From a bacterium (GTDB lineage Bacteria; Ratteibacteria; UBA8468; B48-G9; DSTR01): a stretch of 64,000 nt of DNA. Both the position numbers and the translations under genes were made by a program. The stretch is from contig JAKPFT010000052.1 of the NCBI GenBank assembly GCA_029551285.1, positions 1 to 64,000 of the forward strand, written 5' to 3'. This document shows positions 1-64,000 of this stretch, piece after piece. Positions within the stretch are counted from its first letter, which is position 1. Each line of letters opens with the position of its first letter. The notes beneath the pieces are model-generated. The model saw nothing but the letters and a program-made list of their open reading frames with translations, was not told the DNA's origin and searched no databases.

Positions 1-1460
<1,460 letters not shown>

Positions 1461-1508
1461 CTGGCAGTGGACACTGGTCCACAAACTTTGAAACCCGAGT
1501 ACTTCCCA

Positions 1509-1565
1509 GTTGTCAAAGAACATTGTTACAGTTGTATTGTACCGTCTCTAACCGCTACCTGTCAA
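1509..1565 (-). promoter_or_regulatory. rRNA promoter and boxA antitermination site
   Basis: On the minus strand TTGACA (1560-1565) is followed after 18 bases by TACAAT (1536-1541), which places transcription start near 1529. Downstream, TGTTCTTTGACAAC (1509-1522) closely matches the boxA element that recruits the Nus antitermination complex to rRNA operons. It sits about 50 bases before the mature 16S 5' end. The promoter begins just past the end of the small membrane-protein gene upstream. Confidence 0.8.
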
Positions 1566-1575
1566 GACTTTCTCC

Positions 1576-1794
1576 TCACTTCTTCTCCGCCGGTGGCGGT
1601 GGAGGAGTAGCCTCTGGTGGCGGTGGTGGAGGTACTTCTCCACCCGGTGGCGGAGGCGCCATTTCGCCTTCTGGAGCTGCTGGCGGAGGCGGTGTCTTCT
1701 TCGGCATCGCCTGCTTGATGATGAAGAACAGCGCCACCAGAATAATAATAATCAGAATCGCAACCGCGGCCGGGTTGCTCTTCTTTTCTGCCAT
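1576..1794 (-). CDS. small single-pass membrane protein with proline-rich tail
   Basis: A 72-residue protein of unknown function. A short charged N-terminus (MAEKKSNP) leads into one strongly hydrophobic helix at about residues 9-28. The rest (about 34-69) is almost entirely Pro, Ala, Glu and Gly, with runs of four to six prolines, and the protein ends in EKK. A strong Shine-Dalgarno (AAAGGAGGTG) lies five bases before the ATG, so the gene is real despite its size. It sits immediately upstream of the rRNA promoter on the same strand. The layout suggests an inner-membrane anchor with a periplasm-spanning polyproline arm, loosely like a TonB stalk without the binding domain, but no family is recognised. 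Confidence 0.75.
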   Translation of the reverse strand: MAEKKSNPAAVAILIIIILVALFFIIKQAMPKKTPPPPAAPEGEMAPPPPGGEVPPPPPPEATPPPPPAEKK

Positions 1795-1887
1795 GTTTCA
1801 CCTCCTTTTCCTGTTTAGCCTCTTTGTAAGGCTTTTAGCTTCCAGTTTGCCACTAATTATAATGATGCTTTTTTCTTTGTCAAGTTT

Positions 1888-2475
1888 TCACCGGTGCGGC
1901 TGGAATCTGTTGTAGTGAACGATTTCCGCGAGACTCCTTTTCGGCACGTGAAATATTCCCTGCTGGTCTCGCCAGTACTTCACCGACCCGGTGAAAGGTT
2001 CAACCACTGACTGCTCATCAGGATAACCTAAAGCCACCACCGAGTCAATAGTATATCCTGCCGGAACCGAAAGCAACTCCGCCAGCCTTTCTCTTCTTAC
2101 CGAACCAATCCAGCAAGAACCCAGGCCTTCTTCTACGGCCTGAAGAAGGATATTCTCAATAGCTGCGGCCAGGTCAGCCACTGGCGTCCGAGCATTAATG
2201 TTCAAATTCTGAAGAACCACGATGTAGGCGGTGGGTCTTTTTCCTTCCGGAGGGTTACCGGCCGGCGCAATATAACCAGCCCAGGCCAGGGTGGAGAAGA
2301 TATCGGAAACCACTCCTGGATCGTTGACGATGATGAATTCCCATGGCTGAAGATTTCCGCCACTGGGAGCCAGCCTGGCAGCCTCCACCAGTTTTTGAAG
2401 GACCGGCAAAGGCACAGGTTCCTGCTTAAACCTTCGGATCGTCCGCCGTTTTTTGATGGCTTCAAACACGTCCAT
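1888..2475 (-). CDS. nitroreductase family FMN oxidoreductase
   Basis: A 195-residue protein of the NADH oxidase/nitroreductase family. These enzymes are FMN-dependent dimers that reduce nitroaromatics, quinones, enones or flavin substrates with NAD(P)H in the cytoplasm. The N-terminal RRTIRRFK box (about residues 10-17) is the family's FMN-phosphate binding signature. APSGGNLQPWEF (about 37-48) is the second conserved flavin-contacting stretch, and the C-terminal VALGYPDE is also typical. Length is normal. The start codon lies only nine bases after a TATACT -10 box, so the transcript may be leaderless. The physiological substrate cannot be told from sequence. Confidence 0.93.
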   Translation of the reverse strand: MDVFEAIKKRRTIRRFKQEPVPLPVLQKLVEAARLAPSGGNLQPWEFIIVNDPGVVSDIFSTLAWAGYIAPAGNPPEGKRPTAYIVVLQNLNINARTPVADLAAAIENILLQAVEEGLGSCWIGSVRRERLAELLSVPAGYTIDSVVALGYPDEQSVVEPFTGSVKYWRDQQGIFHVPKRSLAEIVHYNRFQPHR

Positions 2476-2484
2476 TGTGGCTAA

Positions 2485-2513
2485 AGTATAACATCATCTC
2501 CCGGGTCAAGCAA
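2485..2513 (-). promoter_or_regulatory. promoter of the nitroreductase gene
   Basis: Reverse-strand TTGCTT (2508-2513), 17 bases, then TATACT (2485-2490). The predicted start near 2478 is within a few bases of the ATG at 2475, leaving no room for a Shine-Dalgarno. Confidence 0.55.
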
Positions 2514-2553
2514 AATCTCCTCTATGAAGGAATTCTGTTTTTCTGGGCGGACA

Positions 2554-2583
2554 TTGCCATCGTAATTTTCCGCATGCTAAAAT
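2554..2583 (+). promoter_or_regulatory. divergent promoter for the alpha/beta hydrolase
   Basis: TTGCCA (2554-2559), 18 bases, TAAAAT (2578-2583). The predicted transcription start near 2590 falls just before the ATG at 2592. This favours that start over in-frame ATGs further upstream. Confidence 0.4.
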
Positions 2584-2591
2584 TTATTCAG

Positions 2592-3500
2592 ATGAGTTCA
2601 ACAACACCTTTGGTTGCCTGTTCTTCCGCCTGCCTTGAGGCTGACGCTGACAACTGGCTGATTAGAATCAGCAGGCTTTTCGCGGGTAGATTACCCTTAC
2701 AGTTAATCCTGAAGGAAAACCAGGAAGGACTGGTCCGGATAGAAGCCGGCCTGGCCGGGAAGTCTTTTATCTCCTTTATCTTCAAGAAACCCGGGAAGCC
2801 GGTTATTTTTCTCCTGCCTGGCGCCGGCGCTTCTGACCGTAGCAAAAAACTTTTTCTGAAAAGGTTTTCTTTCCTTCTCCATCAGGGGCACCCCCTGGCG
2901 CTCTGCCACTTTGAGAACAGTTTCCCCAGGTCCGACGAAGATTTCTTCCGTCAGATTAAACAGCAGGTGGCCCTGATTTCCAGCGGTCTTGATTTCTGGG
3001 AAAAATTTACCGGTATCGCCGGCCAGGATTTCTTTTTCGTCGCGGTGAGTGCCGGCGGGTTCAGCGGCATCATCGCTGCTTCTCTGGACAAACGGCTGAA
3101 GAAAATTCTCCTGTTAGGCTGCGGCGGCGATTGTGAAGTTCTGACCTGGCGGGGACTGCTGCGTCTGGTCCTCAAAAAAGATTGCCCCAGAAAGGCCTGC
3201 GTCAATATGCACCGCGCCTACCGGCAGATTTTGAAAAAATCTCTTTACGCTCAACTTCCCCTTCTTCCGAGACACTGCTTTCTTTACGACCCGTTGACCC
3301 TGGCGCCGGCGATCGCTGACCGTAGCATCCTGATGATTAACGGTCTGTTTGACCTGGTCGTCCCCTTTTCCTGCGCGCTGCGCCTCCGACATCGTCTGGG
3401 TAAACCACCGCTGTTGTGGTACCCGGGTACCCATTTGATGCTGCCCTGGTTTTTACCTTTTTTCCGGAAAAAGTTGCATCTGTTTTTCCTCGCTGATTAA
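2592..3500 (+). CDS. alpha/beta-hydrolase-fold protein, unknown substrate
   Basis: About 302 residues from the ATG chosen here; the frame stays open upstream to 2475. The fold is read from spaced motifs: PVIFLLPGAGAS (oxyanion-loop region), AVSAGGFSG (nucleophile elbow with the expected serine), MINGLFDLVVP (acid Asp) and YPGTHLMLP (catalytic His). All three triad positions are filled, so an active serine hydrolase or esterase is likely, but no characterised subfamily is recognised. There is no signal peptide from this start. It lies eight bases or so upstream of the next Shine-Dalgarno and probably forms an operon with the DUF4380-like and amidohydrolase genes. The start site is the least certain part. 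Confidence 0.65.
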   Translation: MSSTTPLVACSSACLEADADNWLIRISRLFAGRLPLQLILKENQEGLVRIEAGLAGKSFISFIFKKPGKPVIFLLPGAGASDRSKKLFLKRFSFLLHQGHPLALCHFENSFPRSDEDFFRQIKQQVALISSGLDFWEKFTGIAGQDFFFVAVSAGGFSGIIAASLDKRLKKILLLGCGGDCEVLTWRGLLRLVLKKDCPRKACVNMHRAYRQILKKSLYAQLPLLPRHCFLYDPLTLAPAIADRSILMINGLFDLVVPFSCALRLRHRLGKPPLLWYPGTHLMLPWFLPFFRKKLHLFFLAD

Positions 3501-3520
3501 AACACTTAGTGGAGGGAGAG

Positions 3521-4423
3521 ATGAAAGAAATGCATCTGGAGGGAATCAGAGTGAAAAGTTTCCGGCTGGGCCGGCTGGTGGTCGGTGTGGCCTGTGATGT
3601 TGGTCCCAGGGTCCTGTGGCTTTCCCATGAGAAAAGACCTGATTTCAACCTCTTCGGGGTCTTACCGGAGACCGGCGTCCAGACACCGGAAGGTTTCTGG
3701 TACATCTACGGCGGGCACCGGCTCTGGACTTCCCCGGAAGCCATGCCGCGTTCCTATTCTCCTGATAACCAGCCAGTTATCATTTCCATGGCCGGAAAGA
3801 GTTTGACCGTTAAGGGTCAGCCGGAACAAGCCAACTCTGTCCAGAAAAGTCTTCGTCTCACCCCGATAGGTCCGGAAACCCTGAAGGTGGTTCACACCAT
3901 CACCAATATCGGACGCTGGCCGATTACCCTGGCCGCCTGGGCTCTTTCCGTCATGAGACCGGAAGGCCTGGCTGTGATACCGGTGCATCCTTCCAGGGTT
4001 GACAGTGCCGGCCTGCTTCCTGATAGACACCTCACGCTCTGGCCCTATACGGACTTAAGTGACCCCCGCCTTTCCTTCACCCGGGATTATCTCTTTCTCC
4101 GGCAGGACCTGAAGGCAAAATCTCCGGTCAAGATAGGTGCCGCGGCCAGGCCTGACTGGGCGGCTTACTGGGTGGAAGAACTATCTCTCATTAAGACATT
4201 TCACAAGAAAAATGCTGCCTACCCTGACTACGGCTGTACCGTGGAAGTATACACCAACGCACAATTTCTGGAACTGGAAACCGTTGGTCCGCTGGAGACC
4301 TTAGCCCCGGGTAGCCACCTGGAGCATACCGAATGCTGGACCCTGGCCATGGTGCCGGGAAATAAGTCGGCGCCGGGAAAACTGGCGGAACTGCTGGCGC
4401 AAACTATTCAGGAAAAAGCATGA
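3521..4423 (+). CDS. DUF4380-like protein
   Basis: A 300-residue protein of unknown biochemical function. The start is fixed by GGAGGGAG (3511-3518) just before ATG 3521; an upstream in-frame GTG has no ribosome site. The sequence resembles the DUF4380 group: early motifs such as DVGPRVLWLS and WYIYGGHRLWTSPEA, then a beta-rich body with TLAAWALSVM and a late HLEHTECWTL. This pattern suggests a galactose-mutarotase-like or carbohydrate-binding beta-sandwich, and the GHRLW/E pairing is reminiscent of aldose-epimerase-like proteins. No signal peptide. It overlaps the following amidohydrolase by four bases (ATGA), so the two are translationally coupled and probably act on the same sugar-derived substrate. 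Confidence 0.7.
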   Translation: MKEMHLEGIRVKSFRLGRLVVGVACDVGPRVLWLSHEKRPDFNLFGVLPETGVQTPEGFWYIYGGHRLWTSPEAMPRSYSPDNQPVIISMAGKSLTVKGQPEQANSVQKSLRLTPIGPETLKVVHTITNIGRWPITLAAWALSVMRPEGLAVIPVHPSRVDSAGLLPDRHLTLWPYTDLSDPRLSFTRDYLFLRQDLKAKSPVKIGAAARPDWAAYWVEELSLIKTFHKKNAAYPDYGCTVEVYTNAQFLELETVGPLETLAPGSHLEHTECWTLAMVPGNKSAPGKLAELLAQTIQEKA

Positions 4424-5685
4424 AAGAGGCGCAACTGACCCGGAAAATTCTGGAGTCGCTGGAGGAGATGGAGATTATTGACTGCCACGAGCATCTGCCT
4501 CCGGAGGCTGTCCGCGTCTCCAGAAAGGTTGATGTTTTCACTCTCTTCTCCCACTACACCCGCGGAGACTTAGCCAGAGCTGGAATGTCGGAAAAGGACA
4601 TCAACAGTCTCACCGACAGGGAAATTCCCCTGGAAAAGCGGTGGCGGATTTTTGAACCTTTCTGGGAAAGAATTCGCTGGACATCCTATGCCCGGGCCGC
4701 CCTTCTTGCAGCAAAAAAATTCTATGGCGTCGACGACATCACGGTCCATACCTACCAGAAACTATCTGAGCGGATGCAGGCGGCAAACAAACCTGGTCTC
4801 TATGAGAAAGTCCTGCGGCAGAACTGCCGAATTAAGACAGTGCTCACCCAGTGCGGCAGTACCCACACCGGCAGCGGCTGGCTCAAACCGGTCATGCCTA
4901 TGACCTATTCTATGGAAAACCCTGAAGATTTGCTCCAGCCTCCTTTTGCTCCGGGTTGCTCCTGCTGCACTCTGGACGATTACCTGAAAGCCTGTCACGA
5001 CTATGTTATTCGTGTAAAAAAAGAAGGCGCTGTGGGCTTAAAACTCCTCTGTCAGCCCTTTGGCCAGCCTGACCGGAAGGGGGCTGCCTCTGTCTTCAAG
5101 AAGATTATCTCCGGGAAGAGGAAAGAGGTGGATCAGACGGGAAGATGGCCCACCTATACCCTGGCCCATGAACTGACCAGTTATGTGACTGACCAGCTGG
5201 TAACCCTGGCCGGCAAAGAAAAGTTGGTGGTGGCAGTTCATACCGGCTACTGGGGTGACTTCCGCAGGCTGGACCCGCTGCATCTCATTCCCCTGCTGCA
5301 ACGCCACGGCGAGGTTCGCTTTGACATCTACCATTGTGGTTATCCCTGGGTCAGAGAAACTCTGATGTTAGGCAAGGGCTTTTCCAATGTCTGGCTTAAT
5401 TTTTGCTGGACCCACATCATCTCGCAGAAGTTTGCTACTGACGCCCTGAAAGAAGCCATAGAACTGTTGCCGGTTAACAAAGTCTTAGCCTTTGGTGGTG
5501 ACTACCGTGACCCGGTGGAAAAAGTTTACGGTCATCTGGTCATGGCCAGGGAAGATGTTGCCCGGGTTTTGGCCGGAAGTATTCTGGCTGGAAGAATGAA
5601 CCTGGAGCAGGCGCTGGAGGTGGCCCGGCAGTGGTTCTTTAATAATCCGGTTTCTCTTTACCGGCTCAATTTTCCGGAAAAATAA
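4420..5685 (+). CDS. amidohydrolase-superfamily protein (uronate isomerase/Amidohydro_2-like)
   Basis: A 421-residue TIM-barrel metallo-enzyme. The HxH metal motif is visible as IDCHEHLP (about residues 20-27). Further barrel-strand histidines appear in VAVHTGYWG and DIYHCGYPW, and the final acidic strand is LAFGGDYRD, the place of the catalytic Asp in the superfamily. The layout (DCHEH near the N-terminus, long helical insert, HxG and GGD strands) is closest to uronate isomerase-like and Amidohydro_2 decarboxylase/hydrolase proteins. It is not close enough to either to name a substrate. It is translationally coupled to the preceding DUF4380-like gene, so a shared sugar-acid or lactone substrate is plausible. 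No secretion signal. Confidence 0.8.
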   Translation: MKEAQLTRKILESLEEMEIIDCHEHLPPEAVRVSRKVDVFTLFSHYTRGDLARAGMSEKDINSLTDREIPLEKRWRIFEPFWERIRWTSYARAALLAAKKFYGVDDITVHTYQKLSERMQAANKPGLYEKVLRQNCRIKTVLTQCGSTHTGSGWLKPVMPMTYSMENPEDLLQPPFAPGCSCCTLDDYLKACHDYVIRVKKEGAVGLKLLCQPFGQPDRKGAASVFKKIISGKRKEVDQTGRWPTYTLAHELTSYVTDQLVTLAGKEKLVVAVHTGYWGDFRRLDPLHLIPLLQRHGEVRFDIYHCGYPWVRETLMLGKGFSNVWLNFCWTHIISQKFATDALKEAIELLPVNKVLAFGGDYRDPVEKVYGHLVMAREDVARVLAGSILAGRMNLEQALEVARQWFFNNPVSLYRLNFPEK

Positions 5686-5701
5686 AGGCCGGAAACAAAC
5701 C

Positions 5702-6586
5702 TCAGCGCGCCCGGGGATGGGCCTTCTGATACCCTTCGCGCAGTTTCTCCACGGTCAGGTGGGTATAAATCTGGGTGGTACTGATATGTTCGTGTCCCAG
5801 AAGTTCCTGGACACTGCGCAGGTCTGCCCCGCGGTCCAGCAGGTGGGTGGCAAAAGTGTGCCGGAAGGTGTGCGGACTGACCCGTCGGTTAATCCCGGCC
5901 AGCCGGCAGTATTTCTGAATCAGCCTCTGGACGCTGCGGCTGGTCAGGGGCGAGCCAAACCGGTTGACAAATAGAATCCGGGTACGACCTGGCCGGCGCT
6001 GCAGGTATTCTGTGAGTGCCTTTACCGCTGGCTCCCCTAAAGGAACGATTCTCTCTTTATTTCCTTTCCCCCTAACCTTGATGCTTTCCTCAATCAGATT
6101 AACACTGCGGTCGGTTAAACTTACCAGTTCCCCCACTCTGATTCCGGTGGCATAAAGGACTTCCAGAATGGCTCTATCGCGGACTGCTAAGAGATTGTTT
6201 CCCCGGGGCGCCTCCAGGACCCGAAACATTTCTTCCACGGTAAGAAAGGAAGGCAGCGGTCTGGCTGTCCTGGGCGCTTTCAGCAGAAGTGCGGGATTAT
6301 GACGCAGCAGTTTCCTTCTCACCAGAAAGGTAAAAAAGGAGCGCAGGCTGGCCACCTTGCGGCTGATACTGGTGGCACTGTAACGGTCATCTTTCAGCCA
6401 GGCCAGATAGGCTCTGAGAGTTTGATAATCAACCGTTTGCTCAGGTCTATTCTTCAGAAACGAAAGAAACTGAAACAAATCCTTCCGGTAAGAGATGATG
6501 GTATAACGGGAGCAGTTGCGCTGAGAGGAAAGATACTCTAAGAATCTGGTCAGGTGAAATCTCCAGGAAAACCGCTGCTGACTCAA
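5702..6586 (-). CDS. xerC: tyrosine recombinase XerC/XerD
   Basis: A 294-residue site-specific tyrosine recombinase that would resolve chromosome dimers at dif sites. The N-terminal SAM-like DNA-binding domain covers about residues 8-95 and the catalytic domain about 115-288. All active-site residues are present: R150 (GIRVGE), K174 (RGKGNK), H239 and R242 (SPHTFRHTFATHLL), H265 (LGHEHISTTQIYTH) and nucleophile Y274. Length and gapless alignment fit a chromosomal Xer rather than a phage or integron integrase. It overlaps hisB by four bases and is the last gene of the rpe-hisD-hisB operon. XerC and XerD cannot be separated here with certainty; no partner or dif site is visible. Confidence 0.93.
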   Translation of the reverse strand: MSQQRFSWRFHLTRFLEYLSSQRNCSRYTIISYRKDLFQFLSFLKNRPEQTVDYQTLRAYLAWLKDDRYSATSISRKVASLRSFFTFLVRRKLLRHNPALLLKAPRTARPLPSFLTVEEMFRVLEAPRGNNLLAVRDRAILEVLYATGIRVGELVSLTDRSVNLIEESIKVRGKGNKERIVPLGEPAVKALTEYLQRRPGRTRILFVNRFGSPLTSRSVQRLIQKYCRLAGINRRVSPHTFRHTFATHLLDRGADLRSVQELLGHEHISTTQIYTHLTVEKLREGYQKAHPRAR

Positions 6587-7167
6587 TCTATCTTTCCTTT
6601 GGTGGAAGGCAAACCTTTTCTTGTTTTTCTGACTGCCTGCCGCAGTGCTACTGCCAGGGCTTTGAAGATGGCTTCGTTCACATGGTGGAGGTTTTCTCCC
6701 GAAACAAGTTGCACATGCAAGGTTAAACCGGCCTGGTTGACCAGTCCCTTCAGGAACTCCTGAACATTTTCTGTGTCAAAGGAACCCTCCCGGCCTCTCA
6801 GAACAGGCACCCGGAAATATAACCCCGGGCGGCCGGAAATGTCCAGGCTTACCTGCACCAGCACTTCGTCCATCGGCACCGAAGCAAAACCGAACCTTTC
6901 CACACCTTTCCTGTCGGCCAGGGCTTCCTTCAAGGCCAGACCCAGACACAGACCGGTATCCTCCACCAGATGATGCTCGTCCACTTCTATATCCCCCCTG
7001 GCCTTCACCATTAAGTCCATCTCGGCAAACCTGGAAAAAAGCTGGAGCATATGGTCAAGAAAGCCGAAACCCGTCTTCACCCTGGCGTTACCCTGTCCAT
7101 CAAGATTCAGGGACAGAACAATATCTGTTTCTTTTGTCTTCCGGGTAATTTTAGCCTTTCGGGCCAT
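6583..7167 (-). CDS. hisB: imidazoleglycerol-phosphate dehydratase
   Basis: Converts imidazole glycerol phosphate to imidazole acetol phosphate in histidine synthesis (cytoplasmic, Mn-dependent 24-mer). At 194 residues it is the monofunctional form without the phosphatase half found in E. coli HisB. The two metal-binding signatures are intact: DEHHLVEDTGLCLG in the first half and NLHHVNEAIFKAL in the second, the internal repeat typical of the family. The early GFLDHMLQLF is also conserved. The start overlaps the end of hisD by 17 bases. Neither hisG nor the other his genes are in the window, so the pathway is split across the genome. Confidence 0.97.
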   Translation of the reverse strand: MARKAKITRKTKETDIVLSLNLDGQGNARVKTGFGFLDHMLQLFSRFAEMDLMVKARGDIEVDEHHLVEDTGLCLGLALKEALADRKGVERFGFASVPMDEVLVQVSLDISGRPGLYFRVPVLRGREGSFDTENVQEFLKGLVNQAGLTLHVQLVSGENLHHVNEAIFKALAVALRQAVRKTRKGLPSTKGKID

Positions 7168-8374
7168 GTTTCCCTCCTCTGAGCCGAACCTGGAGACTGG
7201 CCGCGTGCTCGGTCAATCCCTCCAGTAGAGCCAGTTGCCTCACCGTTTTTCCCCACTTTTTGAGAAAACCCTTTTTCGCCCGGATAATGGCGTAGCTTCG
7301 CAAAAAGGTATAAACAGAAATACCGGAAGTGTATCTCACGGCCTGCTGGGTGGGCAGAACATGGCTGGGCCCGGCAAAGTAATCACTTAAAGCGGTGGGA
7401 GTGTAACTGCCTACCAGAATCACACCGGCCAGTGACTGCCGCAGTAGTTCTTCAGATTCCCGGCAGATAACCTGCAGGTGTTCCGGCGCCAGTTCATTGA
7501 TAATCCTGAGGGCTTGCTTCCTGTCCGGAACCAGCAACCAGTAACCAGACTTAAGCCTGCTGGCGACCTGCTGGCCCAGCCTTGCGGAAGTGGTGATGAA
7601 AATGCCGGTGCCACCTGTATGCTCCATTTGAGACGCCAGGTCAGCCGCAATGAGTTCAGGCTGGCCGGAATCATCAGCAAACACCACCAGTTCACTGGGA
7701 CCGGCCAGAGTGTCAAGACCAATCTGACCAAAAAGAAGTCTCTTGGCGGTGTTGACATAGGCCGAACCAGGACCAGCCACCTTATCCACACGGGGCACCG
7801 TTTCCGTACCAAAGGCCATCGCCGCAATTGCCTGGGCTCCGCCCATCCGGAAAATCTTTTTAACCCCGAGCCAGTCCAGGGTGGCTAACAGGTAGGGATT
7901 CACCTGTCCGTCAGGCCCGGGCGGGGTAGCCGCCACTATTTCCCGGCAGCCGGCTACTTTAGCCGGGATCGCCGTCATCAGCACAGAAGAGACCAGTGGA
8001 GCCTGAGAGGCAGGGATGTAAAGACCCACAGAACGAATCGGGTCCCAGCAAAATCTGATCTCACAACCAGTTTCTTTCTGCACAAATCCCGCCGGCAACT
8101 GAGCCTGGTGGTACCGTTCAATCCGGCGACGGGCCTGCTGGAGAGCCTGTTTAATCGGCCCGGTAAGGTACCTTCGGCTGGACCTGACCATCTCTTCCGG
8201 AACGACCGGACTGCTGATACTGGCCCGATCAAAGCGCCTGGTAAATTCCAGCAGAGCCCGGTCTCCCTGTTTTCTGACAGCCTCAATAATGGTCATGACG
8301 CGGGCCTCTATCTCTGGATTTTCCCGCGTCTTTTTCAGAATCTGCCACAGTCTGCCGCAGTCTATTTGTTGCAT
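7151..8374 (-). CDS. hisD: histidinol dehydrogenase
   Basis: Zn-dependent, NAD-linked four-electron oxidation of L-histidinol to L-histidine, the last two steps of histidine synthesis. The protein has 407 residues, near the family norm. Conserved blocks are KVAGPGSAYV, AGPSELVVFAD, DLASQMEHTGGT (metal-ligand Gln/His region), NELAPEHLQV (catalytic Glu-His) and FAGPSHVLPT. The ATG overlaps the end of rpe by 13 bases and the gene's own end overlaps hisB, so the three are coupled. A short lower-complexity C-terminal tail ends in basic residues. Confidence 0.97.
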   Translation of the reverse strand: MQQIDCGRLWQILKKTRENPEIEARVMTIIEAVRKQGDRALLEFTRRFDRASISSPVVPEEMVRSSRRYLTGPIKQALQQARRRIERYHQAQLPAGFVQKETGCEIRFCWDPIRSVGLYIPASQAPLVSSVLMTAIPAKVAGCREIVAATPPGPDGQVNPYLLATLDWLGVKKIFRMGGAQAIAAMAFGTETVPRVDKVAGPGSAYVNTAKRLLFGQIGLDTLAGPSELVVFADDSGQPELIAADLASQMEHTGGTGIFITTSARLGQQVASRLKSGYWLLVPDRKQALRIINELAPEHLQVICRESEELLRQSLAGVILVGSYTPTALSDYFAGPSHVLPTQQAVRYTSGISVYTFLRSYAIIRAKKGFLKKWGKTVRQLALLEGLTEHAASLQVRLRGGKHGPKG

Positions 8375-9018
8375 CTTAACTCCCTGATGGCCATGGCATA
8401 ATCAGCGCTCCCGAAGATGAACGAACCAGCCACCAGGATATCAGCGCCAGCGTTGATAACCAGGGGAGCAGTTTCTCTGTTGATACCCCCATCAACCTCA
8501 ATCTGGAACTTCCAGCGGTTCTTTTCCCGGAGTTCCGCCAGGGCTTCAATCTTGGGCAGGACCTCAGGCATGAAGGACTGACCGCCAAAGCCAGGATTAA
8601 CGCTCATCACCAGTATTTCCTCCACCATCTCCAGGTAAGGTCTGGCCGGCTCTACTCCGGTATCAGGGTTCATCACCAGGCAGACCTGCTGGCCACCAGA
8701 AGTAATCTCTTTAATTAACTTTCTATGGTCCAGCTGGCATTCAAGATGAATCCCGATAATTTCCGCTCCGGCCCGGGCAAAAGCCTGCCAGAAAAGGTCA
8801 GGCCTCATAATCATCAGGTGAGCCTGAAAGGGCACCCGCGTGTACGAACGGATGGCTTTCAAAACCATCGGGCCAAAGGTGATGTTGGGAACAAAATGGC
8901 CATCCATGACATCAAAGTGGATTAAGTCAGCCCCGGCTGCAGTCACCGCGGCAACTTCCTCACCCAGCCGGCTGAAATTGGCTGAAAGCAGAGAAGGAGC
9001 AATTTTTACCGGTGTCAT
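8362..9018 (-). CDS. rpe: ribulose-phosphate 3-epimerase
   Basis: Interconverts D-ribulose 5-phosphate and D-xylulose 5-phosphate in the pentose phosphate pathway. A 218-residue TIM barrel with the diagnostic motifs: IAPSLLSANFS at the N-terminus, IHFDVMDGHFVPNITFGP (metal ligands His/Asp), SVNPGFGGQSF, and EVDGGINRETAP followed by the phosphate-binding GADILVAGS. It is the first gene of a four-gene minus-strand operon with hisD, hisB and xerC/D. That pairing makes sense because histidine synthesis draws on ribose 5-phosphate. A good sigma70 promoter lies about 70 bases upstream. Confidence 0.97.
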   Translation of the reverse strand: MTPVKIAPSLLSANFSRLGEEVAAVTAAGADLIHFDVMDGHFVPNITFGPMVLKAIRSYTRVPFQAHLMIMRPDLFWQAFARAGAEIIGIHLECQLDHRKLIKEITSGGQQVCLVMNPDTGVEPARPYLEMVEEILVMSVNPGFGGQSFMPEVLPKIEALAELREKNRWKFQIEVDGGINRETAPLVINAGADILVAGSFIFGSADYAMAIRELRCNK

Positions 9019-9058
9019 CTTTCCGGCCTTTCCGATTTTTAAAACAAACCGCAGAAAG

Positions 9059-9116
9059 CAATGGTGTTAAATGGTGTTGTAAGGCTGATTATACCACAGC
9101 CCACCAGCACTGTTAA
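9059..9116 (-). promoter_or_regulatory. promoter of the rpe-hisDB-xer operon, with a leader direct repeat
   Basis: Reverse-strand TTAACA (9111-9116), 17 bases, TATAAT (9088-9093), giving a start near 9081 and a 60-base leader. The leader contains two copies of AATGGTGTT (plus-strand reading, 9059-9078) just downstream of the start, a possible operator half-site pair. Confidence 0.7.
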
Positions 9117-9188
9117 CTGCCTGGCCTTCATTTCTTTTGCGGTCCGCTGACGGCCGCTGCGGCAATTATTCCCGGTGCCAGCCCTGGC

Positions 9189-9217
9189 TTGACGGAAAAC
9201 TCCGGCGGTAATATAAT
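9189..9217 (+). promoter_or_regulatory. promoter of serA
   Basis: TTGACG (9189-9194), exactly 17 bases, TATAAT (9212-9217), close to the sigma70 consensus. Predicted start near 9224, only a few bases before the first possible ATG (9229). Confidence 0.8.
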
Positions 9218-9240
9218 TTCAGTAAAGGATGGGAAAGAAC

Positions 9241-10821
9241 ATGGAAAAAGTGAAAATACTGGCCACTGACGGATTTGAGCAGGAAGGGGTTGAGATTCTG
9301 AAAAAAGCCGGTTTTCAGGTAACAGAAAGCGCTACGTTACCACCGGAGAAACTCTCTGAAGTTATCCCGGAATATGACGTGCTGATTGTCCGCAGCGCCA
9401 CCAAAGTACCGGCTGAGGTTATCCAGCGGGGCAGCCGGCTGAAAATCATTGGCCGGGCCGGGGTCGGCCTGGATAACATTGACATTAACGCGGCCACGGC
9501 CTGCGGCGTCATCGTCATGAACGCGCCGGAAGGAAACACCATTTCTGCTGCGGAGCACACCATCGGGTTGCTCCTGGCCATGGCTCGAAAAATTCCCCAG
9601 GCCAATGCCTCGGTCAAAGCCGGATTGTGGGAGAAAAAGAAATTTATGGGCACAGAACTCTATGGAAAAACCCTTGGCGTGATTGGCCTGGGCCGGATTG
9701 GCCGACGGGTGGCTTTCATTGCCAGAGGTTTAGGTATGAAGGTGTTAGCCCACGATCCGTTTGTCGGCCAGGAAACAGTCAAGGAGACAGAAATAAGCCT
9801 GGTGAGTCTGGAAGGCTTACTGAAGCAGGCAGATTTTGTGACGCTGCATCTGCCGCTGACCGATAAGACCCGGGGGCTTATTAACGAACAAACCCTTGCC
9901 CTGATGAAAGAAGGCGCTGGCATTATCAACGTAGCCCGGGGCGGCATCATTGATGAAGCCGCTCTCTACCAGGCCCTCTGCCAGGGGAAACTTGGGGCCG
10001 CAGCCCTGGATGTGTTTGAAAAGGAGCCCTTACCTCAGGATAGTCCCCTGCGGAGCCTGGACAACGTGATTTTGACGCCACACCTGGGTGCTTCTACCCA
10101 TGAGGCCCAGGTCAATGTGGCCCGGGACCTGGCAACCCAGATTGTGGACGCCTTCACCCGCAAAGTTATCCGTAATGCCGTTAACCTACCGGCAGCCGAG
10201 GGTGAAGTTCTGGAAAAACTTCGGGGGTATCTTTCAGTAGGCGAACACCTTGGCTGTTTGGTCAGGCAACTGGCTGAAGGGGATTTTAAATCGGTATACC
10301 TTGAGTACAGCGGGGAAATCACCAACTATGATGTTTCCCTGCTGCGGCTGAGTATCCTGAAGGGGTTGCTTTCCGACCAGCCCAAGGTTAATGTGGTCAA
10401 TGCTTCCCTGGTGGCGAAAGAGCGCGGTTGGACTGTGAGTGAACGGCGACTGCCCAGTGCTGGCGAGTTTCTTAATCTGATAACCGTGGAGGTGAAAGGA
10501 AAACGCAAAGTTCAGGCAGCTGGCACCCTCCTCCAGAACCGGGAAGAACGCATTGTTCAGATTGATTCTTACCCGGTGGAAGCCATTCCGGAGGGAGTGC
10601 TGCTGGTCTGCTACAATGACGACCGACCGGGCATCATGGGGCATATTGGCACGGTTTTAGGGAGAAAAGGGGTCAATATCGCGGCCATGACACTTGGTCG
10701 CAAGAAAAAGGGCGGTACTGCCATTACCGTATTAAACTTAGATGAGCAGATCGACGAAGATGTTTTGAAAGAAATTGAGGCGTTTCCGGCTATTCATTCG
10801 GTCAAACTGGTACAACTGTAA
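9241..10821 (+). CDS. serA: D-3-phosphoglycerate dehydrogenase (long form with ASB and ACT domains)
   Basis: First committed step of serine synthesis: 3-phosphoglycerate to 3-phosphohydroxypyruvate with NAD. About 526 residues, the long type found in Bacillus and Mycobacterium. Domains in order: substrate-binding domain with GRAGVGLDNID, Rossmann domain (LGVIGLGRIGRRVA), catalytic Arg/Glu/His in NVARGGIIDE, DVFEKEPL and TPHLGAST, then an allosteric substrate-binding region and a C-terminal ACT domain beginning LLVCYNDDRPGIMGHIG. The ACT domain implies serine feedback control. Start: ATG 9241 has AAAGGA eleven bases upstream. The alternative ATG 9229 would be nearly leaderless and adds four residues. 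Confidence 0.95.
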   Translation: MEKVKILATDGFEQEGVEILKKAGFQVTESATLPPEKLSEVIPEYDVLIVRSATKVPAEVIQRGSRLKIIGRAGVGLDNIDINAATACGVIVMNAPEGNTISAAEHTIGLLLAMARKIPQANASVKAGLWEKKKFMGTELYGKTLGVIGLGRIGRRVAFIARGLGMKVLAHDPFVGQETVKETEISLVSLEGLLKQADFVTLHLPLTDKTRGLINEQTLALMKEGAGIINVARGGIIDEAALYQALCQGKLGAAALDVFEKEPLPQDSPLRSLDNVILTPHLGASTHEAQVNVARDLATQIVDAFTRKVIRNAVNLPAAEGEVLEKLRGYLSVGEHLGCLVRQLAEGDFKSVYLEYSGEITNYDVSLLRLSILKGLLSDQPKVNVVNASLVAKERGWTVSERRLPSAGEFLNLITVEVKGKRKVQAAGTLLQNREERIVQIDSYPVEAIPEGVLLVCYNDDRPGIMGHIGTVLGRKGVNIAAMTLGRKKKGGTAITVLNLDEQIDEDVLKEIEAFPAIHSVKLVQL

Positions 10822-10935
10822 CATGAGAACCCTGTTTTCACATTCACTCTGGGGCGGTCGAAGCAAGGCTGTTAAACCGGGCCGTCCCATCATGTTCCTC
10901 TCAGGCTGACCCGCCGGAAACACCTCCTGGTTACA
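10817..10935 (+). ncRNA. structured RNA candidate between serA and rny (6S-like by position)
   Basis: This spacer folds on paper into a long rod. TGTAAC (10817-10822) pairs with GTTACA (10930-10935), TGTTTTC with GGAAACA, and GGCGGTC with GACCCGCC (one bulge). An alternative inner hairpin pairs GGGGCGG with CCGTCCC. In several bacterial groups 6S RNA lies beside zapA/ygfA/rny, which is why that identity is considered. No zapA is present here, I see no clear own promoter or terminator, and the conserved 6S bubble was not verified. It may instead be an untranslated leader of rny. Confidence 0.3.
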
Positions 10936-10988
10936 ACTTGAGCCCTCTGCCAGACACTGGCAGCAGGAGCACCGAGGGGGTGAAGAAA

Positions 10989-12560
10989 ATGGGTGAGAAG
11001 TTCTTCCTCTTACTTCCCTGGATTATTATTCTGTGGAGCGCTGTTTCTCTGCTAATCGGATACTGGTGGCGCAAATATGTGGGTGAACGCACCATGGCCG
11101 CCGCCGAAAAACGCGCCCGGGAGATTATCCAGGAAGCGGAAAATCTGGCCCAGAGTAAGAAGCGCGAGATTGACCTGGAAGCCAAAGAAATAGTCTTCCG
11201 TCTCCGGGCTGATTTCGAAAGGGAAACCCGAAACAAACGCCGGGAGATGCAGTTTCAGGAGAAGCGGCTGCAGCAGAGAGAGTTTAACTTAGAACGCCGG
11301 GCCGAACTGCTGGAGAAAAAAGAAGCCGAGCTGACCGAGCGAGAAAAAAATCTGCAGAGCAAGGAACAGGCTGCTCAGGAAAGAGAAAAGGCTTATATAG
11401 CTCTGCTGGAAGAAGAGAAAAAACGTCTGGAAAAAATTTCCAGCATGAGTCGGGAGGAAGCCAAGCAGGAGTTATTGAAGACCATGGAGGAGGAAGCCCG
11501 GAAAGAAGCGGTAAAACTACAGCGCAAGATTGAAGAAGAAGCACGTTCCAATGCGGAGAAAACCGCCCGGGAGATTATGCTGGCGGCCATGCAACGGCTG
11601 GCTTCAGAAGAAGCCTCAGAAAGCACTGTTTCGGTGGTAAGTTTACCCAACGATGAAGTGAAGGGACGAATTATCGGCCGGGAAGGACGCAATATCAGAG
11701 CCTTTGAGGCCGCTACCGGCGTGGACTTAATTGTGGACGATACACCTGAAGCTGTGACCATCTCCTCTTTTAACCTCTTCCGGCGGGAGATTGCCAGATT
11801 TTCTCTGGAAAGACTGGTGGTGGATGGCCGGATTCATCCGGGCAGAATTGAAGAGGTGGTGGAACGGGTCAAGAAAGAACTGGAAGAAAAAACCTTGCAG
11901 GAAGGTACCAACACCATCTTTGAGGTGGGACTGGAAAATGTTCATCCGGAGCTGGTGAAACTGCTCGGTCGTCTCAAATATCGGACCAGTTTCGGCCAGA
12001 ATGTCCTTCAACATTCTAAAGAAGCGGCCTTCCTGGCAGCCATGATTGCGGCTGACTTAGGTCTGGATTCTAAACTGGCCCGGCGGGCGGCGCTTTTTCA
12101 TGATATCGGCAAAGCCGTGGACCAGGAAGTGGAAGGAACTCATCCGGAAATCGGGGCGGAAATCCTGCAAAAATTCGGTGAGAACGAAATCGTGGTCCAG
12201 GCGGCGCTGGCTCACCACCGGGACACCTCGGTCGCCTCTCCCTATACCGTGCTTACGGCAGTGGCTGATGCCATTTCCGCCACCCGGCCCGGGGCCAGAA
12301 GAGATACCTTAGAAAAGTATCTGCGCCGGATTGAAGATTTAGAAAAAATCGCTTCTTCTTTCAAAGGGGTTGATACCGCCTACGCTATTTCGGCCGGCCG
12401 GGAGGTGCGGGTGATTGTTAAACCAGGAGAAACAACCGATGAGGACGCCCACATTCTGGCCAGGGAGATCGCCAAGAAGATAGAAGAAAATCTTCAGTAT
12501 ATCGGCCAGGTGCGGGTGACGGTGATCCGGGAAAAACGAGAGACTGAGATTGCTAAGTAA
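10989..12560 (+). CDS. rny: ribonuclease Y
   Basis: Membrane-anchored endoribonuclease that initiates mRNA decay. About 523 residues from the ATG preceded by GAGGGGGTGA; upstream in-frame codons have no ribosome site. Architecture is canonical: one N-terminal membrane helix (FFLLLPWIIILWSAVSLLIG), a long Glu/Lys/Arg coiled coil to about residue 200, a KH domain (VKGRIIGREGRNIRAFE), and an HD domain with ALFHDIGKA followed by the second metal-binding histidines (THPEIGAEI, LAHHRDT). It sits downstream of a possible structured RNA and upstream of tRNA-Asp, which has its own promoter. Confidence 0.97.
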   Translation: MGEKFFLLLPWIIILWSAVSLLIGYWWRKYVGERTMAAAEKRAREIIQEAENLAQSKKREIDLEAKEIVFRLRADFERETRNKRREMQFQEKRLQQREFNLERRAELLEKKEAELTEREKNLQSKEQAAQEREKAYIALLEEEKKRLEKISSMSREEAKQELLKTMEEEARKEAVKLQRKIEEEARSNAEKTAREIMLAAMQRLASEEASESTVSVVSLPNDEVKGRIIGREGRNIRAFEAATGVDLIVDDTPEAVTISSFNLFRREIARFSLERLVVDGRIHPGRIEEVVERVKKELEEKTLQEGTNTIFEVGLENVHPELVKLLGRLKYRTSFGQNVLQHSKEAAFLAAMIAADLGLDSKLARRAALFHDIGKAVDQEVEGTHPEIGAEILQKFGENEIVVQAALAHHRDTSVASPYTVLTAVADAISATRPGARRDTLEKYLRRIEDLEKIASSFKGVDTAYAISAGREVRVIVKPGETTDEDAHILAREIAKKIEENLQYIGQVRVTVIREKRETEIAK

Positions 12561-12571
12561 TCACCGGAAAG

Positions 12572-12601
12572 TTGACCGGGAAGCGACTGCGGTGTTAAAA
12601 T
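12572..12601 (+). promoter_or_regulatory. promoter of tRNA-Asp
   Basis: TTGACC (12572-12577), 18 bases, TAAAAT (12596-12601). The predicted start near 12608 is five bases before the mature tRNA. This promoter may also feed thrS downstream. Confidence 0.65.
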
Positions 12602-12612
12602 AAGTTAAAACT

Positions 12613-12686
12613 GGGGCGGTAGTTCAGCGGCCTAGAATGCCAGACTGTCGATCTGGATGTCGCGGGTTCGAATCCCGTCCGCCCCG
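12613..12686 (+). tRNA. tRNA-Asp (GTC anticodon)
   Basis: A 74-base cloverleaf. Acceptor GGGGCGG pairs with CCGCCCC, D-stem GTTC with GAAT, anticodon stem CCAGA with TCTGG around loop CTGTCGA (anticodon GTC), and T-stem GCGGG with CCCGT around TTCGAAT. The discriminator base is G, as expected for Asp. CCA is not encoded (TTG follows), so it must be added enzymatically. The gene lies between rny and thrS. Confidence 0.97.
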
Positions 12687-12802
12687 TTGAAATTAGCCAA
12701 CTACCGACGAAAGGAAAGAAGGAAAACAGGAGATGATTTTTTTCTCAAGCCTATACCGGTCAGAGAGGATAACTTCTGAACTCTTTTCCCTTTAACCAAC
12801 TT

Positions 12803-14524
12803 ATGGCAGAGCAATTTAACCCCGAAGCTTACTGGCATACCTCCTCACACATTCTCGCCCAGGCGGTGAAAAGACTTTTTCCCGAAGTAAAGCTGGGTAT
12901 TGGCCCGGCTATTGAGAAAGGCTTTTACTATGATTTCTTCCGGACAACGCCTTTCACTCCGGAAGACTTGAAACGGATTGAAGCCGAGATGAAGCGGATT
13001 ATTGAGGAGGACTTGCCGATTGTCCGGCAGGAGATTTCCAAAGAACAGGCCAGACAAAAACTGAAGGAAGAACCTTTCAAATTAGAACTTTTGGAAGAAA
13101 TTCCTGGAGAACAGGTCACCTTTTACCAGCAGGGCGATTTCACTGACCTTTGCCAGGGGCCACATCTGGCCAGCACCGGTGCGGTGCGTCACTTCAAGCT
13201 TCTTTCTGTGGCTGCCTCTTACTGGAAGGGAGATGAAAAACGCGAGAGTCTCCAGCGCATCTATGGAATTTCCTTCCTGGAGAAAAAAGATCTGGATGAT
13301 TATCTTCACTTCATTCAGGAGGCGAAGGAAAGAGACCATCGCACCCTGGGTGTGAAACTGGATCTTTTCAGCCTCCATCCGGAATACGGTTCTGGCCTTA
13401 TTTTCTGGCATCCGAAAGGGGCCCTGGTCCGGAAGGTCATTGAAGATTTCTGGAGGCAGGTTCACCTTCAAAACGGTTACCAGTTACTTTACACCCCGCA
13501 TATTGCTGACCTGAGCCTCTGGGACTGTTCCGGACACACCTCCTTCTACCGGGAAAACATGTTTCCGCCGATGGAACTGGAAACCGGGCAACAAATCCAG
13601 TTAAAACCGATGAACTGCCCTTTCCATATTCTTGTTTACAAGAACTGCCGGCGCAGTTACCGGGAACTACCCCTGCGCTGGGCGGAGCTGGGGACAGTCT
13701 ACCGGCTGGAAAAGCAGGGGGTGCTCCATGGACTGCTCCGGGTCCGCGGTTTTACCCAGGATGATGCCCACATTTTTTGCACACCGGAGCAACTGGAAGA
13801 AGAAATCGGGAAGATTATCCAACTGGTCTGTTACTTTCTGAGTCGCTTTGGCTTCAAGGATTACCTGGTCTTTCTTTCCACCAGACCGGAGAAGTACGTG
13901 GGCAGCCTGGAAAACTGGGAACGAGCCACGGCCGCGCTGGAAACCGCGTTAAAACAACAGCATCTTACTTACCAGATTGACCCTGGAGCCGGTGTTTTTT
14001 ATGGTCCCAAGATTGACATCAAGATTAAGGACTGTCTTGGCCGCGAGTGGCAGTGTTCTACCATTCAGGTTGATTTTAATATTCCGGAAAGGTTTCAACT
14101 CTCCTATGTTGACCCTTCCGGACAGCAGGTCCAGCCGATTATGATTCACCGGGCCATCCTCGGCTCGTTAGAGCGCTTCTTTGGCGTATTGATTGAGCAC
14201 TACAAGGGCAACATGCCGCTCTGGCTGGCGCCAGTCCAGTGCCGGATACTGCCCATTGCGGACAGGCATCTTGACTACGCTCGGTCGGTCCAGGAAGTGT
14301 TAGGGGAAGATTTCAGGGTGGAAGTGGACGAACGCAATGAAAAAATCAACCGGAAAATTCGTGATGCTGAAGAGGAAAAAATTCCGGTGATGCTGATTGT
14401 GGGAGATAGAGAAGTAGAGAAAAAATTGGTTACCGTACGCTGGCACGGCCAGACTAATCAGGATCAGTTTTCCGGGGAACAGTTGAAACAGGTTCTGAGG
14501 GAAAAAGTAAGCCGTTATGAGTAG
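12803..14524 (+). CDS. thrS: threonyl-tRNA synthetase lacking the TGS domain
   Basis: Charges tRNA-Thr. The protein has 573 residues against about 640 for E. coli ThrRS. The missing part is the N-terminal TGS (N1) domain, as the sequence begins directly at the editing domain (WHTSSHILAQA). The editing site is complete: H12, H16, C117 and H121 correspond to the HxxxH and CxxxH zinc-like cluster. Catalytic-core zinc ligands are also present (KPMNCPFH, DDAHIF, MIHRAILGS), and motif 2 is RVRGFTQDDAH. A C-terminal anticodon-binding domain follows. No in-frame upstream start that would restore TGS is visible. It heads a cluster with infC-rpmI-rplT. Confidence 0.96.
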   Translation: MAEQFNPEAYWHTSSHILAQAVKRLFPEVKLGIGPAIEKGFYYDFFRTTPFTPEDLKRIEAEMKRIIEEDLPIVRQEISKEQARQKLKEEPFKLELLEEIPGEQVTFYQQGDFTDLCQGPHLASTGAVRHFKLLSVAASYWKGDEKRESLQRIYGISFLEKKDLDDYLHFIQEAKERDHRTLGVKLDLFSLHPEYGSGLIFWHPKGALVRKVIEDFWRQVHLQNGYQLLYTPHIADLSLWDCSGHTSFYRENMFPPMELETGQQIQLKPMNCPFHILVYKNCRRSYRELPLRWAELGTVYRLEKQGVLHGLLRVRGFTQDDAHIFCTPEQLEEEIGKIIQLVCYFLSRFGFKDYLVFLSTRPEKYVGSLENWERATAALETALKQQHLTYQIDPGAGVFYGPKIDIKIKDCLGREWQCSTIQVDFNIPERFQLSYVDPSGQQVQPIMIHRAILGSLERFFGVLIEHYKGNMPLWLAPVQCRILPIADRHLDYARSVQEVLGEDFRVEVDERNEKINRKIRDAEEEKIPVMLIVGDREVEKKLVTVRWHGQTNQDQFSGEQLKQVLREKVSRYE

Positions 14525-14537
14525 CTGGCCGGTAAAT

Positions 14538-14566
14538 TTGACGGGATTTCTCAAAAAAGGTAGACT
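14538..14566 (+). promoter_or_regulatory. possible promoter of infC-rpmI-rplT
   Basis: TTGACG (14538-14543), 17 bases, TAGACT (14561-14566), in the thrS-infC spacer. The predicted start is about 30 bases before the proposed infC start. The -10 is weak. Confidence 0.35.
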
Positions 14567-14602
14567 TATAAAGCTAAACTGAATTCATCACAAGGAGAAG
14601 CC

Positions 14603-15133
14603 ATCAGCGAGCGATGGCCCAGAGATAGTCTGAAGAGATACAGGGTTAACTTTCAGATACGGGTTCCACAGGTTCGTCTTATCAGCAACGATGGTTCTCA
14701 GCTGGGGATTATCAGCCGGGACCAGGCGTTACGGATGGCTCAGGAAAAAATGTTAGACCTGGTGGAGATTGTGCCGACAGCCAGTCCGCCCATCTGCCGG
14801 TTAATGGATTACAAGAAGTTTCTGTACGAACAAAAGAAAAAGGAAAAGGAATTAAGAAAGAAACAGCGCCTGATGATTTTGAAGGAAATCAGGATGACAC
14901 CTGAGACCAGTGAACATGACTATCAGTTTAAGAAGCAGCATATTGAAGAATTTTTGAAAGAGGGACACCGGGTGAAAGTTACCATTTTTTACAAGGGTCG
15001 TGAAATTCTGCATAAAGAACGGGGCTACCAGCTCTTAGAACGTATTGTCAAGGATGTGTCCGCTGTGGGAAAGGTGGAGAGGCCAGCCAGATTGGAAGGA
15101 CCCCGGCTTTCTCTAAACCTTGTTCCGCTATAA
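14603..15133 (+). CDS. infC: translation initiation factor IF-3, starting at an AUC codon
   Basis: IF-3 binds the 30S subunit and polices start-codon choice. The first in-frame ATG (14735) would remove the N-terminal domain. The conserved IF-3 N-terminus (RVNFQIRVPQVRLI, then GSQLGIISRDQAL) is encoded upstream of it in the same frame with no stop. AAGGAG at 14593-14598 lies five bases before ATC 14603, giving a normal 176-residue protein. The C-terminal domain (KEIRMTPETSEHDYQFK, HRVKVTIFYKGRE) is canonical. IF-3 discriminates against such codons, so the gene is probably self-repressed, as established for the AUU start in E. coli. Other near-cognate starts cannot be excluded. Confidence 0.93.
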   Translation: MSERWPRDSLKRYRVNFQIRVPQVRLISNDGSQLGIISRDQALRMAQEKMLDLVEIVPTASPPICRLMDYKKFLYEQKKKEKELRKKQRLMILKEIRMTPETSEHDYQFKKQHIEEFLKEGHRVKVTIFYKGREILHKERGYQLLERIVKDVSAVGKVERPARLEGPRLSLNLVPL

Positions 15134-15152
15134 CGTTTTCCCGGGAGCAACT

Positions 15153-15353
15153 ATGCCTAAACTTAAAACCAAAAAATCCGTGGCTAAAAGATTTAAGATC
15201 ACCGGTACCGGCAAGGTCAAACACTACCGGGCTGGCGGTATGCACCTGTTAGGGAAGAAAAGCTCCAAGCGAAAACGCCGGCTGAAAAGACCGACGATTC
15301 TTAAAAACAAAGGCGATATCAAAACCGTGAAGAGACTATTGCCTTACCGTTAA
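15153..15353 (+). CDS. rpmI: 50S ribosomal protein L35
   Basis: A 66-residue, highly basic ribosomal protein. Start ATG 15153 is preceded by GGGAG, and the family N-terminus MPKLKTKKSVAKRFK matches. The internal HLLGKKSSKRKRRLK and C-terminal VKRLLPY are standard. It lies between infC and rplT in the conserved infC-rpmI-rplT order. In enterobacteria L20 represses this operon translationally. No specific L20-binding pseudoknot was identified here. Confidence 0.97.
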   Translation: MPKLKTKKSVAKRFKITGTGKVKHYRAGGMHLLGKKSSKRKRRLKRPTILKNKGDIKTVKRLLPYR

Positions 15354-15369
15354 TACAGGAGACAACACC

Positions 15370-15726
15370 ATGCCAAGAGTCAAACATGCTCCCGCGTCCC
15401 GGGCGCGTCACAAGAAAGTTTTGAAGAGAGCCAAAGGTTATCGCCAGGGACGTTCCAAACTGTTCAAACGTGCTAAAGAGTTTTCGGAGCGCGCCCTAAC
15501 CTACGCCTGGCGAGACCGCCGGCGTAAAAAGCGCGAATTCAGGAAACTGTGGATTGCGCGCCTGACCGCTGCCTGTCGCAGCCGCGGTCTTTCCTACAGC
15601 GCTTTTCTGGCCGGTGTGAAAAAACTTGGTTGTAACCTTAACCGGAAAAACCTTTCGGAGATTGCCTTCCATCAGCCAGAAGTTTTTTCTGGCCTGGTGG
15701 AGAAAATCCGGGGATTGTCTCCTTGA
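15370..15726 (+). CDS. rplT: 50S ribosomal protein L20
   Basis: A 118-residue assembly protein of the large subunit. The N-terminal basic extension that threads through 23S rRNA (MPRVKHAPASRARHKKVLKRAKGYRQGRSK, given by position 1-30) and the globular C-terminal domain (LWIARLTAACRSRGLSYS) are both typical. A Shine-Dalgarno CAGGAG lies nine bases before the ATG. It is followed after ten bases by a GTG-started diguanylate cyclase gene on the same strand, which looks co-transcribed with the ribosomal genes. Confidence 0.97.
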   Translation: MPRVKHAPASRARHKKVLKRAKGYRQGRSKLFKRAKEFSERALTYAWRDRRRKKREFRKLWIARLTAACRSRGLSYSAFLAGVKKLGCNLNRKNLSEIAFHQPEVFSGLVEKIRGLSP

Positions 15727-15735
15727 GGACACTGG

Positions 15736-16932
15736 GTGAGAACGATCAGAAATTTCGTCTTTCTGGTGACCTGCCTGTTTGTACTCTTTATCAATTACCA
15801 GTTAGTCAGGAATGTTCTTTATCCACCAGTTTTTTATCTGACCGCCTTTGAAATTGTTACTCTGTCGCTCATTCTGGCCGAGGTGATCACCGGTTTCCAG
15901 CAGGCCAACCAGCTCAGCGCGCTTACGCGGGAAGTTGACCGACAGCGTCTGATCATTTCCGATTATGTGGTGGAATCCAAGTTGCTCTCCACCATAGGTG
16001 AGATGATGGAAAATTTCAGCGCTGAACTTTCTCTCCAGGAAACTCTGCAGAAGATTGTGGATTCAGTCGCCGGTCACTTCCACCAGCAGACAGTTATTCT
16101 CCAGTTATTCGGGGAGAAGTTTGCCCGGGTCATTCGGGGCAAGGAAATCGTCGTTCCGGATAAAGTGCTGGAGGAAGTTGTCATGAAAGGTCATCCGGTC
16201 CTGATTAACAACACCGGTAGTTTCCCGGAATATCGCACATTCGCTGACCAGGGGGTTTCCTCTCTGCTTATGGCACCGCTGGTCCGGCGGAGCGAGGTAT
16301 TTGGTTTCCTGGGCGTTTTCTCAGGAAAAAGCGAACGTCGTTTCAGCCCCAAAGACCTTGACCTTCTGCGGATGGTAATTGCGCCCACCTGCCTTTTCAT
16401 TGAAAACACCGAACTATTTGAAAAAACAAGAATTCTGGCCATCACTGACAGTCTTACCCATCTTTACAACCGGCGCCACTTTGAAGATGTCTTCTCCAAC
16501 CTGCTGGTGGAAGTGCACCGCAGAAACCAGACTGCAGCGCTGTGCCTCTGTGACATTGACCACTTCAAAATTTACAATGATACCAATGGCCACCAGGCTG
16601 GTGACCAGGCGCTCAGGGAGATTGCCGACATCCTGCACCGGGGAGTGAAAGGATCAGACATCGTGGCTCGTTATGGCGGAGAGGAATTTGTCATTATTCT
16701 GCCGGAAACCACCAAGGCAAACGCTCTGAAAATCTGTGAAGACCTCCGGCGAAAAGTCCAGGAACACAACTTCCCGAACGAAGACAAGCAACCTGAGAAA
16801 GACCTGACGCTCAGTTTCGGGGTAGCCTGCTTTCCTGAAGACGCTGAAGGGCCTTCGGAATTACTGAAAAAGGCAGACCAGGCTCTTTACCGGGCAAAAG
16901 AACAGGGCCGCAACCGGGTGGTCGCGGCCTGA
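15736..16932 (+). CDS. membrane-anchored GAF-GGDEF diguanylate cyclase
   Basis: A 398-residue signalling enzyme predicted to make cyclic di-GMP. Two N-terminal membrane helices (about residues 6-23 and 31-52) are followed by a short linker, a GAF domain (about 95-225) and a C-terminal GGDEF domain (about 235-398). The active-site loop reads ARYGGEEF (GGEEF at 314-318) and the metal and base contacts DIDHFK and DTNGH are present, so it should be catalytic. The product-inhibition I-site RxxD is changed to KGSD (305-308), so feedback inhibition may be weak. The GTG start follows TTGAGGA. Sitting directly behind rplT, it is probably expressed with the translation operon. Confidence 0.9.
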   Translation: MRTIRNFVFLVTCLFVLFINYQLVRNVLYPPVFYLTAFEIVTLSLILAEVITGFQQANQLSALTREVDRQRLIISDYVVESKLLSTIGEMMENFSAELSLQETLQKIVDSVAGHFHQQTVILQLFGEKFARVIRGKEIVVPDKVLEEVVMKGHPVLINNTGSFPEYRTFADQGVSSLLMAPLVRRSEVFGFLGVFSGKSERRFSPKDLDLLRMVIAPTCLFIENTELFEKTRILAITDSLTHLYNRRHFEDVFSNLLVEVHRRNQTAALCLCDIDHFKIYNDTNGHQAGDQALREIADILHRGVKGSDIVARYGGEEFVIILPETTKANALKICEDLRRKVQEHNFPNEDKQPEKDLTLSFGVACFPEDAEGPSELLKKADQALYRAKEQGRNRVVAA

Positions 16933-16940
16933 GCAGAAAA

Positions 16941-17273
16941 TTATCCACCCTCTTTCTCCAGCCAGCCGTGAATAATTTTCCAGGCTTCAGCCACCAGGGA
17001 ATGTTTTTTTTCCTCAAAACTTTCTCTTATCCGGGAGAGCTTCTGGTGAACCTGCTCCTGCTGGATAGCAGTTTCCTTCTGCAACCATGCTTCCTGCTCT
17101 TTTCTCCACGCCCCAAGTAATTGGTTCAATTCTTTTTCCTTTTCCATCCGAAGAGAATCCACCTGCTGGCTGACACTGGCCAGCAGCCGGGCAGCTTGCT
17201 CCTTAGCGCTGGCCAAAATCTCTTCGGCTTTAGCCTCAGCCTCCTTAATTTTTTCCACCGTTTCTTTAACCAT
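16941..17273 (-). CDS. coiled-coil protein resembling V/A-type ATPase subunit G/H
   Basis: About 110 residues, almost wholly helical and charged (EKIKEAEAKAEEILASAKEQAARLL near the N-terminus by position 6-30). It resembles the peripheral-stalk subunit G/H of V/A-type ATPases or the soluble part of ATP synthase subunit b. No other ATPase gene is nearby, so that role is only suggested by composition. A TATAAT sits six bases before the chosen ATG (17280-17285 on the reverse strand), though without a convincing -35. A longer start at 17303 would overlap the end of comEC. It is the last gene of the dapF-comEC cluster and abuts the convergent cyclase gene. Confidence 0.6.
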   Translation of the reverse strand: MVKETVEKIKEAEAKAEEILASAKEQAARLLASVSQQVDSLRMEKEKELNQLLGAWRKEQEAWLQKETAIQQEQVHQKLSRIRESFEEKKHSLVAEAWKIIHGWLEKEGG

Positions 17274-17287
17274 GGTCTTATTATACT

Positions 17288-19477
17288 TCAAGGTTCCGAC
17301 CACTGAGAAATCTGGAAGGGTTGCCGGTCGGTCCTGATAACCACGGCCCCTTCAGAGAGATAGAAAATCCCTGCTTTTGGTATCCGCTCACACCAGTCTT
17401 CTGATTTCAACCTTTTCGGCCTTATCAGATAAAGGCAGGAGAGTTGTTCCACCCCGGCTCTCGTTTTCCTGTTAGTCGCAATCTTGCCGATGACCGCAAC
17501 GTCCACCTTCACATGGCGCAACCAGTCGCTGCTTGCCGGAGTGACTTCTGAAATCAGCAGAACCCGGCACCTGCCCTGTTTCAAAAGGTAGGCGGGGCAA
17601 ATGTGGTCTTTTTCCCCTGAAGAAAGAAGGTAAATTTCTCCGGCACCGGTAGTGACCTGTTCCCCGGTCTTGAGCACCGTAGCAGCCGGCCGCTCAGCCA
17701 GGCACACAGGGAAAAGTTCCGGTCGGTCCAGGTCATAAAGGTGCCTGACCGGCATCGTTTTGAGGAATTGACGCCAGGCACCCACATGGTCGGAGCTGAT
17801 TTCTGAGAAAAACATTGCTTCCAGCCGGCGGTAACCGCTTTCCCATGCCCAGGGTAGAACTACCCGGGTAATTGTCCGTTCCCGGTCATGGTCAGGGGTA
17901 AAAAGCACCAGACTTTCCCGGCTGGTCAGGCTGCAGACTAATCGGGGTGCGGAAAAAAGTACAATCTCCTGTTTCGGTTCCGGCCGGCGGCCGCTCACCA
18001 GAACTATTATCAGGCCAGCCAGCAGGATAGCCCCAAAAATCAGTTTTGGCCGCAGGCGACCCCGTTTGACCAGAACAAGCAGCATCCCGTAACTTAACAG
18101 GGTGGCGGGAAGATTCAGGGAAAAGGAGACTGCCGGCGAAAAACGCGCCAGCACCGTTAACAGCGCCAGCAACAGCCAGGCAAGGCACCTGGCCGGCCAG
18201 GCAAAAATCACCGGCCACCACCAGAAAAGGAAGCCGACCATGGTGGTCACCGCCGCTACCGGGACCACCACCAGATTATTGAGGATGCCGGTGAGACAGA
18301 CCTGTCCGAAGTGGTACAGAACCAGTGGAAGAACAAAAATATACGCACCCAGACTGGCACACCAGAACCGGCGCCAGGCCAGATTCCTGGTAAAAGAATA
18401 CTCTTCCAGGGCGCTGCCGGTTAAAAGGATTCCAGCAGTGGCCACAAAGGAGAGCTGGAAACCAGCGTCAAAAAGGCTCAAGGGATTAGCCAGCAGCAGC
18501 ACCAGCGCCGCCAGGGTGATGGACTCCAGGCCAGAAATGTCGCGGCCGACAACCTCGCCCAGGAGAAAGAAAGAAATCATCAGCGCCGCTCTGACGATCG
18601 GCAGGTGTAAACCGGTCAGCCAGGCATAACCCCAGATAACGAGAAGCCCGGCCAGAGAGAAAACCCTGTGATACCGGAGGAACCGTCTTCTCCATGGAAA
18701 AGACAGGACTGACCAGAGAAGGAAGAGAAAGCCCACATGAAGACCGGAAATGACCAGCAGATGATAGGTGCCGCTGCGCAGTCCCAGTACCCTTAAGAAG
18801 GAAACAACCTGTTTCCGTCCCAGGGTAATCGTCTGCAGAAGCGCCGTCTCCTCAGGGAAACCACGCAGTCGCCCGCTGAAAATCGTCTCTATCCGACGCC
18901 GTAGAAGAACCAGCAGATAGAGGTGGACAGGCTGTCTGGCGTCAACAACGGAAACTTCCCGGGCCTGCCCCAGGAGAAAAATGCCCCGACTTTCCCAGTA
19001 AAGACTGCGGTCAGACCGGCCAGGATTTCCGTCACTTCCCGGGTAACGCAACCTTACATTTTCAAGTCTCACCTTCTGCCCTGGCTCCAGCGACAGAAAA
19101 GGCGAACTTTTCACCAGGACCAGGCCGCAACAGGAAAATTCCCTGTCTTCTCCGGCTGACCATTTTTCTGCTTTCAGCAGGATTTCAGAGGAAAAAATTT
19201 CTTCCCGGGTTTGCTCCAGCACCGTGCCCCAGAGAACAGGCACCTGCCGCGGAAGACATCCGGCGACATGGTTGGCGGGCAGGGAGAGCCTCTGGATGGT
19301 GAGAAAAAGGCCGGCCTCAAAAATCAGGAGAAAACAGACGGCCCGGCGTCCGAGAAAGACCAGAGGGCAGACGGCCAGGCTTAAGGCCAGCCAGGGCAGC
19401 CCCGCCTGGTTCATCCACCGGGCAAGCAGCACCGCACTGACCAGCGAAATCAGACTGCCTGGTAGAAGTTGTGACAT
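17288..19477 (-). CDS. comEC: ComEC/Rec2-type competence channel protein with degenerate lactamase-like domain
   Basis: Predicted inner-membrane channel for uptake of single-stranded DNA in natural transformation. 729 residues. The order is an N-terminal pair of helices, an OB-like soluble domain (about 60-190), a multi-helix competence domain beginning near ALLQTITLGRKQ with the conserved LVISGLHVGFL, and a C-terminal soluble domain from about residue 500. That last domain has the position of the metallo-beta-lactamase nuclease module, but its metal motif HxHxDH reads SEISSDH. The nuclease function looks lost or altered. It lies between dapF and a coiled-coil gene. No comEA or pilus genes are in the window. 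Confidence 0.9.
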   Translation of the reverse strand: MSQLLPGSLISLVSAVLLARWMNQAGLPWLALSLAVCPLVFLGRRAVCFLLIFEAGLFLTIQRLSLPANHVAGCLPRQVPVLWGTVLEQTREEIFSSEILLKAEKWSAGEDREFSCCGLVLVKSSPFLSLEPGQKVRLENVRLRYPGSDGNPGRSDRSLYWESRGIFLLGQAREVSVVDARQPVHLYLLVLLRRRIETIFSGRLRGFPEETALLQTITLGRKQVVSFLRVLGLRSGTYHLLVISGLHVGFLFLLWSVLSFPWRRRFLRYHRVFSLAGLLVIWGYAWLTGLHLPIVRAALMISFFLLGEVVGRDISGLESITLAALVLLLANPLSLFDAGFQLSFVATAGILLTGSALEEYSFTRNLAWRRFWCASLGAYIFVLPLVLYHFGQVCLTGILNNLVVVPVAAVTTMVGFLFWWWPVIFAWPARCLAWLLLALLTVLARFSPAVSFSLNLPATLLSYGMLLVLVKRGRLRPKLIFGAILLAGLIIVLVSGRRPEPKQEIVLFSAPRLVCSLTSRESLVLFTPDHDRERTITRVVLPWAWESGYRRLEAMFFSEISSDHVGAWRQFLKTMPVRHLYDLDRPELFPVCLAERPAATVLKTGEQVTTGAGEIYLLSSGEKDHICPAYLLKQGRCRVLLISEVTPASSDWLRHVKVDVAVIGKIATNRKTRAGVEQLSCLYLIRPKRLKSEDWCERIPKAGIFYLSEGAVVIRTDRQPFQISQWSEP

Positions 19478-19510
19478 CCAGCCAGGACTGCTTTTATTTC
19501 CTCTGTTTCT

Positions 19511-20305
19511 TTACTTTTCCAGCCAGGTTCCAGAAAAAGGAACAGAAGTTTTCCCTTCCAGGAAAACCTTCTGGAGATCCGGGGTGAAACTTACCCGCAG
19601 TTTCTCTCCGGAGGCAGCCGTCACTGTCACCGGAGAAACCACCCTGCCAAGGAGAAAGCAGACCAGGGCCGCCGCTACCGTGCCTGTCCCGCAGGAGAGA
19701 GTTTCTGCCTCCACCCCCCGTTCAAAGGTGCGAATTTTCAGGGTTTGCCGGCCAGTAATCTGAACCCAGTCAACATTGGTCCCGGCAGGAAGGAAGGCTG
19801 GATGGAAGCGAATCATCGGACCCAGGGCCGCGACGTCAACGCTGGCGACGTCAGCCACAACAACAACCGCGTGCGGAACTCCGGTGTTGATACTGTGGAC
19901 AGTCAAATCCTGTCCGCCTACAGTCAAAGCCTGGTGAAGAACCGGACGGCCCACCACAGCCATACTGATTTTGACCCGACTGTTAGTAATAAAGGCCTGG
20001 TGAAGACCGGCCCTGGTTTCAATAATAAAGTGGTTTTTTGCTGAAATTTTTTTTATTTTGATGAACCTTACCAGACAGCGCAGACCATTACCGCACATCT
20101 CGGCTTCAGAACCGTCAGGGTTAAAAATACGCATTCGGAAGTCGGCCGACCGGGATTGTTCCAGAAGAACAAGTCCGTCCGCGCCCACGCCAAACTTGCG
20201 CTGGCACACTGCTTTTGCCAGGCGACTGGCGTGACGAATTTTGCCGGTGCGGTTATCCACCACGACGAAATCATTTCCGGAACCTACAATTTTAATAAAT
20301 TCCAT
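19511..20305 (-). CDS. dapF: diaminopimelate epimerase
   Basis: Interconverts LL- and meso-diaminopimelate for lysine and peptidoglycan synthesis, without a cofactor. 264 residues from ATG 20305. Both catalytic cysteines are present: C71 in AEMCGNGLRC and the partner in ETLSCGTGT near residue 215. The N-terminal FIKIVGSGNDFVVVD is the family signature. Upstream the DNA carries three near-identical 10-base repeats that duplicate the EFIK-coding stretch, giving a longer open frame from a TTG at 20335. The family N-terminus supports 20305. It is the first gene of the dapF-comEC run and borders the AT-rich island. Confidence 0.94.
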   Translation of the reverse strand: MEFIKIVGSGNDFVVVDNRTGKIRHASRLAKAVCQRKFGVGADGLVLLEQSRSADFRMRIFNPDGSEAEMCGNGLRCLVRFIKIKKISAKNHFIIETRAGLHQAFITNSRVKISMAVVGRPVLHQALTVGGQDLTVHSINTGVPHAVVVVADVASVDVAALGPMIRFHPAFLPAGTNVDWVQITGRQTLKIRTFERGVEAETLSCGTGTVAAALVCFLLGRVVSPVTVTAASGEKLRVSFTPDLQKVFLEGKTSVPFSGTWLEK

Positions 20306-20328
20306 TTTAATAAATTCCAATAAATTCC
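20294..20328. repeat. triplicated AATAAATTCC at the dapF 5' end
   Basis: Three copies of AATAAATTCC at 20294-20303, 20309-20318 and 20319-20328. The first is inside dapF's opening codons. The array lies exactly at the change from GC-rich core to AT-rich island and may be a local slippage product or junction scar. Confidence 0.8.
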
Positions 20329-20340
20329 ATGGCAAGATTT

Positions 20341-20525
20341 TAGTTTAACACCGACAAAAATCACTGTCAAAAACTGTTGGCGCAAAATGATAATGTGGTC
20401 TTTGTGCAATGTGAAAATGTCCTGTTTTGCTACACTGAGGAGTGGCAAAGGAGTGTACTGCTCCCCTATAAGAAATAACTGAAAATGGTTGTGTAAGGAT
20501 AAAGAAAGAGGGCGAATTAATATTG
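20341..20525. other. gene-free AT-rich spacer with internal repeats, possible IS end
   Basis: No gene seen. The stretch contains similar blocks GGCGCAAAATGATAATGT (about 20374-20391) and GCAATGTGAAAATGTCC (about 20406-20422). Repeated motifs of this kind occur at the ends of IS21-type elements, but no transposase is present and the resemblance is by eye only. Confidence 0.25.
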
Positions 20526-21488
20526 TTATGATATTGAAAATGCATGTTGTAAAATTCCATTACTATCATATCCCATAGATTTATTCTTGAAGTATCTTAT
20601 TATGATTTTCTTATCATCTGCAGAAAAATTGCTGTTTGAAATATACCCATATATTTGTTCCCATGTGATTCGTTTGAATATTCTTGAATTATTTTCTACG
20701 ATATGCTTTTTAAAAATCTCTTCAATATTTTCTCCTCGCTTAGACAATGTGATATTGATTAAATAGAAATTACGATGTAATTGTTTGGCTATCCATGAAC
20801 CAATAAGCCAAAATCTTGATAATTCATATTTTTTATTTTCAGCTGCCACTGTCTTAAAATCACAACGAAATACTTTGTTCCACCGACCATTACCTCCAGA
20901 AACATATTTATCCTCAACATATAATTTATAAGGTATCGTTTCATTATTTGCACAGAACTTTGCTTCAATAAATATCAAATTTTTATCTCCTAAGATAATT
21001 ACATCTGGTTCAGAACCCTTTGAATGTACTAACTCAAACTCTTCACGCCCTCTATTTGACATATCCCATACACTCTCTTGAGATTGAGAATAAGACCAGT
21101 AAATGATTTCTATTTTATCTTCACAGATATGGATTAGATTTTGTAAAAATTCACAGAGTAGTTTATTCCTTTCCAAAAATCTAAACACATTCCAGGTTAA
21201 AGCATCTTCACTATTATCCCGTGCAATTCGGCTTTCTCTTTTTACCTTCTTTATCTTATTAAAGAAATCTAAATCGGTTTTATCCTTCCAGAGCAGGTTG
21301 CGTAATTCATTTTCATATTCAAAAGTGGACGGTGAAATGTAGATGTTGTGCTTCGGGCATTTGAATTTCTCCTCTCGCTTAAAAACTCCTTTCTGCCTTT
21401 CCACCTTTTTATCGCAATTTTTAACTGGACATTCAACTGTTGTCTCGGTTATTTGAATTCTTTCTTCCAATTCTTCTCTCCCGAACAT
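20526..21488 (-). CDS. orphan PD-(D/E)XK nuclease-like protein with N-terminal zinc ribbon
   Basis: A 320-residue protein predicted to be a DNA nuclease, perhaps a restriction or defence enzyme. ATG 21488 is preceded by AAGGA. N-terminal cysteines C20 and C25 with C44 and H47 look like a zinc ribbon. The nuclease core reads SEDALTWNVF (E94), EPDVIILGD (D162) and LIFIEAKF (E175-x-K177), a full E...PD...ExK set. The C-terminal third is helical and basic. Base composition is far more AT-rich than flanking genes, and it borders IS remnants, so it is probably acquired. No methyltransferase accompanies it. It recalls the PGN_0703-type restriction-endonuclease group, but that family match is inference. 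Confidence 0.7.
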   Translation of the reverse strand: MFGREELEERIQITETTVECPVKNCDKKVERQKGVFKREEKFKCPKHNIYISPSTFEYENELRNLLWKDKTDLDFFNKIKKVKRESRIARDNSEDALTWNVFRFLERNKLLCEFLQNLIHICEDKIEIIYWSYSQSQESVWDMSNRGREEFELVHSKGSEPDVIILGDKNLIFIEAKFCANNETIPYKLYVEDKYVSGGNGRWNKVFRCDFKTVAAENKKYELSRFWLIGSWIAKQLHRNFYLINITLSKRGENIEEIFKKHIVENNSRIFKRITWEQIYGYISNSNFSADDKKIIIRYFKNKSMGYDSNGILQHAFSIS

Positions 21489-21580
21489 TTCCAATTCCTT
21501 GTCTTTAAGTCAATTTTGGTTGCTTTGTTTACCTTAACATCACCTGCTTCTTTTCTTCAATCTTTTAATTTTCTGGAACA

Positions 21581-22013
21581 GTAGTGTCCAAATAAAAATT
21601 AAAGATTTTGGTAAGCCGAACACTTTCGGATAAGATAAGTAGTTAGCAAAAGCCCTATTCAGGAAAGGGGGTTCGTCTAAGGGGGTTCGTCTTATGGTAT
21701 ATTATAACACAGTTTTTAATCAGATGCTAAATATGTTACCCCGACATCAATTTGAGACTTCTGTTTTTTTAGTATGAGGGAGACTACTGTACCAAGCACT
21801 TTACTTCCTGGAACCAACTTATAGTCGACCTCTATGCTCAAGCTTCTGGTAAAGATAGGCTTAGAGATATTGAAACCGGGCTGAGAGTCCAACAAAATAA
21901 CCGGTATCACCTTGGGTTAAAGAATGTTGCCCGCTCTACCATATCCTATTAGCAGGTTGGTTCTCCAAGTCTCCAAAACTAAATTGCCAGAGTTTTAATT
22001 GGACAGGAGTGAC
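21581..22013 (+). mobile_element. internally deleted IS4-type element A
   Basis: Left end GTAGTGTCCAAATAAAA (21581-21597) and right end, read inward on the reverse strand, TCACTCCTGTCCAATTAAAA (about 21994-22012), form an imperfect inverted repeat. Only the 5' third of a transposase lies between, so most of the element has been lost. The same ends recur in element B at 22.6-23.2 kb. Confidence 0.7.
21694..21952 (+). pseudogene. N-terminal fragment of an IS4-family (DUF4372-type) transposase, frameshifted
   Basis: Translation from ATG 21694 gives NTVFNQMLNMLPRHQFE, then a frameshift in a T run (21764-21770). The adjoining frame continues YEGDYCTKHFTSWNQ, LYAQASGKDRLRDIETGLR and NRYHLGLKNVARSTISY to a TAG at 21950. 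This order matches the N-terminal DUF4372 domain of IS4-family transposases, where the pattern is F-x-W-x-Q...R-x-S-L-R-D-I-E-x-x-L. The catalytic domain is absent. Two copies of GGGGGTTCGTCT lie just upstream of the start. Confidence 0.8.
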
Positions 22014-22376
22014 CTAAATAGGCAAATTTCTTAATCTTATTCTTTCTTTTTCAAAAATTAAAACGCAACCTTTTTCTATTTTGTCCTTTAAAAAAGGAAG
22101 ATTTTTAATTAAGATTTCTGCTTGAACATCTGGTTTATGGTATCCTTTTCTGAAGAGAATCAACGAAGGTTTATTTTTCTTCCATTTGAAAAGGAAATGA
22201 GAAAAATCAGTGTCTGCTGATATAATTGTTCTTTCTTCCTTTAAAGCAAATTTAAAAATTTCAGAATCACTTGCTTTCTGTAAATTTACTTCTCTTACAT
22301 GAATTACATCATATCCTTCTTTTCTTAATCTATCCGCAACCTTAAAAGATACAGCATTGTCAATTAAAAATTTCAT
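22014..22376 (-). CDS. DUF5615 PIN-like protein, probable toxin
   Basis: A 120-residue protein of the DUF5615 (Mut7-C-like) group in the PIN-domain superfamily, members of which are often ribonuclease toxins. The acidic metal-site residues are visible: D6 in FLIDNAVS, D37 in ASDSEI, and D55/D57 in IISADTDF. The motif GYDVIHVREV is typical. It overlaps its upstream partner, a DUF433 protein, by four bases (ATGA), the usual antitoxin-toxin arrangement. The gene ends exactly at the edge of IS remnant A and is AT-rich like the island. Toxicity is inferred from family and context only. Confidence 0.88.
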   Translation of the reverse strand: MKFLIDNAVSFKVADRLRKEGYDVIHVREVNLQKASDSEIFKFALKEERTIISADTDFSHFLFKWKKNKPSLILFRKGYHKPDVQAEILIKNLPFLKDKIEKGCVLIFEKERIRLRNLPI

Positions 22377-22597
22377 CTTAAAAGTGGCATTTCCTTTTCT
22401 CTCACCGTTTCGGCTGCAAACATTAATGCTTCTTTTATATCTTCTGATTCCAAATCAGGGTACGCATCAAGAATTTCCCTTTCACTCATACCTTCAGCAA
22501 GCATCTCTATAATGGTTGCAACAGGTATCCTTAAATTCCTTATACAGGGCTCACCATCCATTTGTTTATAATCAATCGTTATCCTTTTAAATTTCAT
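22373..22597 (-). CDS. DUF433 protein, probable antitoxin
   Basis: A 74-residue DUF433 protein, a small winged-helix-like family regularly paired with DUF5615 PIN-like proteins. Family features are the opening strand RITIDYKQMDGEPCIRNLRIPV, quoted by position 5-26, and the helix SEREILDAYPDLESEDIKEAL (residues 38-58). An ideal GAGGAGGGAG Shine-Dalgarno precedes the ATG. It is first in the two-gene operon and should both neutralise the toxin and bind the promoter, by analogy with other type II modules. Confidence 0.88.
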   Translation of the reverse strand: MKFKRITIDYKQMDGEPCIRNLRIPVATIIEMLAEGMSEREILDAYPDLESEDIKEALMFAAETVREKEMPLLR

Positions 22598-22620
22598 ACT
22601 CCCTCCTCATTATGTTTTTT

Positions 22621-22649
22621 ATTATATCACTGCACTACTGTCCAAATAA
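22621..22649 (-). promoter_or_regulatory. promoter of the DUF433/DUF5615 pair, overlapping an IS end
   Basis: Reverse-strand TATAAT (22621-22626) lies 17 bases after TTATTT (22644-22649). The -35 hexamer falls within the terminal repeat of IS remnant B, so the insertion may supply half of the promoter. Confidence 0.45.
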
Positions 22650-23237
22650 AAACTGACCTAAAATAGGGTCAATTGATAAGGTGGTTCTCACAGTTTCTGG
22701 AGTTTAACCAGACTTAAATTCAACAGGTCAATAATATCCAACCTCCGGAACAAAGATTCTCTGATTACCCGGGTGAAATAAAGCAGGGAGTTCTTGTATT
22801 TAGACTGATACTTGATGTAGGCCAGGAGCAGGTAATATATCATCGCCGTCCAAATCTGAGTGAGCACCGCATTTTTTGAAGTCCCCAGGAAGGTCTTTAT
22901 CTTCAAATTCTGTTTTATCCGCTTGTAAAACAGTTCAATCTCCCAGCGTGCTTTGTAAATCTAACTGATAGGATAGCCGGCCAGGTGGAAACGGTTGGTC
23001 AGAAACTGGTAGGTCTTGTTATGTTCTTTATGGTAGTAGGTTACCAGCCGTAATTTTTCAGGATATCCCTGTTGACTGTAAAACCCGGTGAGCGCCACTT
23101 CTTCATCTTTTACAACTTTAGCATCTGGTTGAATATTGGGCTAACATTTTCCATGCGGACTTTTACCAATGTCACCGCACCCTATGAGCGGGTCGGTTCT
23201 AAAATCTTCTCAAAACTTTAATTGGGCAGTAGTGGTC
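22632..23237 (-). mobile_element. internally deleted IS4-type element B
   Basis: Ends CACTACTGTCCAAATAAAA (about 22633-22651) and, reading inward from the right on the reverse strand, CCACTACTGCCCAATTAAAG (about 23217-23236) are inverted repeats like those of element A. The transposase inside is on the minus strand, so the two elements face each other across the DUF433/DUF5615 pair. Confidence 0.7.
22688..23154 (-). pseudogene. IS4-family transposase remnant, internal deletion plus stop codon
   Basis: From a start at 23154 the frame opens with NVSPIFNQMLKL, similar to element A's N-terminus, then breaks. The next readable part is VVKDEEVALTGFYSQQGYPEK, given by position near 23120-23060, continuing to LTNRFHLAGYPIS and a TAG stop. 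After it, IYKARWEIELFYKRIKQ carries the complete IS4 YREK signature (Y-2-R-3-E-6-K), and the C-terminus runs through NLKIKTFLGTSKNAV to the end at 22688. The middle of the protein with the first two catalytic aspartates is missing. It cannot encode an active transposase. Confidence 0.85.
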
Positions 23238-23529
23238 TTTACTGGAGAAAAAAAGACTTTTTGAAGATGGCCGGGCGATGGCTCTTCCGGTACCATACAG
23301 GAAGAGCACATTTTGGAGATAGGCCGGGGGAAAAGCGCCCTACGAAAAAACGGAAAAGCGGAGAGTCTGGATATAAACTCCTCTTTGAACTTCGTGCCGC
23401 CCCCTGATTCTAAATGACATTTCCACTCGCATTGTCCCCAATTTTTCTCAATATGGTGGTAACAATCTTCGTGACAACGACACCCTGCTCGGGATATACT
23501 TTTAACACGGTGTCAGCTCCGGAAACAAA
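23238..23529. other. gene-free stretch between IS remnant B and dtd, with probable dtd promoter
   Basis: No credible gene; a short frame at 23222-23407 has no ribosome site and starts inside the IS end. At its right side GTGACA (23471-23476), 18 bases and TATACT (23495-23500) form a likely dtd promoter. GACACC (23479-23484) and GGTGTC (23509-23514) form an inverted repeat flanking the -10 and could be an operator. Confidence 0.45.
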
Positions 23530-24003
23530 ATGAGGGTTCTCCTGCAAAGAGTGAAAAGGGCTTCCCTGAGAGCCGACCAGACCGTACTGGGCCAGATCGG
23601 CCCGGGAATGGTCCTTCTGGTCGGCATAGGACCCCAGGACAGCCAGGAGGACATAGAGGAACTGGCTGCCAAAATTCTTTCTCTGCGTATTTTCAGCGAT
23701 GCGGAGAAAAAGATGAATCTTTCGCTCGCTCAGGTTGGTGGTCAGCTAATGGTAGTGTCCCAATTTACCCTTTACGGCGACTGCACCCGCGGTTGCCGGC
23801 CAGATTTCACCCGGGCAGCCTCCGGTGTCTATGCCCGACCTCTCTACGAAAAGTTTGTTGCCAGATTGCGCCAGGAAGTTCCGGACCTGGTCGCAGGCGA
23901 GTTTGGCCAGGAACTGCTGGTGGAAATCCACAACGACGGGCCGGTCACATTTTATCTTCAGTCAAGGCGGGAACGGGGCAGTTTTCACCAGCATAGCCCT
24001 TGA
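23530..24003 (+). CDS. dtd: D-aminoacyl-tRNA deacylase
   Basis: Hydrolyses D-amino acids, and glycine mischarged on tRNA-Ala, from tRNA. This is a chirality proofreading step in the cytoplasm. 157 residues, slightly longer than the usual 145-150 because of a basic tail. The start MRVLLQRVKRASL, the SQFTLYGD active-site motif and the NDGPVTF cross-subunit Gly-cisPro motif are all intact. It is first in a compact run with two small unknown genes, a TPR protein and plsC. Confidence 0.96.
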   Translation: MRVLLQRVKRASLRADQTVLGQIGPGMVLLVGIGPQDSQEDIEELAAKILSLRIFSDAEKKMNLSLAQVGGQLMVVSQFTLYGDCTRGCRPDFTRAASGVYARPLYEKFVARLRQEVPDLVAGEFGQELLVEIHNDGPVTFYLQSRRERGSFHQHSP

Positions 24004-24022
24004 CCGGAGGCAGGATAATTTT

Positions 24023-24295
24023 ATGGAAGGTTTTTTTCGCCGTTACCAGAACAGGGTGGTTCTGGTGGATACCGATACCCGGTGGATTTACCTGGGCACC
24101 CTGGTGGGTGAGGACGAAACCACCATTACCCTGAGCCAGGCCGATGCCTTTGACCTCTCAGAAACCACCCTTACCCGGCAGGAATATCTCTTACGGGTAA
24201 AACAGGACGGGCTGGTGCCGAACCGTCGCCGGGTGGCCATTCTCAAAACAAAAGTGGTGGCGCTTACATTATGGGAGGATATTCTGACCAGTTAA
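24023..24295 (+). CDS. small Sm-like uncharacterised protein
   Basis: A 90-residue soluble protein with no assigned function. The frame is open far upstream inside dtd, but ATG 24023 lies after GGAGGCAGGA and gives a coherent domain. The beginning, VVLVDTDTRWIYLGTLVGEDETTITL (residues 12-37), reads as five short beta strands, like an Sm/LSm-type barrel. The centre has SQADAFDLSETTLTRQEYLL and the end VPNRRRVAILKTKVVAL. I recall similar proteins in planctomycete-like genomes, again unnamed. It shares a TAATG stop-start with the next gene. Confidence 0.7.
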   Translation: MEGFFRRYQNRVVLVDTDTRWIYLGTLVGEDETTITLSQADAFDLSETTLTRQEYLLRVKQDGLVPNRRRVAILKTKVVALTLWEDILTS

Positions 24296-24468
24296 TGGCT
24301 TATCTGCTGCCGATGCTGATAGGTGTTTTCTCCGGATTGGTGATCTACGGATGGCTGGGTACTCTCTTCGGGAGAAAAACCCCGCTGGCCAGACGGTATC
24401 TGCTCCTGGCGGTCGTTTCCGGATGTCTGGCGTTGCTAACACTGCTACTCCGCCTGTTAATCAGGTAG
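24295..24468 (+). CDS. small two-helix membrane protein
   Basis: 57 residues from the ATG that overlaps the previous stop (TAATG); an earlier in-frame ATG at 24271 lies inside the upstream gene. Two hydrophobic helices (about residues 3-22 and 34-54) are separated by a short basic loop (FGRKTPLARR). No family recognised. Tight coupling to the Sm-like gene suggests shared regulation at least. Confidence 0.6.
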   Translation: MAYLLPMLIGVFSGLVIYGWLGTLFGRKTPLARRYLLLAVVSGCLALLTLLLRLLIR

Positions 24469-24486
24469 GCAAAGAAGGTTACCGGA

Positions 24487-24879
24487 ATGAAAAAATCTTC
24501 CCGGAGCAAGGTCAATCTCGTTTACCGGCAAGAACTTTACGAAAGGATTCTGCAGCGGGCTCCTGATTTTCCCGAGGTCTGCCAGCAGTTAGGACAGTTA
24601 TACGCCCGGCAGGGCCGTTACCTGGACTGTCTCCGGATAGATCAGAACTGGCGCCGGGCCAGACCGCAGGACCCGCTGGCTTACTACAACCTGGCCTGTG
24701 ACTATGCCCTCTTGCACGACCCTGACATGAGTCTGGCCTGCCTGGAGATCGCTTTTCTCCTGGGTTATCGTGACAGGCGCCAGCTGGAAAAAGACCCCGA
24801 ACTGGAAAATGTCCGCGGTCATCCCCGCTTCAGAATTCTTCTGCGGCGCTACTTCCCGCAACCGAACAGGAGAAGATGA
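24487..24879 (+). CDS. TPR-repeat protein
   Basis: 130 residues, soluble. Repeats of the TPR type are read in FPEVCQQLGQLYARQGRYLDCL, given by position 28-49, and LAYYNLACDYALLHDPDMSLACLEIAF (about 64-90). The last segment, GYRDRRQLEKDPELENVRGHPRF (93-115), is the end-of-group TPR pattern seen in many bacterial proteins. This indicates protein-protein contacts but gives no function. The gene's end overlaps the plsC start by four bases (ATGA). Confidence 0.75.
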   Translation: MKKSSRSKVNLVYRQELYERILQRAPDFPEVCQQLGQLYARQGRYLDCLRIDQNWRRARPQDPLAYYNLACDYALLHDPDMSLACLEIAFLLGYRDRRQLEKDPELENVRGHPRFRILLRRYFPQPNRRR

Positions 24880-25475
24880 AAACATTTCTCCTTTTCCTGG
24901 CGAAAATGCTGGGTGCCTTCGTTTTCAAAATCTATTTTCATTTACAGGTCACTGGCTGTCACCATTTCCCGAAAAAGGGCCCTTTCATTGTCGCGGCCAA
25001 CCACACCAGTTTTCTTGACCCACCGCTGATCGGCTATATCTGTCCGCGGCGCCTTTCCTATTTCGCCAGGGCTTCTCTTTTCCGTCAAACCCTTTTTGCC
25101 ACGCTCATCAGACAATTAGGAGCCTTCCCGGCGGAACGGGAAAACGGAGCCAGTTCTTTGCGTTATGCCCTCAAACTGCTCCTCAGCGGACAACCTCTGC
25201 TCATCTTTCCCGAAGGCACCAGAAGTCGTGATGGCCGTCTGGCTCCAGCCATGCCAGGGGTTGGATTCCTGGCCGTGCAAAGCGCCGCGCCGGTAGTTCC
25301 GGTTTACATTGACGGCGCTTATCGGGCTTTCCCGCCAGGGGCCCGCTGGATTAAACCGGTACCTATCCGGATTTTTGTGGGCCGGCCCGTCACCTTTACC
25401 GGAAGAAATTATCAGGCGGTGGGACAGGAAATTATCAACCTGATTGGCCAGTTGAGTCCCCGGAGCCAGGGTTAG
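24876..25475 (+). CDS. plsC: 1-acyl-sn-glycerol-3-phosphate acyltransferase
   Basis: Transfers an acyl group to lysophosphatidic acid to form phosphatidic acid at the inner membrane. 199 residues, a compact member. The catalytic HX4D motif is NHTSFLD (H43, D48) and the substrate motif FPEGTRSRDG lies near residue 110; VVPVYIDGAY corresponds to the last conserved block. The hydrophobic N-terminus (FLLFLAKMLGAFVFKIYF) could serve as membrane attachment. It ends the dtd cluster, just before the strong rpsA promoter. Confidence 0.92.
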   Translation: MKTFLLFLAKMLGAFVFKIYFHLQVTGCHHFPKKGPFIVAANHTSFLDPPLIGYICPRRLSYFARASLFRQTLFATLIRQLGAFPAERENGASSLRYALKLLLSGQPLLIFPEGTRSRDGRLAPAMPGVGFLAVQSAAPVVPVYIDGAYRAFPPGARWIKPVPIRIFVGRPVTFTGRNYQAVGQEIINLIGQLSPRSQG

Positions 25476-25489
25476 TACTGGCTCTGGTC

Positions 25490-25517
25490 TGGACAGAAAA
25501 AATGTTTCTGGTATAAT
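25490..25517 (+). promoter_or_regulatory. strong extended -10 promoter of the rpsA operon
   Basis: TGGACA (25490-25495), 16 bases, TATAAT (25512-25517) with the extended TGG just before it. The transcript would begin near 25524, leaving a leader of about 150 bases. Confidence 0.8.
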
Positions 25518-25539
25518 CAGGGGTGCGGTGACACTCGCG

Positions 25540-25650
25540 CCAGGAAAGACAGTCAATTCCTGGCCGCCATGAATTTAAGCCGGGCTATAATACGGAACAA
25601 TACCGGTCCCGGCACTATTATTTCTGGAACAACCACGTCGCGGTGACGTG
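25540..25650 (+). promoter_or_regulatory. structured leader of rpsA
   Basis: Two clean hairpins lie in the leader: CCAGGAA (25540-25546) with TTCCTGG (25557-25563), and CACGTC (25634-25639) with GACGTG (25645-25650). The second ends just before the AAAGGGAGG ribosome site. Autogenous control by S1 is known in enterobacteria and is a reasonable guess here. A second TATAAT-like box lies at about 25584-25589 without a good -35. Confidence 0.5.
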
Positions 25651-25674
25651 AGAAATAAAGGGAGGTAGAAGACA

Positions 25675-27048
25675 ATGAGCAGCAGTGAAGTCTCAAAATT
25701 GCTGGAGGAAAAACTCCAGTCGTTCAAACCGGGTTCGCTCATCAGAGGTCGGGTGGTTCGGGTCAGCGAAGGAGAGGTCATCATTGACATCGGCTACAAG
25801 TCAGAAGGTTGCGCCCTGTTAGAGGAGTTTAAAAGGGACAAAAATACCATTGTCCCTGGCATGGAAGTTGATGTGGTGGTGGAGTCGCTGGACCCTGACG
25901 CCAACGGGCTCATCCCTCTTTCCAAGGAGAAGGCCGACGTTCTGGTGAACTGGGAAAAAGTGGAAAATCACTTCCAGCAGGACATCCCGGTGGAAGGCTA
26001 CATCTTCCAGAGGGTGAAGGGCGGATTTCGGGTTGATATTGGCATTGTGGCGTTTCTGCCTGGTTCCCAGACGGATATCCGGCCCCTGGCTAACCCTAAC
26101 GATTATGTTGGCATGACTTCCCTGTTCAAGATTATCAAGATTGATTCGGCCAGGAAAAATGTGGTCGTCTCCCGGCGAAAATATCTGGAAGATGAGAAGG
26201 AGCAACGAAAGCGGGGGTACCTGCAGACGCTCCAGAAAGGGCAGCTGGTCAGGGCTACGGTGCGCAACATCGTTGACTACGGTGCCTTCCTGGAACTGGA
26301 AGAAGGCGTGATGGGGCTGCTTCACCTCAACGACATGAGCTGGGGTCGACTCAGTCATCCGTCTCAGTTGCTGAGCGTGGGCGACCAGATTGAAGTGGTC
26401 GTCCTGGATGTTAATCTGGAACGACAGGTGGTTTCCTTCGGTCTGAAACAGAAAACTGCCAACCCCTGGGAGACGGTCGCCGAAAAGTACCCGGTAGGCA
26501 GTACCGTGGAAGGCAAAGTGGTAAACATCACCGACTACGGCGCCTTCATCAAAGTGGAGGAAGGCGTGGAAGGTCTGCTTCACATCTCGGAGCTTACCTG
26601 GACGGGCCGGGTGAAACACCCTTCAGAAATTCTGGCCACCGGCGATGTCCTCACCCTGAAGGTCATTGACATCAAGCGGGAAGAACAGAAGATTTCTTTC
26701 AGCCTGCGTCAGACGGAACCAAACCCCTGGCCGGAGATTGTCAAACGTTATCCGGCAGGCACGGTGGTGCGCGGGAAGGTCTATCACCTGACAGATTTTG
26801 GCGCTTTCGTAGAAATAGAAAAGGGCATTGACGGACTTCTGCATATCTCCAACATTTCCAGCAAGGAGATAAAGCATCCCTCGGAAGTACTGCGTAAAGG
26901 GCAGAAGATAGACGTGATGATTCTCAACATTGACCCGGACAATAAGAGGATTTCCCTGGGTCTGAAACAGCTGGGAGAAACACCAATCACCGAAGAGGGG
27001 GAAGAAAATGAGAGTGATCATCAGGAAGACATACGAAGAGATGAGTAA
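25675..27048 (+). CDS. rpsA: ribosomal protein S1-like protein with five S1 domains
   Basis: 457 residues. Five S1 (OB-fold) repeats at about 18-86, 104-169, 188-257, 272-343 and 358-428; repeats 3-5 carry the classic YGAFLELEEGVMGLLH, YGAFIKVEEGVEGLLH and FGAFVEIEKGIDGLLH cores. E. coli S1 has six. It probably delivers mRNA to the 30S subunit and unfolds structured leaders. A fine AAAGGGAGG site precedes the ATG, and the leader is structured. It is unusual in heading an operon of amino-sugar and acetyl-phosphate genes. Its last 41 bases overlap nagB, whose ribosome site lies within it. Confidence 0.92.
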   Translation: MSSSEVSKLLEEKLQSFKPGSLIRGRVVRVSEGEVIIDIGYKSEGCALLEEFKRDKNTIVPGMEVDVVVESLDPDANGLIPLSKEKADVLVNWEKVENHFQQDIPVEGYIFQRVKGGFRVDIGIVAFLPGSQTDIRPLANPNDYVGMTSLFKIIKIDSARKNVVVSRRKYLEDEKEQRKRGYLQTLQKGQLVRATVRNIVDYGAFLELEEGVMGLLHLNDMSWGRLSHPSQLLSVGDQIEVVVLDVNLERQVVSFGLKQKTANPWETVAEKYPVGSTVEGKVVNITDYGAFIKVEEGVEGLLHISELTWTGRVKHPSEILATGDVLTLKVIDIKREEQKISFSLRQTEPNPWPEIVKRYPAGTVVRGKVYHLTDFGAFVEIEKGIDGLLHISNISSKEIKHPSEVLRKGQKIDVMILNIDPDNKRISLGLKQLGETPITEEGEENESDHQEDIRRDE

Positions 27049-27796
27049 GGAAGCCGCGGCTCTGGTGAAAAAAAGATTGCAACAGAAGCCTAATCTGGTT
27101 CTGGGCCTGGCCACTGGCTCCACGCCCCTGGGTCTTTATCGGGAGCTCATCAGGCTGCACCAGGAAGAAAACCTTTCTTTCAAGAATGTGCGCACCTTTA
27201 ATCTTGACGAGTATTACGGACTTGCCCCGACCCACCAGCAGAGCTACCGTTACTTCATGGACACCAATCTTTTCAACCACCTGGACATTGACAAGAAAAA
27301 CACCAGGGTTCCGGACGGTATGGCGGCCGATGTGGAAGCCTTTTGTCTGGCCTACGAGGAAGCCATCCGACGCTCTGGCGGGATTGACCTTCAGGTTCTT
27401 GGTATCGGCGGAGACGGTCACATCGGTTTCAATGAGCCCGGTTCTTCTCTGGCCTCACGGACAAGGCTGGTGGCGCTGGATGAACAGACCATCAATGATA
27501 ATGCCCGTTTTTTCGCCAGGAAAGAAGACGTGCCCAGATTTGCCATCACCATGGGCGTGGGCACTGTCCTGGAAGTTAGAGAGATTATCCTTCTGGTAAA
27601 TGGCGCCAAAAAAGCGGAAATTTTAGCCCGGGCGATTGAAGGGCCGGTGACCAGTTTAATTTCCGCATCGGCCCTGCAGTTTCACCAGAGAGTTTCTGTT
27701 TTTCTGGACGAGCCAGCCGCCAGCGCTCTCAAACGGGTTGCCTACTACCGGTTCAGCGAAGAAGCCGAAAAGAAGATCGGCCGGGAGATTTTTTAG
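27008..27796 (+). CDS. nagB: glucosamine-6-phosphate deaminase
   Basis: Converts glucosamine 6-phosphate to fructose 6-phosphate and ammonia. 262 residues, standard length. Catalytic residues are all present: D67 (FNLDEYYG), D136 and H138 (GIGGDGHIGF) and E143 (NEPG). The N-terminal phosphate loop is LGLATGSTPLG. The ORF overlaps rpsA by 41 bases, with GGGGGAAGAAA as ribosome site inside the rpsA tail, so translation is coupled. With the alternative GlmU downstream, the operon handles glucosamine phosphate both ways: catabolism through NagB, and UDP-GlcNAc synthesis. Confidence 0.97.
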   Translation: MRVIIRKTYEEMSKEAAALVKKRLQQKPNLVLGLATGSTPLGLYRELIRLHQEENLSFKNVRTFNLDEYYGLAPTHQQSYRYFMDTNLFNHLDIDKKNTRVPDGMAADVEAFCLAYEEAIRRSGGIDLQVLGIGGDGHIGFNEPGSSLASRTRLVALDEQTINDNARFFARKEDVPRFAITMGVGTVLEVREIILLVNGAKKAEILARAIEGPVTSLISASALQFHQRVSVFLDEPAASALKRVAYYRFSEEAEKKIGREIF

Positions 27797-27814
27797 CCAG
27801 CCGGGTTGACCACC

Positions 27815-28789
27815 ATGGACCTGATTCAAAACCTTCTGCAGCAGGCCAGGGAAAAGCCGAAAAGGCTGGTGTTGCCGGAAGGTACCGACGAACGGATTCT
27901 TCAGGCCGCCGCCCTGCTGACCAGGGAAAAAATCGCCAGGCCGGTTCTTCTGGGCCGTCGGGACGAGGTAGGCCAGACAGCGAGAAATTGCGGGGCTAAC
28001 CTGGCCGGCATTGAAATTATTGAACCGGCTGCGGCTGCCGATCTGGCTGAACTGGCCGCGGCATACGCCAGCCGGCGCCAGAATGTGCGGCTGTCTGTAG
28101 CTGAAAGGCTGGTGCGAAAAGAACTCATTTATGGCGGGATGATGGTGGCTACCGGTAAGGCTTCCGCCATGGTCGCCGGGGCCGCCAGTACCACGGCGGC
28201 GGTAATCCAGGCCGCCGCTTTAACTATCGGCTACCAGCCAGGTCTGGCGACTGCTTCCAGTTATTTCATTATGGTCCTTCCGGATAACCGGATTCTGTTT
28301 TATGCCGACTGTGCGGTTAACATTGAGCCGGACAGTCGCCAGCTGGCCGAGATCGGCGTGGCTACCGCTCGTAGTTACCAGAAACTGATGGGTCAGCCCC
28401 CCCGGACGGCTTTCCTTTCTTTTTCCACCCGCGGCAGTGCCAGCCATCCTTCAGTCGACAAGGTTGCCCGGGCCGTGGCGCTGGCCCGGGAAAAAGAACC
28501 GGCCCTGGATTTTGATGGGGAATTCCAGGCTGACACGGCTCTCTCGGAGAAGGTGGCGGTCAAGAAATTGAAAGAACCCAGTCCGGTGGCCGGAAAAGCC
28601 ACGGTGCTCATTTTTCCCGACCTGAATGCCGGAAATATCGCCTACAAACTGACCCAGTATCTGGCTGGCGCGAAGGCTCTGGGACCAATCCTGCAGGGGT
28701 TTGCCTGCCCGGTAAGCGACCTTTCTCGCGGAGCCTCGGTCAGCGACATCGTTACGGTGGCCGCGATTACCTGTCTGCAGGCCACTTAG
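27815..28789 (+). CDS. pta: phosphate acetyltransferase
   Basis: Interconverts acetyl-CoA and acetyl phosphate. About 325 residues, the short form consisting of the catalytic PTA_PTB domain only. Conserved pieces include RLVLPEGTDERIL at the start, MMVATGKASAMVAGA (CoA site), the SYFIMVLPD strand, SFSTRGSASHP and DLNAGNIAYKLTQYL. The start is ATG 27815; a TTG three codons upstream is possible, and no clear Shine-Dalgarno is seen. It works with ackA four genes on to make ATP from acetyl-CoA, as in fermentative acetate production. Confidence 0.95.
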   Translation: MDLIQNLLQQAREKPKRLVLPEGTDERILQAAALLTREKIARPVLLGRRDEVGQTARNCGANLAGIEIIEPAAAADLAELAAAYASRRQNVRLSVAERLVRKELIYGGMMVATGKASAMVAGAASTTAAVIQAAALTIGYQPGLATASSYFIMVLPDNRILFYADCAVNIEPDSRQLAEIGVATARSYQKLMGQPPRTAFLSFSTRGSASHPSVDKVARAVALAREKEPALDFDGEFQADTALSEKVAVKKLKEPSPVAGKATVLIFPDLNAGNIAYKLTQYLAGAKALGPILQGFACPVSDLSRGASVSDIVTVAAITCLQAT

Positions 28790-28822
28790 CCGGGAGAACT
28801 CTTTCTTGAGCAAGGGAGAGCC

Positions 28823-30079
28823 ATGAAAACCTGTATCTTTGAGGACAGTAAGTGGGTAAACCTGACGCCGCTTTCCTACCTGAGGCCTGTCTTCCAGCTC
28901 CGCTGTGGTTATCACACCCTGATAGAACGCATCCTGCCGCGGCTTCCTGGAACAAAGGCCTCTTTTTATGTCCGCGACTATCTGGCACCGCTGGTAAAGA
29001 AAAACTTTTCTTTCCCGGTCAACGAACCGGAGACTTTTGAAAACGATGTCCTGCTCATCAACGGACGCTGGCTCCTGACCGGTGAAGCACCCCTGGATAC
29101 CACCAGGGAAGCTGCCCATGTTTCCGGAGACAGTCTGGTCTACGCCCTGGTGCGCCGGGAGACTATCCGAAAACTTTGGAAAGGTTCCTTAGAGCAGTTA
29201 CTGAACGAAATTCCCGCAGCCGTGCCCAGGGTTCCGTTGCAGGCCAATCTCATTGAGTACCCGTGGCAGTTGATTCACCATAATCCGACCGTTCTGCGAG
29301 AAGACTTCACCGCCACCGGTCTGCGCGGCCTTCAGGGAAAATTCGCCAGCCAGTCTGTGATCTACGGTCCGCCAGACCTAGTCTATTTAGCGCCAGGCGC
29401 TGAGGTTCACCCGCTGGTGGTGCTGGATACCAATTCCGGCCCTATTTTCATTGAGGAAAAGGTCAAAATCTACCCCGGGGCCAGGATAGAAGGACCCTGT
29501 TACCTGGGCGCAAAAACGGAAATCATGCCCGGGGCCAGCATCCGCGAGGGTAACAGTTTCGGACCAGTCTGCAAGGTTGGCGGAGAAGTGGAGGAAAGTA
29601 TTTTTCACGGCTACACCAACAAGTACCACGACGGGTTTATCGGGCACTCCTATGTGGGAGAATTCGTCAACTTAGGAGCCTTGACCACCAACAGCGATTT
29701 GAAAAATGATTACTCCACTGTTTCCGTTCCCGTCAACGGCACCCTGGTGGACACTGGCGAATTAAAGGTAGGCAGCTTCTTTGGCGACCATACCAAGACC
29801 AGTATTGGCACTTTTTTCAACACCGGCTCCTCTGTGGGGATAATGTGCAATATCACCGCCGGTGGCATTCTACCCAAATTCTTCCCTTCTTTTGTCTGGT
29901 ATGTCAACAACAAGTTCATGAAAGGGTTTGGTCTGGAGATGATGCTGGAAACGGCTCGTTCCGCGATGGCCCGGAGAAAAAGAGAACTCTCTCCGGAGGA
30001 GGAAGCCGTCATCAGAACCGTCTATGAACTCACCCGGGAACAACGGCAGGCCGCCATCAGGAAAAGCCGGAAAACATAA
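28823..30079 (+). CDS. alternative GlmU-like sugar nucleotidyltransferase / acyltransferase
   Basis: 418 residues. The N-terminus (CIFEDSKWVNLTPLSYLRPV, then LRCGYHTLIERI) matches the Bacteroidetes-type alternative GlmU group, proposed to combine UDP-GlcNAc diphosphorylase with glucosamine-1-phosphate N-acetyltransferase. The C-terminal half is a left-handed beta helix with hexapeptide-like turns (IFIEEKVKIYPGARIEGP, YLGAKTEIMPGASIREG) and asparagine/histidine-rich loops (GHSYVGEFVNLGA). There is a long helical tail. The position between pta and acpP in an operon with nagB supports amino-sugar nucleotide synthesis. The exact sugar is not certain. Confidence 0.85.
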   Translation: MKTCIFEDSKWVNLTPLSYLRPVFQLRCGYHTLIERILPRLPGTKASFYVRDYLAPLVKKNFSFPVNEPETFENDVLLINGRWLLTGEAPLDTTREAAHVSGDSLVYALVRRETIRKLWKGSLEQLLNEIPAAVPRVPLQANLIEYPWQLIHHNPTVLREDFTATGLRGLQGKFASQSVIYGPPDLVYLAPGAEVHPLVVLDTNSGPIFIEEKVKIYPGARIEGPCYLGAKTEIMPGASIREGNSFGPVCKVGGEVEESIFHGYTNKYHDGFIGHSYVGEFVNLGALTTNSDLKNDYSTVSVPVNGTLVDTGELKVGSFFGDHTKTSIGTFFNTGSSVGIMCNITAGGILPKFFPSFVWYVNNKFMKGFGLEMMLETARSAMARRKRELSPEEEAVIRTVYELTREQRQAAIRKSRKT

Positions 30080-30092
30080 ACAGGAGAAACCC

Positions 30093-30335
30093 ATGGAGCA
30101 CGCAGAGATTGAAGCCAGAGTGAAAAAGGTCACCGCTCAGGTGTTAGGAGTGGAGGAAAGTGAGATTAAACCTGAAAGTCGCTTTGTGGAAGACTTAGGG
30201 GCGGAAAGCGTCCAGAGTCTGGAACTGGTGGCCGCCTTTGAAGACGAGTTTGATATTGAGATGGAAGAGGATGCCGCGCTGCAGGTAAAGACCGTGGGCG
30301 ACGCGGTTACCTTTATTGCCCGACATCTGAAATAA
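30093..30335 (+). CDS. acpP: acyl carrier protein
   Basis: 80 residues, acidic four-helix carrier of fatty-acyl chains. CAGGAG seven bases before ATG 30093 sets the start; a longer open frame runs into the previous gene. The phosphopantetheine serine is S39 in DLGAESVQS, where most ACPs have DSL or DSV, so the preceding Asp is Glu here. ACP genes usually sit with fab genes; this one lies between an alternative glmU and ackA. The enzyme that activates it, AcpS, is encoded convergently just past ackA. It could be the main ACP or a specialised one. Confidence 0.93.
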   Translation: MEHAEIEARVKKVTAQVLGVEESEIKPESRFVEDLGAESVQSLELVAAFEDEFDIEMEEDAALQVKTVGDAVTFIARHLK

Positions 30336-30369
30336 AAAGAAGCGTGACCTCCTCAGTCTTCCGGAAACA

Positions 30370-31575
30370 ATGAAAATACTGACCATCAACTGCGGCAGTT
30401 CCTCCATCAAATACAAACTCTTTGACATGCCCGGGGAAACCCTGGTGGCGAAAGGACTGGTGGAAAAAATAGGGGAAGAAACTTCAATTTTCCGGCACGA
30501 GGTCGCTGGCCAGGTAAGGGAAGAGCGTCTTCAGGTGAGAAACCATGAGGAAGGTCTGGAACTCATCGCCCGGGCGCTGGTGACCGGAGAGCCTCCTGCC
30601 ATAAAAGAGGTCGCAGAAATTGCTGGCGTTGGCCACCGGGTGGTTCACGGCGGGGAAGGCTTTGACAGGAGCGTCCTCATTGATGATGAAGTCATCAACC
30701 GGATTGAAGCCTACCGGGAACTGGCGCCCTTACATAATCCGCCCAATCTGGCCGGGATAAAAGCGGCCCGCCGGTTTTTTGGCCACTGTATCCAGGTGGC
30801 TTCCTTTGACACGGCCTTCCACCGCACTATCCCGGAAGTGGCTTATCTCTATGCCATTCCCTACCGTTTCTACCAGCAGTATGGCATCCGCCGCTACGGT
30901 TTTCATGGAACCTCCCACCGTTATGTCGCCCGGCGAGCGGCTGAACTATTAGGCAGGGACAAGTACAGTCTGAATGCCATTACCTGCCACTTAGGCAATG
31001 GCTGTAGCGTTACCGCGGTCAGGGCAGGCCGTTCCGTGGATACCAGCATGGGACTGACCCCGCTGGAGGGGCTCATCATGGGGACCAGAAGTGGCGACAT
31101 TGACCCGGGAGTTATCCTCTTTCTGGCAGAAAGGCTGGGGCTGGAAGCGGTTGCCCTCAACCGTCTTCTCAACCGGGAAAGTGGCCTGCTGGGAATTTCC
31201 GGCCTTTCCAATGATTTCCGCAACCTTCTTCAGGCAGCCGAAAAAGGCAACCGGCAGGCCAGTCTGGCGATTGACATGTTTTGCTATCGGTTACGCAAGT
31301 ATGTTGGCTCCTACCTGACGGTCCTGGGGCAGATCCACGCCATTGTCTTCACCGGTGGTATCGGCGAAAACGTACCCCTGGTGAGAGAAAAGAGTCTGGC
31401 CGGCCTGGAGGGACTGGGAATTATCCTGGACCGGGAGGCCAACTACCAGGGTCAGGGCGAAAGAATTATCAGCCAGAAGGACTCCAGGATTGCCGTGCTG
31501 GTGGTGCCGACCGACGAAGAATTAAGGATCGCCTTTGACACTTATACCCTGGCCCGGGAAAAGGTCCGGCCTTGA
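30370..31575 (+). CDS. ackA: acetate kinase
   Basis: Makes ATP and acetate from acetyl phosphate (reversible). 401 residues, ASKHA fold. Diagnostic stretches: TINCGSSSIKYKLF, GHRVVHGGE, FGHCIQVASFDTAFHRTIPE, YGFHGTSHRY, CHLGNGCSVTAV and FTGGIGENVPLVRE. It is the last gene of the rpsA-nagB-pta-acpP operon. The final 54 bases overlap the end of the convergent acpS gene. Confidence 0.97.
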   Translation: MKILTINCGSSSIKYKLFDMPGETLVAKGLVEKIGEETSIFRHEVAGQVREERLQVRNHEEGLELIARALVTGEPPAIKEVAEIAGVGHRVVHGGEGFDRSVLIDDEVINRIEAYRELAPLHNPPNLAGIKAARRFFGHCIQVASFDTAFHRTIPEVAYLYAIPYRFYQQYGIRRYGFHGTSHRYVARRAAELLGRDKYSLNAITCHLGNGCSVTAVRAGRSVDTSMGLTPLEGLIMGTRSGDIDPGVILFLAERLGLEAVALNRLLNRESGLLGISGLSNDFRNLLQAAEKGNRQASLAIDMFCYRLRKYVGSYLTVLGQIHAIVFTGGIGENVPLVREKSLAGLEGLGIILDREANYQGQGERIISQKDSRIAVLVVPTDEELRIAFDTYTLAREKVRP

Positions 31576-31905
31576 GAGAATAACGAGCGCCAGAATTTGA
31601 CCCTGAAAGACCTGCCAGCAAGCCACGGTCTTTCCCCTCCAGCCGGCAATCTCCAGCTGCACCCCCGGTTCCCGCCAGATTACCCGTACCTGGTGAAAAT
31701 AGGTTTTCTTCTGGAGACACGGCGGCAGCGCCTTCCAGGCAGCCTCCTTCAGGGCAAAACTGGCTGCCAGACGAATCAGTTCATCCTTATCCACAGCCGC
31801 CTGTTCTTCAGCCGTGAGAATGCGAGAAAGAAAACGTGGCCGGCGGGCGGCCTTCCTGATTCTTTCCAGTTCCACAATATCCACGCCTACCCGGATTGGT
31901 CCCAC
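31522..31905 (-). CDS. acpS: holo-[acyl-carrier-protein] synthase
   Basis: Transfers 4'-phosphopantetheine from CoA to the ACP serine. 127 residues from GTG 31905, which has AGAGGT upstream and gives the normal N-terminus (VGVDIVELERI). The magnesium ligands Asp9 and the Glu of FALKEAAWKAL are intact. Further upstream codons in the same frame lack family similarity. It overlaps ackA tail to tail and so is antisense to the operon that encodes acpP. Confidence 0.93.
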   Translation of the reverse strand: MGPIRVGVDIVELERIRKAARRPRFLSRILTAEEQAAVDKDELIRLAASFALKEAAWKALPPCLQKKTYFHQVRVIWREPGVQLEIAGWRGKTVACWQVFQGQILALVILSRPDLFPGQGISVKGDP

Positions 31906-31984
31906 GGGAAGACCTCTTTTCTTAACATTGTATCGGTTCCGGCTTTTTTCCACAACACAAAGACCGGGGCTGCCTGAACGGCTC

Positions 31985-32059
31985 TTGACAGCAGGGTTCA
32001 AAATTCGTATTATGATAAAAGACTGACCGGTCAGTCATATTCTTACTGACCTCGTATTT
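31985..32059 (+). promoter_or_regulatory. promoter and TetR operator of the efflux operon
   Basis: TTGACA (31985-31990), 17 bases, TATTAT (32008-32013). Immediately after comes the perfect palindrome GACTGACCGGTCAGTC (32021-32036) covering the predicted start. A second pair of half-sites, CTGACC and GGTCAG, lies 11 bases apart between about 32046 and 32068, before the TetR ATG. The layout is that of an autorepressed TetR-type operon. Confidence 0.85.
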
Positions 32060-32074
32060 GCCGGTCAGGAAGCG

Positions 32075-32683
32075 ATGAAGAGACTAACCAGCAATTTGCG
32101 CCAGCAAAGAAAGGAAAAAAGGCGCCGGCAGATTCTTCAGGCAGCCAGCCGGGTTTTCCCGCGGAAAAGCTACTGGGAGGCCGATATGGAGAGTATCTGC
32201 CGCCTGGCTGGCCTGGCCAAGGGAACTGTTTACCTTTATTTCTCCAGCAAGGAGGAACTGTTCCTCTCACTGGTCGACTCCATCCTCAAAGAACTGGTTA
32301 ATGAAGTCACCTCCCTGCTGAAAGAGAATCTCTCCGTCACCGAAACGCTGGAAACCGTGGTAGAAATCTACCTGAATTTTTTCCAGAAGCACTCCGCCTA
32401 TTTTTCCATCCTCTTCGTGGAGGCACCCGAACTGCGGCTCAAGGTGGCCAGGCGGTTCTGGAAGAAATTACTGACCATCATAAAATCAGTTCAACCGCGC
32501 TACCGCGCGGCCGTGGCTTCTGGAGAAATTCGGCCGATTCCTCTACCTGATATTGTCTTTATGCTGACAGGAATGATTCAGGGTGCGATTTTCCAGTGGT
32601 TGCTCTCCAACCGTTCTTACTCGTTACCGGACCGTGCCAGGGCCATCAAAACGGTTTTCCTGAGAGGGCTGGTGAAATCATGA
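32075..32683 (+). CDS. TetR-family transcriptional regulator
   Basis: 202 residues. The N-terminal helix-turn-helix (about residues 18-62) carries the family pattern ILQAASRVF...MESICRLAGLAKGTVYLYFSSKEELFLSL, given by position 20-65. The remaining helical domain would bind the inducer. A small AGGA precedes the ATG. The gene is first in the operon, overlaps tolC by four bases, and lies behind an operator on its own start site, so it most likely represses its own efflux operon and responds to a pump substrate. Confidence 0.93.
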   Translation: MKRLTSNLRQQRKEKRRRQILQAASRVFPRKSYWEADMESICRLAGLAKGTVYLYFSSKEELFLSLVDSILKELVNEVTSLLKENLSVTETLETVVEIYLNFFQKHSAYFSILFVEAPELRLKVARRFWKKLLTIIKSVQPRYRAAVASGEIRPIPLPDIVFMLTGMIQGAIFQWLLSNRSYSLPDRARAIKTVFLRGLVKS

Positions 32684-34002
32684 AACGTTTTCTTTTTCTG
32701 TGTTTTCTGCTAACTGGCCTGGCTTTTAGCCAGGAAAAAAGTCCGCGGCTTACCCTTTTAGAGTGTTTGCGCCTGGCGGAAGAGAATAACCTTCAGTTGA
32801 GGCAGGCCAGTTTGGCCGTCAGAGCCGCCACCTGTACCCGGGAAGAAGCCTTCACCAAGTTTTTGCCCCAGCTTTCTTCCAGTGCCACTTACACCTATCT
32901 GGGCCGCCCCCCGGAAATTTCCTTGCCCGGTTTGCCCGGTTCTTTCCAGTTGACCAAGGCTGGCCTTTCCTCTCTTTCGCTGACGCTGGCTCAACCTGTG
33001 TTCACCGGCGGCCTTTTAAGTGCGTCCTACCAGCAGGCGGTGGAAAATGTGAAAGCCACCAGCTACCAGTATCAAAGCGTCAAACAGAACGTTTTTCTGG
33101 AAGTGGAAAAGGCTTACTGGGGAATTTTGAAGGCGCAGCGAGCCGTAGAAGTCACCCGGGAATTAAGAAAGCAGGCGGAAGAACACCGGCGGGTGGCCAG
33201 CTCCCTCTTTGAGCAGGGACTGGCGACCAAACTTGACCTTTTGAAAACAGATGTCTTTCTGGCGGAAGTGGCCAGGGCCATCGTGGAAGCCGACAACGCC
33301 GTCCGGCTGGCCAGGGCTTCCCTGGGGTATCTTCTGCATCAAGAACTGGCGCCTCAGTTAGAGTTTGAGGATATCCTGGAACAGGAGGGTACCGGTTTGT
33401 CCCTGGAAGCCTGGCAGCAGCTGGCCAGGGAAAACCGGCCAGAACTGGCCAGTGTAAGGGCGGCCAGGCGCGTGGCGGAACAGGCCGTGACTGTTGCCCG
33501 CAGCGGTTATTTCCCGCAGGTCGCCCTGGCCTGGAGTTTCACTGAAGAAAAGGGGACCCAGTCGGCTCCTTCCCACTGGCGGGGCAGCTGGAACCTGGTC
33601 GCCGCGGTGAACCTGAACATCTGGGACTGGCAGGCCACCCGTAACCGGGTAGAACGCGCCAGAACCCAGTTAGTTCAGGCAGAAACAGCCTGTCAGCAGC
33701 TTCTGTCCACGATTGAACTGGAAGTCAAAACAGCCTACCTCAACTGTCAGTCAGCCAGGGAACGCATCCGGGTCAGCCGGGCGGCACTGACTGAGGCTGA
33801 AGAGAATCTCCGGCTGACCAATCTGGCTTACCGGGAAGGCATAGCTACCACCACTGAGGTTCTGGATGCCCAGGTAGCCCTGTCTCAGGCCCGTCACAGT
33901 TACTGTCAGGCCTGGTATGATTACCAGGTGGCCTCGGCCCAGTTGCGTTACTCTGCCGGCGGCTCACCTGACTTAAAACCTTCCCCACACCGGCAGGAGT
34001 AA
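32680..34002 (+). CDS. TolC-family outer-membrane efflux protein
   Basis: 440 residues from the ATG that overlaps the TetR stop. A signal peptide is evident (KRFLFLCFLLTGLAFSQ). Two outer-membrane efflux repeats follow, each with long alpha-helical hairpins; LTLLECLRLAEENNLQLRQA marks the first and ENLRLTNLAYREGIATTTEVLDAQ, by position near 385-408, the second. The protein forms the trimeric outer-membrane exit duct for the following membrane-fusion protein and RND pump. Confidence 0.93.
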   Translation: MKRFLFLCFLLTGLAFSQEKSPRLTLLECLRLAEENNLQLRQASLAVRAATCTREEAFTKFLPQLSSSATYTYLGRPPEISLPGLPGSFQLTKAGLSSLSLTLAQPVFTGGLLSASYQQAVENVKATSYQYQSVKQNVFLEVEKAYWGILKAQRAVEVTRELRKQAEEHRRVASSLFEQGLATKLDLLKTDVFLAEVARAIVEADNAVRLARASLGYLLHQELAPQLEFEDILEQEGTGLSLEAWQQLARENRPELASVRAARRVAEQAVTVARSGYFPQVALAWSFTEEKGTQSAPSHWRGSWNLVAAVNLNIWDWQATRNRVERARTQLVQAETACQQLLSTIELEVKTAYLNCQSARERIRVSRAALTEAEENLRLTNLAYREGIATTTEVLDAQVALSQARHSYCQAWYDYQVASAQLRYSAGGSPDLKPSPHRQE

Positions 34003-34005
34003 ACC

Positions 34006-35160
34006 ATGAGAAAACTTTTATTCGGTTTCCTGGTTGTTCTTTTTCTGTTAACGGTGGCCATAAGGGTTTATCAAAAACTCCACAGCCAGCCGCCAGCCAG
34101 TCTCGCCCAGATGCAGGCAAGTCAGGGTGTCCCGGTAGAAACAACCATTGTTCGGAGGGAAACGCTTGCTTCAAAAATTACCGTCAATGGAGAGGTACGC
34201 AGTGATGAAGAAGCTTCTCTCTCCAGTAAAATTGGCGGCCGGTTGATTACTCTCACCAAGCAGATTGGCGACAGCGTGCTCCAGGGAGAACTGCTGGCGA
34301 AGGTAGATACCTCCCAGCTGGAGGTGCAACGGGCTCAGGCTCTCAACCAGGTCGCCATGGCCGAAAGGAACCTTTCCCAGGCCCGGCTGCGACTGGAGAA
34401 TGCCCGCCGGGAATGGGAACGCCGGCAGAGACTGTTTGAAGAAGGGGTGGTGGCCAGAGCCCAGTTGGAGCGGTATGAGCTGGAGTATCAGACAGCCAGA
34501 GAACAGGAAGGTGTCTGTCAGGCGGCCCTTGAGGCGGCCAGAGACGGTTTACGATTAATAGAAACAACCATCCGGGACGCCAGTCTTCAGGCTCCTTTTG
34601 CCGGCGTGATTGGCGAACGCCGCGCGGAAGTTGGCGAGGTCGTGGCTGCGGGCCAGCCCATCTACACCCTGTACAACATCGGAAGCTTAATCATCCGGGT
34701 TCAGGTGCCGGAAAAAGATGTCTTGCTTTTGCGGCCAGGACAGGAGGCCGAATTTTTCAGTCCTAACCTGCCGGAACCGGTGACCAGGGCCCGGGTCAGC
34801 CGCATTGCCGGTGCTCCGGACAGTAAGAGCAAACTTTACGCGGTGGAACTGAAGGTTCTTTCCCGTTCGGCTGTCCTCAAACCAGGCCTTTTTCTCCAGG
34901 GAACCATCACCACCGGAAGAAAAAACGGGGTTCTGACAGTCCCGGTGACAGCCATACTTCAGGCCGGTGACACTTATTCAGTCTATGTCGTAAAAGACGG
35001 GAAAGCCGTCCGGCGGCCGGTGGAAGTGGGAGAAACCAGCGGTGAACAGGTGGAGATTCTCACCGGACTTTCTCCCGGGGAAGAAGTGATCACTTTAGGC
35101 AAAGAAAATGTTTCCTCAGGCACCCGGGTCCTGGTGAAATCCACGGAGAAAAAATCATGA
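34006..35160 (+). CDS. RND efflux periplasmic adaptor (membrane fusion protein)
   Basis: 384 residues linking pump to TolC. An uncleaved N-terminal helix (FGFLVVLFLLTVAI) anchors it; no lipoprotein box is present. It carries the lipoyl/barrel-sandwich motif VNGEVRSDEEASLSSKIGG (about residues 60-78), a coiled-coil hairpin in the middle (LEVQRAQALNQVAMAERNL onward), the return strand ASLQAPFAGVIGERRAEVGEVV, and a C-terminal beta-barrel/membrane-proximal part. It follows tolC by three bases and overlaps the pump gene (ATGA). Confidence 0.93.
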   Translation: MRKLLFGFLVVLFLLTVAIRVYQKLHSQPPASLAQMQASQGVPVETTIVRRETLASKITVNGEVRSDEEASLSSKIGGRLITLTKQIGDSVLQGELLAKVDTSQLEVQRAQALNQVAMAERNLSQARLRLENARREWERRQRLFEEGVVARAQLERYELEYQTAREQEGVCQAALEAARDGLRLIETTIRDASLQAPFAGVIGERRAEVGEVVAAGQPIYTLYNIGSLIIRVQVPEKDVLLLRPGQEAEFFSPNLPEPVTRARVSRIAGAPDSKSKLYAVELKVLSRSAVLKPGLFLQGTITTGRKNGVLTVPVTAILQAGDTYSVYVVKDGKAVRRPVEVGETSGEQVEILTGLSPGEEVITLGKENVSSGTRVLVKSTEKKS

Positions 35161-38100
35161 GTCTCACCCGTCTGGCCATCCAGCGGCCGGTGCTCCTCTG
35201 GGTCTGTTTCCTGGCCCTGGCAGTTATGGGGCTGTTTTCTCTCAACCGGCTGAATATTTCTCTCACCCCCAATGTCAACATCCCGATTATTACCGTTAAG
35301 ACAATCTATCCCGGGGCCGGGCCAGACCAGATAGAAACCCTGGTAACCAAACCGATTGAAGACGCCATCAGCACCACCAACAATCTCAAGGACCTGTCCT
35401 CGGTTTCCATGGAAGGCCTTTCCGTGGTAATTGCTGAATTTGACATGGAAACCTCCTCAGAAGTAGCCGCGGCTGATGTCCGGGAAAAAATTGCGGCCAT
35501 CCGTTCCCGGCTGCCCGATGATGTGGAAGAACCGGAAATCATGAAGCTGGATATCAATGCGCAACCGATTCTTTACATCGGGGTTTTTGGGCCGGACCTG
35601 CGCCAGGTTTACCAGTTAGCCGACCAGAAGATTAAACCGGTACTGCAGGCGGTGCCAGGCGTGGGCAACATTGACCTGGTAGGCGGGCTCAAGCGGGAAA
35701 TTAGAGTGGAAGTTTTTCCTGACCGGCTGGTCCACTACAAAATGGACCTGACAGGAGTTGCCAACCGGCTGGCCAGTGAAAACATTAATCTCCCTTCAGG
35801 CCGGTTTGACCTTTCTGACCTTGAGTTTTCAGGCCGTCTTAATTCTGAATTTTCTTCCGCCGGCGAAATCAGCCAGATAATCATTCCGGATATGGAAAGA
35901 GCCACCGGCAAAGCCCGGCAAATCCATTTAGCCAGCCTGGCCCGGGTGAAAGATACTTACGCTGAGGTGAAAGAGAAAGCCAGGATTAACGGCCAGGAAG
36001 CCGTGGCCTTAATCATCCAGAAGCAGCCGGCCAGCAACACCGTGAAGGTGGCCCGGTCGGTCAGGGAAGAAATCAACCGCCTTCAGAAAAGTCTTCCGGC
36101 CGGGTACGAGATAAGAGTAATCGTTGATACTTCCCCTTTCATCAAAGAGGCTGTGGATGATGTCAAGAGCAACCTGGTCCTGGGCGTGGTTTTGACCGGC
36201 CTGGTACTGTTTCTCTTCCTGCACAGTCTCAGCAGCACCCTGATCGTGTCTCTGACCATACCGCTGGCGCTGGTAGGAACCCTGTTTTTCATGTATCTGG
36301 CCGGTTTTACTCTGAATGTTATCTCCCTCTCCGGCCTGGCGTTGTGCACGGGGATTATCATTGACTGCTCCATTGTGGTACTGGAGAACATCTACCGCCA
36401 CCGGACCGAATTGAAAAAAGACTTAACACTGGCGGCCGAAGAAGCGACCACTGAGGTCACGCCGGCCGTGATGGCTTCCATGCTCACCAACATCGTGGTC
36501 TTTCTGCCGATTGTGTTCACCAGTGGCATCGTGGGCCAGTTTTTCCGGGAGTTCGGACTGGTGCAGGTCTTTGCCACCCTGGTAGCCATGGCTACCGCCT
36601 TCACCCTTCTGCCCATGCTGGCCAGCCGCCTCCTTTCTTCCTCCCGGCAGAATCCCTGGGCCGCAAAGTGGGAGGAGAGTTTCCAGCAACTGCGCCAGGG
36701 GTATCAGAAAATTCTGAGGAAAGCCCTGGCCAGACCAGGATTAACCCTAAGTTTGACGTTTATGCTGCTGGCAGGCAGTTTCCTGTTAGTGCCCCTGATT
36801 GGCACCGAGTTTATCTCTGAACCAGACCAGGGTATTTCTTCCATTGACCTGCGGATGCCTTCAGGAACCAGTTTATGCCGGACCGAAGAAACGGTCCGGG
36901 TGATTGAGGACCGGCTGAAAAAAATTCCGGAACTGGACCAGACCTTCGTGACCATCGGTCGGATTGCTGGAGGGGCGACCTCGGCCGGCTCGGTTGGTTC
37001 TGAGTACGCCAGAATTCTGATGCAGTGGAAAGACAGGCGAAGACGGTCCGCAACCCAGATTCTCTCTGAAGTAAAACCTTTTCTGGCAGAAATCCCCGGC
37101 GCGACCATCTCGGTGGCTGAAGTGAGTTCTGTCGTCGGCCGGGGCGGGAGCGCACCGTTTATGATGTATGTCACGGCAGGTAGCTGGGAAACACTGCTGC
37201 CTGCGGCTGACCGTTTGCTAAAACTGCTGCAGCGCACCCCGGGTGTCTCCGACGCAGACCTTTCCTATCACCCGGGAAAACCGGAGCTCAATTTTGTGGT
37301 CAACCGCGACCGTCTGGCTGAGTTTGACCTTTCTCCGGCAACGGTGGCCTTAAACTGCCGGGCTGCCCTGGAAGGACTGGTAGCCACCAAATTCCGACAG
37401 GCCGGGGAAGAATATGACCTGAGGGTAACCATTCCGGAAACCTGGCGCAGCCGCCGCGATATCCTGCTTAACCTTCCGGTAAAAAACGGTTTGGGAGACC
37501 TTTACCTCCTGGGTCAGGTGGCTACCCTGAAAGAGTCCCGTGGCCCCACGGTGAAGGAAAGGTACAACCGTCAGCCCAGCGTCACTTTAACAGCCCATGT
37601 GAATAAACCTTTAGGCGATGTCGTCGGTGCTTTCCAGGCTGGCGTGAGGAGCCTGGAGTTACCTGGTGACATTAAACTGGCCGGCGGCGCCAATATCCGG
37701 GTCATGGCTGACACCTTCCGGGATTTAGGGGTGGCCATCCTGATGGCTGCCGTGCTGGTCTACCTGGTGATGGCAGCCCAGTTTGAAAGCTGGAAGGAAC
37801 CTTTTGTCATTATGGGAGCGTTACCCTTAGCCGCCATCGGTATTCTGGCCGCTCTTTTCCTGATGGGTAAAACCATCAATGTTTTCAGTCTTTTAGGCGT
37901 GATCATCCTTATCGGGATCGGGGTGAACAACAGCATTCTGATTATTGACTTTTCCAAGAATCTTATCCGGCAGGGCCAGGACCCTATCCCCTCAATTATC
38001 CAGGCTGCCTCCCTGAGGTTACGGCCCTGTCTCATGACCGGCCTGGCGGCGGCGGCCGGCGCTTTGCCCTTAGCCCTGGCCACCGGTAAAGCCGCCAGTC

Positions 38101-38234
38101 TGCGTTCGCCCATTGGCGCGGCAGTGCTGGGCGGGGTAATATCTTCCACCTTTTTAACGCTCCTGGTCATTCCGGTCCTGTATTCGTTAATGGTACGGCG
38201 AAAAACACCCCGGTCAGAACAGAAAAAGACTTAA
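35157..38234 (+). CDS. RND-family (HAE1-like) multidrug efflux transporter
   Basis: 1025 residues with the AcrB-like layout: TM1, a large periplasmic loop, TM2-6, a hydrophilic linker, TM7, a second loop, TM8-12. NPNVNIPIITVKTIYPGAGP-like sequence follows TM1. In TM4 the proton-relay pair is D-C (IIIDCSIVVLEN), whereas AcrB has D407-D408; the first Asp remains. TM10 keeps the lysine (IDFSKNL). Substrates are unknown; HAE1 pumps export hydrophobic drugs, solvents or lipids. It ends the TetR-controlled operon and abuts the convergent anti-sigma gene. Confidence 0.93.
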   Translation: MSLTRLAIQRPVLLWVCFLALAVMGLFSLNRLNISLTPNVNIPIITVKTIYPGAGPDQIETLVTKPIEDAISTTNNLKDLSSVSMEGLSVVIAEFDMETSSEVAAADVREKIAAIRSRLPDDVEEPEIMKLDINAQPILYIGVFGPDLRQVYQLADQKIKPVLQAVPGVGNIDLVGGLKREIRVEVFPDRLVHYKMDLTGVANRLASENINLPSGRFDLSDLEFSGRLNSEFSSAGEISQIIIPDMERATGKARQIHLASLARVKDTYAEVKEKARINGQEAVALIIQKQPASNTVKVARSVREEINRLQKSLPAGYEIRVIVDTSPFIKEAVDDVKSNLVLGVVLTGLVLFLFLHSLSSTLIVSLTIPLALVGTLFFMYLAGFTLNVISLSGLALCTGIIIDCSIVVLENIYRHRTELKKDLTLAAEEATTEVTPAVMASMLTNIVVFLPIVFTSGIVGQFFREFGLVQVFATLVAMATAFTLLPMLASRLLSSSRQNPWAAKWEESFQQLRQGYQKILRKALARPGLTLSLTFMLLAGSFLLVPLIGTEFISEPDQGISSIDLRMPSGTSLCRTEETVRVIEDRLKKIPELDQTFVTIGRIAGGATSAGSVGSEYARILMQWKDRRRRSATQILSEVKPFLAEIPGATISVAEVSSVVGRGGSAPFMMYVTAGSWETLLPAADRLLKLLQRTPGVSDADLSYHPGKPELNFVVNRDRLAEFDLSPATVALNCRAALEGLVATKFRQAGEEYDLRVTIPETWRSRRDILLNLPVKNGLGDLYLLGQVATLKESRGPTVKERYNRQPSVTLTAHVNKPLGDVVGAFQAGVRSLELPGDIKLAGGANIRVMADTFRDLGVAILMAAVLVYLVMAAQFESWKEPFVIMGALPLAAIGILAALFLMGKTINVFSLLGVIILIGIGVNNSILIIDFSKNLIRQGQDPIPSIIQAASLRLRPCLMTGLAAAAGALPLALATGKAASLRSPIGAAVLGGVISSTFLTLLVIPVLYSLMVRRKTPRSEQKKT

Positions 38235-38250
38235 TCAGGGCTGGCCCTCC

Positions 38251-39258
38251 TCATTGGCTGCCTACCCGGCAGAACTCTATCCGGGAGCGCTGGTTAACGA
38301 CGGAAACCTGGTAAGGCGGAAGGTTTTCCCCTGTCTTATCCTGCCTCACCGGAGCCTCATCATAGTTTACCAGCAGGGTATCATCTTTTTCCTCAACGCT
38401 GACCACACGGTACTGTTTGCCACCGCTGGTGCTGGCTACAGCCAGCACCATCTGGCTGGTAAAATCAACGGCTGGCACAGGCAGGGAAAGGTTCTGGCTC
38501 TGGTTCTGGACAGCCCAGATTTTTTCAAGTTCTGCTTTTTCCTTAATCAGCAAGTACGGCGGAGGCCCAGGCTGTTTTTCTTCTCCCTTCACCGGAGGGG
38601 AAAGGCCAGCCGCGTTTCTGGACGCTAACCGGTCTGAATCTGCTGCCGCGGAAAAGGAAATTTCTTTTCTGACTATTTTCTCACGGGCCGCAGAGGAAAC
38701 AGCCTCAGTCAGCCTGGCCGGTTCCTCAGGGAGAATTTTCTCTCCTCGGGAAGAAACCTGGTTCTCACCAGACTCCGTCTGAACGACGGTTGCCGGTTCT
38801 TCTTTCGCAGGCAAAGTTTTTACCTCCTTTCTCACCGGCGTTTTGAGCAAAGGCTTTTCCAGCCTGGCCTTCGGAACAGGCCGGGCCAGTTCGGGCCTTT
38901 CCGGTAGAGCCGGCGCCTTAACCAGGCAGGTGGGCCGGCTCAGCGAAAACCGCCACAGGAAAATCAGCAGGCAGGTCACGCCGGCGGCAGCAGCCACCAC
39001 CAGACCTGGTCTGAAACGCCGGGTGGTTTCTCGCTGAGAAACCACTCTGGCAACAATTTCGCCTTCCAGGCCGGCCGGCGGTACTACCTGGCCGTATTCC
39101 TTCAGCCAGGTCTGGATTTTTTCCCACTGCTGAAGCTTTTCCTGGCAGTGAGAGCAGGTCCTGACATGTTCCCTCAGTTCCTTTCCAGCCTGCGGTTCCA
39201 TCTCCTTCCAGGGACCGACAAGCTGACCGTGGTAGCGACAGAATTTTTCCTCTTTCAC
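38251..39258 (-). CDS. zinc-finger anti-sigma factor with C-terminal PrcB-like domain
   Basis: 335 residues. The N-terminal ZAS motif H31-x3-C35-x2-C38 (REHVRTCSHC) would bind the adjacent ECF sigma factor. One membrane helix (about 85-103) separates it from a low-complexity Pro/Lys/Glu linker (about 110-235). The extracytoplasmic C-terminal domain (LLIKEKAELEKIW, VDFTSQMVLAVA, RIEFCRV) resembles PrcB-type domains found with secreted proteases. The design, cytoplasmic anti-sigma and outside sensor, implies release of sigma by an envelope signal. It follows the sigma gene by six bases. Confidence 0.85.
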   Translation of the reverse strand: MKEEKFCRYHGQLVGPWKEMEPQAGKELREHVRTCSHCQEKLQQWEKIQTWLKEYGQVVPPAGLEGEIVARVVSQRETTRRFRPGLVVAAAAGVTCLLIFLWRFSLSRPTCLVKAPALPERPELARPVPKARLEKPLLKTPVRKEVKTLPAKEEPATVVQTESGENQVSSRGEKILPEEPARLTEAVSSAAREKIVRKEISFSAAADSDRLASRNAAGLSPPVKGEEKQPGPPPYLLIKEKAELEKIWAVQNQSQNLSLPVPAVDFTSQMVLAVASTSGGKQYRVVSVEEKDDTLLVNYDEAPVRQDKTGENLPPYQVSVVNQRSRIEFCRVGSQ

Positions 39259-39264
39259 TCTCTC

Positions 39265-39810
39265 TCACCTTAGGTACGGTTGCAGCAGTTGCCTTAAATG
39301 CTGTCTGGCTCTGGCCAGTCTTGACTTCACCGTGCCAGGCCGGCAGCGTAGAATGGCCGCAATTTCCTCGTAAGAATGTTCCTCAATATCTCTCAGGACG
39401 ACAATAAACTTTTCCCGGGCCGGCAGTTTTTCCAGACAGGAGCGCACCAGGTCTATTCTTTCCTGCCTTTCCAGAAACTCTCTGGCGTCCACCGGGTCAG
39501 ACTGGCTAGTTACCAGAGTCTCTGGCTGGTTCTCTTCCAGAGAAACCCACCGGTTTTTCTTCCTCTGCCGCAGCAGATTGCACCAGGCGTTGAAGGTGAC
39601 CCGATAAAGATAGGTGGATAGCTGCGACCGGCCTTCAAACTGGTCCAGGGACTGATACACCTTCATAAACACCTCCTGAACCACATCCCGGGCATCAACT
39701 TCATTGCCTGAGAGCCGGTAAGCCAGCGCATAAATTCTCTGCCCTTCGCTTCTGACAATAGCCTCAAGACGCTGCTTGCTCTGGCTTTCCGGCATGGAGT
39801 CGGCTACCAT
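39265..39810 (-). CDS. ECF-type RNA polymerase sigma factor
   Basis: 181 residues with sigma region 2 (YALAYRLSGNEVDARDVVQEVFMKVYQSL, by position about 28-56; WCNLLR for -10 recognition) and region 4 (LEKLPAREKFIVVLRDIEEHSYEEIA, then CRPGTVKSRLARARQHLR). No region 1 or 3, so group IV. A second in-frame ATG at 39795 is a possible start. It is paired with the anti-sigma gene downstream. The target promoters are not evident in this window. Confidence 0.95.
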   Translation of the reverse strand: MVADSMPESQSKQRLEAIVRSEGQRIYALAYRLSGNEVDARDVVQEVFMKVYQSLDQFEGRSQLSTYLYRVTFNAWCNLLRQRKKNRWVSLEENQPETLVTSQSDPVDAREFLERQERIDLVRSCLEKLPAREKFIVVLRDIEEHSYEEIAAILRCRPGTVKSRLARARQHLRQLLQPYLR

Positions 39811-39903
39811 TTAGACACCACCACGGTTTCTCCGGTTCCGGCATATGAGCCTTTGCCCTTTTTCATGGTATCATAAAAAAGGAAAAACTACCGCCGGTTG
39901 CCC

Positions 39904-40416
39904 ATGGAAAAAATTCTTACGGAAATTGCCCGGGCCCTAGCCCGTCTGGAAAAACAGGATTGGTCCCTGGTGGGTGAGTTAATCTCCAGTTCCAGCCGCA
40001 TCTTTGTGGCCGGCGCTGGACGCAGCGGTATGATTGGCCGCTGTTTTGCCATCAGATTGCGTCATCTGGGCAAAGAAAGTTATGTCGCCGGCGAGAGTAT
40101 CTGTCCGCCCATCGGCAAGGGTGATACCCTGGTGGTCATTTCCTGTTCCGGGAAAACGCGTTCCACCCTGGGCTTTGCCGAGACCGCCGTTCGGGCTGGC
40201 AGCCGGGTGTTAGCTCTCACCGCCAGCTTAGATTCCCCACTGGCCAGGCTTGCCCAGAAAGCTATCTTCATCCCGGAAGGACCTTCCCGACAGTTTGCCC
40301 ATTCACTTTTTGAACAGGTCGCCTTTCTCTTTCTGGAGGCCTGCATTGAACGTTACCGCCGGGCCCGGCGGATTCCGACCAGCCGGATGTCCAGACGTCA
40401 CACCAATCTTGAGTGA
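39904..40416 (+). CDS. hxlB: 6-phospho-3-hexuloisomerase (SIS domain)
   Basis: Isomerises D-arabino-3-hexulose 6-phosphate and fructose 6-phosphate in the ribulose monophosphate pathway. 170 residues. It shows the PHI pattern throughout: IFVAGAGRSGMIGRCFAIRLRHLG, by position about 35-58; IGKGDTLVVISCSGKT; VLALTASLDSPLA; and the family C-terminus SRRHTNLE. Length also fits PHI rather than other SIS proteins. The partner hexulose-6-phosphate synthase is not in the window; rpe, which handles ribulose 5-phosphate, is at 8.4 kb. It lies three bases upstream of the deacetylase-like gene. Confidence 0.88.
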   Translation: MEKILTEIARALARLEKQDWSLVGELISSSSRIFVAGAGRSGMIGRCFAIRLRHLGKESYVAGESICPPIGKGDTLVVISCSGKTRSTLGFAETAVRAGSRVLALTASLDSPLARLAQKAIFIPEGPSRQFAHSLFEQVAFLFLEACIERYRRARRIPTSRMSRRHTNLE

Positions 40417-40419
40417 GCC

Positions 40420-42105
40420 ATGAAAACATTGGTTGTCTTAAACTCTTCCGAATCTATCTCCTACCGGCGGGCCACCAGAAGTATCCTGAACATCCTGGAG
40501 CATCTTGGCCTGATGTATGAGATCGTTGACCTGGCCTGGAGCCGGCTCTCGGACCAGGAACTGCGTCAGAGCCACCTGTTAATTTTGGGACAGGAAGGGG
40601 TGGTTAGATTTTTGAGTGAGGACGAGTTTTCCTCTATTATCCGGCAGGTCTATCAGGGTCTGGGCCTGGTGGTCCTGGACGGTTTCTTGCCCGGGTATTC
40701 GGCGACAGCCGTCCGGCTGCTGGAAATCGCCGGCTTTGAAACAAACAGGACCGAACTGGTGCACCTGGTCAAACCTGACTGGCTTACGGAGACAAGTACG
40801 GCCGGTGAAGTGGTTCTGAAACAGCCGTTAAGTTGCCACTCCTGGTTATCTCCTCCATCTGGCTGGAGCTGCTTTCTCCGGAACCAGCAGGGCCAGGCCG
40901 TGGGAATAAGAAGAACTTTTGGCCGGGGCCGGGTAGTTCTTCTGGGACTGTCAGCCGGCATCTGGCATGAGGATTGCTTAGGCCACGCGGCTGGACTGGA
41001 CGGCGTTTTCTGGCGGAGCCTGGTCTGGGCCGCGAAAAAACCATTTATCAGCAGAGCCATGCCTCCCCTGGTAACTGCCAGAATTGACGACGCCTCCGGC
41101 TCAGGCAGCCCGGTGGCGAAGCACAAAGAAACAGTCAGCGGATTCAAATATTTAGATATTTTAAACCGGTATGGCTTTGTTCCCAACATTGGCCTTTTCG
41201 TGGACGATGTTGGCCCGGAAGATGTCGGGGCCATCAGGTCAGCCTTCCACGAAAACCGCGCCGAATTTTCCCCGCACGCTTTTCGCGACCCGGGCAACAG
41301 CAACGAGTTTCCCATCTATCTGAAGCACACCGGCGAAGAATTCTCCCTGAAAACGCTCCAGCAACATTTTGAAAAGTTAGACCATCTCTTTTCTTCCTGG
41401 GGCATCAGACCGTCCCGCACACTCAACGCCCATTTCGGGGAAGTCGGCCTGGCCAGTTTGCCCTTCCTCAAACAGCGGGGTCAACACTACCTGATGAATG
41501 TTTGCCGGGTAGGCAAAGCCTTTGCTGACCCGGCCAGCCACTTCTGGGAATTGAAACCCTACCAAAAGTTGAACTACGCGCTTGACTTTATTCCTGAGGA
41601 TAAAGACTTTTTCCAGGCGCTGGCTCTGCCCGGGCTGGATTTCAGTGCCAGCAAACCAGATTTTGACTTTCTCTGCGGTTGCACCCCCTTCTGGAAAGAA
41701 CACCCCCAGACGGACATGGTCACCGCAGCGGCACGGGGCAGCCTCCAGATCAGGCAGGGACTGGAAAACCTGTTTTTTGGTTGTCTCATGACCCATGAGC
41801 AACGGATCGGTGTCCTGACTCTTCAGGAATGGGAAACTATCGTGAAAACTATCGTGGCTGATTTGAAAGCGGTGCCCCACATCTTCAAAGGTTATGATGC
41901 CATCTGCGCCTATGCGGAAAGTCGCAGCCGCACCTTCCTGGTCAACGCCGAGCACCATCAGCCGGAGTTGCGGCTCTGGTTAAAAGGGGAGTCCACCGTC
42001 ACCCAGCTGGTCCATCTTTTCCAGGAAGAAGGCTCGGCCATCCGGCAGCAGTATTTGGAAATTCCACCATTCTCCGGGTCCATCGTCCTTAATTTTCGGA
42101 TTTAG
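40420..42105 (+). CDS. two-domain protein: amidotransferase-like N-terminus, polysaccharide-deacetylase-like C-terminus
   Basis: 561 residues, not assigned to a named family. Residues 1-207 look like a Rossmann/GATase-like domain (KTLVVLNSSES, LLILGQEG, VVLDGFLPG, RVVLLGLSAG). From about 215 a second domain opens with PPLVTARIDDASGSG, the place of the Asp pair that starts NodB-type deacetylases. Histidines in FSPHAFRD and LNAHFGE and the ALDFIPEDKD strand suggest a metal-dependent barrel. No signal peptide. It is coupled to hxlB, so a sugar or sugar-conjugate substrate is plausible, but neither activity is shown. Confidence 0.6.
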   Translation: MKTLVVLNSSESISYRRATRSILNILEHLGLMYEIVDLAWSRLSDQELRQSHLLILGQEGVVRFLSEDEFSSIIRQVYQGLGLVVLDGFLPGYSATAVRLLEIAGFETNRTELVHLVKPDWLTETSTAGEVVLKQPLSCHSWLSPPSGWSCFLRNQQGQAVGIRRTFGRGRVVLLGLSAGIWHEDCLGHAAGLDGVFWRSLVWAAKKPFISRAMPPLVTARIDDASGSGSPVAKHKETVSGFKYLDILNRYGFVPNIGLFVDDVGPEDVGAIRSAFHENRAEFSPHAFRDPGNSNEFPIYLKHTGEEFSLKTLQQHFEKLDHLFSSWGIRPSRTLNAHFGEVGLASLPFLKQRGQHYLMNVCRVGKAFADPASHFWELKPYQKLNYALDFIPEDKDFFQALALPGLDFSASKPDFDFLCGCTPFWKEHPQTDMVTAAARGSLQIRQGLENLFFGCLMTHEQRIGVLTLQEWETIVKTIVADLKAVPHIFKGYDAICAYAESRSRTFLVNAEHHQPELRLWLKGESTVTQLVHLFQEEGSAIRQQYLEIPPFSGSIVLNFRI

Positions 42106-42163
42106 ATGGCTGGCTGAGTTTTTCTTCACCGGGATGAATCTGCCGGACCATCTCCACCGCCGT

Positions 42164-44080
42164 TTAAGCCCAGAAGAGGGTATTGCCGGTATGCCTGGTG
42201 AAGAAATCCAGCAGCAGCCAGACACCATTCACCACGAACTGGCCAACAATGAGACCGATAAAAAACGGTTTGGCCTGCTCGTAAAGCCTGGCCCCGCCGT
42301 ATTTGAGGAAGAGAGACTTTATCAGCCAGGCAATGAAGATAGAGAACCAGAGGGCGTTGGTCATCATGATGGTGGAAAAAGCAAAGCCCAGGGGATGAAA
42401 AGGAAACCAGAGAAAACGCGTCCTCAGAAACTGCAGGATAATGGCCACGGCGGCGCCCAGGCAGGTAAAACCAAGATAAAACCAGTTGGTACCGGAAGGC
42501 GCTTTAATCTGCTCGGTGAAATACTTCCACGGATACTGTGGTCCGGCAATAAAAAACCAGTTGTTGCCGTTAATGGCTCCGTAACGGTAGCTCAGGTAAA
42601 TGGTAGCCCAGACAGAGACCAGCAAACTTACTCCGGCCGACACCATGATGGACCAGAAGATGAGGCGCTGTCGCTGACGAAAGCCTTCTATCATCTTGAG
42701 TCCGTTGGCGGCTGCGGCCATCACAAAGGTGCGCACATCCGAGGTGTAAACAAACATCAAGCCAAGGGATGTCAGGTTAGCCGGACTCAACCTGGAGGAA
42801 CCGATGAAAGCCGTGGTGATGACCGGTGCGATTACCGGTGCTCTGGTCGCTGCCAGTCCGCCTTCTGCCACCACCCGGGTAATGCCGATGAAAATCACAA
42901 ACGCCAGAAAAACCGTGAGCCCGGAGATCAGCGGGGACATGCCACTCCAGACAAGCCATCCGCAGATAAAGAGCAAACAGGCGATGGTACCCCAGAAAGC
43001 TAAAGCCGGCGGGACAATTTCCCCGTTGTTCTTTTCCTTCCAGGAAGAGCGAGCCAGCGACAGAAGGTGGTGCCGACTGTTCCATAATCCGTAAAGAACA
43101 ATGACCATCAGCGCACCCAGGGCCTGCCAGCCCAAGATGGGGCGGTCAGCGTTGTAAGGCAGAAACTCCTTTCTTTCAAAACCGGTGATGTTGAAAATGC
43201 CCTGCTCCACCGTATGGAAAAGGCAGAAGAACCACAGGCTGAACGCCAGCGGCAGATTGACAAAATAGGTAAAACCAATCATGGGAAAGCTGACCCGAAA
43301 ATCAAGAGTCAGGGTTCTTCTGAAAACTGGCACCGCCCAGCGCAGCGCCACTGCCGGAAAAAGAGGGAAGTAATAATGCAGCCCATTAATACTGCCGATG
43401 ATAAAGGGTATCAGAAAGGCCAGCCAGAAGAGTCTGTTGCCAAAGATATGCCCGGGTCCTGGCTGAGCCATCGCCAGCGGCGCCTTGGTCATCGGATAAT
43501 TGAGCTTTTCCTTTTCCACCCACTGCTGCCGCAGCAGCACCATAATCAGGGTCATCGCCAGAAAGACGACCATAATCAGCGGTATCCAGACGCTCAAAGG
43601 CTCCAGCCAGGCCTTCCAGGGAAGGCTTTGCCCTCTGGGCAGACCTTCGTAGAACCAGGTGATGGCCTGCTGGTCCTGAACAATCAGTTGACGTTTGATG
43701 TGGGGCAACAGCAGACTATCCCAGTTATTTTCTGCAGAAGCAAAGTATCGGGTGGCAGCCAGCAGGGGCACCAGATAAAGGGTCAGTCCCATGGTGGGTA
43801 TGGAAGAAGCCACCATTAGCATAATGCAAATCTGAATCAGTTCCGGCGGCGTGAGGGCTGCACCAGGAAAAATTTTTCGCACGAAAAGATTGAGCAGCAC
43901 CACCCAGAAGAGGAAGAAGATAGCGGCCGGAGTGGTAAAATCAAGTGTCATGTAGGAACCCTGAAGCACGACCAGGTTATAGACATCGCCAGCCGCGATG
44001 GCCGCCGTCAGAAGAGTTCCCAGAAGCAACGCCCTTACCGTGAAAACGTTGGAACGCTCCCCGGGATTATTTGCCTTCAT
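42164..44080 (-). CDS. DUF6785/DUF6784-type polytopic membrane protein
   Basis: About 638 residues with 12 or more membrane helices. GGAG before ATG 44080 sets the start, inside the end of the helicase gene; ten more codons are open upstream. It resembles the large uncharacterised membrane-protein group DUF6785/DUF6784, with polar intramembrane stretches (MVASSIPTMGLTLY, GITRVVAEGGLAATRAP, TSDVRTFVMAAA). Those features, and the oligopeptide-transporter-like size, suggest a solute transporter. That is inference. It is the last gene of the pyrR-pyrB-helicase run. Confidence 0.75.
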   Translation of the reverse strand: MKANNPGERSNVFTVRALLLGTLLTAAIAAGDVYNLVVLQGSYMTLDFTTPAAIFFLFWVVLLNLFVRKIFPGAALTPPELIQICIMLMVASSIPTMGLTLYLVPLLAATRYFASAENNWDSLLLPHIKRQLIVQDQQAITWFYEGLPRGQSLPWKAWLEPLSVWIPLIMVVFLAMTLIMVLLRQQWVEKEKLNYPMTKAPLAMAQPGPGHIFGNRLFWLAFLIPFIIGSINGLHYYFPLFPAVALRWAVPVFRRTLTLDFRVSFPMIGFTYFVNLPLAFSLWFFCLFHTVEQGIFNITGFERKEFLPYNADRPILGWQALGALMVIVLYGLWNSRHHLLSLARSSWKEKNNGEIVPPALAFWGTIACLLFICGWLVWSGMSPLISGLTVFLAFVIFIGITRVVAEGGLAATRAPVIAPVITTAFIGSSRLSPANLTSLGLMFVYTSDVRTFVMAAAANGLKMIEGFRQRQRLIFWSIMVSAGVSLLVSVWATIYLSYRYGAINGNNWFFIAGPQYPWKYFTEQIKAPSGTNWFYLGFTCLGAAVAIILQFLRTRFLWFPFHPLGFAFSTIMMTNALWFSIFIAWLIKSLFLKYGGARLYEQAKPFFIGLIVGQFVVNGVWLLLDFFTRHTGNTLFWA

Positions 44081-45971
44081 AACTCCATCTTTCCAGTTCG
44101 GCACTTTCAATTTCCTTCACCAGGGGGGAAACCCTGGCCTTACCCTGAAAAGAGGGGTACCAGCAAAGATAGAGGTCCTCTCTGGCTCTGGTCACGGCAA
44201 CGTAAAAGAAACGCCGTTGTTCTTCAAGAAAGGCGATGTCAGCCGCCGCGGCCGGCCCGGGGAAAAAGGGCTGAGAAAGACCGATGATAAAGACAATGGG
44301 CCATTGCTTGCCCCGGCCCTGGTAGATGCTGGAAAGGGTAATCCGTCCCTCAGCCTGCGGCTGGAGAAAGCCGGGGTTGTCCGGCAGGGAAAGTTCTGTA
44401 AGAAATTCTATGAGAGAGGGGCAAGTCAGGGAAAACTCTTTAAGTTTATCCAGAGTTTCTTCCCGGGCAGGGGCTTGGCCATAATTTCTGTTCAGATATT
44501 CACGATAGCCGGCCGAAAGAATAAGGTCAATCATCCCGGGTATCTCTTTCTTCTGCCGCAGGCCTTCCAGTGTCTTCAGGAGAAACTTTACCCTGCAGTC
44601 GCAGCGCGGGCTGAAACGCCGCTGTTTCAACCGGTCCATAATCTCCCTGGAGTTAATGTTCTGGACTTCTTCAAGAATCTTTTCTCTGGTCGCTTTGCCC
44701 AGACCTTCCGTGATACTTAGAAGCCGCTGCCAGGCAGGTACATCCCCGGGGTTAACCGCCACCCTCAGGTAGGCCAGAATATCCCGGCAGGTTTCCCGGC
44801 CAGGAAAATATCTCTCGTCGTCAACATAATAAGCAATCAGCCTGCGGTTTAGTTCAAATTCCAGTCTGGTCGCTTGAGAACGGTAGCGATAAAGGATGGC
44901 AATTTCCTCAGGGTGGACCCCTGAACGGAGAAGTTGCTCCACACGCTGGGCGACAAAAGTCGCTTCCTCCCTGGGCCGCCGGCACTTTACCAGAACAGGC
45001 TTTACCCCTGTTTTCCTCTGGCACACAATCTTCCGGGGAAACTGGACGTGATTACGGGAAAGAATAGCCCTGGCAAGGGAAAGAATTTCCGGTGTGGAGC
45101 GATAGTTGGTGGTCAGAGAAAAAACTTTCGCCTTCGGGTAAAGACGGGGGAAGTCTAAGATGTGGTTAAGGCTGCCTCCGCGAAACCCGGAGATAGCCTG
45201 GGCATCGTCCGCGGTTACCAGGATCTGCCAGTGTTTTCGGCTCATCTGGTAAAGAATGAGGCTTTCCAGTTTATTAACATTCTGGTAATCATCCACCAGA
45301 AGATAGCGATATAGTTCACTCAGCTGGTTACCGGCCTCATCGCTCCGGGATAGGCGGTACCAGAACAGGAGCAGGTCATCCCCATCAAGGACCTTCAGTG
45401 CCCGTTTCCTGCGGAAGTATTCGGACTGAACCGTTTCCAGGAGGGAAAGGAAAGAGCACCACTGGGGATAATGAACATTCACCGTCTGGCGCAGTCCCTC
45501 CTGAGTATTGATGCTGTAACTGATGATTTCGGCCACGGAGCCGGTGGAAGGAAAATTTTCACCCCGGATAAAGGGACCAACCACGGCGTGGAGCAGAGCC
45601 AGGCTTTCCTCCTGGTCCAGAATGGTAAAATCAGATTCCAGCCCGATCGCTTTCCCAAACCGGCGCAGCAAAGCCGCGGCTATCTGAAAGAATGTGCCGG
45701 CCTGGAGATGATGCGGGAAAAAGCCCGTGAGTTCCGCCACCTGACACCGCATCTCTTCCGCTGACTGACGACTGGGCGTCAGAAGCATCATGGAGCCAGC
45801 CGGTACTCCCCGGTGGAGAAGGTAGGCGATGCGGTGAATCAACACCTGTGTTTTTCCGCATCCGGGCCCGCCCAACACCAGACAGGGACCCTCAGCTTCC
45901 GTGACCACCTGTTCCTGTTGCGGGCTCAAAGAAACTGCTGTTTCTGTTCCGGGGCAAACATTGACGTTCAT
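44067..45971 (-). CDS. UvrD/Rep-type superfamily 1A helicase
   Basis: 634 residues, an ATP-driven 3'-5' DNA helicase by family. Motifs in order: Q-motif LSPQQEQVV; Walker A GGPGCGKT (34-41); motif II LLVDDYQN; motif III TADDAQAISGFRGG; motif IV TTNYRSTPEIL; motif V region LSSIYQGRGKQW; motif VI FFYVAVTRARED. Motif II has DD where UvrD has DE, so the usual catalytic Glu is Asp. It is shorter than UvrD (about 720). It overlaps pyrB by four bases, an odd neighbour for a repair helicase. Confidence 0.9.
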   Translation of the reverse strand: MNVNVCPGTETAVSLSPQQEQVVTEAEGPCLVLGGPGCGKTQVLIHRIAYLLHRGVPAGSMMLLTPSRQSAEEMRCQVAELTGFFPHHLQAGTFFQIAAALLRRFGKAIGLESDFTILDQEESLALLHAVVGPFIRGENFPSTGSVAEIISYSINTQEGLRQTVNVHYPQWCSFLSLLETVQSEYFRRKRALKVLDGDDLLLFWYRLSRSDEAGNQLSELYRYLLVDDYQNVNKLESLILYQMSRKHWQILVTADDAQAISGFRGGSLNHILDFPRLYPKAKVFSLTTNYRSTPEILSLARAILSRNHVQFPRKIVCQRKTGVKPVLVKCRRPREEATFVAQRVEQLLRSGVHPEEIAILYRYRSQATRLEFELNRRLIAYYVDDERYFPGRETCRDILAYLRVAVNPGDVPAWQRLLSITEGLGKATREKILEEVQNINSREIMDRLKQRRFSPRCDCRVKFLLKTLEGLRQKKEIPGMIDLILSAGYREYLNRNYGQAPAREETLDKLKEFSLTCPSLIEFLTELSLPDNPGFLQPQAEGRITLSSIYQGRGKQWPIVFIIGLSQPFFPGPAAAADIAFLEEQRRFFYVAVTRAREDLYLCWYPSFQGKARVSPLVKEIESAELERWSYEGK

Positions 45972-46891
45972 CGTCGGCCACTCATGGTGAGATAAAGCAC
46001 AGCCATGCGCACGGCAATCCCGTTGGTCACCTGTTCCAGAATAAGCGAATTAGACTGCTCCGCCAGGGCCGACTTGATTTCCACGCCCCGGTTCATCGGA
46101 CCAGGGTGCATCAGAAAGAATGGCTTCCGGATACCTTCATACCGCGAATCATCCAGGCCAAATAACCGGCTGTACTCCTGGAGGGACGGCAGGAAATTTT
46201 CTCGCTGTCTCTCTTTCTGAAGTCGGAGAAGATAAACAATATCGGCCTGTGAAAGGGCTTCATTCAACTGATAGGTAACCTCACAGCCCATCTGTTCCAC
46301 TCCGGCAGGAATCAACGGCGGCGGCCCGCAGACCACCACTCTGGCTCCCATCTTGCTGAAGCCCCAGATGTTGGACCTGGCCACCCGGCTGTGGCGGATA
46401 TCGCCGATAATGGCCAGACAAAGGCCGGCCAGCCGGCCGAACCGCTCTCTCACAGTAAACAGGTCCAGCAGAGCCTGGGTGGGATGCTCATGGCAACCAT
46501 CGCCGGCATTGATGACGGCCGCCTTAACACTTCTGGCAATCAGCCAGGGCGCACCGGAAACAGAATGACGGACAATAAAGCAATCAACCTTCATGGCTTC
46601 TATGTTCCGGGCGGTATCAACTATTGTTTCCCCTTTGGAAACGCTGGAGGTGCTGACTTCAAAACTGAGGACATCGGCCGAGAGACGTTTGGCGGCCAAC
46701 TCAAAAGAGGTTTTGGTCCGGGTGCTGGGTTCAAAAAAAAGGTTGACCACGGTACGACCGCGCAGGGCCGGCACTTTTTTCACCTGCCGGGAACTGACCT
46801 CCTTAAAGGACCTGGCTGTCTCCAGAATGAGGTTTATTTCCCCGGAGGATAGTTCCTCAAGACCGAGAAGATCTTTTCGTTGCCAGACCAT
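45968..46891 (-). CDS. pyrB: aspartate carbamoyltransferase catalytic subunit
   Basis: Forms N-carbamoyl-aspartate from carbamoyl phosphate and aspartate, the first committed pyrimidine step. 307 residues. Carbamoyl-phosphate binding is shown by FFEPSTRTKTSFELA; HEHPTQALLDLFTV and MHPGPMNRGVEI are also conserved. AGGAAGAG precedes the ATG. It follows pyrR by 14 bases, the classical pyrR-pyrB order. No regulatory pyrI is present, so control is probably by PyrR. Confidence 0.97.
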   Translation of the reverse strand: MVWQRKDLLGLEELSSGEINLILETARSFKEVSSRQVKKVPALRGRTVVNLFFEPSTRTKTSFELAAKRLSADVLSFEVSTSSVSKGETIVDTARNIEAMKVDCFIVRHSVSGAPWLIARSVKAAVINAGDGCHEHPTQALLDLFTVRERFGRLAGLCLAIIGDIRHSRVARSNIWGFSKMGARVVVCGPPPLIPAGVEQMGCEVTYQLNEALSQADIVYLLRLQKERQRENFLPSLQEYSRLFGLDDSRYEGIRKPFFLMHPGPMNRGVEIKSALAEQSNSLILEQVTNGIAVRMAVLYLTMSGRR

Positions 46892-46905
46892 AACTCTTCC
46901 TGCCT

Positions 46906-47445
46906 TTACCCTTCAGCCGGGCGGTCCAGGAGAACAACTTCTTCTGTGCCATCAACCTCTTTAACGTGCACTTCCACCATCTGCTTCTTCGTCGTGGACA
47001 CCGCAAGGCCTACGAAATCAGGCTGAATGGGAAATTCCCGGTGCCCCCGGTCGATGAGCACCAGGAGTCGGATGTAGGAAGGACGGCCAAAATCAATGAT
47101 GGCATCCAGCGCGGCCCGCACTGTCCGGCCCGTAAACAGCACGTCATCCACCAGGAGAATTTTCCTCTTCTCCAGGTTAAACAGAATTTCAGTTTCAGAG
47201 ACTACCGGATGACTGCCCAGCGCGCTGAAATCGTCCCGGTAAAGGGTGATGTCCAGGAAACCGAGAAAAATCGGCTGCCGGCACCTGGACTGAAGGAGTG
47301 TCTGCAGCCGCCTGGCTAGAATAGCGCCCCGGCGCTTAATTCCGATAATGGCCAGATTGCTCAGACCCAGCTCTTTTTCTACCTGAGTTGCCAGTTCCTT
47401 CAGGGTGCTGGCTATCTCTTTCTGATTCATCAGGACCCGGACCAT
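46906..47445 (-). CDS. pyrR: PyrR bifunctional regulator / uracil phosphoribosyltransferase
   Basis: About 179 residues from ATG 47445; the frame is open 20 codons upstream but that part is Phe/His-rich and unlike the family. PyrR binds pyr mRNA with UMP to attenuate transcription and can make UMP from uracil. The PRPP loop ILLVDDVLFTGRTVRAALD and IGIKRRGAILARRL are typical. No attenuator hairpin was seen between pyrR and pyrB, so here control would have to act on the leader upstream of 47445 or elsewhere. Confidence 0.94.
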   Translation of the reverse strand: MVRVLMNQKEIASTLKELATQVEKELGLSNLAIIGIKRRGAILARRLQTLLQSRCRQPIFLGFLDITLYRDDFSALGSHPVVSETEILFNLEKRKILLVDDVLFTGRTVRAALDAIIDFGRPSYIRLLVLIDRGHREFPIQPDFVGLAVSTTKKQMVEVHVKEVDGTEEVVLLDRPAEG

Positions 47446-47463
47446 GGCAAAATGATACCACAC

Positions 47464-47491
47464 TTGCCTGAAGAAAAAGAAGTGATAAAAT
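47464..47491 (+). promoter_or_regulatory. promoter of the secreted-protein gene
   Basis: TTGCCT (47464-47469), 16 bases, TAAAAT (47486-47491). It lies in the short divergent spacer with pyrR. AAGGAGG follows just before the ATG at 47517. Confidence 0.5.
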
Positions 47492-47516
47492 AGGTGGGAC
47501 AACAAGGAGGCCGCCG

Positions 47517-47972
47517 ATGAAGAAAATACTGGTTATCTGGCTGGCTCTGGTCGGCCTGCTTCTGGCGGGAGAAAAACCGGTCACCTATTCTGAGGTAGAA
47601 AACACCCTGAAGGACCTTCAGGAAGCGATGAAGGCCGGACAGGAGCAGCTGGTCACTCTCTACAGCGCGACCCTGGAGGTGGTCAAGAAAGCTACCGTAC
47701 CCTCCCGGGCTACAGAAATTTTTCAAAGAATCAGGGCCCGCAGCCGAATCTCAGCCGCTGACTTCAGGCAAATGCGGGAGCAGTTTTCTTTTCCTGACCT
47801 GGTGATTGCTTACGGAGTCAGCCGGCAGGCAGGAGAAAAGATGAAAACGGTTCTGGCCTGGCGCGCTGAAAAAACCTGGACAGAAATCTTCCAGCAGAAA
47901 TCTCTCTCCTCTGCGGTTGACCGGATAGCGGCCTGTCTCTCAGAACTCGTTCCGGCCGGGCAGCCTCAGTAG
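47517..47972 (+). CDS. secreted helical protein of unknown function
   Basis: 151 residues with a signal peptide (KKILVIWLALVGLLLAGEK) and a mature part that is mostly alpha-helical and charged. AAGGAGG lies six bases before the ATG, so expression should be good. No motif or family is recognised. The single gene is transcribed divergently from pyrR and runs tail to tail into the phosphoesterase gene with only two bases between stops. Confidence 0.7.
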   Translation: MKKILVIWLALVGLLLAGEKPVTYSEVENTLKDLQEAMKAGQEQLVTLYSATLEVVKKATVPSRATEIFQRIRARSRISAADFRQMREQFSFPDLVIAYGVSRQAGEKMKTVLAWRAEKTWTEIFQQKSLSSAVDRIAACLSELVPAGQPQ

Positions 47973-47974
47973 TC

Positions 47975-48718
47975 TTAAACTCCCCGGCAAAGCCGCTCAC
48001 CGAGAAAGGCAGGCAAACCTGCGGTTAGAATTCTTTCTCGGGCAACCTCAACCCGATACTCTATCCTTTCCAGAAAAAAGACTTCCTGGCCGGTATCATA
48101 AACGCCCGCACAGGCTACCGGCAGGCCATCCCTCGGTTGACCGACACTGCCCACGTTGATCAGGTAAGACCAGCCTGGCTCAAGTTTCACTTTCAGACAA
48201 CCATTGAAGTCTGCCGGAATCAGTTCCACCTCCGGAGAATCTTCTTTTTGCCGGTAGACGCAGGGGAAATGAGTATGTCCACAAAAGCAAATCCGGTGCA
48301 GCCTGGCGGCAAAGGCTCTTTTAGCTCTATCTCTGGAAGTAAGGTAACCGGAAAGCGGCCGGTCGGCTGCTCCGTGACAGAGAGCAAAGTTTGCTCCGCA
48401 GATAATGAAAGGAAAACTGGCCAGGTAGTCTATCCAGAACCGGTTAAGTTGCTGCCTGGTCCAGATTAAAGATGTGACCGCCTCCGGCCGCATCCGGGAA
48501 AATTCACCGGAAAGCAGAGCCTCTTCGTGATTGCCCCGGACACAAGCCACGGACTGCTCGCCGGCCAGTAACTGGAGACACTCCAGGGGGCTGGCTCCGT
48601 ATCCCAGCACATCGCCAGCAATAACCATTACCTCCACCCTGTTTTTTTTCAGAAAGGCTAAGACGGCCTGGAAGGCTTCCAGGTTGCTGTGGATATCAGC
48701 CAGAATTCCGTATTTCAT
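47975..48718 (-). CDS. YfcE/MJ0936-type metallophosphoesterase
   Basis: 247 residues of the calcineurin-like phosphoesterase fold. Metal ligands: ADIHSN (DxH), AGDVLGYG (GD), RGNHEEAL (GNHE), LCHGAAD and CGHTHFP (GHxH). The family includes cyclic-nucleotide and other phosphodiesterases, so the substrate is not certain. Its ATG overlaps the stop of the protein kinase gene (ATGA); the pair may form a phosphorylation signalling unit, but that is inference. Confidence 0.9.
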   Translation of the reverse strand: MKYGILADIHSNLEAFQAVLAFLKKNRVEVMVIAGDVLGYGASPLECLQLLAGEQSVACVRGNHEEALLSGEFSRMRPEAVTSLIWTRQQLNRFWIDYLASFPFIICGANFALCHGAADRPLSGYLTSRDRAKRAFAARLHRICFCGHTHFPCVYRQKEDSPEVELIPADFNGCLKVKLEPGWSYLINVGSVGQPRDGLPVACAGVYDTGQEVFFLERIEYRVEVARERILTAGLPAFLGERLCRGV

Positions 48719-49506
48719 GAAAGTGCCGCTGTCAGATGGGGCAAAGCCGCCTGGCAGGCTTCCATCAGCTGGCCCACACTGGCAAATCTCCTCAGAGGAA
48801 TAGGATGGGTAGCCCTCTGGACTATTTCCTTCAAGACTTCCTGGCCCCGGTCTATTCTGGGTAGAAGCAACTCACCCATCATCACTCCCAGGGAGAAAAT
48901 GTCTGATCTTTCGCTGCCTTCTCCCCGGGGAACCTCCGGAGCCAGATAGGGCTCTGTTCCGCCAATCAGAGAGGGTGCGCCCTGCCACCAGTGGCGGTTA
49001 AGGTAATCAGCGTATCCAAAGTCAATCACCTTCACCTGGGAAAGGTCCCCGGCAACAAGGATATTCTCCGGTTTGATATCCCGATGAACAATGCCACAGG
49101 AGTGAATATAACTCAGGGCTTTTCCGACTTCCATGAGAAAATAGAAACACTGCGGCCCGCTGAACTCTCGTTCCATCAGATACTGACGGAGACTGCGTCC
49201 ATCAACAAACTCCATGGAGAAGAAAAGAAAATTATCCTGCTGTCCTGCGGTGTAGACGAGGATGATGTTGGGATGGCGCAGTCGCTTCAGGAGGTGAAAT
49301 TCCCGCAGGAACTGCCGGCGATGTTCCCGGGAAGAACGGTAGGGATGAAGAACTTTGACCGCAACCGTCTTTGGCCGGGAATGATTCTGCGGCCCCTGGG
49401 CCCGGTAAACGGTGGAGGTGGCTCCCTGCCAGATTTTTTCCTGAAGCAGGTAAGCGCCAAAAGATTGTCCGGTAAGTTTGACCTTATATTCTGCAGGAAC
49501 TTTCAC
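48715..49506 (-). CDS. Ser/Thr protein kinase of the eukaryotic-like (PKN2/Hanks) type
   Basis: About 263 residues: a kinase domain without visible membrane segment or sensor. Motifs: VAIL-type lysine AVKVLH, HRDIKPEN catalytic loop, IDFGYAD (DFG), YLAPEV (APE). The glycine loop is partly lost (WQGATSTVY). GTG 49506 follows GGGGAG and lies downstream of the predicted promoter start near 49581, which rules out the upstream ATG at 49626. The last part after the APE motif is short. It is coupled to the phosphoesterase gene. Confidence 0.88.
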   Translation of the reverse strand: MKVPAEYKVKLTGQSFGAYLLQEKIWQGATSTVYRAQGPQNHSRPKTVAVKVLHPYRSSREHRRQFLREFHLLKRLRHPNIILVYTAGQQDNFLFFSMEFVDGRSLRQYLMEREFSGPQCFYFLMEVGKALSYIHSCGIVHRDIKPENILVAGDLSQVKVIDFGYADYLNRHWWQGAPSLIGGTEPYLAPEVPRGEGSERSDIFSLGVMMGELLLPRIDRGQEVLKEIVQRATHPIPLRRFASVGQLMEACQAALPHLTAALS

Positions 49507-49587
49507 CTCACTCCCCGGTTTGCCCGGAGAAAACGGCCATAGAGAAACAACGGAAATCAAAGGAAAACGCCGCCTTCCCCATGAGAA

Positions 49588-49640
49588 ATTATACCATAGC
49601 ACCACCGTCTTTTCCACTTCAGGCACCGAAAGCGTAAAAT
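49588..49640. promoter_or_regulatory. divergent promoters of the kinase and HAD-AIRS genes sharing one -35
   Basis: On the minus strand TGGAAA (49611-49616), 17 bases, TATAAT (49588-49593) with extended TGG. On the plus strand the same six bases read TTTCCA, followed after 18 bases by TAAAAT (49635-49640). The plus-strand start would fall at the ATG of 49648. Confidence 0.5.
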
Positions 49641-49647
49641 AAAAAGT

Positions 49648-51291
49648 ATGAAAAAACCAGTGGTTAGAGCGGTCATTTTTGATTTTGATGGCACATTAGT
49701 CAGTTCCACCATCAATTTTGAAAGGATGCGCTACCGGATTGAGACTCTGGCCAGGTCCTATGGCTGGAAACTTCCGGAAAAACGCTGGCCCGCCATAGAA
49801 ACAGTCCAGAAGTTAACCTCAAACCAGCCAGAGGCCCTGGCCTCCAGTTTCCGGAGGGCAGCAGCCCGCTTAATGGAAGCGGAGGAACTTCTGGCCGCTT
49901 CAAAAGCCAGAATCCTCTCTGATAGCCCGGCTGTCCTGAAAAAACTCCGTCAGGCCGGTCTGGGGATAGCGATTATCACCCGTAACTGTCGCCGGGCCGT
50001 GCTGCCCCTTCTGAAAAAATTCCGGTTTGACTATGATGTTGTTCTTACCCGGGACGATGTGCGCCGGGTAAAACCCCACCCTGAACATCTTCAGAAAGCG
50101 CTTAGTCTTCTGAAGGTCAGTCCCCGGGAAACCATGGTGGTCGGAGACCATCCTTTTGAACTAAAAGCCGGCCGTAAACTCCGTATGTTTTGTGTGGGCG
50201 TGACCACCGGTGGAGTACCGGCCCCGGTCCTGGCCAGTGCCCAACCAGATTTCATCCTGAAGGATGTAGGACAACTGCCCCTGCTGTTAGGCCTGGAACC
50301 TTTTCCACCAGGGAAGCTTCCAGCGGAATTTCTTGAAGGGTTACTCCGCCGTTACATCCCTGCCAGCAAGACAGTCCTGGTTGGTCCGGCGGTTGGTCAG
50401 GACTGCGCCCTGCTCAGACAGCGAAGCGGTTATCTTTCCGTTACCAGTGACCCGATTACCCTGGTTGGGGAAGATGTCGGTCGGTATCTGGTCGCGGTCA
50501 ACGCCAATGACCTGGCGGTCTCCGGTGCCAGACCGGCCTGGTTACTGACCACCCTGGTCTTTCCGCCGGGAACAACCTTCCCCCGGGTGGAGGAAGTCTT
50601 TCGCCAGATTTATCAGGAATGCCAGCGCTGGCACATCGCCTGGGCGGGCGGCCACACGGAATTTTCTCCGGCAGTAAAGGAACTGCTGGCCACGGCCACC
50701 ATGGGCGGCTATCCTGTCGGCCACAGACGGAAGGTTAAAGTCCGGCCTGGTGACGGCCTGTTGCTGGTGCGGCCGGCCGGCATTGAAGCCGCCTCAATCC
50801 TGGCCCGCGCCAGACCGGAGGAACTGGCCAGACATTTTTCCAGAACCTTTCTCCGCCGCGCCCGAAAAGCGCTAAAATCTCCGGGCATTTCCATCGTGGA
50901 GGAAGCGCTGTGGTTCCGGGAAAACTTCCCTGTTCTGGCTATGCACGACCCGACTGAAGGCGGAATAGCCACGGGCATCAAAGAACTGGCCCAGGTCTGC
51001 CAGGTTGGTTTTCGGATTAAATCCACTAAAATAAAAATCTACCCACCGGCGAAAACTCTGGCCGAATACTTCGGACTGAACCCCTTGGGCATCATCTCCT
51101 CAGGTTGTCTGCTGGTGGTTCTCCCTGGCTCGCAGGCTGAAACTGCCGTAAAGAAGGCCAGAAAGAGGAAGCTCTGGTGCGCCCTCATCGGTCAGGCGGT
51201 ACCGGCCGAGGCAGGCCTGGTCCTGGAAGAATCCGGTCAGGCAAAAGCCCTGCCCTATTTTCCGCAGGACGAGCTTGCCCGGTTGACTTGA
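49648..51291 (+). CDS. fusion of HAD phosphatase and AIR-synthase (HypE/ThiL-like) domains
   Basis: 547 residues. Residues 1-215 are a haloacid-dehalogenase-type phosphatase: IFDFDGTLVS (nucleophile Asp), IITRN, KPHPEHL and VGDHPFELKAG. From about 235 an AIR-synthase-related domain begins (VGPAVGQDCALL, TSDPITLVGEDVGRYLVAVNANDLAVSG) and runs through LAMHDPTEGGIATGIKELA, the ATP and metal motifs of the HypE/ThiL/SelD superfamily. Such domains usually make or use acyl-phosphate intermediates. Joined to a phosphatase, the pair could process one metabolite in sequence. The product is unknown. No hyp genes are nearby. The transcript appears leaderless. Confidence 0.85.
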   Translation: MKKPVVRAVIFDFDGTLVSSTINFERMRYRIETLARSYGWKLPEKRWPAIETVQKLTSNQPEALASSFRRAAARLMEAEELLAASKARILSDSPAVLKKLRQAGLGIAIITRNCRRAVLPLLKKFRFDYDVVLTRDDVRRVKPHPEHLQKALSLLKVSPRETMVVGDHPFELKAGRKLRMFCVGVTTGGVPAPVLASAQPDFILKDVGQLPLLLGLEPFPPGKLPAEFLEGLLRRYIPASKTVLVGPAVGQDCALLRQRSGYLSVTSDPITLVGEDVGRYLVAVNANDLAVSGARPAWLLTTLVFPPGTTFPRVEEVFRQIYQECQRWHIAWAGGHTEFSPAVKELLATATMGGYPVGHRRKVKVRPGDGLLLVRPAGIEAASILARARPEELARHFSRTFLRRARKALKSPGISIVEEALWFRENFPVLAMHDPTEGGIATGIKELAQVCQVGFRIKSTKIKIYPPAKTLAEYFGLNPLGIISSGCLLVVLPGSQAETAVKKARKRKLWCALIGQAVPAEAGLVLEESGQAKALPYFPQDELARLT

Positions 51292-51319
51292 CGACGGTTG
51301 GCCAGGTATGTGCTATAAT
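51288..51319 (+). promoter_or_regulatory. extended -10 promoter of the receiver genes
   Basis: TGCTATAAT (51311-51319), a full extended -10. The best -35, TTGACG (51288-51293), is spaced 20 bases away and is probably weak. Predicted start 51326 coincides with a GTG start codon. Confidence 0.65.
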
Positions 51320-51325
51320 CTATTT

Positions 51326-51739
51326 GTGCGTAGCTTCTATAAAGTCTTGGTGGTTGACGACGAACCGGACAGCCTGCTGTTTGTCGCGGAAACATTGAAG
51401 AAGATGGGCTATGAGGTGGTTACGGCTGATACCGGCGAGCTTGGTCTGAAAAAATTCTATGAGGAAAAACCTGACCTGATAATTCTGGATGTTCTGCTGC
51501 CCAGCCTGGACGGGTGGGAGGTTCTGGAACGGATCCGGGCTGACGAACGCGGGCGCAAGACACCCGTGATTATGTTGACCGTGCGCGGTTCCAATAAAGA
51601 TAAGTTACATGGTTACATCATCGGCGCTGACTACTATCTGGGAAAACCTTTCAGTCTGCAGGCTCTTCTTCAGGCAGTCAACAGCGTCAAGGAAAACCTG
51701 AACAAGAAAACAAGGGAACAGCCTCCCGAGGAAGTTTGA
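51326..51739 (+). CDS. single-domain response regulator (REC) 1
   Basis: 137 residues from GTG 51326; an upstream ATG (51308) overlaps the promoter's -10 and cannot be the start. The domain is a CheY-like receiver: DDE acidic pocket (VVDDEPDS), phosphoacceptor in LIILDVLLPSLDG, switch Thr in VIMLTVRG and Lys in YLGKPFS. There is no output domain. It overlaps the second receiver gene by TGATG. The two are similar enough to be a tandem duplication. No histidine kinase is adjacent. Confidence 0.9.
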   Translation: MRSFYKVLVVDDEPDSLLFVAETLKKMGYEVVTADTGELGLKKFYEEKPDLIILDVLLPSLDGWEVLERIRADERGRKTPVIMLTVRGSNKDKLHGYIIGADYYLGKPFSLQALLQAVNSVKENLNKKTREQPPEEV

Positions 51740-52128
51740 TGGAAACTGGTCCTAAGAAAATTCTGATTATTGAGGATGACCCGGATACCCTCGCCCTGCT
51801 TAAGGAAAACTTTAAAAGGGCCGGGTACCAGGTAGTGGCCGCAGAAACCGGCGAGGACGGGTTAAGCCTCTTCAAACGGCAGAAACCTGACCTGGTCATT
51901 CTGGATGTCATTCTTCCCGGTATGGACGGCTGGGAAGTGCTGCGCCGCATCAAGTCAGGACCAATCAGCCGGCGCACTCCGGTGATCATGCTTACCGGTC
52001 AGGGGGAAGATGCTGATAAACTGAAGGGTTATGAAATTGGAGCTGATTTTTATGTGCCCAAACCGTTCAATATGGCCAAACTCCTGGTGGTTGTCAGAAG
52101 CATGGTGAGTGAGCAAAACCCCCGTTAG
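51739..52128 (+). CDS. single-domain response regulator (REC) 2
   Basis: 129 residues, CheY-like. Acidic pocket IIEDDPDT, phosphoacceptor Asp in LVILDVILPGMDG, switch Thr in VIMLTGQG and conserved Lys in YVPKPFN. The ATG overlaps the preceding TGA. As with its neighbour, no effector domain is attached, so it would act by protein contact. The gene 19 bases downstream encodes a GTPase, a possible but unproven target. Confidence 0.9.
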   Translation: METGPKKILIIEDDPDTLALLKENFKRAGYQVVAAETGEDGLSLFKRQKPDLVILDVILPGMDGWEVLRRIKSGPISRRTPVIMLTGQGEDADKLKGYEIGADFYVPKPFNMAKLLVVVRSMVSEQNPR

Positions 52129-52147
52129 CCTCTTCCTTTTTCGCCAA

Positions 52148-53116
52148 ATGGTCGCTAACCTGCCACCTCAGTTCTACCAGAAAGAAGCGGAGTTAAAGAA
52201 AGCCAGAACACCCCAGGAAAAGATTGCCATCCTGGAAGAAATGCTGGCCATCATGCCCAAGCACAAGTCCTCAGAAAAACTTCAGGCAGAAATCAAGACC
52301 AAAATCTCCCGGTACCGAAAAGAGATGGAAAAACCTTCGCCGACCGCCAGAAAGGCTGTTGTGCCTCATGTGGAAAGAGAGGGGGCCGGGCAACTGGCCA
52401 TCTGCGGGCCGGCCAACTCCGGGAAATCTTCTCTGCTGGCGGCCCTGACCAGAGCCACCCCGGTGGTGGCAGATTATCCCTTCACCACCACCCTGCCCCT
52501 GCCGGGAATGCTGCCTTACCAGGACATCAGCTTCCAGTTAGTGGACACTCCGGCCCTTTCCCGATCAGTTTCAGAGCCATGGCTGGGGGAAATTCTGCGT
52601 CGGGCCGATGCCTGGATTTTTCTGTTTGATTTGTCCTCCGATGCCCTTCTGGAGGAACTGGAGGATAGCCTTCTCACCCTGGAAAATTTTGGCCTGAAAC
52701 AACCTGGCCAGTTTACTTTCAGCCGGCCGATTATCTGGCTTGGCAACAAAATTGACCGACCGGCAGCCGCGACCGTGCGAGAAATCTTCCGGGAACTTTA
52801 CGGCCAGCAGGTCGGTTCCTGGCTGGAGATTTCCGTTCAGGAAAGGAGGGGTGTGGAAAAACTGCCCGGGAAGATTTTTGAGGTTCTGAGACTGGTGAGA
52901 GTCTATACCAAGATACCGGGGCATCCCCCTGATCTGAAAACACCTTTCACCCTCAGGGAACCGGCGTCCATCCTGGACCTGGCCGCGGCCATCCACCGCC
53001 AGTTGCCGGAGAATTTCAAGTACGCCAGACTGTGGCGGGGCGAAAGTGAAACTCCGCTGGTGGTAGGCCGGGATTTTCTACTTCAGGACAGGGACATCGT
53101 AGAAATTCACACCTGA
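52148..53116 (+). CDS. DRG-type GTPase with C-terminal TGS domain
   Basis: 322 residues. Start ATG 52148 reproduces the family N-terminus (ANLPPQFYQKEAELKKARTP); a GTG at 52109 only adds residues overlapping the previous gene. A helical region (1-65) is followed by the G domain: G1 CGPANSGKSS (86-95), G2 YPFTTT, G3 VDTPA (glycine of DxxG missing) and G4 GNKID. The TGS domain occupies about 250-322 (VYTKIPGHPPD to RDIVEIHT). Relatives in eukaryotes and archaea (DRG) act on ribosomes. A bacterial role is not defined. No Shine-Dalgarno is evident. Confidence 0.87.
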   Translation: MVANLPPQFYQKEAELKKARTPQEKIAILEEMLAIMPKHKSSEKLQAEIKTKISRYRKEMEKPSPTARKAVVPHVEREGAGQLAICGPANSGKSSLLAALTRATPVVADYPFTTTLPLPGMLPYQDISFQLVDTPALSRSVSEPWLGEILRRADAWIFLFDLSSDALLEELEDSLLTLENFGLKQPGQFTFSRPIIWLGNKIDRPAAATVREIFRELYGQQVGSWLEISVQERRGVEKLPGKIFEVLRLVRVYTKIPGHPPDLKTPFTLREPASILDLAAAIHRQLPENFKYARLWRGESETPLVVGRDFLLQDRDIVEIHT

Positions 53117-53120
53117 GAGA

Positions 53121-53150
53121 TTGACATCCTTACCCTCAGACTGATAAGAT
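53121..53150 (+). promoter_or_regulatory. promoter of the rpsF-ssb-rpsR-rplI-dnaB run
   Basis: TTGACA (53121-53126), 18 bases, TAAGAT (53145-53150). The start near 53157 leaves about 40 bases to the rpsF ribosome site. Confidence 0.65.
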
Positions 53151-53194
53151 ATTACTGCTTAAGCGAAACCTTTGTGCGGGTAGAGGGGGAAAGC

Positions 53195-53509
53195 ATGATG
53201 AGAAAATACGAGGGGTGTTTCTTACTGCGAGCGGATCTTTCTGAAGAAGGACTGAAGTCAGAGATCAACTTTGTGGAACAGACTATGACGGCAGCCGGTG
53301 CGCAGATTGTCAAGCAGGAAATGTGGGGGCGCAAGAACCTTGCCTTCCCCATCAAGAAAAAGACGGAGGCGGTTTATTATCTGTTTTACTTCCAGGCCGA
53401 ACCAGGCCTTCTGGCTAAGATAGAACCTAACTTTCGCGTCCGGGAAAACATTCTGAGGTACCTTTTCCTGCTACGGAAGCAACTTCCCCGAGATGGTGGT
53501 GGGCAGTGA
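53195..53509 (+). CDS. rpsF: 30S ribosomal protein S6
   Basis: 104 residues from ATG 53195, after GAGGGGGAAAG; the upstream GTG/ATG frame is not used. Family features: MRKYEGCFLLRADLSEE, WGRKNLAFPIKKKTEAVYYLFYF (by position about 44-66), and VRENILRYLFLL. S6 pairs with S18 on the 30S platform, and rpsR is two genes on. It overlaps the GTG start of ssb. Confidence 0.95.
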   Translation: MMRKYEGCFLLRADLSEEGLKSEINFVEQTMTAAGAQIVKQEMWGRKNLAFPIKKKTEAVYYLFYFQAEPGLLAKIEPNFRVRENILRYLFLLRKQLPRDGGGQ

Positions 53510-53898
53510 GCAATCCGTCACTTAACAAGGTTTTTCTGGTGGGCCGGTTGACCCGAGATCCGGAACTGAGGTATACACCTTCCGGCCAGGCTGTGACCAC
53601 CTTCGGGCTGGCCGTTAATCGAGAGTACACCACCAGAGAGGGGAAAAAAGAGGATGACACCTGTTTTGTCAACATCGTCTCCTGGGGTCGTCAGGCTGAA
53701 CTGTGTTCGGAATATCTGCGCCGCGGTCATCTGGTTCTGATTGAGGGACGACTGAAGTACCGCACCTGGGAGACGGCGGAAAAAGAAAAAAGAGCGTCCC
53801 TGGAGGTCTATCTGGAAAACATCCAGTTTCTGGAAAGGCCCACCGGAGAAGCCGGTTCAGACAGAGAGGAGATTAAAGACGATGAAACGGAAAGCTAA
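53506..53898 (+). CDS. ssb: single-stranded DNA-binding protein without the usual acidic tip
   Basis: 130 residues. The OB-fold is clear: [21 protein letters not shown], by position about 7-27; [30 protein letters not shown]; and [11 protein letters not shown]. Bacterial SSBs normally end in DDDIPF, which recruits repair and replication partners. Here the tail is short and ends KDDETES with no terminal Pro-Phe. The last 17 bases overlap rpsR. GTG start. Either partner recruitment differs here or another SSB exists elsewhere. Confidence 0.93.
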
Positions 53899-54094
53899 GA
53901 TCTGCCAGTTCTGCAAGGAAAAGGTGACGGAGATTGATTACAAAGATATTGGCAAAATCCGGCGGTTTGTCAGCGGCCGGGGCAAGATTCTTTCGGCCAG
54001 GATGACCGGTACCTGCAATCGCCACCAGCGAATGTTAGCCCGGGCAGTAAAACGGGCCAGGTTTGTGGCCCTGTTACCTTATATTCAAATATAG
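53882..54094 (+). CDS. rpsR: 30S ribosomal protein S18
   Basis: 70 residues, basic. [17 protein letters not shown] keeps the two cysteines of the zinc-binding (C+) form at least in part, and the body [32 protein letters not shown], by position about 30-61, is diagnostic. The last residues are LPYIQI. Its start lies within ssb (17-base overlap), so it is coupled to it. It forms a pair with S6. Confidence 0.96.
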
Positions 54095-54102
54095 GAGATG
54101 CC

Positions 54103-54552
54103 ATGAAAGTGGTTTTTCTGCAGGATATTCCAGGACAGGCCCAGCAGGGCGAAATAAAAGAAGTCCGACCCGGTTACGCCAGGAATTACCTGATACCGAA
54201 AGGTCTGGCCGCGGAAGCCAGCCAGGCCGTTATCCAGCAACTCCAGAGGCAAAAAGAACAAAAACGGGCCCGGGCCAGGAAACTGCGCCAGCAGGCCGAG
54301 GAAATCCGCCAAAAGCTGGAAAGAGCTTCCATCACCATCAGGGCCAGGGCCGGTCAGGATGACAAACTTTTTGGGGCCGTGACCAGCGAAGATATTGCCG
54401 CGGCCATCAAAGAACAGGTGGGCGTGGAAATTGACCGGCACCAGATTGTGCTGGAGCAACCCCTGAAAAAACTTGACATCTATAAGGTTCCGGTAAGGGT
54501 AGCCGAAGAAGTGGAAGCCGAGATCAAGGTGTGGCTGGTGAGAGAGACGTAA
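54103..54552 (+). CDS. rplI: 50S ribosomal protein L9
   Basis: 149 residues: N-terminal rRNA-binding domain (KVVFLQDIPGQAQQGEIKEVRPGYARNYLIPKGLA, by position 2-36), the long connecting helix (about 41-78, rich in Gln, Arg and Lys), and the C-terminal domain (DDKLFGAVTSEDIAAAIKE). GGAG lies seven bases before the ATG. The order rpsF-ssb-rpsR-rplI-dnaB is a well-known bacterial arrangement. Confidence 0.96.
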   Translation: MKVVFLQDIPGQAQQGEIKEVRPGYARNYLIPKGLAAEASQAVIQQLQRQKEQKRARARKLRQQAEEIRQKLERASITIRARAGQDDKLFGAVTSEDIAAAIKEQVGVEIDRHQIVLEQPLKKLDIYKVPVRVAEEVEAEIKVWLVRET

Positions 54553-54553
54553 T

Positions 54554-55906
54554 ATGCCCCCAAAGAGTCTGGCCGGGGAGCGCATTCCCCCTCAAAATAT
54601 TGAGGCTGAGCAGGCGCTTTTAGGCTGCATGCTCATTGAGGAAGAGGCCAAGATCAAGGCTTTTGAAAATATCCGGGCAGACTACTTCTACTCCCAGATT
54701 CACAAGGAAATTTTCAAGGCGATGCTGGCTCTCTTTGACCGGAACGAACCCTGTGACCTGGTCACCCTAACCGAACAGTTAAAAAAAACTTCCCAGCTGG
54801 AAAACATCGGCGGCCTTGAGTATCTGACGACACTGGTAGAAGGTGTCCCCACCGCCGCCCACGTTGACGACTACATCCGCATCGTAAAGGATAAGTATAT
54901 CCTGCGCAGTCTAATTGCCAACGCCACCAGGGTGATCGCTGAAGCCTCGGAAGAACCTGAAGAGGTGGAATCATTGCTGGATAAGGCGGAAGCGCTAATC
55001 TTTGAAATCTCTCAACAACGAATTGAAAAAGAAGCCTATCCCATCAAAGACCTGGTTCATCAGGCTGTGGAAGCCATTGAACAGCTCCATAGCGGCCAGG
55101 GTCTGGTCACCGGTATTCCCACAGGCTTCCGGGACCTTGATAACGCCACCACCGGACTGCAGCCCTCTGACCTGATTATTATTGCCTCCCGACCCTCCAT
55201 GGGGAAAACTTCCCTGGCCTGCAATATCGCCCTGAACGTTTCTGACGCCGGGCTGGCCAGTTTAATCTTCAGTCTGGAAATGAGCAAGGAGCAGTTAGTT
55301 CAGCGGCTGCTGTGTGTGGAGGCCAGGGTTAACCTCCACGACCTGCGCAAGGGACGCCTTTCTGACCAGGAGCGAGTCAATTTGCTGATGGCGGCTTCCC
55401 GGCTGGAGAAGGCCAGAATTTTTATTGATGATGCCCCGGCACTTAATGTCTTTGAACTCCGGGCCAGGGCCCGCCGACTGAAGGCCAAGGAAAATATTCA
55501 ACTGGTGATTGTTGATTACCTGCAGCTGATGAGAGGCCGGGGTCGTGCAGAAAACAAGCAGCAGGAAGTAAGTGAAATTTCCGCTTCCTTGAAGGCGCTG
55601 GCCAAGGAATTGAAGATACCGGTCATTGCCATCTCTCAATTGAGCCGGGAGACAGAAAAAAGGGAGGGGAAACGACCGGAACTTTCAGACCTGCGGGAAA
55701 GCGGTGCCATTGAACAGGATGCCGACCTGGTGCTTCTCCTCTATCGGGATGAAGTTTACCACCCTGACGATGTGGAAAGCCGCAATAAGGCTGAGGTGAA
55801 TATTGCCAAACAGCGCAATGGTCCGATCAAAACCATTACCTTGACTTTCCTGAAGGAATTCACCCGGTTTGAAAACTACTCTCCCCGGGTTAATGGCGGA
55901 GGATAA
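54554..55906 (+). CDS. dnaB: replicative DNA helicase DnaB
   Basis: 450 residues, hexameric helicase of the replication fork. The N-terminal helical domain (NIEAEQALLGCMLIEEEA; VPTAAHVDDYIRIV) is joined by a linker to a RecA-like domain: Walker A ASRPSMGKTSLA, SLEMSKEQLVQRLL, Walker B LVIVDYLQLM, then ISQLSRETEKREGKRPELSDLRESGAIEQDAD, quoted by position about 365-396. The arginine-finger region is normal. No intein interrupts it. Its stop is four bases before the chosen mlaE GTG. Confidence 0.97.
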   Translation: MPPKSLAGERIPPQNIEAEQALLGCMLIEEEAKIKAFENIRADYFYSQIHKEIFKAMLALFDRNEPCDLVTLTEQLKKTSQLENIGGLEYLTTLVEGVPTAAHVDDYIRIVKDKYILRSLIANATRVIAEASEEPEEVESLLDKAEALIFEISQQRIEKEAYPIKDLVHQAVEAIEQLHSGQGLVTGIPTGFRDLDNATTGLQPSDLIIIASRPSMGKTSLACNIALNVSDAGLASLIFSLEMSKEQLVQRLLCVEARVNLHDLRKGRLSDQERVNLLMAASRLEKARIFIDDAPALNVFELRARARRLKAKENIQLVIVDYLQLMRGRGRAENKQQEVSEISASLKALAKELKIPVIAISQLSRETEKREGKRPELSDLRESGAIEQDADLVLLLYRDEVYHPDDVESRNKAEVNIAKQRNGPIKTITLTFLKEFTRFENYSPRVNGGG

Positions 55907-55910
55907 AAAG

Positions 55911-56684
55911 GTGTCTGTGGTGAACTTTCTCGGCTCTTTCGCGGTGGAAGTCTTCCGCTATCTCCATGACCTGTTCCTTCTGACCACGGCCGCGGCCAGC
56001 GGGATGTTTGTTAGAAAGAGAAGGAGAGGCATCGTTCTCAAGTACATTGAAGAAATCGGGCTGGGCTCGCTACCCCTGGCTGGCATCATCAGCACCTTCA
56101 CCGGGATGGTCCTGGTGATGGAAACCGTCAGCGAACTGAAAAAATTTGGGGCCGCCATGTACACTGCTTCCATTGTCAGCGTCTCCATGGTGAGAGAATT
56201 AGGACCGGTCCTGGTGGGACTGATTGTGGCTGGTCGCGTGGGCGCGGCTATAGCCGCAGAACTGGGAACGATGAAAATTACAGAACAGATTGATGCTTTA
56301 AAGGTCCTGGCCGTGGACCCGGTTAACTTCCTGGTAAGCCCAAGGTTTCTGGGAGGACTGGTCGCTTTGCCCATTCTTTTTCTCATCGCCTTTTTTCTGG
56401 CGATTGGTGGTGGCTTCCTGGTGGGGGTTCACCTGGTCGGTATCGGACCAGGGATGTATCTTTCCCAGACCTTCAGGTTTGTTACCTTAAAAGATCTGGC
56501 GGTGGGTCTGCTCAAGATTGTCGCCTTTACCACCATCATTATCAACGTGGCCTGTCTGGAAGGTTTCCGCGCCCGGGGGGGTGCGGAAGGCGTGGGCCGC
56601 GCCAGTACTTCCGCGGTGGTTTCCTCCTTCTTTTTAATTATTCTGGCCAATCTGGTGATTACAGCCATCTTCTACTTCTTCTAA
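55911..56684 (+). CDS. mlaE: MlaE-type ABC transporter permease
   Basis: About 257 residues with five or six membrane helices, the permease of a phospholipid ABC transporter between the membranes. GGAGGA lies seven bases before GTG 55911; an in-frame ATG at 55893 is the alternative. Family blocks: STFTGMVLVMETVSELKKFGA, by position about 62-82; VRELGPVLVGLIVAGRVGAAIAAELGTMKITEQIDAL, by position about 97-133; GFRARGGAEGVGRASTSAVV near the C-terminus. The matching ATPase follows after one base. No MCE (MlaD) gene is next to it. Confidence 0.92.
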   Translation: MSVVNFLGSFAVEVFRYLHDLFLLTTAAASGMFVRKRRRGIVLKYIEEIGLGSLPLAGIISTFTGMVLVMETVSELKKFGAAMYTASIVSVSMVRELGPVLVGLIVAGRVGAAIAAELGTMKITEQIDALKVLAVDPVNFLVSPRFLGGLVALPILFLIAFFLAIGGGFLVGVHLVGIGPGMYLSQTFRFVTLKDLAVGLLKIVAFTTIIINVACLEGFRARGGAEGVGRASTSAVVSSFFLIILANLVITAIFYFF

Positions 56685-56685
56685 A

Positions 56686-57423
56686 ATGATTGAAGTCAGA
56701 AACCTCACGGTACGGCTTGAAGGCAAGACTATTCTGAACAATATCAGCCTGAAGGTTATCCCCGGCGAATCACTGGTAATCGCCGGTCCAAGTGGTTGTG
56801 GTAAGAGTGTGTTCCTGAAGTCCATTCTGGGCTTGATTGAGCCGACCGGTGGCGAGATTTTCTTTGAAGGTCAGAATGTTCGGGAAATGACTCCGGAGCA
56901 ACGGGAGCAATTCCACCAGAAGATAGAAATGGTTTTTCAAAACAGCGCTCTTTTTGATTCCATGACTGTCTGGGAGAATGTCGGTTTTTTCCTCCTTTAC
57001 CACACCCACCTTTCGGAAGAAGAGATTCGCCAGCGTGTAAAGGAAGCCCTCAAAGCGGTCGGACTGGAAGGCATTGAAGAAAAAATGCCGGAACAGTTGA
57101 GTGGCGGCATGCGCAAGAGGGTGGCCATCGCCAGAGCCTTAATCAGCCAGCCCAGGATGCTTTTCTACGACGAGCCAACCACCGGGCTTGACCCGGTCAC
57201 CAGCGAGCATATCACGCGGTTAATGATGGAGATTCACTCCCGGTACGGCACGACTGATATTACCGTGACCCACGATGTCAAACTGGCGGCAAGGATTGCG
57301 CAACGGATTGTGCTCCTGGGTAACGGCCGCATTGAAGAAATGGGCAGTTTTGAGCAGTTACGTCTCCACAGTCAGCATCCTTTAATCCGCAGTTATCTGG
57401 AAGCCTTTGAAGAAAAAAGTTAG
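56686..57423 (+). CDS. mlaF: MlaF-type ABC transporter ATPase
   Basis: 245 residues. Walker A GPSGCGKS, Q-loop MVFQNSALFDSMT, signature LSGGM (the Met/Arg form LSGGMRKRVAIARA is typical of MlaF), Walker B LFYDEPTTGLDP and the switch VTHDVKLAA. It pairs with the permease just upstream in a likely phospholipid transporter of the outer-membrane asymmetry or lipid-supply kind. The ATPase ends the run; a 400-base spacer follows with no mlaD, mlaC or mlaB. Confidence 0.94.
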   Translation: MIEVRNLTVRLEGKTILNNISLKVIPGESLVIAGPSGCGKSVFLKSILGLIEPTGGEIFFEGQNVREMTPEQREQFHQKIEMVFQNSALFDSMTVWENVGFFLLYHTHLSEEEIRQRVKEALKAVGLEGIEEKMPEQLSGGMRKRVAIARALISQPRMLFYDEPTTGLDPVTSEHITRLMMEIHSRYGTTDITVTHDVKLAARIAQRIVLLGNGRIEEMGSFEQLRLHSQHPLIRSYLEAFEEKS

Positions 57424-57824
57424 CCGGGCAGTTAAGGAGGAGGTAGTGTCAAAAAAGGAATAAAAGAGGAATGAAAAGAAAGGGAACAAACTGGCTCACT
57501 CAGAATGCTGCGGCACAGACAAGGACTACGCCGAAATCGGTAGCTCGGCGAACTCGCTCGCCATCTGGCGAGCTCATACACCGCCGAGTAAGGTATTGCG
57601 TCCGGGTTGAACTTTTCCGGTCCGCTTACCGAACGCGTCCGCTTTTCGTCTTGTCTTGTAACTGTGCCTTCGCAATTCGTTCGCCAGTTATTCCCTTTCC
57701 TTTTTTGACAGCGGGGGAACAAGGGCAGGAAAATAATGACTTGCAAAACGGTTGACAGACACAAGAAAAGACCAGGAACAACCTGAAGTCTTTGACAGAA
57801 CCAGACGGGAAAACGGAGGGAAAA
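57424..57824. other. gene-free spacer with three TTGACAG boxes
   Basis: About 400 bases with no credible gene; frames on both strands here lack ribosome sites and family likeness. Besides the palindrome at 57544-57588 it holds TTGACAG at 57705, 57752 and 57792, spaced 47 and 40 bases. They look like -35 boxes but no convincing -10 partner was found. They could be operator repeats for the esterase-like gene. Confidence 0.5.
57544..57588. repeat. nested palindromic element
   Basis: Outer arms CTCGGCG (57544-57550) and CGCCGAG (57582-57588) enclose an inner hairpin GCTCGCC (57556-57562) ATCT GGCGAGC (57567-57573). There is no T tract, so it is not an ordinary terminator. It resembles REP/BIME-type intergenic palindromes, though only one copy is in the window. 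Confidence 0.6.
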
Positions 57825-59894
57825 ATGGCTGGTGTCAGGAAGCCTTCTGAAGCTAACAAGACCTTTACAGGCAGAAAAGGGTATGGCCATATGGTACTTG
57901 ATTACTATGTGGACCGGCTCAGGGAAATCAGGCAGCAGAGGCTGGAAAAGTTGAGCGCGATTAAGAGCCTGGAAGAGGCTTGCGCCTACCGGGAGCAAGT
58001 CCGGCAGGTAATCAAACAGACCTTTTCGCCCTTTCCGGAAAAAACGCCGCTTAATCCTCAAATCACCGGGGTAGTGAAGACCGGAAGTTATCTCATTGAG
58101 AAGGTCATCTTTGAAAGCCGGCCTGGCTGTCTGGTCACTGCCAACCTGTATCTGCCGAGAAACATAAAGGAACCGGTTCCGGGAGTCATCGGTTGCTGCG
58201 GCCATTCAGAACAGGGTAAGGCTGAGCCACGTTATCAGCAGTTCTGTCAGCGTCTGGTTCAGGCGGGTTTCGCGGTTTTGATTTATGACCCGTGGCATCA
58301 GGGAGAGAGAAATCAATATCTTTCTCTTCCTGCGGATGAACCCACCCGCACCGGACTGTGTTTTGGTCACAACATGATGGCCAAACAACTGGAACTGCTT
58401 GGAGAATTCTTCGGCTCCTGGCGGGCCTGGGATGGCATCAGAGCCCTTGATTATTTAGTCAGCCGGCCAGAAGTGGATTCTTCCCGGCTGGGCCTGACGG
58501 GAAATTCCGGTGGGGGTACGATGACCACCTGGCTCTGGCCATTAGAAGAAAGGTTTACCATGGCTGCCCCCAGTTGTTTTGTCACCACCTTTCTGGCCAA
58601 CCTGGAAAATGAACTGCCCCAGGACGGCGAGCAGTACCCGCCAGGGGTAATCGGAGCCGGCCTGGAGATGGGTGATTTCTTCATCGCCAGGGCGCCCGAC
58701 CCGGTGCTCCTGCTGGGGCAGAAGTACGATTACTTTGACCGCCGTGGCCTGCAGGAAACTTTTGAGGAAGTTCAGCGTTTCTACCACATCTTCGGAGCTT
58801 CAGAGAAAGTTAAGTTGTTCCTGGGACATCACCCTCATGGTTACTATCCGGAAAATCAGGAAGCCATGGTTTCTTTTTTCTGTCAGCAGGCAGGACTGCC
58901 GGAGCCAGGCAGGGTCAGGGTTACGGTTCGCCAGCCAGAAAAACTCCGGGCTACGACTCAGGGTCAGGTGGGTCTTTCCGGTTCCCGTCCCATAAGCGAA
59001 CTCATCAGGGAAAGAGCCGAAAAAATTGCTTCTGCCCGGCCGGTTCTCTCTGACCGACAACTGGTGGAAACGCTAACCAATCTTCTGCATCTGCCGGAAA
59101 GAAATCTGGCGCCCCATTACCGCAACCTCAGGCCGGATAAGATTTCAGGCCGGCCAGTTTTCAGGTATGCGATAGAAACAGAAAGAAATATCCGGGCCAT
59201 TCTTTACAAAGCCGCGGTCCATCCGGAAAGAGTCATCCCCCTAGATGTGGAAGAGAAAATTTATTTACACCTGCCTCACACCGGTTCGGCTGAAGAGATG
59301 AACGGCGTTATATGGCACCGCTTTCTTAAATCTTTGCGACCGCTTTACCTGCTTGATGTACGGGGGCTGGGGGAGAGTATGCCGGACAGCGACCTTGATT
59401 TTTTCCATCCCTACGGCGTTGACTACATGTGCCATGGCTTTGGTCTGATGTTAGGCGAAAGTTACCTGGGACGGCGGGTTTTTGATGTCCTGCGGACACT
59501 GGATTTGCTCGGCCACCTGGGCGCAAAAGAAATCCACCTTTCCGGCCGGGGGCAGGGAGCCTTACTGGCGCTTTTTGCCGCTACGGTTTATCCCGGGCTG
59601 AAGAAAGTCACTCTAATTAACGGGCCGCTGGATTGTCTCTCCTGGTGCCAGGCACCGGTGGTGCGCTGGCCTTCAGCTAATTTCGTGAGAAACCTGCTTG
59701 TGTACCTTGACTTACCAGACTGCTTCCGGTTTTTGAAGGAAAAACTGACCATCATTGAGCCGTGGGATGTTTCTTTGAAGCCACTTACCGGAAAAAGACT
59801 GTCTCTAAGGATAAGGGCAAATAACATAGACTCCATCCGTCTTCAGGAACGCTGTGGTAAAAAACAAAAAGCCAGGAAAGATTTGGTCGCGTAG
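57825..59894 (+). CDS. two-domain acetylesterase-like alpha/beta hydrolase
   Basis: 689 residues from ATG 57825, which has CGGAGGG just upstream. The first domain (about 60-375) is an acetyl-xylan-esterase/dipeptidase-like hydrolase: PGVIGCCGH, VLIYDPWHQGER, nucleophile elbow LTGNSGGG (S228), acid region LLLGQKYDYFD and HHPHGYY (His). The second (about 440-675) repeats the fold, but its elbow is SGRGQG, lacking the serine, so it is probably non-catalytic. No signal peptide. Similar long fused esterase-like proteins occur in polysaccharide-degrading bacteria. The substrate is unknown. Confidence 0.8.
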   Translation: MAGVRKPSEANKTFTGRKGYGHMVLDYYVDRLREIRQQRLEKLSAIKSLEEACAYREQVRQVIKQTFSPFPEKTPLNPQITGVVKTGSYLIEKVIFESRPGCLVTANLYLPRNIKEPVPGVIGCCGHSEQGKAEPRYQQFCQRLVQAGFAVLIYDPWHQGERNQYLSLPADEPTRTGLCFGHNMMAKQLELLGEFFGSWRAWDGIRALDYLVSRPEVDSSRLGLTGNSGGGTMTTWLWPLEERFTMAAPSCFVTTFLANLENELPQDGEQYPPGVIGAGLEMGDFFIARAPDPVLLLGQKYDYFDRRGLQETFEEVQRFYHIFGASEKVKLFLGHHPHGYYPENQEAMVSFFCQQAGLPEPGRVRVTVRQPEKLRATTQGQVGLSGSRPISELIRERAEKIASARPVLSDRQLVETLTNLLHLPERNLAPHYRNLRPDKISGRPVFRYAIETERNIRAILYKAAVHPERVIPLDVEEKIYLHLPHTGSAEEMNGVIWHRFLKSLRPLYLLDVRGLGESMPDSDLDFFHPYGVDYMCHGFGLMLGESYLGRRVFDVLRTLDLLGHLGAKEIHLSGRGQGALLALFAATVYPGLKKVTLINGPLDCLSWCQAPVVRWPSANFVRNLLVYLDLPDCFRFLKEKLTIIEPWDVSLKPLTGKRLSLRIRANNIDSIRLQERCGKKQKARKDLVA

Positions 59895-59912
59895 CCAGCT
59901 TTTTGCTATAAT
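59883..59912 (+). promoter_or_regulatory. promoter of the MazG-like gene
   Basis: TTGGTC (59883-59888), 18 bases, TATAAT (59907-59912) with extended TGC. The ATG is ten bases after the -10, so the message would have almost no leader. Confidence 0.55.
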
Positions 59913-59922
59913 CGTTGAAGTT

Positions 59923-60303
59923 ATGGGCCGAAAGAACAGGAGTGACACCACAGCAACCATTGCCGAACTGCAGCGGGAAATAAGCGATTTTGTTGAAGTC
60001 AGAAAGTGGCGAAAATTCCATAACCCCAAGGATTTATCTGAGGCCATTGCGATTGAATCCGGCGAGCTCTTAGAACATTTTCTGTGGAAATCACCGCGGC
60101 AGGCTCACCGGTATCTAAAGGGGAAAAAAGGTAGGCTGGCTGTGGCCGCAGAACTGGCTGACCTGCTGATTCTTATTTTCAATTTCGGTCAGCTGTTTGG
60201 TATTGACCTGGCCGGTTCTCTGCAGAAGAAACTGGAGATTCTGAAGAAAAGATACCCGGTGGAAAAATTCAAAGGTCGCTCTGACAAGTACCGGCCTCTT
60301 TGA
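59923..60303 (+). CDS. MazG-like nucleotide pyrophosphohydrolase
   Basis: 126 residues from ATG 59923; the frame opens upstream inside the previous gene. The metal-binding pattern of all-alpha NTP pyrophosphatases is present: IAIESGELLEHFLW (ExxxE) and VAAELADLLILIFN (ExxD). The fold and length fit the dCTP-pyrophosphatase/RS21-C6 group that removes damaged or non-canonical nucleotides. It is followed after 12 bases by the CstA-family gene, with an AAAGGAG ribosome site for that gene in the gap. Confidence 0.88.
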   Translation: MGRKNRSDTTATIAELQREISDFVEVRKWRKFHNPKDLSEAIAIESGELLEHFLWKSPRQAHRYLKGKKGRLAVAAELADLLILIFNFGQLFGIDLAGSLQKKLEILKKRYPVEKFKGRSDKYRPL

Positions 60304-60315
60304 AAAGGAGTTGCC

Positions 60316-61974
60316 ATGAGCGTTCTGGGAATCTGCGGGTTCACTTTTATTGCCTTTGTGCTGGCCTACCATTTTTATGGCCGGGTGCTGGATAATCTCT
60401 GGCAGGTTGCCCCGGAGAGGGAAACCCCAGCCGTAGAAAAAAATGACGGGGTTGATTATGTTCCGGCCAGGCACTGGACCATTCTCTTCGGCCACCATTT
60501 TTCTTCCATTGCCGGCGCCGGACCGATTTTGGGACCGGTGATTGCCGGGGTGCTCTGGGGCTGGGGTCCGGCTCTGGCCTGGATAGTGTTAGGCAGCATC
60601 TTCTTAGGCGGAGTTCACGATTTTTCCTCGCTGATGCTGAGTCTGCGTTACCAGGGAAACTCTGTCGGTGATGTTACCGCCAGTGTTCTGGGCCGGCGTT
60701 CTCAGATAGTTTTTTCTTTGTTTCTCTGGATTACCCTGGTGCTGATTGTCGCCGTTTTTGCTGCCATAACCGCCAGGACCCTGGTGGCAGAGCCGCACAT
60801 CGTCATCCCGACCTTCGGTCTTATTCTGGTCGCGGTTATTTTTGGTTTCCTGGTTTATAGAGGTGGTCTTAACCAGGCAGTGGCAACAATTATCAGTCTT
60901 TTACTGATTATAGGTCTCTTTGTCCTGGGTGAACATGTGCCGGTGACAATCCCTGGAGAGGCCGGCGTGCCGGTGTGGATTGTGATTTTGCTGGTTTATG
61001 CTGGTATTGCCTCTGTTGTTCCGGTGCATTTTCTGTTGCAACCAAGGGATTATCTCTCGGCTTACATTCTTTTCGTGGGTATGGCTGTCGGCTACCTGGG
61101 AGTTTTGAGTTTGCGGCCGACTTTTCAGGCTCCTTTTTTTCTCGGTTATTCTTCCTCCCAGGGAAATCTCTGGCCGATGTTGATGGTAACTGTTGCCTGC
61201 GGGGCTATCAGCGGTTTCCACGCGCTGGTTTCTTCAGGCACTTCTTCCAAACAGATTAGAAGCGAAAAGGACGGAAGAAAAGTAACCTATGGAGCCATGC
61301 TGACCGAAGGGGCGCTGGCGTTGTTGGCCTTAATCTGCGTAGCGGCTGGTTTAACCTGGAATGGTCTTGATACAGCGCTCAGTTATCCTCAGCTGATGAA
61401 AAGCGGAGAACCCATCCGGACCTTTGGTCTGGGCTACGGCCAGGTTGTAGCCAGGATTATCGGCGCCAAAGCCGGAAGTTTTCTGGCGATGGTTATGATC
61501 AACGGATTCGTCCTGACCACTCTGGACACCGCCACCAGGATTACCCGGTATCTCACCGAAGAACTTTTCGGCCGGACCTGGCGGGTAGCGATTCTGCGTC
61601 AGCGTTACGTGGCGACATTGCTGGTGCTGGCCTGTTCCGCCTACCTGGCCTTTGGCAACTGGCAGAAGTTATGGCCGGTCTTTGGTGCCTCCAATCAACT
61701 GGTGGCCGCCATTGTCCTTTTAGTTTGTGCCTGCTACCTCACCCTGACTGGCCGGAACTGGACCCTGATTCTGGTTCCTTCAGTCTTGATGTTTCTTACC
61801 ACCATCTGGGCTCTGGTTACCCAGGCCAGCCAGTTTTATCAGAAAAAAGGCTATCTTTTAGGCAATGTGGCTGTTGGCCTGGTGCTTCTGGCTGTCTTTG
61901 TTATGGAGGAGGCTGTCCGATTAATACTTTTCAGGAAAAGAAATCACCTCACAAGGACGGGAAAGGAGAACTGA
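60316..61974 (+). CDS. cstA: carbon starvation protein A (CstA) family transporter
   Basis: 552 residues, polytopic inner-membrane protein; E. coli CstA is about 700, so this is the shorter type. Family marks: GVDYVPARHWTILFGHHFSSIAGAGPILGPVIAG, by position about 44-77; FLGGVHDFSSLMLSLRYQGNSVG, by position about 96-118; and SGFHALVSSGTSSKQI. CstA-family members carry peptides or pyruvate during nutrient limitation; which applies here is unclear. It overlaps the following sugar epimerase gene by one base. Confidence 0.93.
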   Translation: MSVLGICGFTFIAFVLAYHFYGRVLDNLWQVAPERETPAVEKNDGVDYVPARHWTILFGHHFSSIAGAGPILGPVIAGVLWGWGPALAWIVLGSIFLGGVHDFSSLMLSLRYQGNSVGDVTASVLGRRSQIVFSLFLWITLVLIVAVFAAITARTLVAEPHIVIPTFGLILVAVIFGFLVYRGGLNQAVATIISLLLIIGLFVLGEHVPVTIPGEAGVPVWIVILLVYAGIASVVPVHFLLQPRDYLSAYILFVGMAVGYLGVLSLRPTFQAPFFLGYSSSQGNLWPMLMVTVACGAISGFHALVSSGTSSKQIRSEKDGRKVTYGAMLTEGALALLALICVAAGLTWNGLDTALSYPQLMKSGEPIRTFGLGYGQVVARIIGAKAGSFLAMVMINGFVLTTLDTATRITRYLTEELFGRTWRVAILRQRYVATLLVLACSAYLAFGNWQKLWPVFGASNQLVAAIVLLVCACYLTLTGRNWTLILVPSVLMFLTTIWALVTQASQFYQKKGYLLGNVAVGLVLLAVFVMEEAVRLILFRKRNHLTRTGKEN

Positions 61975-62798
61975 TGAAAATCAGTGTTTATTCGCTGTCC
62001 ACCGCGGACAGAAAACCTGCCGAGGTGGTCGCTCTGGCTCAAAAATACGGGTGTCAGGGTGTGGAGTGGTGGTGTAAGGAAGGCGGCCATGTTGATTGCC
62101 ATAACCTGAAAGCCTCAGTTAGAGAGGTGGAAAAACTGATGAGGGAATCTGGTCTGGAAACAGTTGGGCTGGACCCGTACTTCCGGTGCGTGGAATCGGC
62201 GGCGGAACTGGAACCATTTTTTTCTGCGGCCCGGATACTGGGTGCCAGAAAGATAAGGTCTCACAGCTTCCCCTATCAGGCTGGCGCGGATGTGCTGGAA
62301 TTGTTGAAAAAACTGCGGGACTGGCTGGGGGAGGTAGTACTACCTCTTGCTCGCCAGTATCAGGTGCAGTTTCTCATTGAACAGCATCACTATGCTGTCT
62401 GCTGTACGCCCAATGCCTGCCGCCAGGCAGTGGAAGGGTTGCCGGCTGAGTATCTCGGGATTATCTATGACCCGGGAAATTCTCTTTACGAAGGCTATAC
62501 CCGACCGGAATATGCGGTCAACGTTCTTGGAAAATATCTGGCTCATGTCCACGTGAAGACCGCCTGTCCGGTACTTGAGGCTGCATCTGTACCGGCCGGT
62601 CGCCGCTACGGCCTTGTTTTTGGAAGGCTCCAGGACGGAGACCTTGACTGGGAAGCCACGCTGGCCGCGCTCCAGAAGGCAGGCTACGCCGGGTTTCTTT
62701 CTCTGGAAGCGCTGGACAAGCGCGATTCTGAGGCCAAGTTGAGGGAAGACATCCCGGTTTTGAAGAAGGCTCTGGAGGCTATCTCTCAGAAAACGTAA
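61974..62798 (+). CDS. sugar phosphate isomerase/epimerase-type TIM-barrel protein
   Basis: 274 residues from ATG 61974, after AAAGGAG; the open frame begins far upstream inside cstA. Features of the xylose-isomerase-like barrel superfamily: YGCQGVEWW at strand 2, FLIEQHHYAVC (Glu metal ligand), GIIYDPGNSLYEGY (Asp), LAHVHVKTA (His) and GFLSLEALDK (final Glu). Metal ligands are all present. Members include IolE/IolI-type inosose enzymes and tagatose/ketose epimerases; the sugar cannot be specified. Confidence 0.85.
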   Translation: MKISVYSLSTADRKPAEVVALAQKYGCQGVEWWCKEGGHVDCHNLKASVREVEKLMRESGLETVGLDPYFRCVESAAELEPFFSAARILGARKIRSHSFPYQAGADVLELLKKLRDWLGEVVLPLARQYQVQFLIEQHHYAVCCTPNACRQAVEGLPAEYLGIIYDPGNSLYEGYTRPEYAVNVLGKYLAHVHVKTACPVLEAASVPAGRRYGLVFGRLQDGDLDWEATLAALQKAGYAGFLSLEALDKRDSEAKLREDIPVLKKALEAISQKT

Positions 62799-62803
62799 GC
62801 GCC

Positions 62804-64000
62804 ATGGAAAAACTTCTTTTCCGCAGCACCAACCACCAGGCGCCGCTGGCCAGTTTCCGTGAGGTGCTGTTACGCGGCCAGGCGCCTGATTACGGGTTGT
62901 ATGTACCGGTGAGTTTTCCGGTTCTGACCCCTGAAGAGATGGCTTCGTTTTCTTCAGCGAGCTACGCTAACATCGCCACCGTGGTTCTGAGAAAGTTCCT
63001 CCAGGGAGAAATGGAAGAGCAAGTCCTGGAGAAAATAGCCGGGGAAAGTTACAACTTTGACGTTCCCCTGATTGAGGTGGAAAACGGTCTTTACCTGTTG
63101 AGGCTGGACCGGGGACCAACGGCTTCCTTCAAAGATTTTGCAGCGAGGATGATGGCCAGACTGATGCATTATTTTGCCGCGAGGGAAAACCGGCGCCTGA
63201 CGGTTCTGGTGGCCACTTCTGGTGATACCGGCGGCGCAGTGGCTGCTGCTTTTTACGGACTGGAGAACGTCTCGGTGGTTGTTCTTTTTCCGGAGCAGGA
63301 AGTAACCTCCAGACAGAGACGCCAGATGACCACGCTGGGCAGGAATATTCTCGCCGTGGCGGTCAGGGGCAAGTTTGATGACTGTCAGGCTTTGGTCAAA
63401 CAGGCTTTCAACGACCCGAAACTGGCCGGTCTGAACTTGACCTCGGCTAACTCCATCAATTTTGGCCGTCTCTTGCCACAGGCGGTTTACTATTTTTATG
63501 CCTGGTCACGGGTGGCCGGAGACGGAGTTGTTTTTTCCGTTCCTTCCGGAAATTTTGGTAATCTTTGCGGGGGTGTCCTGGCCAGAAAAATGGGTTTGCC
63601 GGTGCGCAGGTTTGTGGTCGCGGTTAACGAGAATGACGAGTTTCCCCGGTTTCTAAAAACTGGCCACTACCAGCCGGTGGTGCCCTCGCGGCAGTGCTCC
63701 TCCAATGCTATGAATGTTGGCCATCCCAGTAATTTAGCGCGGCTGGTTGACTGGTACGGCGGCTGGCTGACGGATGAAAGAGATGAACAGGGCAGAGTTC
63801 TCCGGCAGGGTTGTCTGAAGAAGCCGCCGGATATGGAGAAAATGCGGGCAGATTTCCTTTCCTTTTCCATCAGTGAGGCTGAAGTGGACGAAACCATCAC
63901 CTCTGTTTACCGAAGGTATGGACTGGTGCTGGAACCCCACGGAGCGGTAGCCTTCCGGGCCGCACAGAAAGCAGATCTTTCCGGACCACTGGTCGTTCTG
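62804..64000 (+). CDS. thrC: threonine synthase, 3' end beyond the window
   Basis: PLP-dependent conversion of O-phosphohomoserine to threonine. 399 codons are visible, open to the last base, so the C-terminus is off the window. The N-terminal cap (FRSTNHQAP, PVSFPVLTPEEM) and PLP lysine GPTASFKDFAARMM are typical of the longer class, as are VATSGDTGGAVAAAF, SANSINFGRLLPQAVYYFYAW (by position about 210-230), VPSGNFGNL and LEPHGAVAF. It begins five bases after the epimerase stop. Confidence 0.96.
   Translation, partial: MEKLLFRSTNHQAPLASFREVLLRGQAPDYGLYVPVSFPVLTPEEMASFSSASYANIATVVLRKFLQGEMEEQVLEKIAGESYNFDVPLIEVENGLYLLRLDRGPTASFKDFAARMMARLMHYFAARENRRLTVLVATSGDTGGAVAAAFYGLENVSVVVLFPEQEVTSRQRRQMTTLGRNILAVAVRGKFDDCQALVKQAFNDPKLAGLNLTSANSINFGRLLPQAVYYFYAWSRVAGDGVVFSVPSGNFGNLCGGVLARKMGLPVRRFVVAVNENDEFPRFLKTGHYQPVVPSRQCSSNAMNVGHPSNLARLVDWYGGWLTDERDEQGRVLRQGCLKKPPDMEKMRADFLSFSISEAEVDETITSVYRRYGLVLEPHGAVAFRAAQKADLSGPLVVL

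Follow-up and report, generated by a model that had tools for sequence, protein, structure and literature searches.

The question raised by this locus is where translation of infC, the gene encoding IF3, begins in a member of the Ratteibacteria that we analysed over a window of 64,000 nucleotides (64 kb). On the plus strand, direct reading places the nearest upstream in-frame stop of the infC frame, a TAG, at 14561-14563, and this stop rules out a longer frame. Reading the in-frame codons from the TAG onwards, we found no ATG, GTG or TTG before the ATG at 14735-14737, which agrees with the statement of the initial annotation that no such start preserves the N terminus of IF3. The sole strongly Shine-Dalgarno-backed codon ahead of the IF3 N-domain in this frame is the ATC at 14603-14605. 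It stands behind an AAGGAG at 14592-14597, from which it is separated by the five-nucleotide spacer AAGCC (14598-14602), and the AAGGAG pairs with the anti-Shine-Dalgarno sequence ACCUCCUUA at -8.5 kcal/mol. The spacing and the frame of this element had been described correctly in the initial annotation, which placed it one base too late. From the ATC the coding sequence runs through 176 amino acids and a stop codon (14603-15133, plus strand). Judged by its start region, infC would be a gene with an AUU, AUC or AUA start and without a usable canonical one.

The 16S rRNA tail was read from a sister genome (L217), where it ends in GGATCACCTCCTTTCA, because the 16S rRNA of the window itself lacks its 3' end. 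This gene lies at 1-1459 on the minus strand, and its 3' tail is missing at the contig end. AAGGAG followed after five nucleotides by ATC occurs twice on the plus strand of the 64-kb window and not at all on the minus strand, and pairing of -8.5 kcal/mol or stronger is found ahead of 23 of the 1704 ATC triplets on both strands of the window (1.3%). That AAGGAG and ATC stand together at infC by chance is untenable, because the arrangement is conserved across the phylum.

The protein read from 14603 is a complete IF3. A profile search matched it to TIGR00168 over residues 11-175 with 201.4 bits (cutoff 60), and both IF3_N and IF3_C were found as well, the IF3_N match covering positions 1-69 of the 70 in the profile. 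Aligned pairwise with E. coli IF3, it shows 74 identities in 180 columns; of the residues important in E. coli IF3, Y75 and Y70 are kept, but R99 is replaced by T and R131 by K, which counts against the reading of infC proposed below. Translation could instead begin at the ATG at 14735, yielding a shortened IF3. This ATG is the first canonical start of the frame and the one that a standard ORF caller reports, and it lies exactly 132 bases downstream of the ATC, as had been noted. However, a start there would cost 44 residues, including the first 30 of the 70 IF3_N positions, and the codon has only poor Shine-Dalgarno pairing (-4.0 kcal/mol). The codons upstream of it are conserved in relatives, and no locus of the phylum has a canonical codon 4-9 nucleotides after its strongest Shine-Dalgarno sequence. 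We therefore rejected this ATG, with its truncated IF3_N and poor Shine-Dalgarno sequence, and regard a shortened IF3 as very unlikely. The earlier wording that such a start would delete the N-domain is right about the truncation and too strong about its extent, because only the first 30 IF3_N positions are cut and positions 31-69 remain. The genome holds one infC match, and no second copy with a canonical start was found in it.

To place the ATC in its phylum, we compared 35 genomes of this Ratteibacteria/Omnitrophota-type MAG phylum. The search found infC in 29 of them (loci L001-L028 and L111) and not in the other six, which are 62-90% complete. In-frame ATG, GTG, TTG, ATC, ATT, ATA and CTG codons were ranked by anti-Shine-Dalgarno pairing, and the best supported candidate was ATC, ATT or ATA in all 29 loci, with one tie with GTG. 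A single codon was called as ATC in 20 loci, as ATT in two and as ATA in one; the ties were ATC/ATT (two), ATA/ATT (two), ATA/ATC (one) and ATC/GTG (one). ATC is thus among the best candidates in 24 of the 29 loci, and no locus offers a clear canonical start. A second, codon-blind test took the strongest Shine-Dalgarno sequence of each locus and then recorded the in-frame codons 4-9 nucleotides after it. ATC, ATT or ATA was present in 25 of the 29 loci and ATG, GTG or TTG in none, and ATC was found in 19 loci compared with 1.7 expected from local codon use. From the upstream stop to residue 17, 22 of the 29 loci have no ATG, GTG or TTG at all. The canonical codons in the other seven show pairing of -3.6 kcal/mol or weaker, with the exception of one GTG in L026 (-7.8 kcal/mol, or -9.7 kcal/mol with the spacing that the ranking allowed), which ties with ATC. 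In a tree of the infC proteins from 28 of the 29 loci, ATC is the prevailing start; five changes occur, all of them between ATC, ATT and ATA, and no lineage switches to ATG. Tied loci were labelled by hand for this tree (L003 and L028 as ATT; L009, L026 and L027 as ATC) and L111 was left out. For rplT, our control, the same caller returned ATG in every locus (28 of 28). For rpmI, which was found in 15 of the 28 loci searched, it returned ATG in 13, ATT in one and no call in the last. Applied to E. coli K-12, the script gave ATT behind ggagg for infC, in line with the AUU start previously claimed for that species and also stated in PMC5472188. The initial annotation had named, as the finding that would speak against its proposal, a relative whose canonical start lies at a different conserved site. 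None of the 29 loci shows one, and in each of them an ATN codon follows the Shine-Dalgarno sequence. Sequence and comparison show the codon, its Shine-Dalgarno sequence, the absence of any canonical alternative and the retention of an AUN codon throughout the phylum.

The same comparison bears on two other readings. The ATC may be an internal isoleucine codon, with the true start at another noncanonical codon upstream, such as the CTG at 14579, which is in frame after the stop; isoleucine codons would also vary among ATC, ATT and ATA without becoming ATG. However, this CTG has no Shine-Dalgarno sequence (-0.1 kcal/mol), and with any upstream start the AAGGAG would fall within the coding region. 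The upstream stop is also close: 13 codons separate it from the ATC in the window and five in the sister genome, and in L006 there are none, the TAG directly abutting the ATC, and therefore the ATN codon of that locus cannot be an internal isoleucine. We rejected the CTG for its lack of a Shine-Dalgarno sequence and the nearby stop, and consider an upstream noncanonical start extremely unlikely. It is also conceivable that an ATG was misread as ATC through a sequencing or assembly error, as the source is a draft MAG of 99 contigs. The sister genome, whose protein is 87% identical, carries the same GGAGAAGCC-ATC, and ATC, ATT or ATA stands at this place in all other loci of the phylum, which leaves such an error a practically negligible chance.

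In a wider search, 221 of 232 genomes matched infC. We examined 99 loci outside the phylum, which are not a random sample: 97 are regions chosen among the matches listed, best first, to which L029 and L030 were added, and because of this choice they lean towards closer sequences. Single calls in these 99 chosen loci were ATA in 26, ATC in 25 and ATT in 18; six had ties among ATN codons, one an ATT/CTG tie, three CTG alone and two no call. This gives 75 of the 99 chosen loci with AUA, AUC or AUU starts only. Canonical codons were called alone in 14 of the chosen loci and tied in four, so an AUN start of infC is not universal. The codon-blind test gave ATC, ATT or ATA in 68 and ATG, GTG or TTG in three of the 90 loci with a strong Shine-Dalgarno sequence, which the other nine of the 99 lack. 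A further 59 named contigs outside the phylum, highly redundant (Acidobacteria, Poribacteria, Bacteroidetes), gave ATC in 23, ATA in 21, ATT in six, GTG in three, one ambiguous call and five without a call. ATA and ATT calls with 10-11-nucleotide spacing in Bacteroidetes contigs are unreliable. In the chosen loci outside the phylum, AUA is about as frequent as AUC as an infC start, and both are more frequent than AUU. Because all three codons are common, conservation applies to an AUN codon other than AUG and to no single codon. On these start calls, an AUN start of infC is a widespread rule, and AUC is one form of it.

In the window, infC lies between thrS (12803-14524) and the genes rpmI for L35 (15153-15353, PF01632) and rplT for L20 (15370-15726, PF00453), all on the plus strand, and rpmI and rplT both have ATG starts. 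The thrS product contains tRNA_SAD, the class II synthetase core and the anticodon domain. As read, this ThrRS begins near the editing domain, no TGS domain was found among its Pfam matches, and its ATG has no Shine-Dalgarno sequence. We examined 70 long stop-to-stop ORFs in the window. A strongly Shine-Dalgarno-supported ATC, ATT, ATA or CTG precedes the first canonical start in two of them, namely infC and a minus-strand ORF at 62957-63505 without a Pfam match; nothing else convincing as an ATN start was seen among the 70. Four start-less minus-strand ORFs gave no Pfam match. At 62343-63505 on the minus strand, two long open frames adjoin each other; neither shows a canonical start within its first 110 codons or matches a Pfam family, and these frames are probably not genes.

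The arrangement resembles that of E. coli infC, with the same thrS-infC-rpmI-rplT order, a noncanonical AUN start and a Shine-Dalgarno sequence at similar spacing. It differs in the codon, AUU in E. coli versus AUC here, and in the gap between thrS and the start, 3 nucleotides there versus 78 here; IF3 autoregulation belongs to the E. coli system and would hold here by analogy. For Myxococcus, too, infC is said to start at AUC. The order infC-rpmI-rplT is also common to B. subtilis (described in PMC3997798), whose operon has an L20 leader attenuator, whereas Rfam matched no L20 leader upstream of infC in the window, whether matches were filtered by the gathering score or by E values up to 1. 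By these scans, the window lacks the structured L20 leader of a leader-controlled infC operon, and they found no other known RNA element near infC. In Streptomyces, a distant phylum, the same gene has the same ATC start according to PMC5472188, so that the AUC start claimed for infC elsewhere is documented. In S. aureus, a noncanonical AUN stands behind a Shine-Dalgarno sequence as it does here; that codon is AUA, mapped by Ribo-Ret, with ribosome-profiling density reported on it in PMC13009471. With AUC already printed for Streptomyces and AUA mapped in S. aureus, the phenomenon is known. We found no survey of infC starts in the open-licence literature; an arXiv paper of 2020 about genes with a preference for non-AUG starts, cited in PMC9845219, may hold one.

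We are highly confident that infC is translated from AUC 14603 by means of the AAGGAG and fMet-tRNA decoding, in a scheme in which IF3 would exert negative feedback as in E. coli. The initiator fMet-tRNA would decode the AUC, and the AAGGAG would position the ribosome. IF3 destabilises initiation complexes on codons other than AUG, GUG and UUG, so that abundant IF3 would lower infC translation and scarce IF3 would raise it. The outcome would be a negative feedback loop in which IF3 limits its own synthesis. PMC5472188 describes such a homeostatic loop, in which IF3 represses noncanonical starts and infC itself begins with ATT in E. coli and with ATC in Streptomyces. For the window, we infer initiation at AUC 14603, an N-terminal fMet and the feedback, and infC is probably autoregulated as in E. 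coli, by analogy with that system.

The region upstream of the AUC contains a possible -10 element, TATAAA (14567-14572, plus strand), with five of six matches and its end 30 nucleotides before the start codon. The promoter scan itself returned a weak match at 14538-14566 (9/12; shuffle mean 0.5) and no strong promoter ahead of infC in the window. The window has TATAAA only, and a perfect TATAAT was found upstream of infC in 17 of the 29 phylum loci versus 3.9 expected (maximum 10 in 500 shuffles, all of them mononucleotide shuffles). In 16 of these 17 loci its 3' end lies 19-37 nucleotides before the start. This suggests that infC in the phylum is transcribed from a promoter of its own, with a very short leader. 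The AUC also lies in the 5' arm of a possible hairpin, GCCAUC-7nt-GAUGGC (14600-14618, plus strand; -7.8 kcal/mol). The sister genome L002 has the same hairpin with another loop sequence (-8.6 kcal/mol), and the sequence pattern of the hairpin is absent from the other 27 phylum loci, being seen in this genus only. Taken in full, the 86-nucleotide fold is unremarkable (z -1.36). Because the arms overlap the shared coding of RWP and just two sequences are available, the hairpin is a lead only. A genus-specific second brake, in which the 6-bp hairpin holds the AUC and infC would need both IF3 scarcity and hairpin opening, seems unlikely to us.

The AUC start of infC is a confirmed, ordinary and well conserved observation. 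It corrects the probable annotation of an essential gene from a phylum without cultured members. Start callers restricted to ATG, GTG and TTG will overlook IF3 or shorten it in many bacteria, and the same annotation problem is stated for Streptomyces in PMC5472188.

Follow-up and report, generated by a model that had tools for sequence, protein, structure and literature searches.

A putative single-gene PD-(D/E)XK nuclease with a zinc-ribbon-like module, encoded on an acquired island between dapF and dtd

The window considered here, a stretch of 64,000 nucleotides of bacterial DNA, contains an open reading frame for which an earlier note, written from the sequence alone, had proposed an orphan PD-(D/E)XK nuclease with an N-terminal zinc ribbon. 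The locus raises the question of what such an enzyme would cut, and how it would spare its own host if no methylase accompanies it. The coordinates given in that note are correct. The gene lies on the minus strand, with the ATG at 21488 and the stop at 20526-20528, and the plus strand across 20526-21488 holds many stops. The start is backed by an AAGGA a few nucleotides upstream, and homologs of the encoded protein (referred to as P0001) begin with M-[FYL]-G, in agreement with the chosen start. All eight residues singled out beforehand, namely C20, C25, C44, H47, E94, D162, E175, and K177, occupy the positions assigned to them. The gene is thus real, intact, and functionally plausible. Relevant coordinates are provided in Table 1.

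Table 1. Features of the locus, with positions in the window
Feature	Position	Strand	Remarks
Acquired island	20336..23529		3.2 kb, AT-rich; flanked by dapF (19511-20335) and dtd (23530-24003)
PD-(D/E)XK nuclease gene (P0001)	20526..21488	minus	intact ORF, 320 aa, stop included
Zinc-ribbon-like module, residues 17-58 (C20, C25, C44, H47)	21315..21440	minus	conservation and model
Predicted PD-(D/E)XK core, residues 93-250	20739..21212	minus	model, conservation, and Foldseek list
C-terminal part, residues 255-316	20541..20726	minus	TWExIY ... NKTxGY ... AF motif, kept in close homologs

Structure prediction, which had been proposed as a check on the nuclease assignment, returned the core with high confidence (AlphaFold (AF2) model, pLDDT 96.0, pTM 0.93). 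The model displays a helix from residues 94 to 107 that carries E94, a strand from 126 to 130, D162 just ahead of a strand from 163 to 167, a strand from 170 to 176 that leads into E175-x-K177, a helix from 221 to 236, and a final strand from 240 to 247. This order, as assigned by DSSP, is that of the standard PD-(D/E)XK fold (helix-strand-strand-strand-helix-strand, alpha-beta-beta-beta-alpha-beta). A Foldseek search of the PDB gave mostly independent enzymes that we take, from general knowledge, to belong to the PD-(D/E)XK superfamily: R.BspD6I2, McrC, Nt.BspD6I, AF1548, Cdn1/Can2, Hjc, RecU, the R2 endonuclease, and arenavirus endonucleases. The matches are individually weak (best E-value 9e-3, best probability 0.92), with none under an E-value of 1e-3. 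The small subunit of R.BspD6I, McrC, AF1548, Hjc, and Cdn1/Can2 share the core fold with P0001 by Foldseek, whereas their identities are only ∼10-14%, their TM-scores are 0.1-0.4, and no sequence homology is detected. Sequence searches of the PDB gave nothing, or repeat-protein artefacts only.

The conservation of the active site is pronounced. In an alignment of 49 family members, D162, E175, and K177 are present in all 48 rows that cover them, and E94 in 49 of 49; homologs lacking E175 or K177, which would have spoken against the assignment, were thus not encountered. Most homologs were retrieved with a DNA pattern around the NSEDA motif that demanded SEDA, and the conservation of E94 and D95 is therefore partly selected. 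Four relatives found without the pattern retain the catalytic motifs as well, and E94 and D95 recur in relatives that were picked up by profile alone. W131, N182, and R225 are near-invariant in the core, and 32 columns are invariant among 25 family sequences. Judged by the alignment, the retention of the eight named residues is far beyond chance. The feature that marks the superfamily, an acidic residue followed by (D/E)-x-K on adjacent strands, is found in P0001 and is conserved in the family. E94, D162, and E175-x-K177 would hold a metal ion and hydrolyze DNA. The predicted fold and the conserved active site together support the placement of P0001 in the PD-(D/E)XK superfamily.

The N-terminal module is also well kept. 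C20 is present in 49 of 49 rows and C25 and C44 in 48 of 48, with one poorly called and poorly covered row as the exception, and the fourth ligand is a histidine in 42 rows and a cysteine in six (CCCH or CCCC). The knuckles of P0001, C-x4-C and C-x2-H, are surrounded in the model by short strands at residues 17-19, 28-30, 49-51, and 56-58, such that two Cys/His knuckles lie beside short β-strands as in a zinc ribbon. Sub-threshold matches to the Pfam families zf-RAG1 and IBR were set aside as Cys-pattern matches. The module presumably binds zinc, and the Cys3His ribbon probably docks the enzyme on nucleic acid. Zinc ribbons can, in addition, serve a purely structural purpose or bind nucleic acid in a general way. 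The description of the protein as a PD-(D/E)XK nuclease with an N-terminal zinc-ribbon-like module is supported by the predicted fold and by the conserved catalytic residues and Cys/His ligands.

P0001 matched no family at threshold in Pfam, NCBIfam, or PHROGs. Single-sequence searches of the genome contigs and of the phage and plasmid collections were all empty, as was a two-sequence scan of viral contigs, and the family became detectable only once an alignment had been built from relatives. An initial profile, built from a pair of homologs sharing 34% identity over 200 residues, reached homologs in unrelated phyla, and a five-member alignment then yielded 62 loci. Approximately 30 of these are close to P0001, with identities of 40-63% mostly over the full length; the hosts are archaea (Methanocellaceae, Methanosarcinales, Bathyarchaeota) as well as members of many bacterial phyla. 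In the tree, which spans 20 phylum-level labels, P0001 falls into a clade of four (SH-aLRT 99) that includes a protein from Methanocellaceae; many of the records are metagenome bins, and individual taxon labels may be wrong. Isolates, such as Fictibacillus nanhaiensis and Flavobacterium kayseriense, also occur among the hosts. The family is new and uncharacterized within a known superfamily, and is not a new kind of system.

Only 6-7 of the 386 sampled genomes carry the gene. A relative of the same class (G028) has a homolog, and none was found in a relative of the same genus (77% complete). A decayed copy with internal stops, 55% identical over 53 residues, is located in a genome of the same order (L002/L011; G015, C75:3411-3584), where it adjoins an electron-transfer-flavoprotein-like gene. 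The low prevalence, the decayed copy, and the absence in the same-genus relative form the pattern of a mobile, often lost gene. The insertion sites differ in every genome that carries a homolog, and a homing endonuclease was set aside on that ground. Horizontal mobility is supported by these observations.

The surroundings in the window agree. The flanking genes, which we take from reading their sequences to be dapF and dtd, are divergent neighbors in 14 relatives from the same phylum, with 38-170 bp between them, and among these 14 is the one further genome of the genus; in one such empty site (G001, contig C80), dtd spans 5-142 and dapF 261-1049. The block was thus inserted in the lineage of the window. 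Its GC content is 28-45%, against ∼55% on either side, and the GC3 of the nuclease gene is 0.28, against 0.54-0.64 for the flanking genes. Also within the island is a complete DUF433/DUF5615 (PIN-like) pair on the minus strand (22014-22597), antitoxin-toxin-like, with overlapping start and stop. A toxin-antitoxin role of the nuclease with this pair was set aside, given that the pair is complete in itself and, by reading, is absent beside the homologs. Decayed IS4-type transposase fragments (21570-22010 and 22636-23240) with similar ends (AGTAGTGTCCAAATAAAAA) flank the pair rather than the nuclease. These pieces carry the Y-x2-R-x3-E-x6-K signature, and contig C68 of the same genome holds a related fragment.

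An all-against-all comparison of the genes around the homologs revealed no recurrent partner. The largest shared cluster consists of DNA methylase-like genes at six loci, of differing sizes and mostly non-adjacent to the homolog. The absence of a constant partner makes the orphan, stand-alone character claimed for the window gene a property of the family. Most homologs lie among housekeeping-like genes, and a minority beside defense genes. Type IIG enzymes are found near the homologs of L042 and L046 by clustering and reading, a type ISP enzyme in L034, an SF1 helicase with a DUF559/MTES_1575 nuclease in L022, BrxL in L031 (by reading), and PDDEXK_4 proteins in L036 and L037 (by clustering). 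In L046, a gene for AIPR (abortive infection phage resistance) ends 5 nucleotides before the homolog. In a rough control, 47 genes of the window gave, among the 25 families listed, only generic helicase- and kinase-type PADLOC cross-matches. The neighbors favor defense, short of statistical proof.

Several other arrangements deserve mention. In L046, the AIPR gene and the homolog share a tight operon (8229-11942) with a third gene, whose product has a Cys-rich N-terminus of its own; the operon lies downstream of the type IIG-like enzyme and is a candidate multi-gene defense unit. A divergent CCCC-type homolog comes directly after a DNA methylase (L075/L009, genome G274, 7876-10624), and that methylase shows an apparent restriction-nuclease-like C-terminal extension. 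In two unrelated phyla, homologs adjoin recC/recB-like genes (L059, 530-8156; L043, 10001-18833), and in two phyla a DUF4238 gene comes after the homolog (L020, 6621-7406; L036, 5494-6588).

On the basis of the sequence comparisons and the model, the reading favored here, held with a little more belief than doubt, is that P0001 is a single-gene, horizontally mobile PD-(D/E)XK endonuclease whose role is most likely anti-invader. The nuclease would require no methylase or motor of its own and would most likely cut the DNA of invading phages or plasmids. The host would be spared because the target is fixed, either a modification or an invasion-specific form of DNA that is normally absent from the chromosome. 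The strong conservation across phyla argues against the diversifying specificity of type II enzymes and for one shared target. Counted against this reading are the location of most homologs among ordinary genes, the lack of matches in the phage and plasmid collections, a sequence conservation that is high, unlike that of rapidly evolving defense enzymes, and the individually weak Foldseek E-values (best 9e-3). A more specific version is offered only tentatively, as something possible but rather doubtful: that the family is an unrecognized single-protein defense system which moves between bacteria and archaea and whose ribbon-fused nuclease, needing no methylase, motor, or activator, recognizes an unchanging mark of the invader, be it a modified base or a DNA structure specific to invasion.

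That a modified base is recognized by the zinc ribbon, as the earlier note suggested, or by the C-terminal part, is a stricter form of the favored reading and is considered unlikely. Such a type IV/IIM-like enzyme would need no methylase, and no cognate methylase is encoded in the window or constant at the homologs; moreover, the N-terminal module is separate from the nuclease core in the model, and a target common to all members would agree with the strong conservation across phyla. The ribbon could, however, be purely structural or a general nucleic-acid binder, no known modification-reader domain was found, and the host's own N6/N4 methylases would be a risk for an m6A- or m4C-dependent enzyme. 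Known modification-dependent enzymes separate the reading and cutting domains (PMC3874153). The statement that there is no partner methylase holds locally: the contig of the window (C60) has no N6/N4 DNA methylase gene, and three such genes reside on contigs C97, C30, and C84. A search of the genome for an N6_Mtase family gene found none. These three enzymes, together with the methylase-like genes near six homologs, leave a very small chance that P0001 is a type II restriction enzyme that has lost its methylase or has it encoded at another site. The adjacent cognate methylase that would mark type II is absent at the window gene, however, and also at most loci, and those at the six loci are mixed in type, size, and position, for which reason a dedicated methylase partner was set aside; the protein also appears far more conserved across phyla than would be expected of a diversifying type II enzyme.

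A role in DNA repair or recombination, or in a mobile element, without any part in defense, is quite improbable. The 32 invariant columns, Hjc and RecU among the weak structural matches, the recB/recC-like genes beside two homologs, and the IS remnants in the island speak for it. Against it are the very patchy distribution, with the gene not found in the closest relative and decayed in the same-order genome, the variable insertion sites, which argue against a homing enzyme, and the IS remnants, which lie to either side of the DUF433/DUF5615 pair and not of the nuclease. Equally little credence as to type II is given to an effector of an ADP-ribosylation-countering system centered on ADP-ribosylglycohydrolase (ARG), sent to host or viral nucleic acid on triggering. 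A rapidly evolving REase of ARG-centered anti-ADP-ribosylation conflict systems has been described (PMC9503650), with which the Pfam family REase-ARP (PF22558) can, from its name, presumably be equated. REase-ARP is matched by 21 of the 49 family members (best 3.6e-14), and ADP-ribosylglycohydrolase genes adjoin the homologs of L037 and L056. The association is limited to these two loci, however; P0001 itself has no match to REase-ARP at E-values up to 10 (gathering cut-off 27 bits), and its island encodes no ADP-ribosylglycohydrolase, Nudix/WYL regulator, or phosphatase and shows no ARG/ARPP association.

If P0001 is an active defense nuclease, it would represent a one-gene, methylase-free restriction factor in archaea and many bacterial phyla that lies outside the Pfam, NCBIfam, and PHROGs models and any confident PADLOC model. 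Its high conservation suggests a single shared target, so that how a lone nuclease spares its host would become testable with one protein.

Among known systems, the type IV and IIM enzymes (McrBC, Mrr, MspJI, DpnI; PMC3874153) share the stand-alone logic without a methylase; several have PD-(D/E)XK domains, and McrC is among the Foldseek matches. P0001 differs in having no SRA, winged-helix, Mrr_N, or GTPase part and no sequence similarity to them, and a profile search of P0001, together with the families shown for the 49 relatives, gave no SRA, EVE, winged-helix, Mrr_N, or other known modification reader. With no reader domain found, the type IV label suggested for the protein is not earned.

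The phage-defense candidate PDC-M15A of PADLOC matches residues 94-178 of P0001 weakly (E-value 0.0054), and 18 of the 49 family members match one of the PDC-M15A models (best 4.3e-6). By its name PDC-M15A is part of a multi-gene candidate system, whereas the P0001 gene has no constant partner, and the match is far below a confident assignment. No literature was found under the names REase-ARP or PDC-M15, and REase-ARP was traced through PMC9503650.

The homology with REase-ARP lies in the nuclease core. Distant relatives in the same alignment as P0001 exceed the REase-ARP gathering cut-off, and a profile-profile alignment places the motifs of the two families in register (E-value 1.9e-4, probability 48). 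In the REase-ARP relatives retrieved here, both the zinc module and E94 are missing, whereas the P0001 family has them; the close P0001 family shows high conservation and mostly has no ARG genes alongside, whereas REase-ARP is described as rapidly evolving. Given the registered motifs, the lack of a match by P0001 itself, and the missing zinc module and E94, the P0001 family is, by sequence, a sister family to REase-ARP rather than a member. REase-ARP, and not a type IV family, is its nearest named family, and the REase-ARP effectors would in this way be linked to a larger family that is better conserved and has its active site complete.
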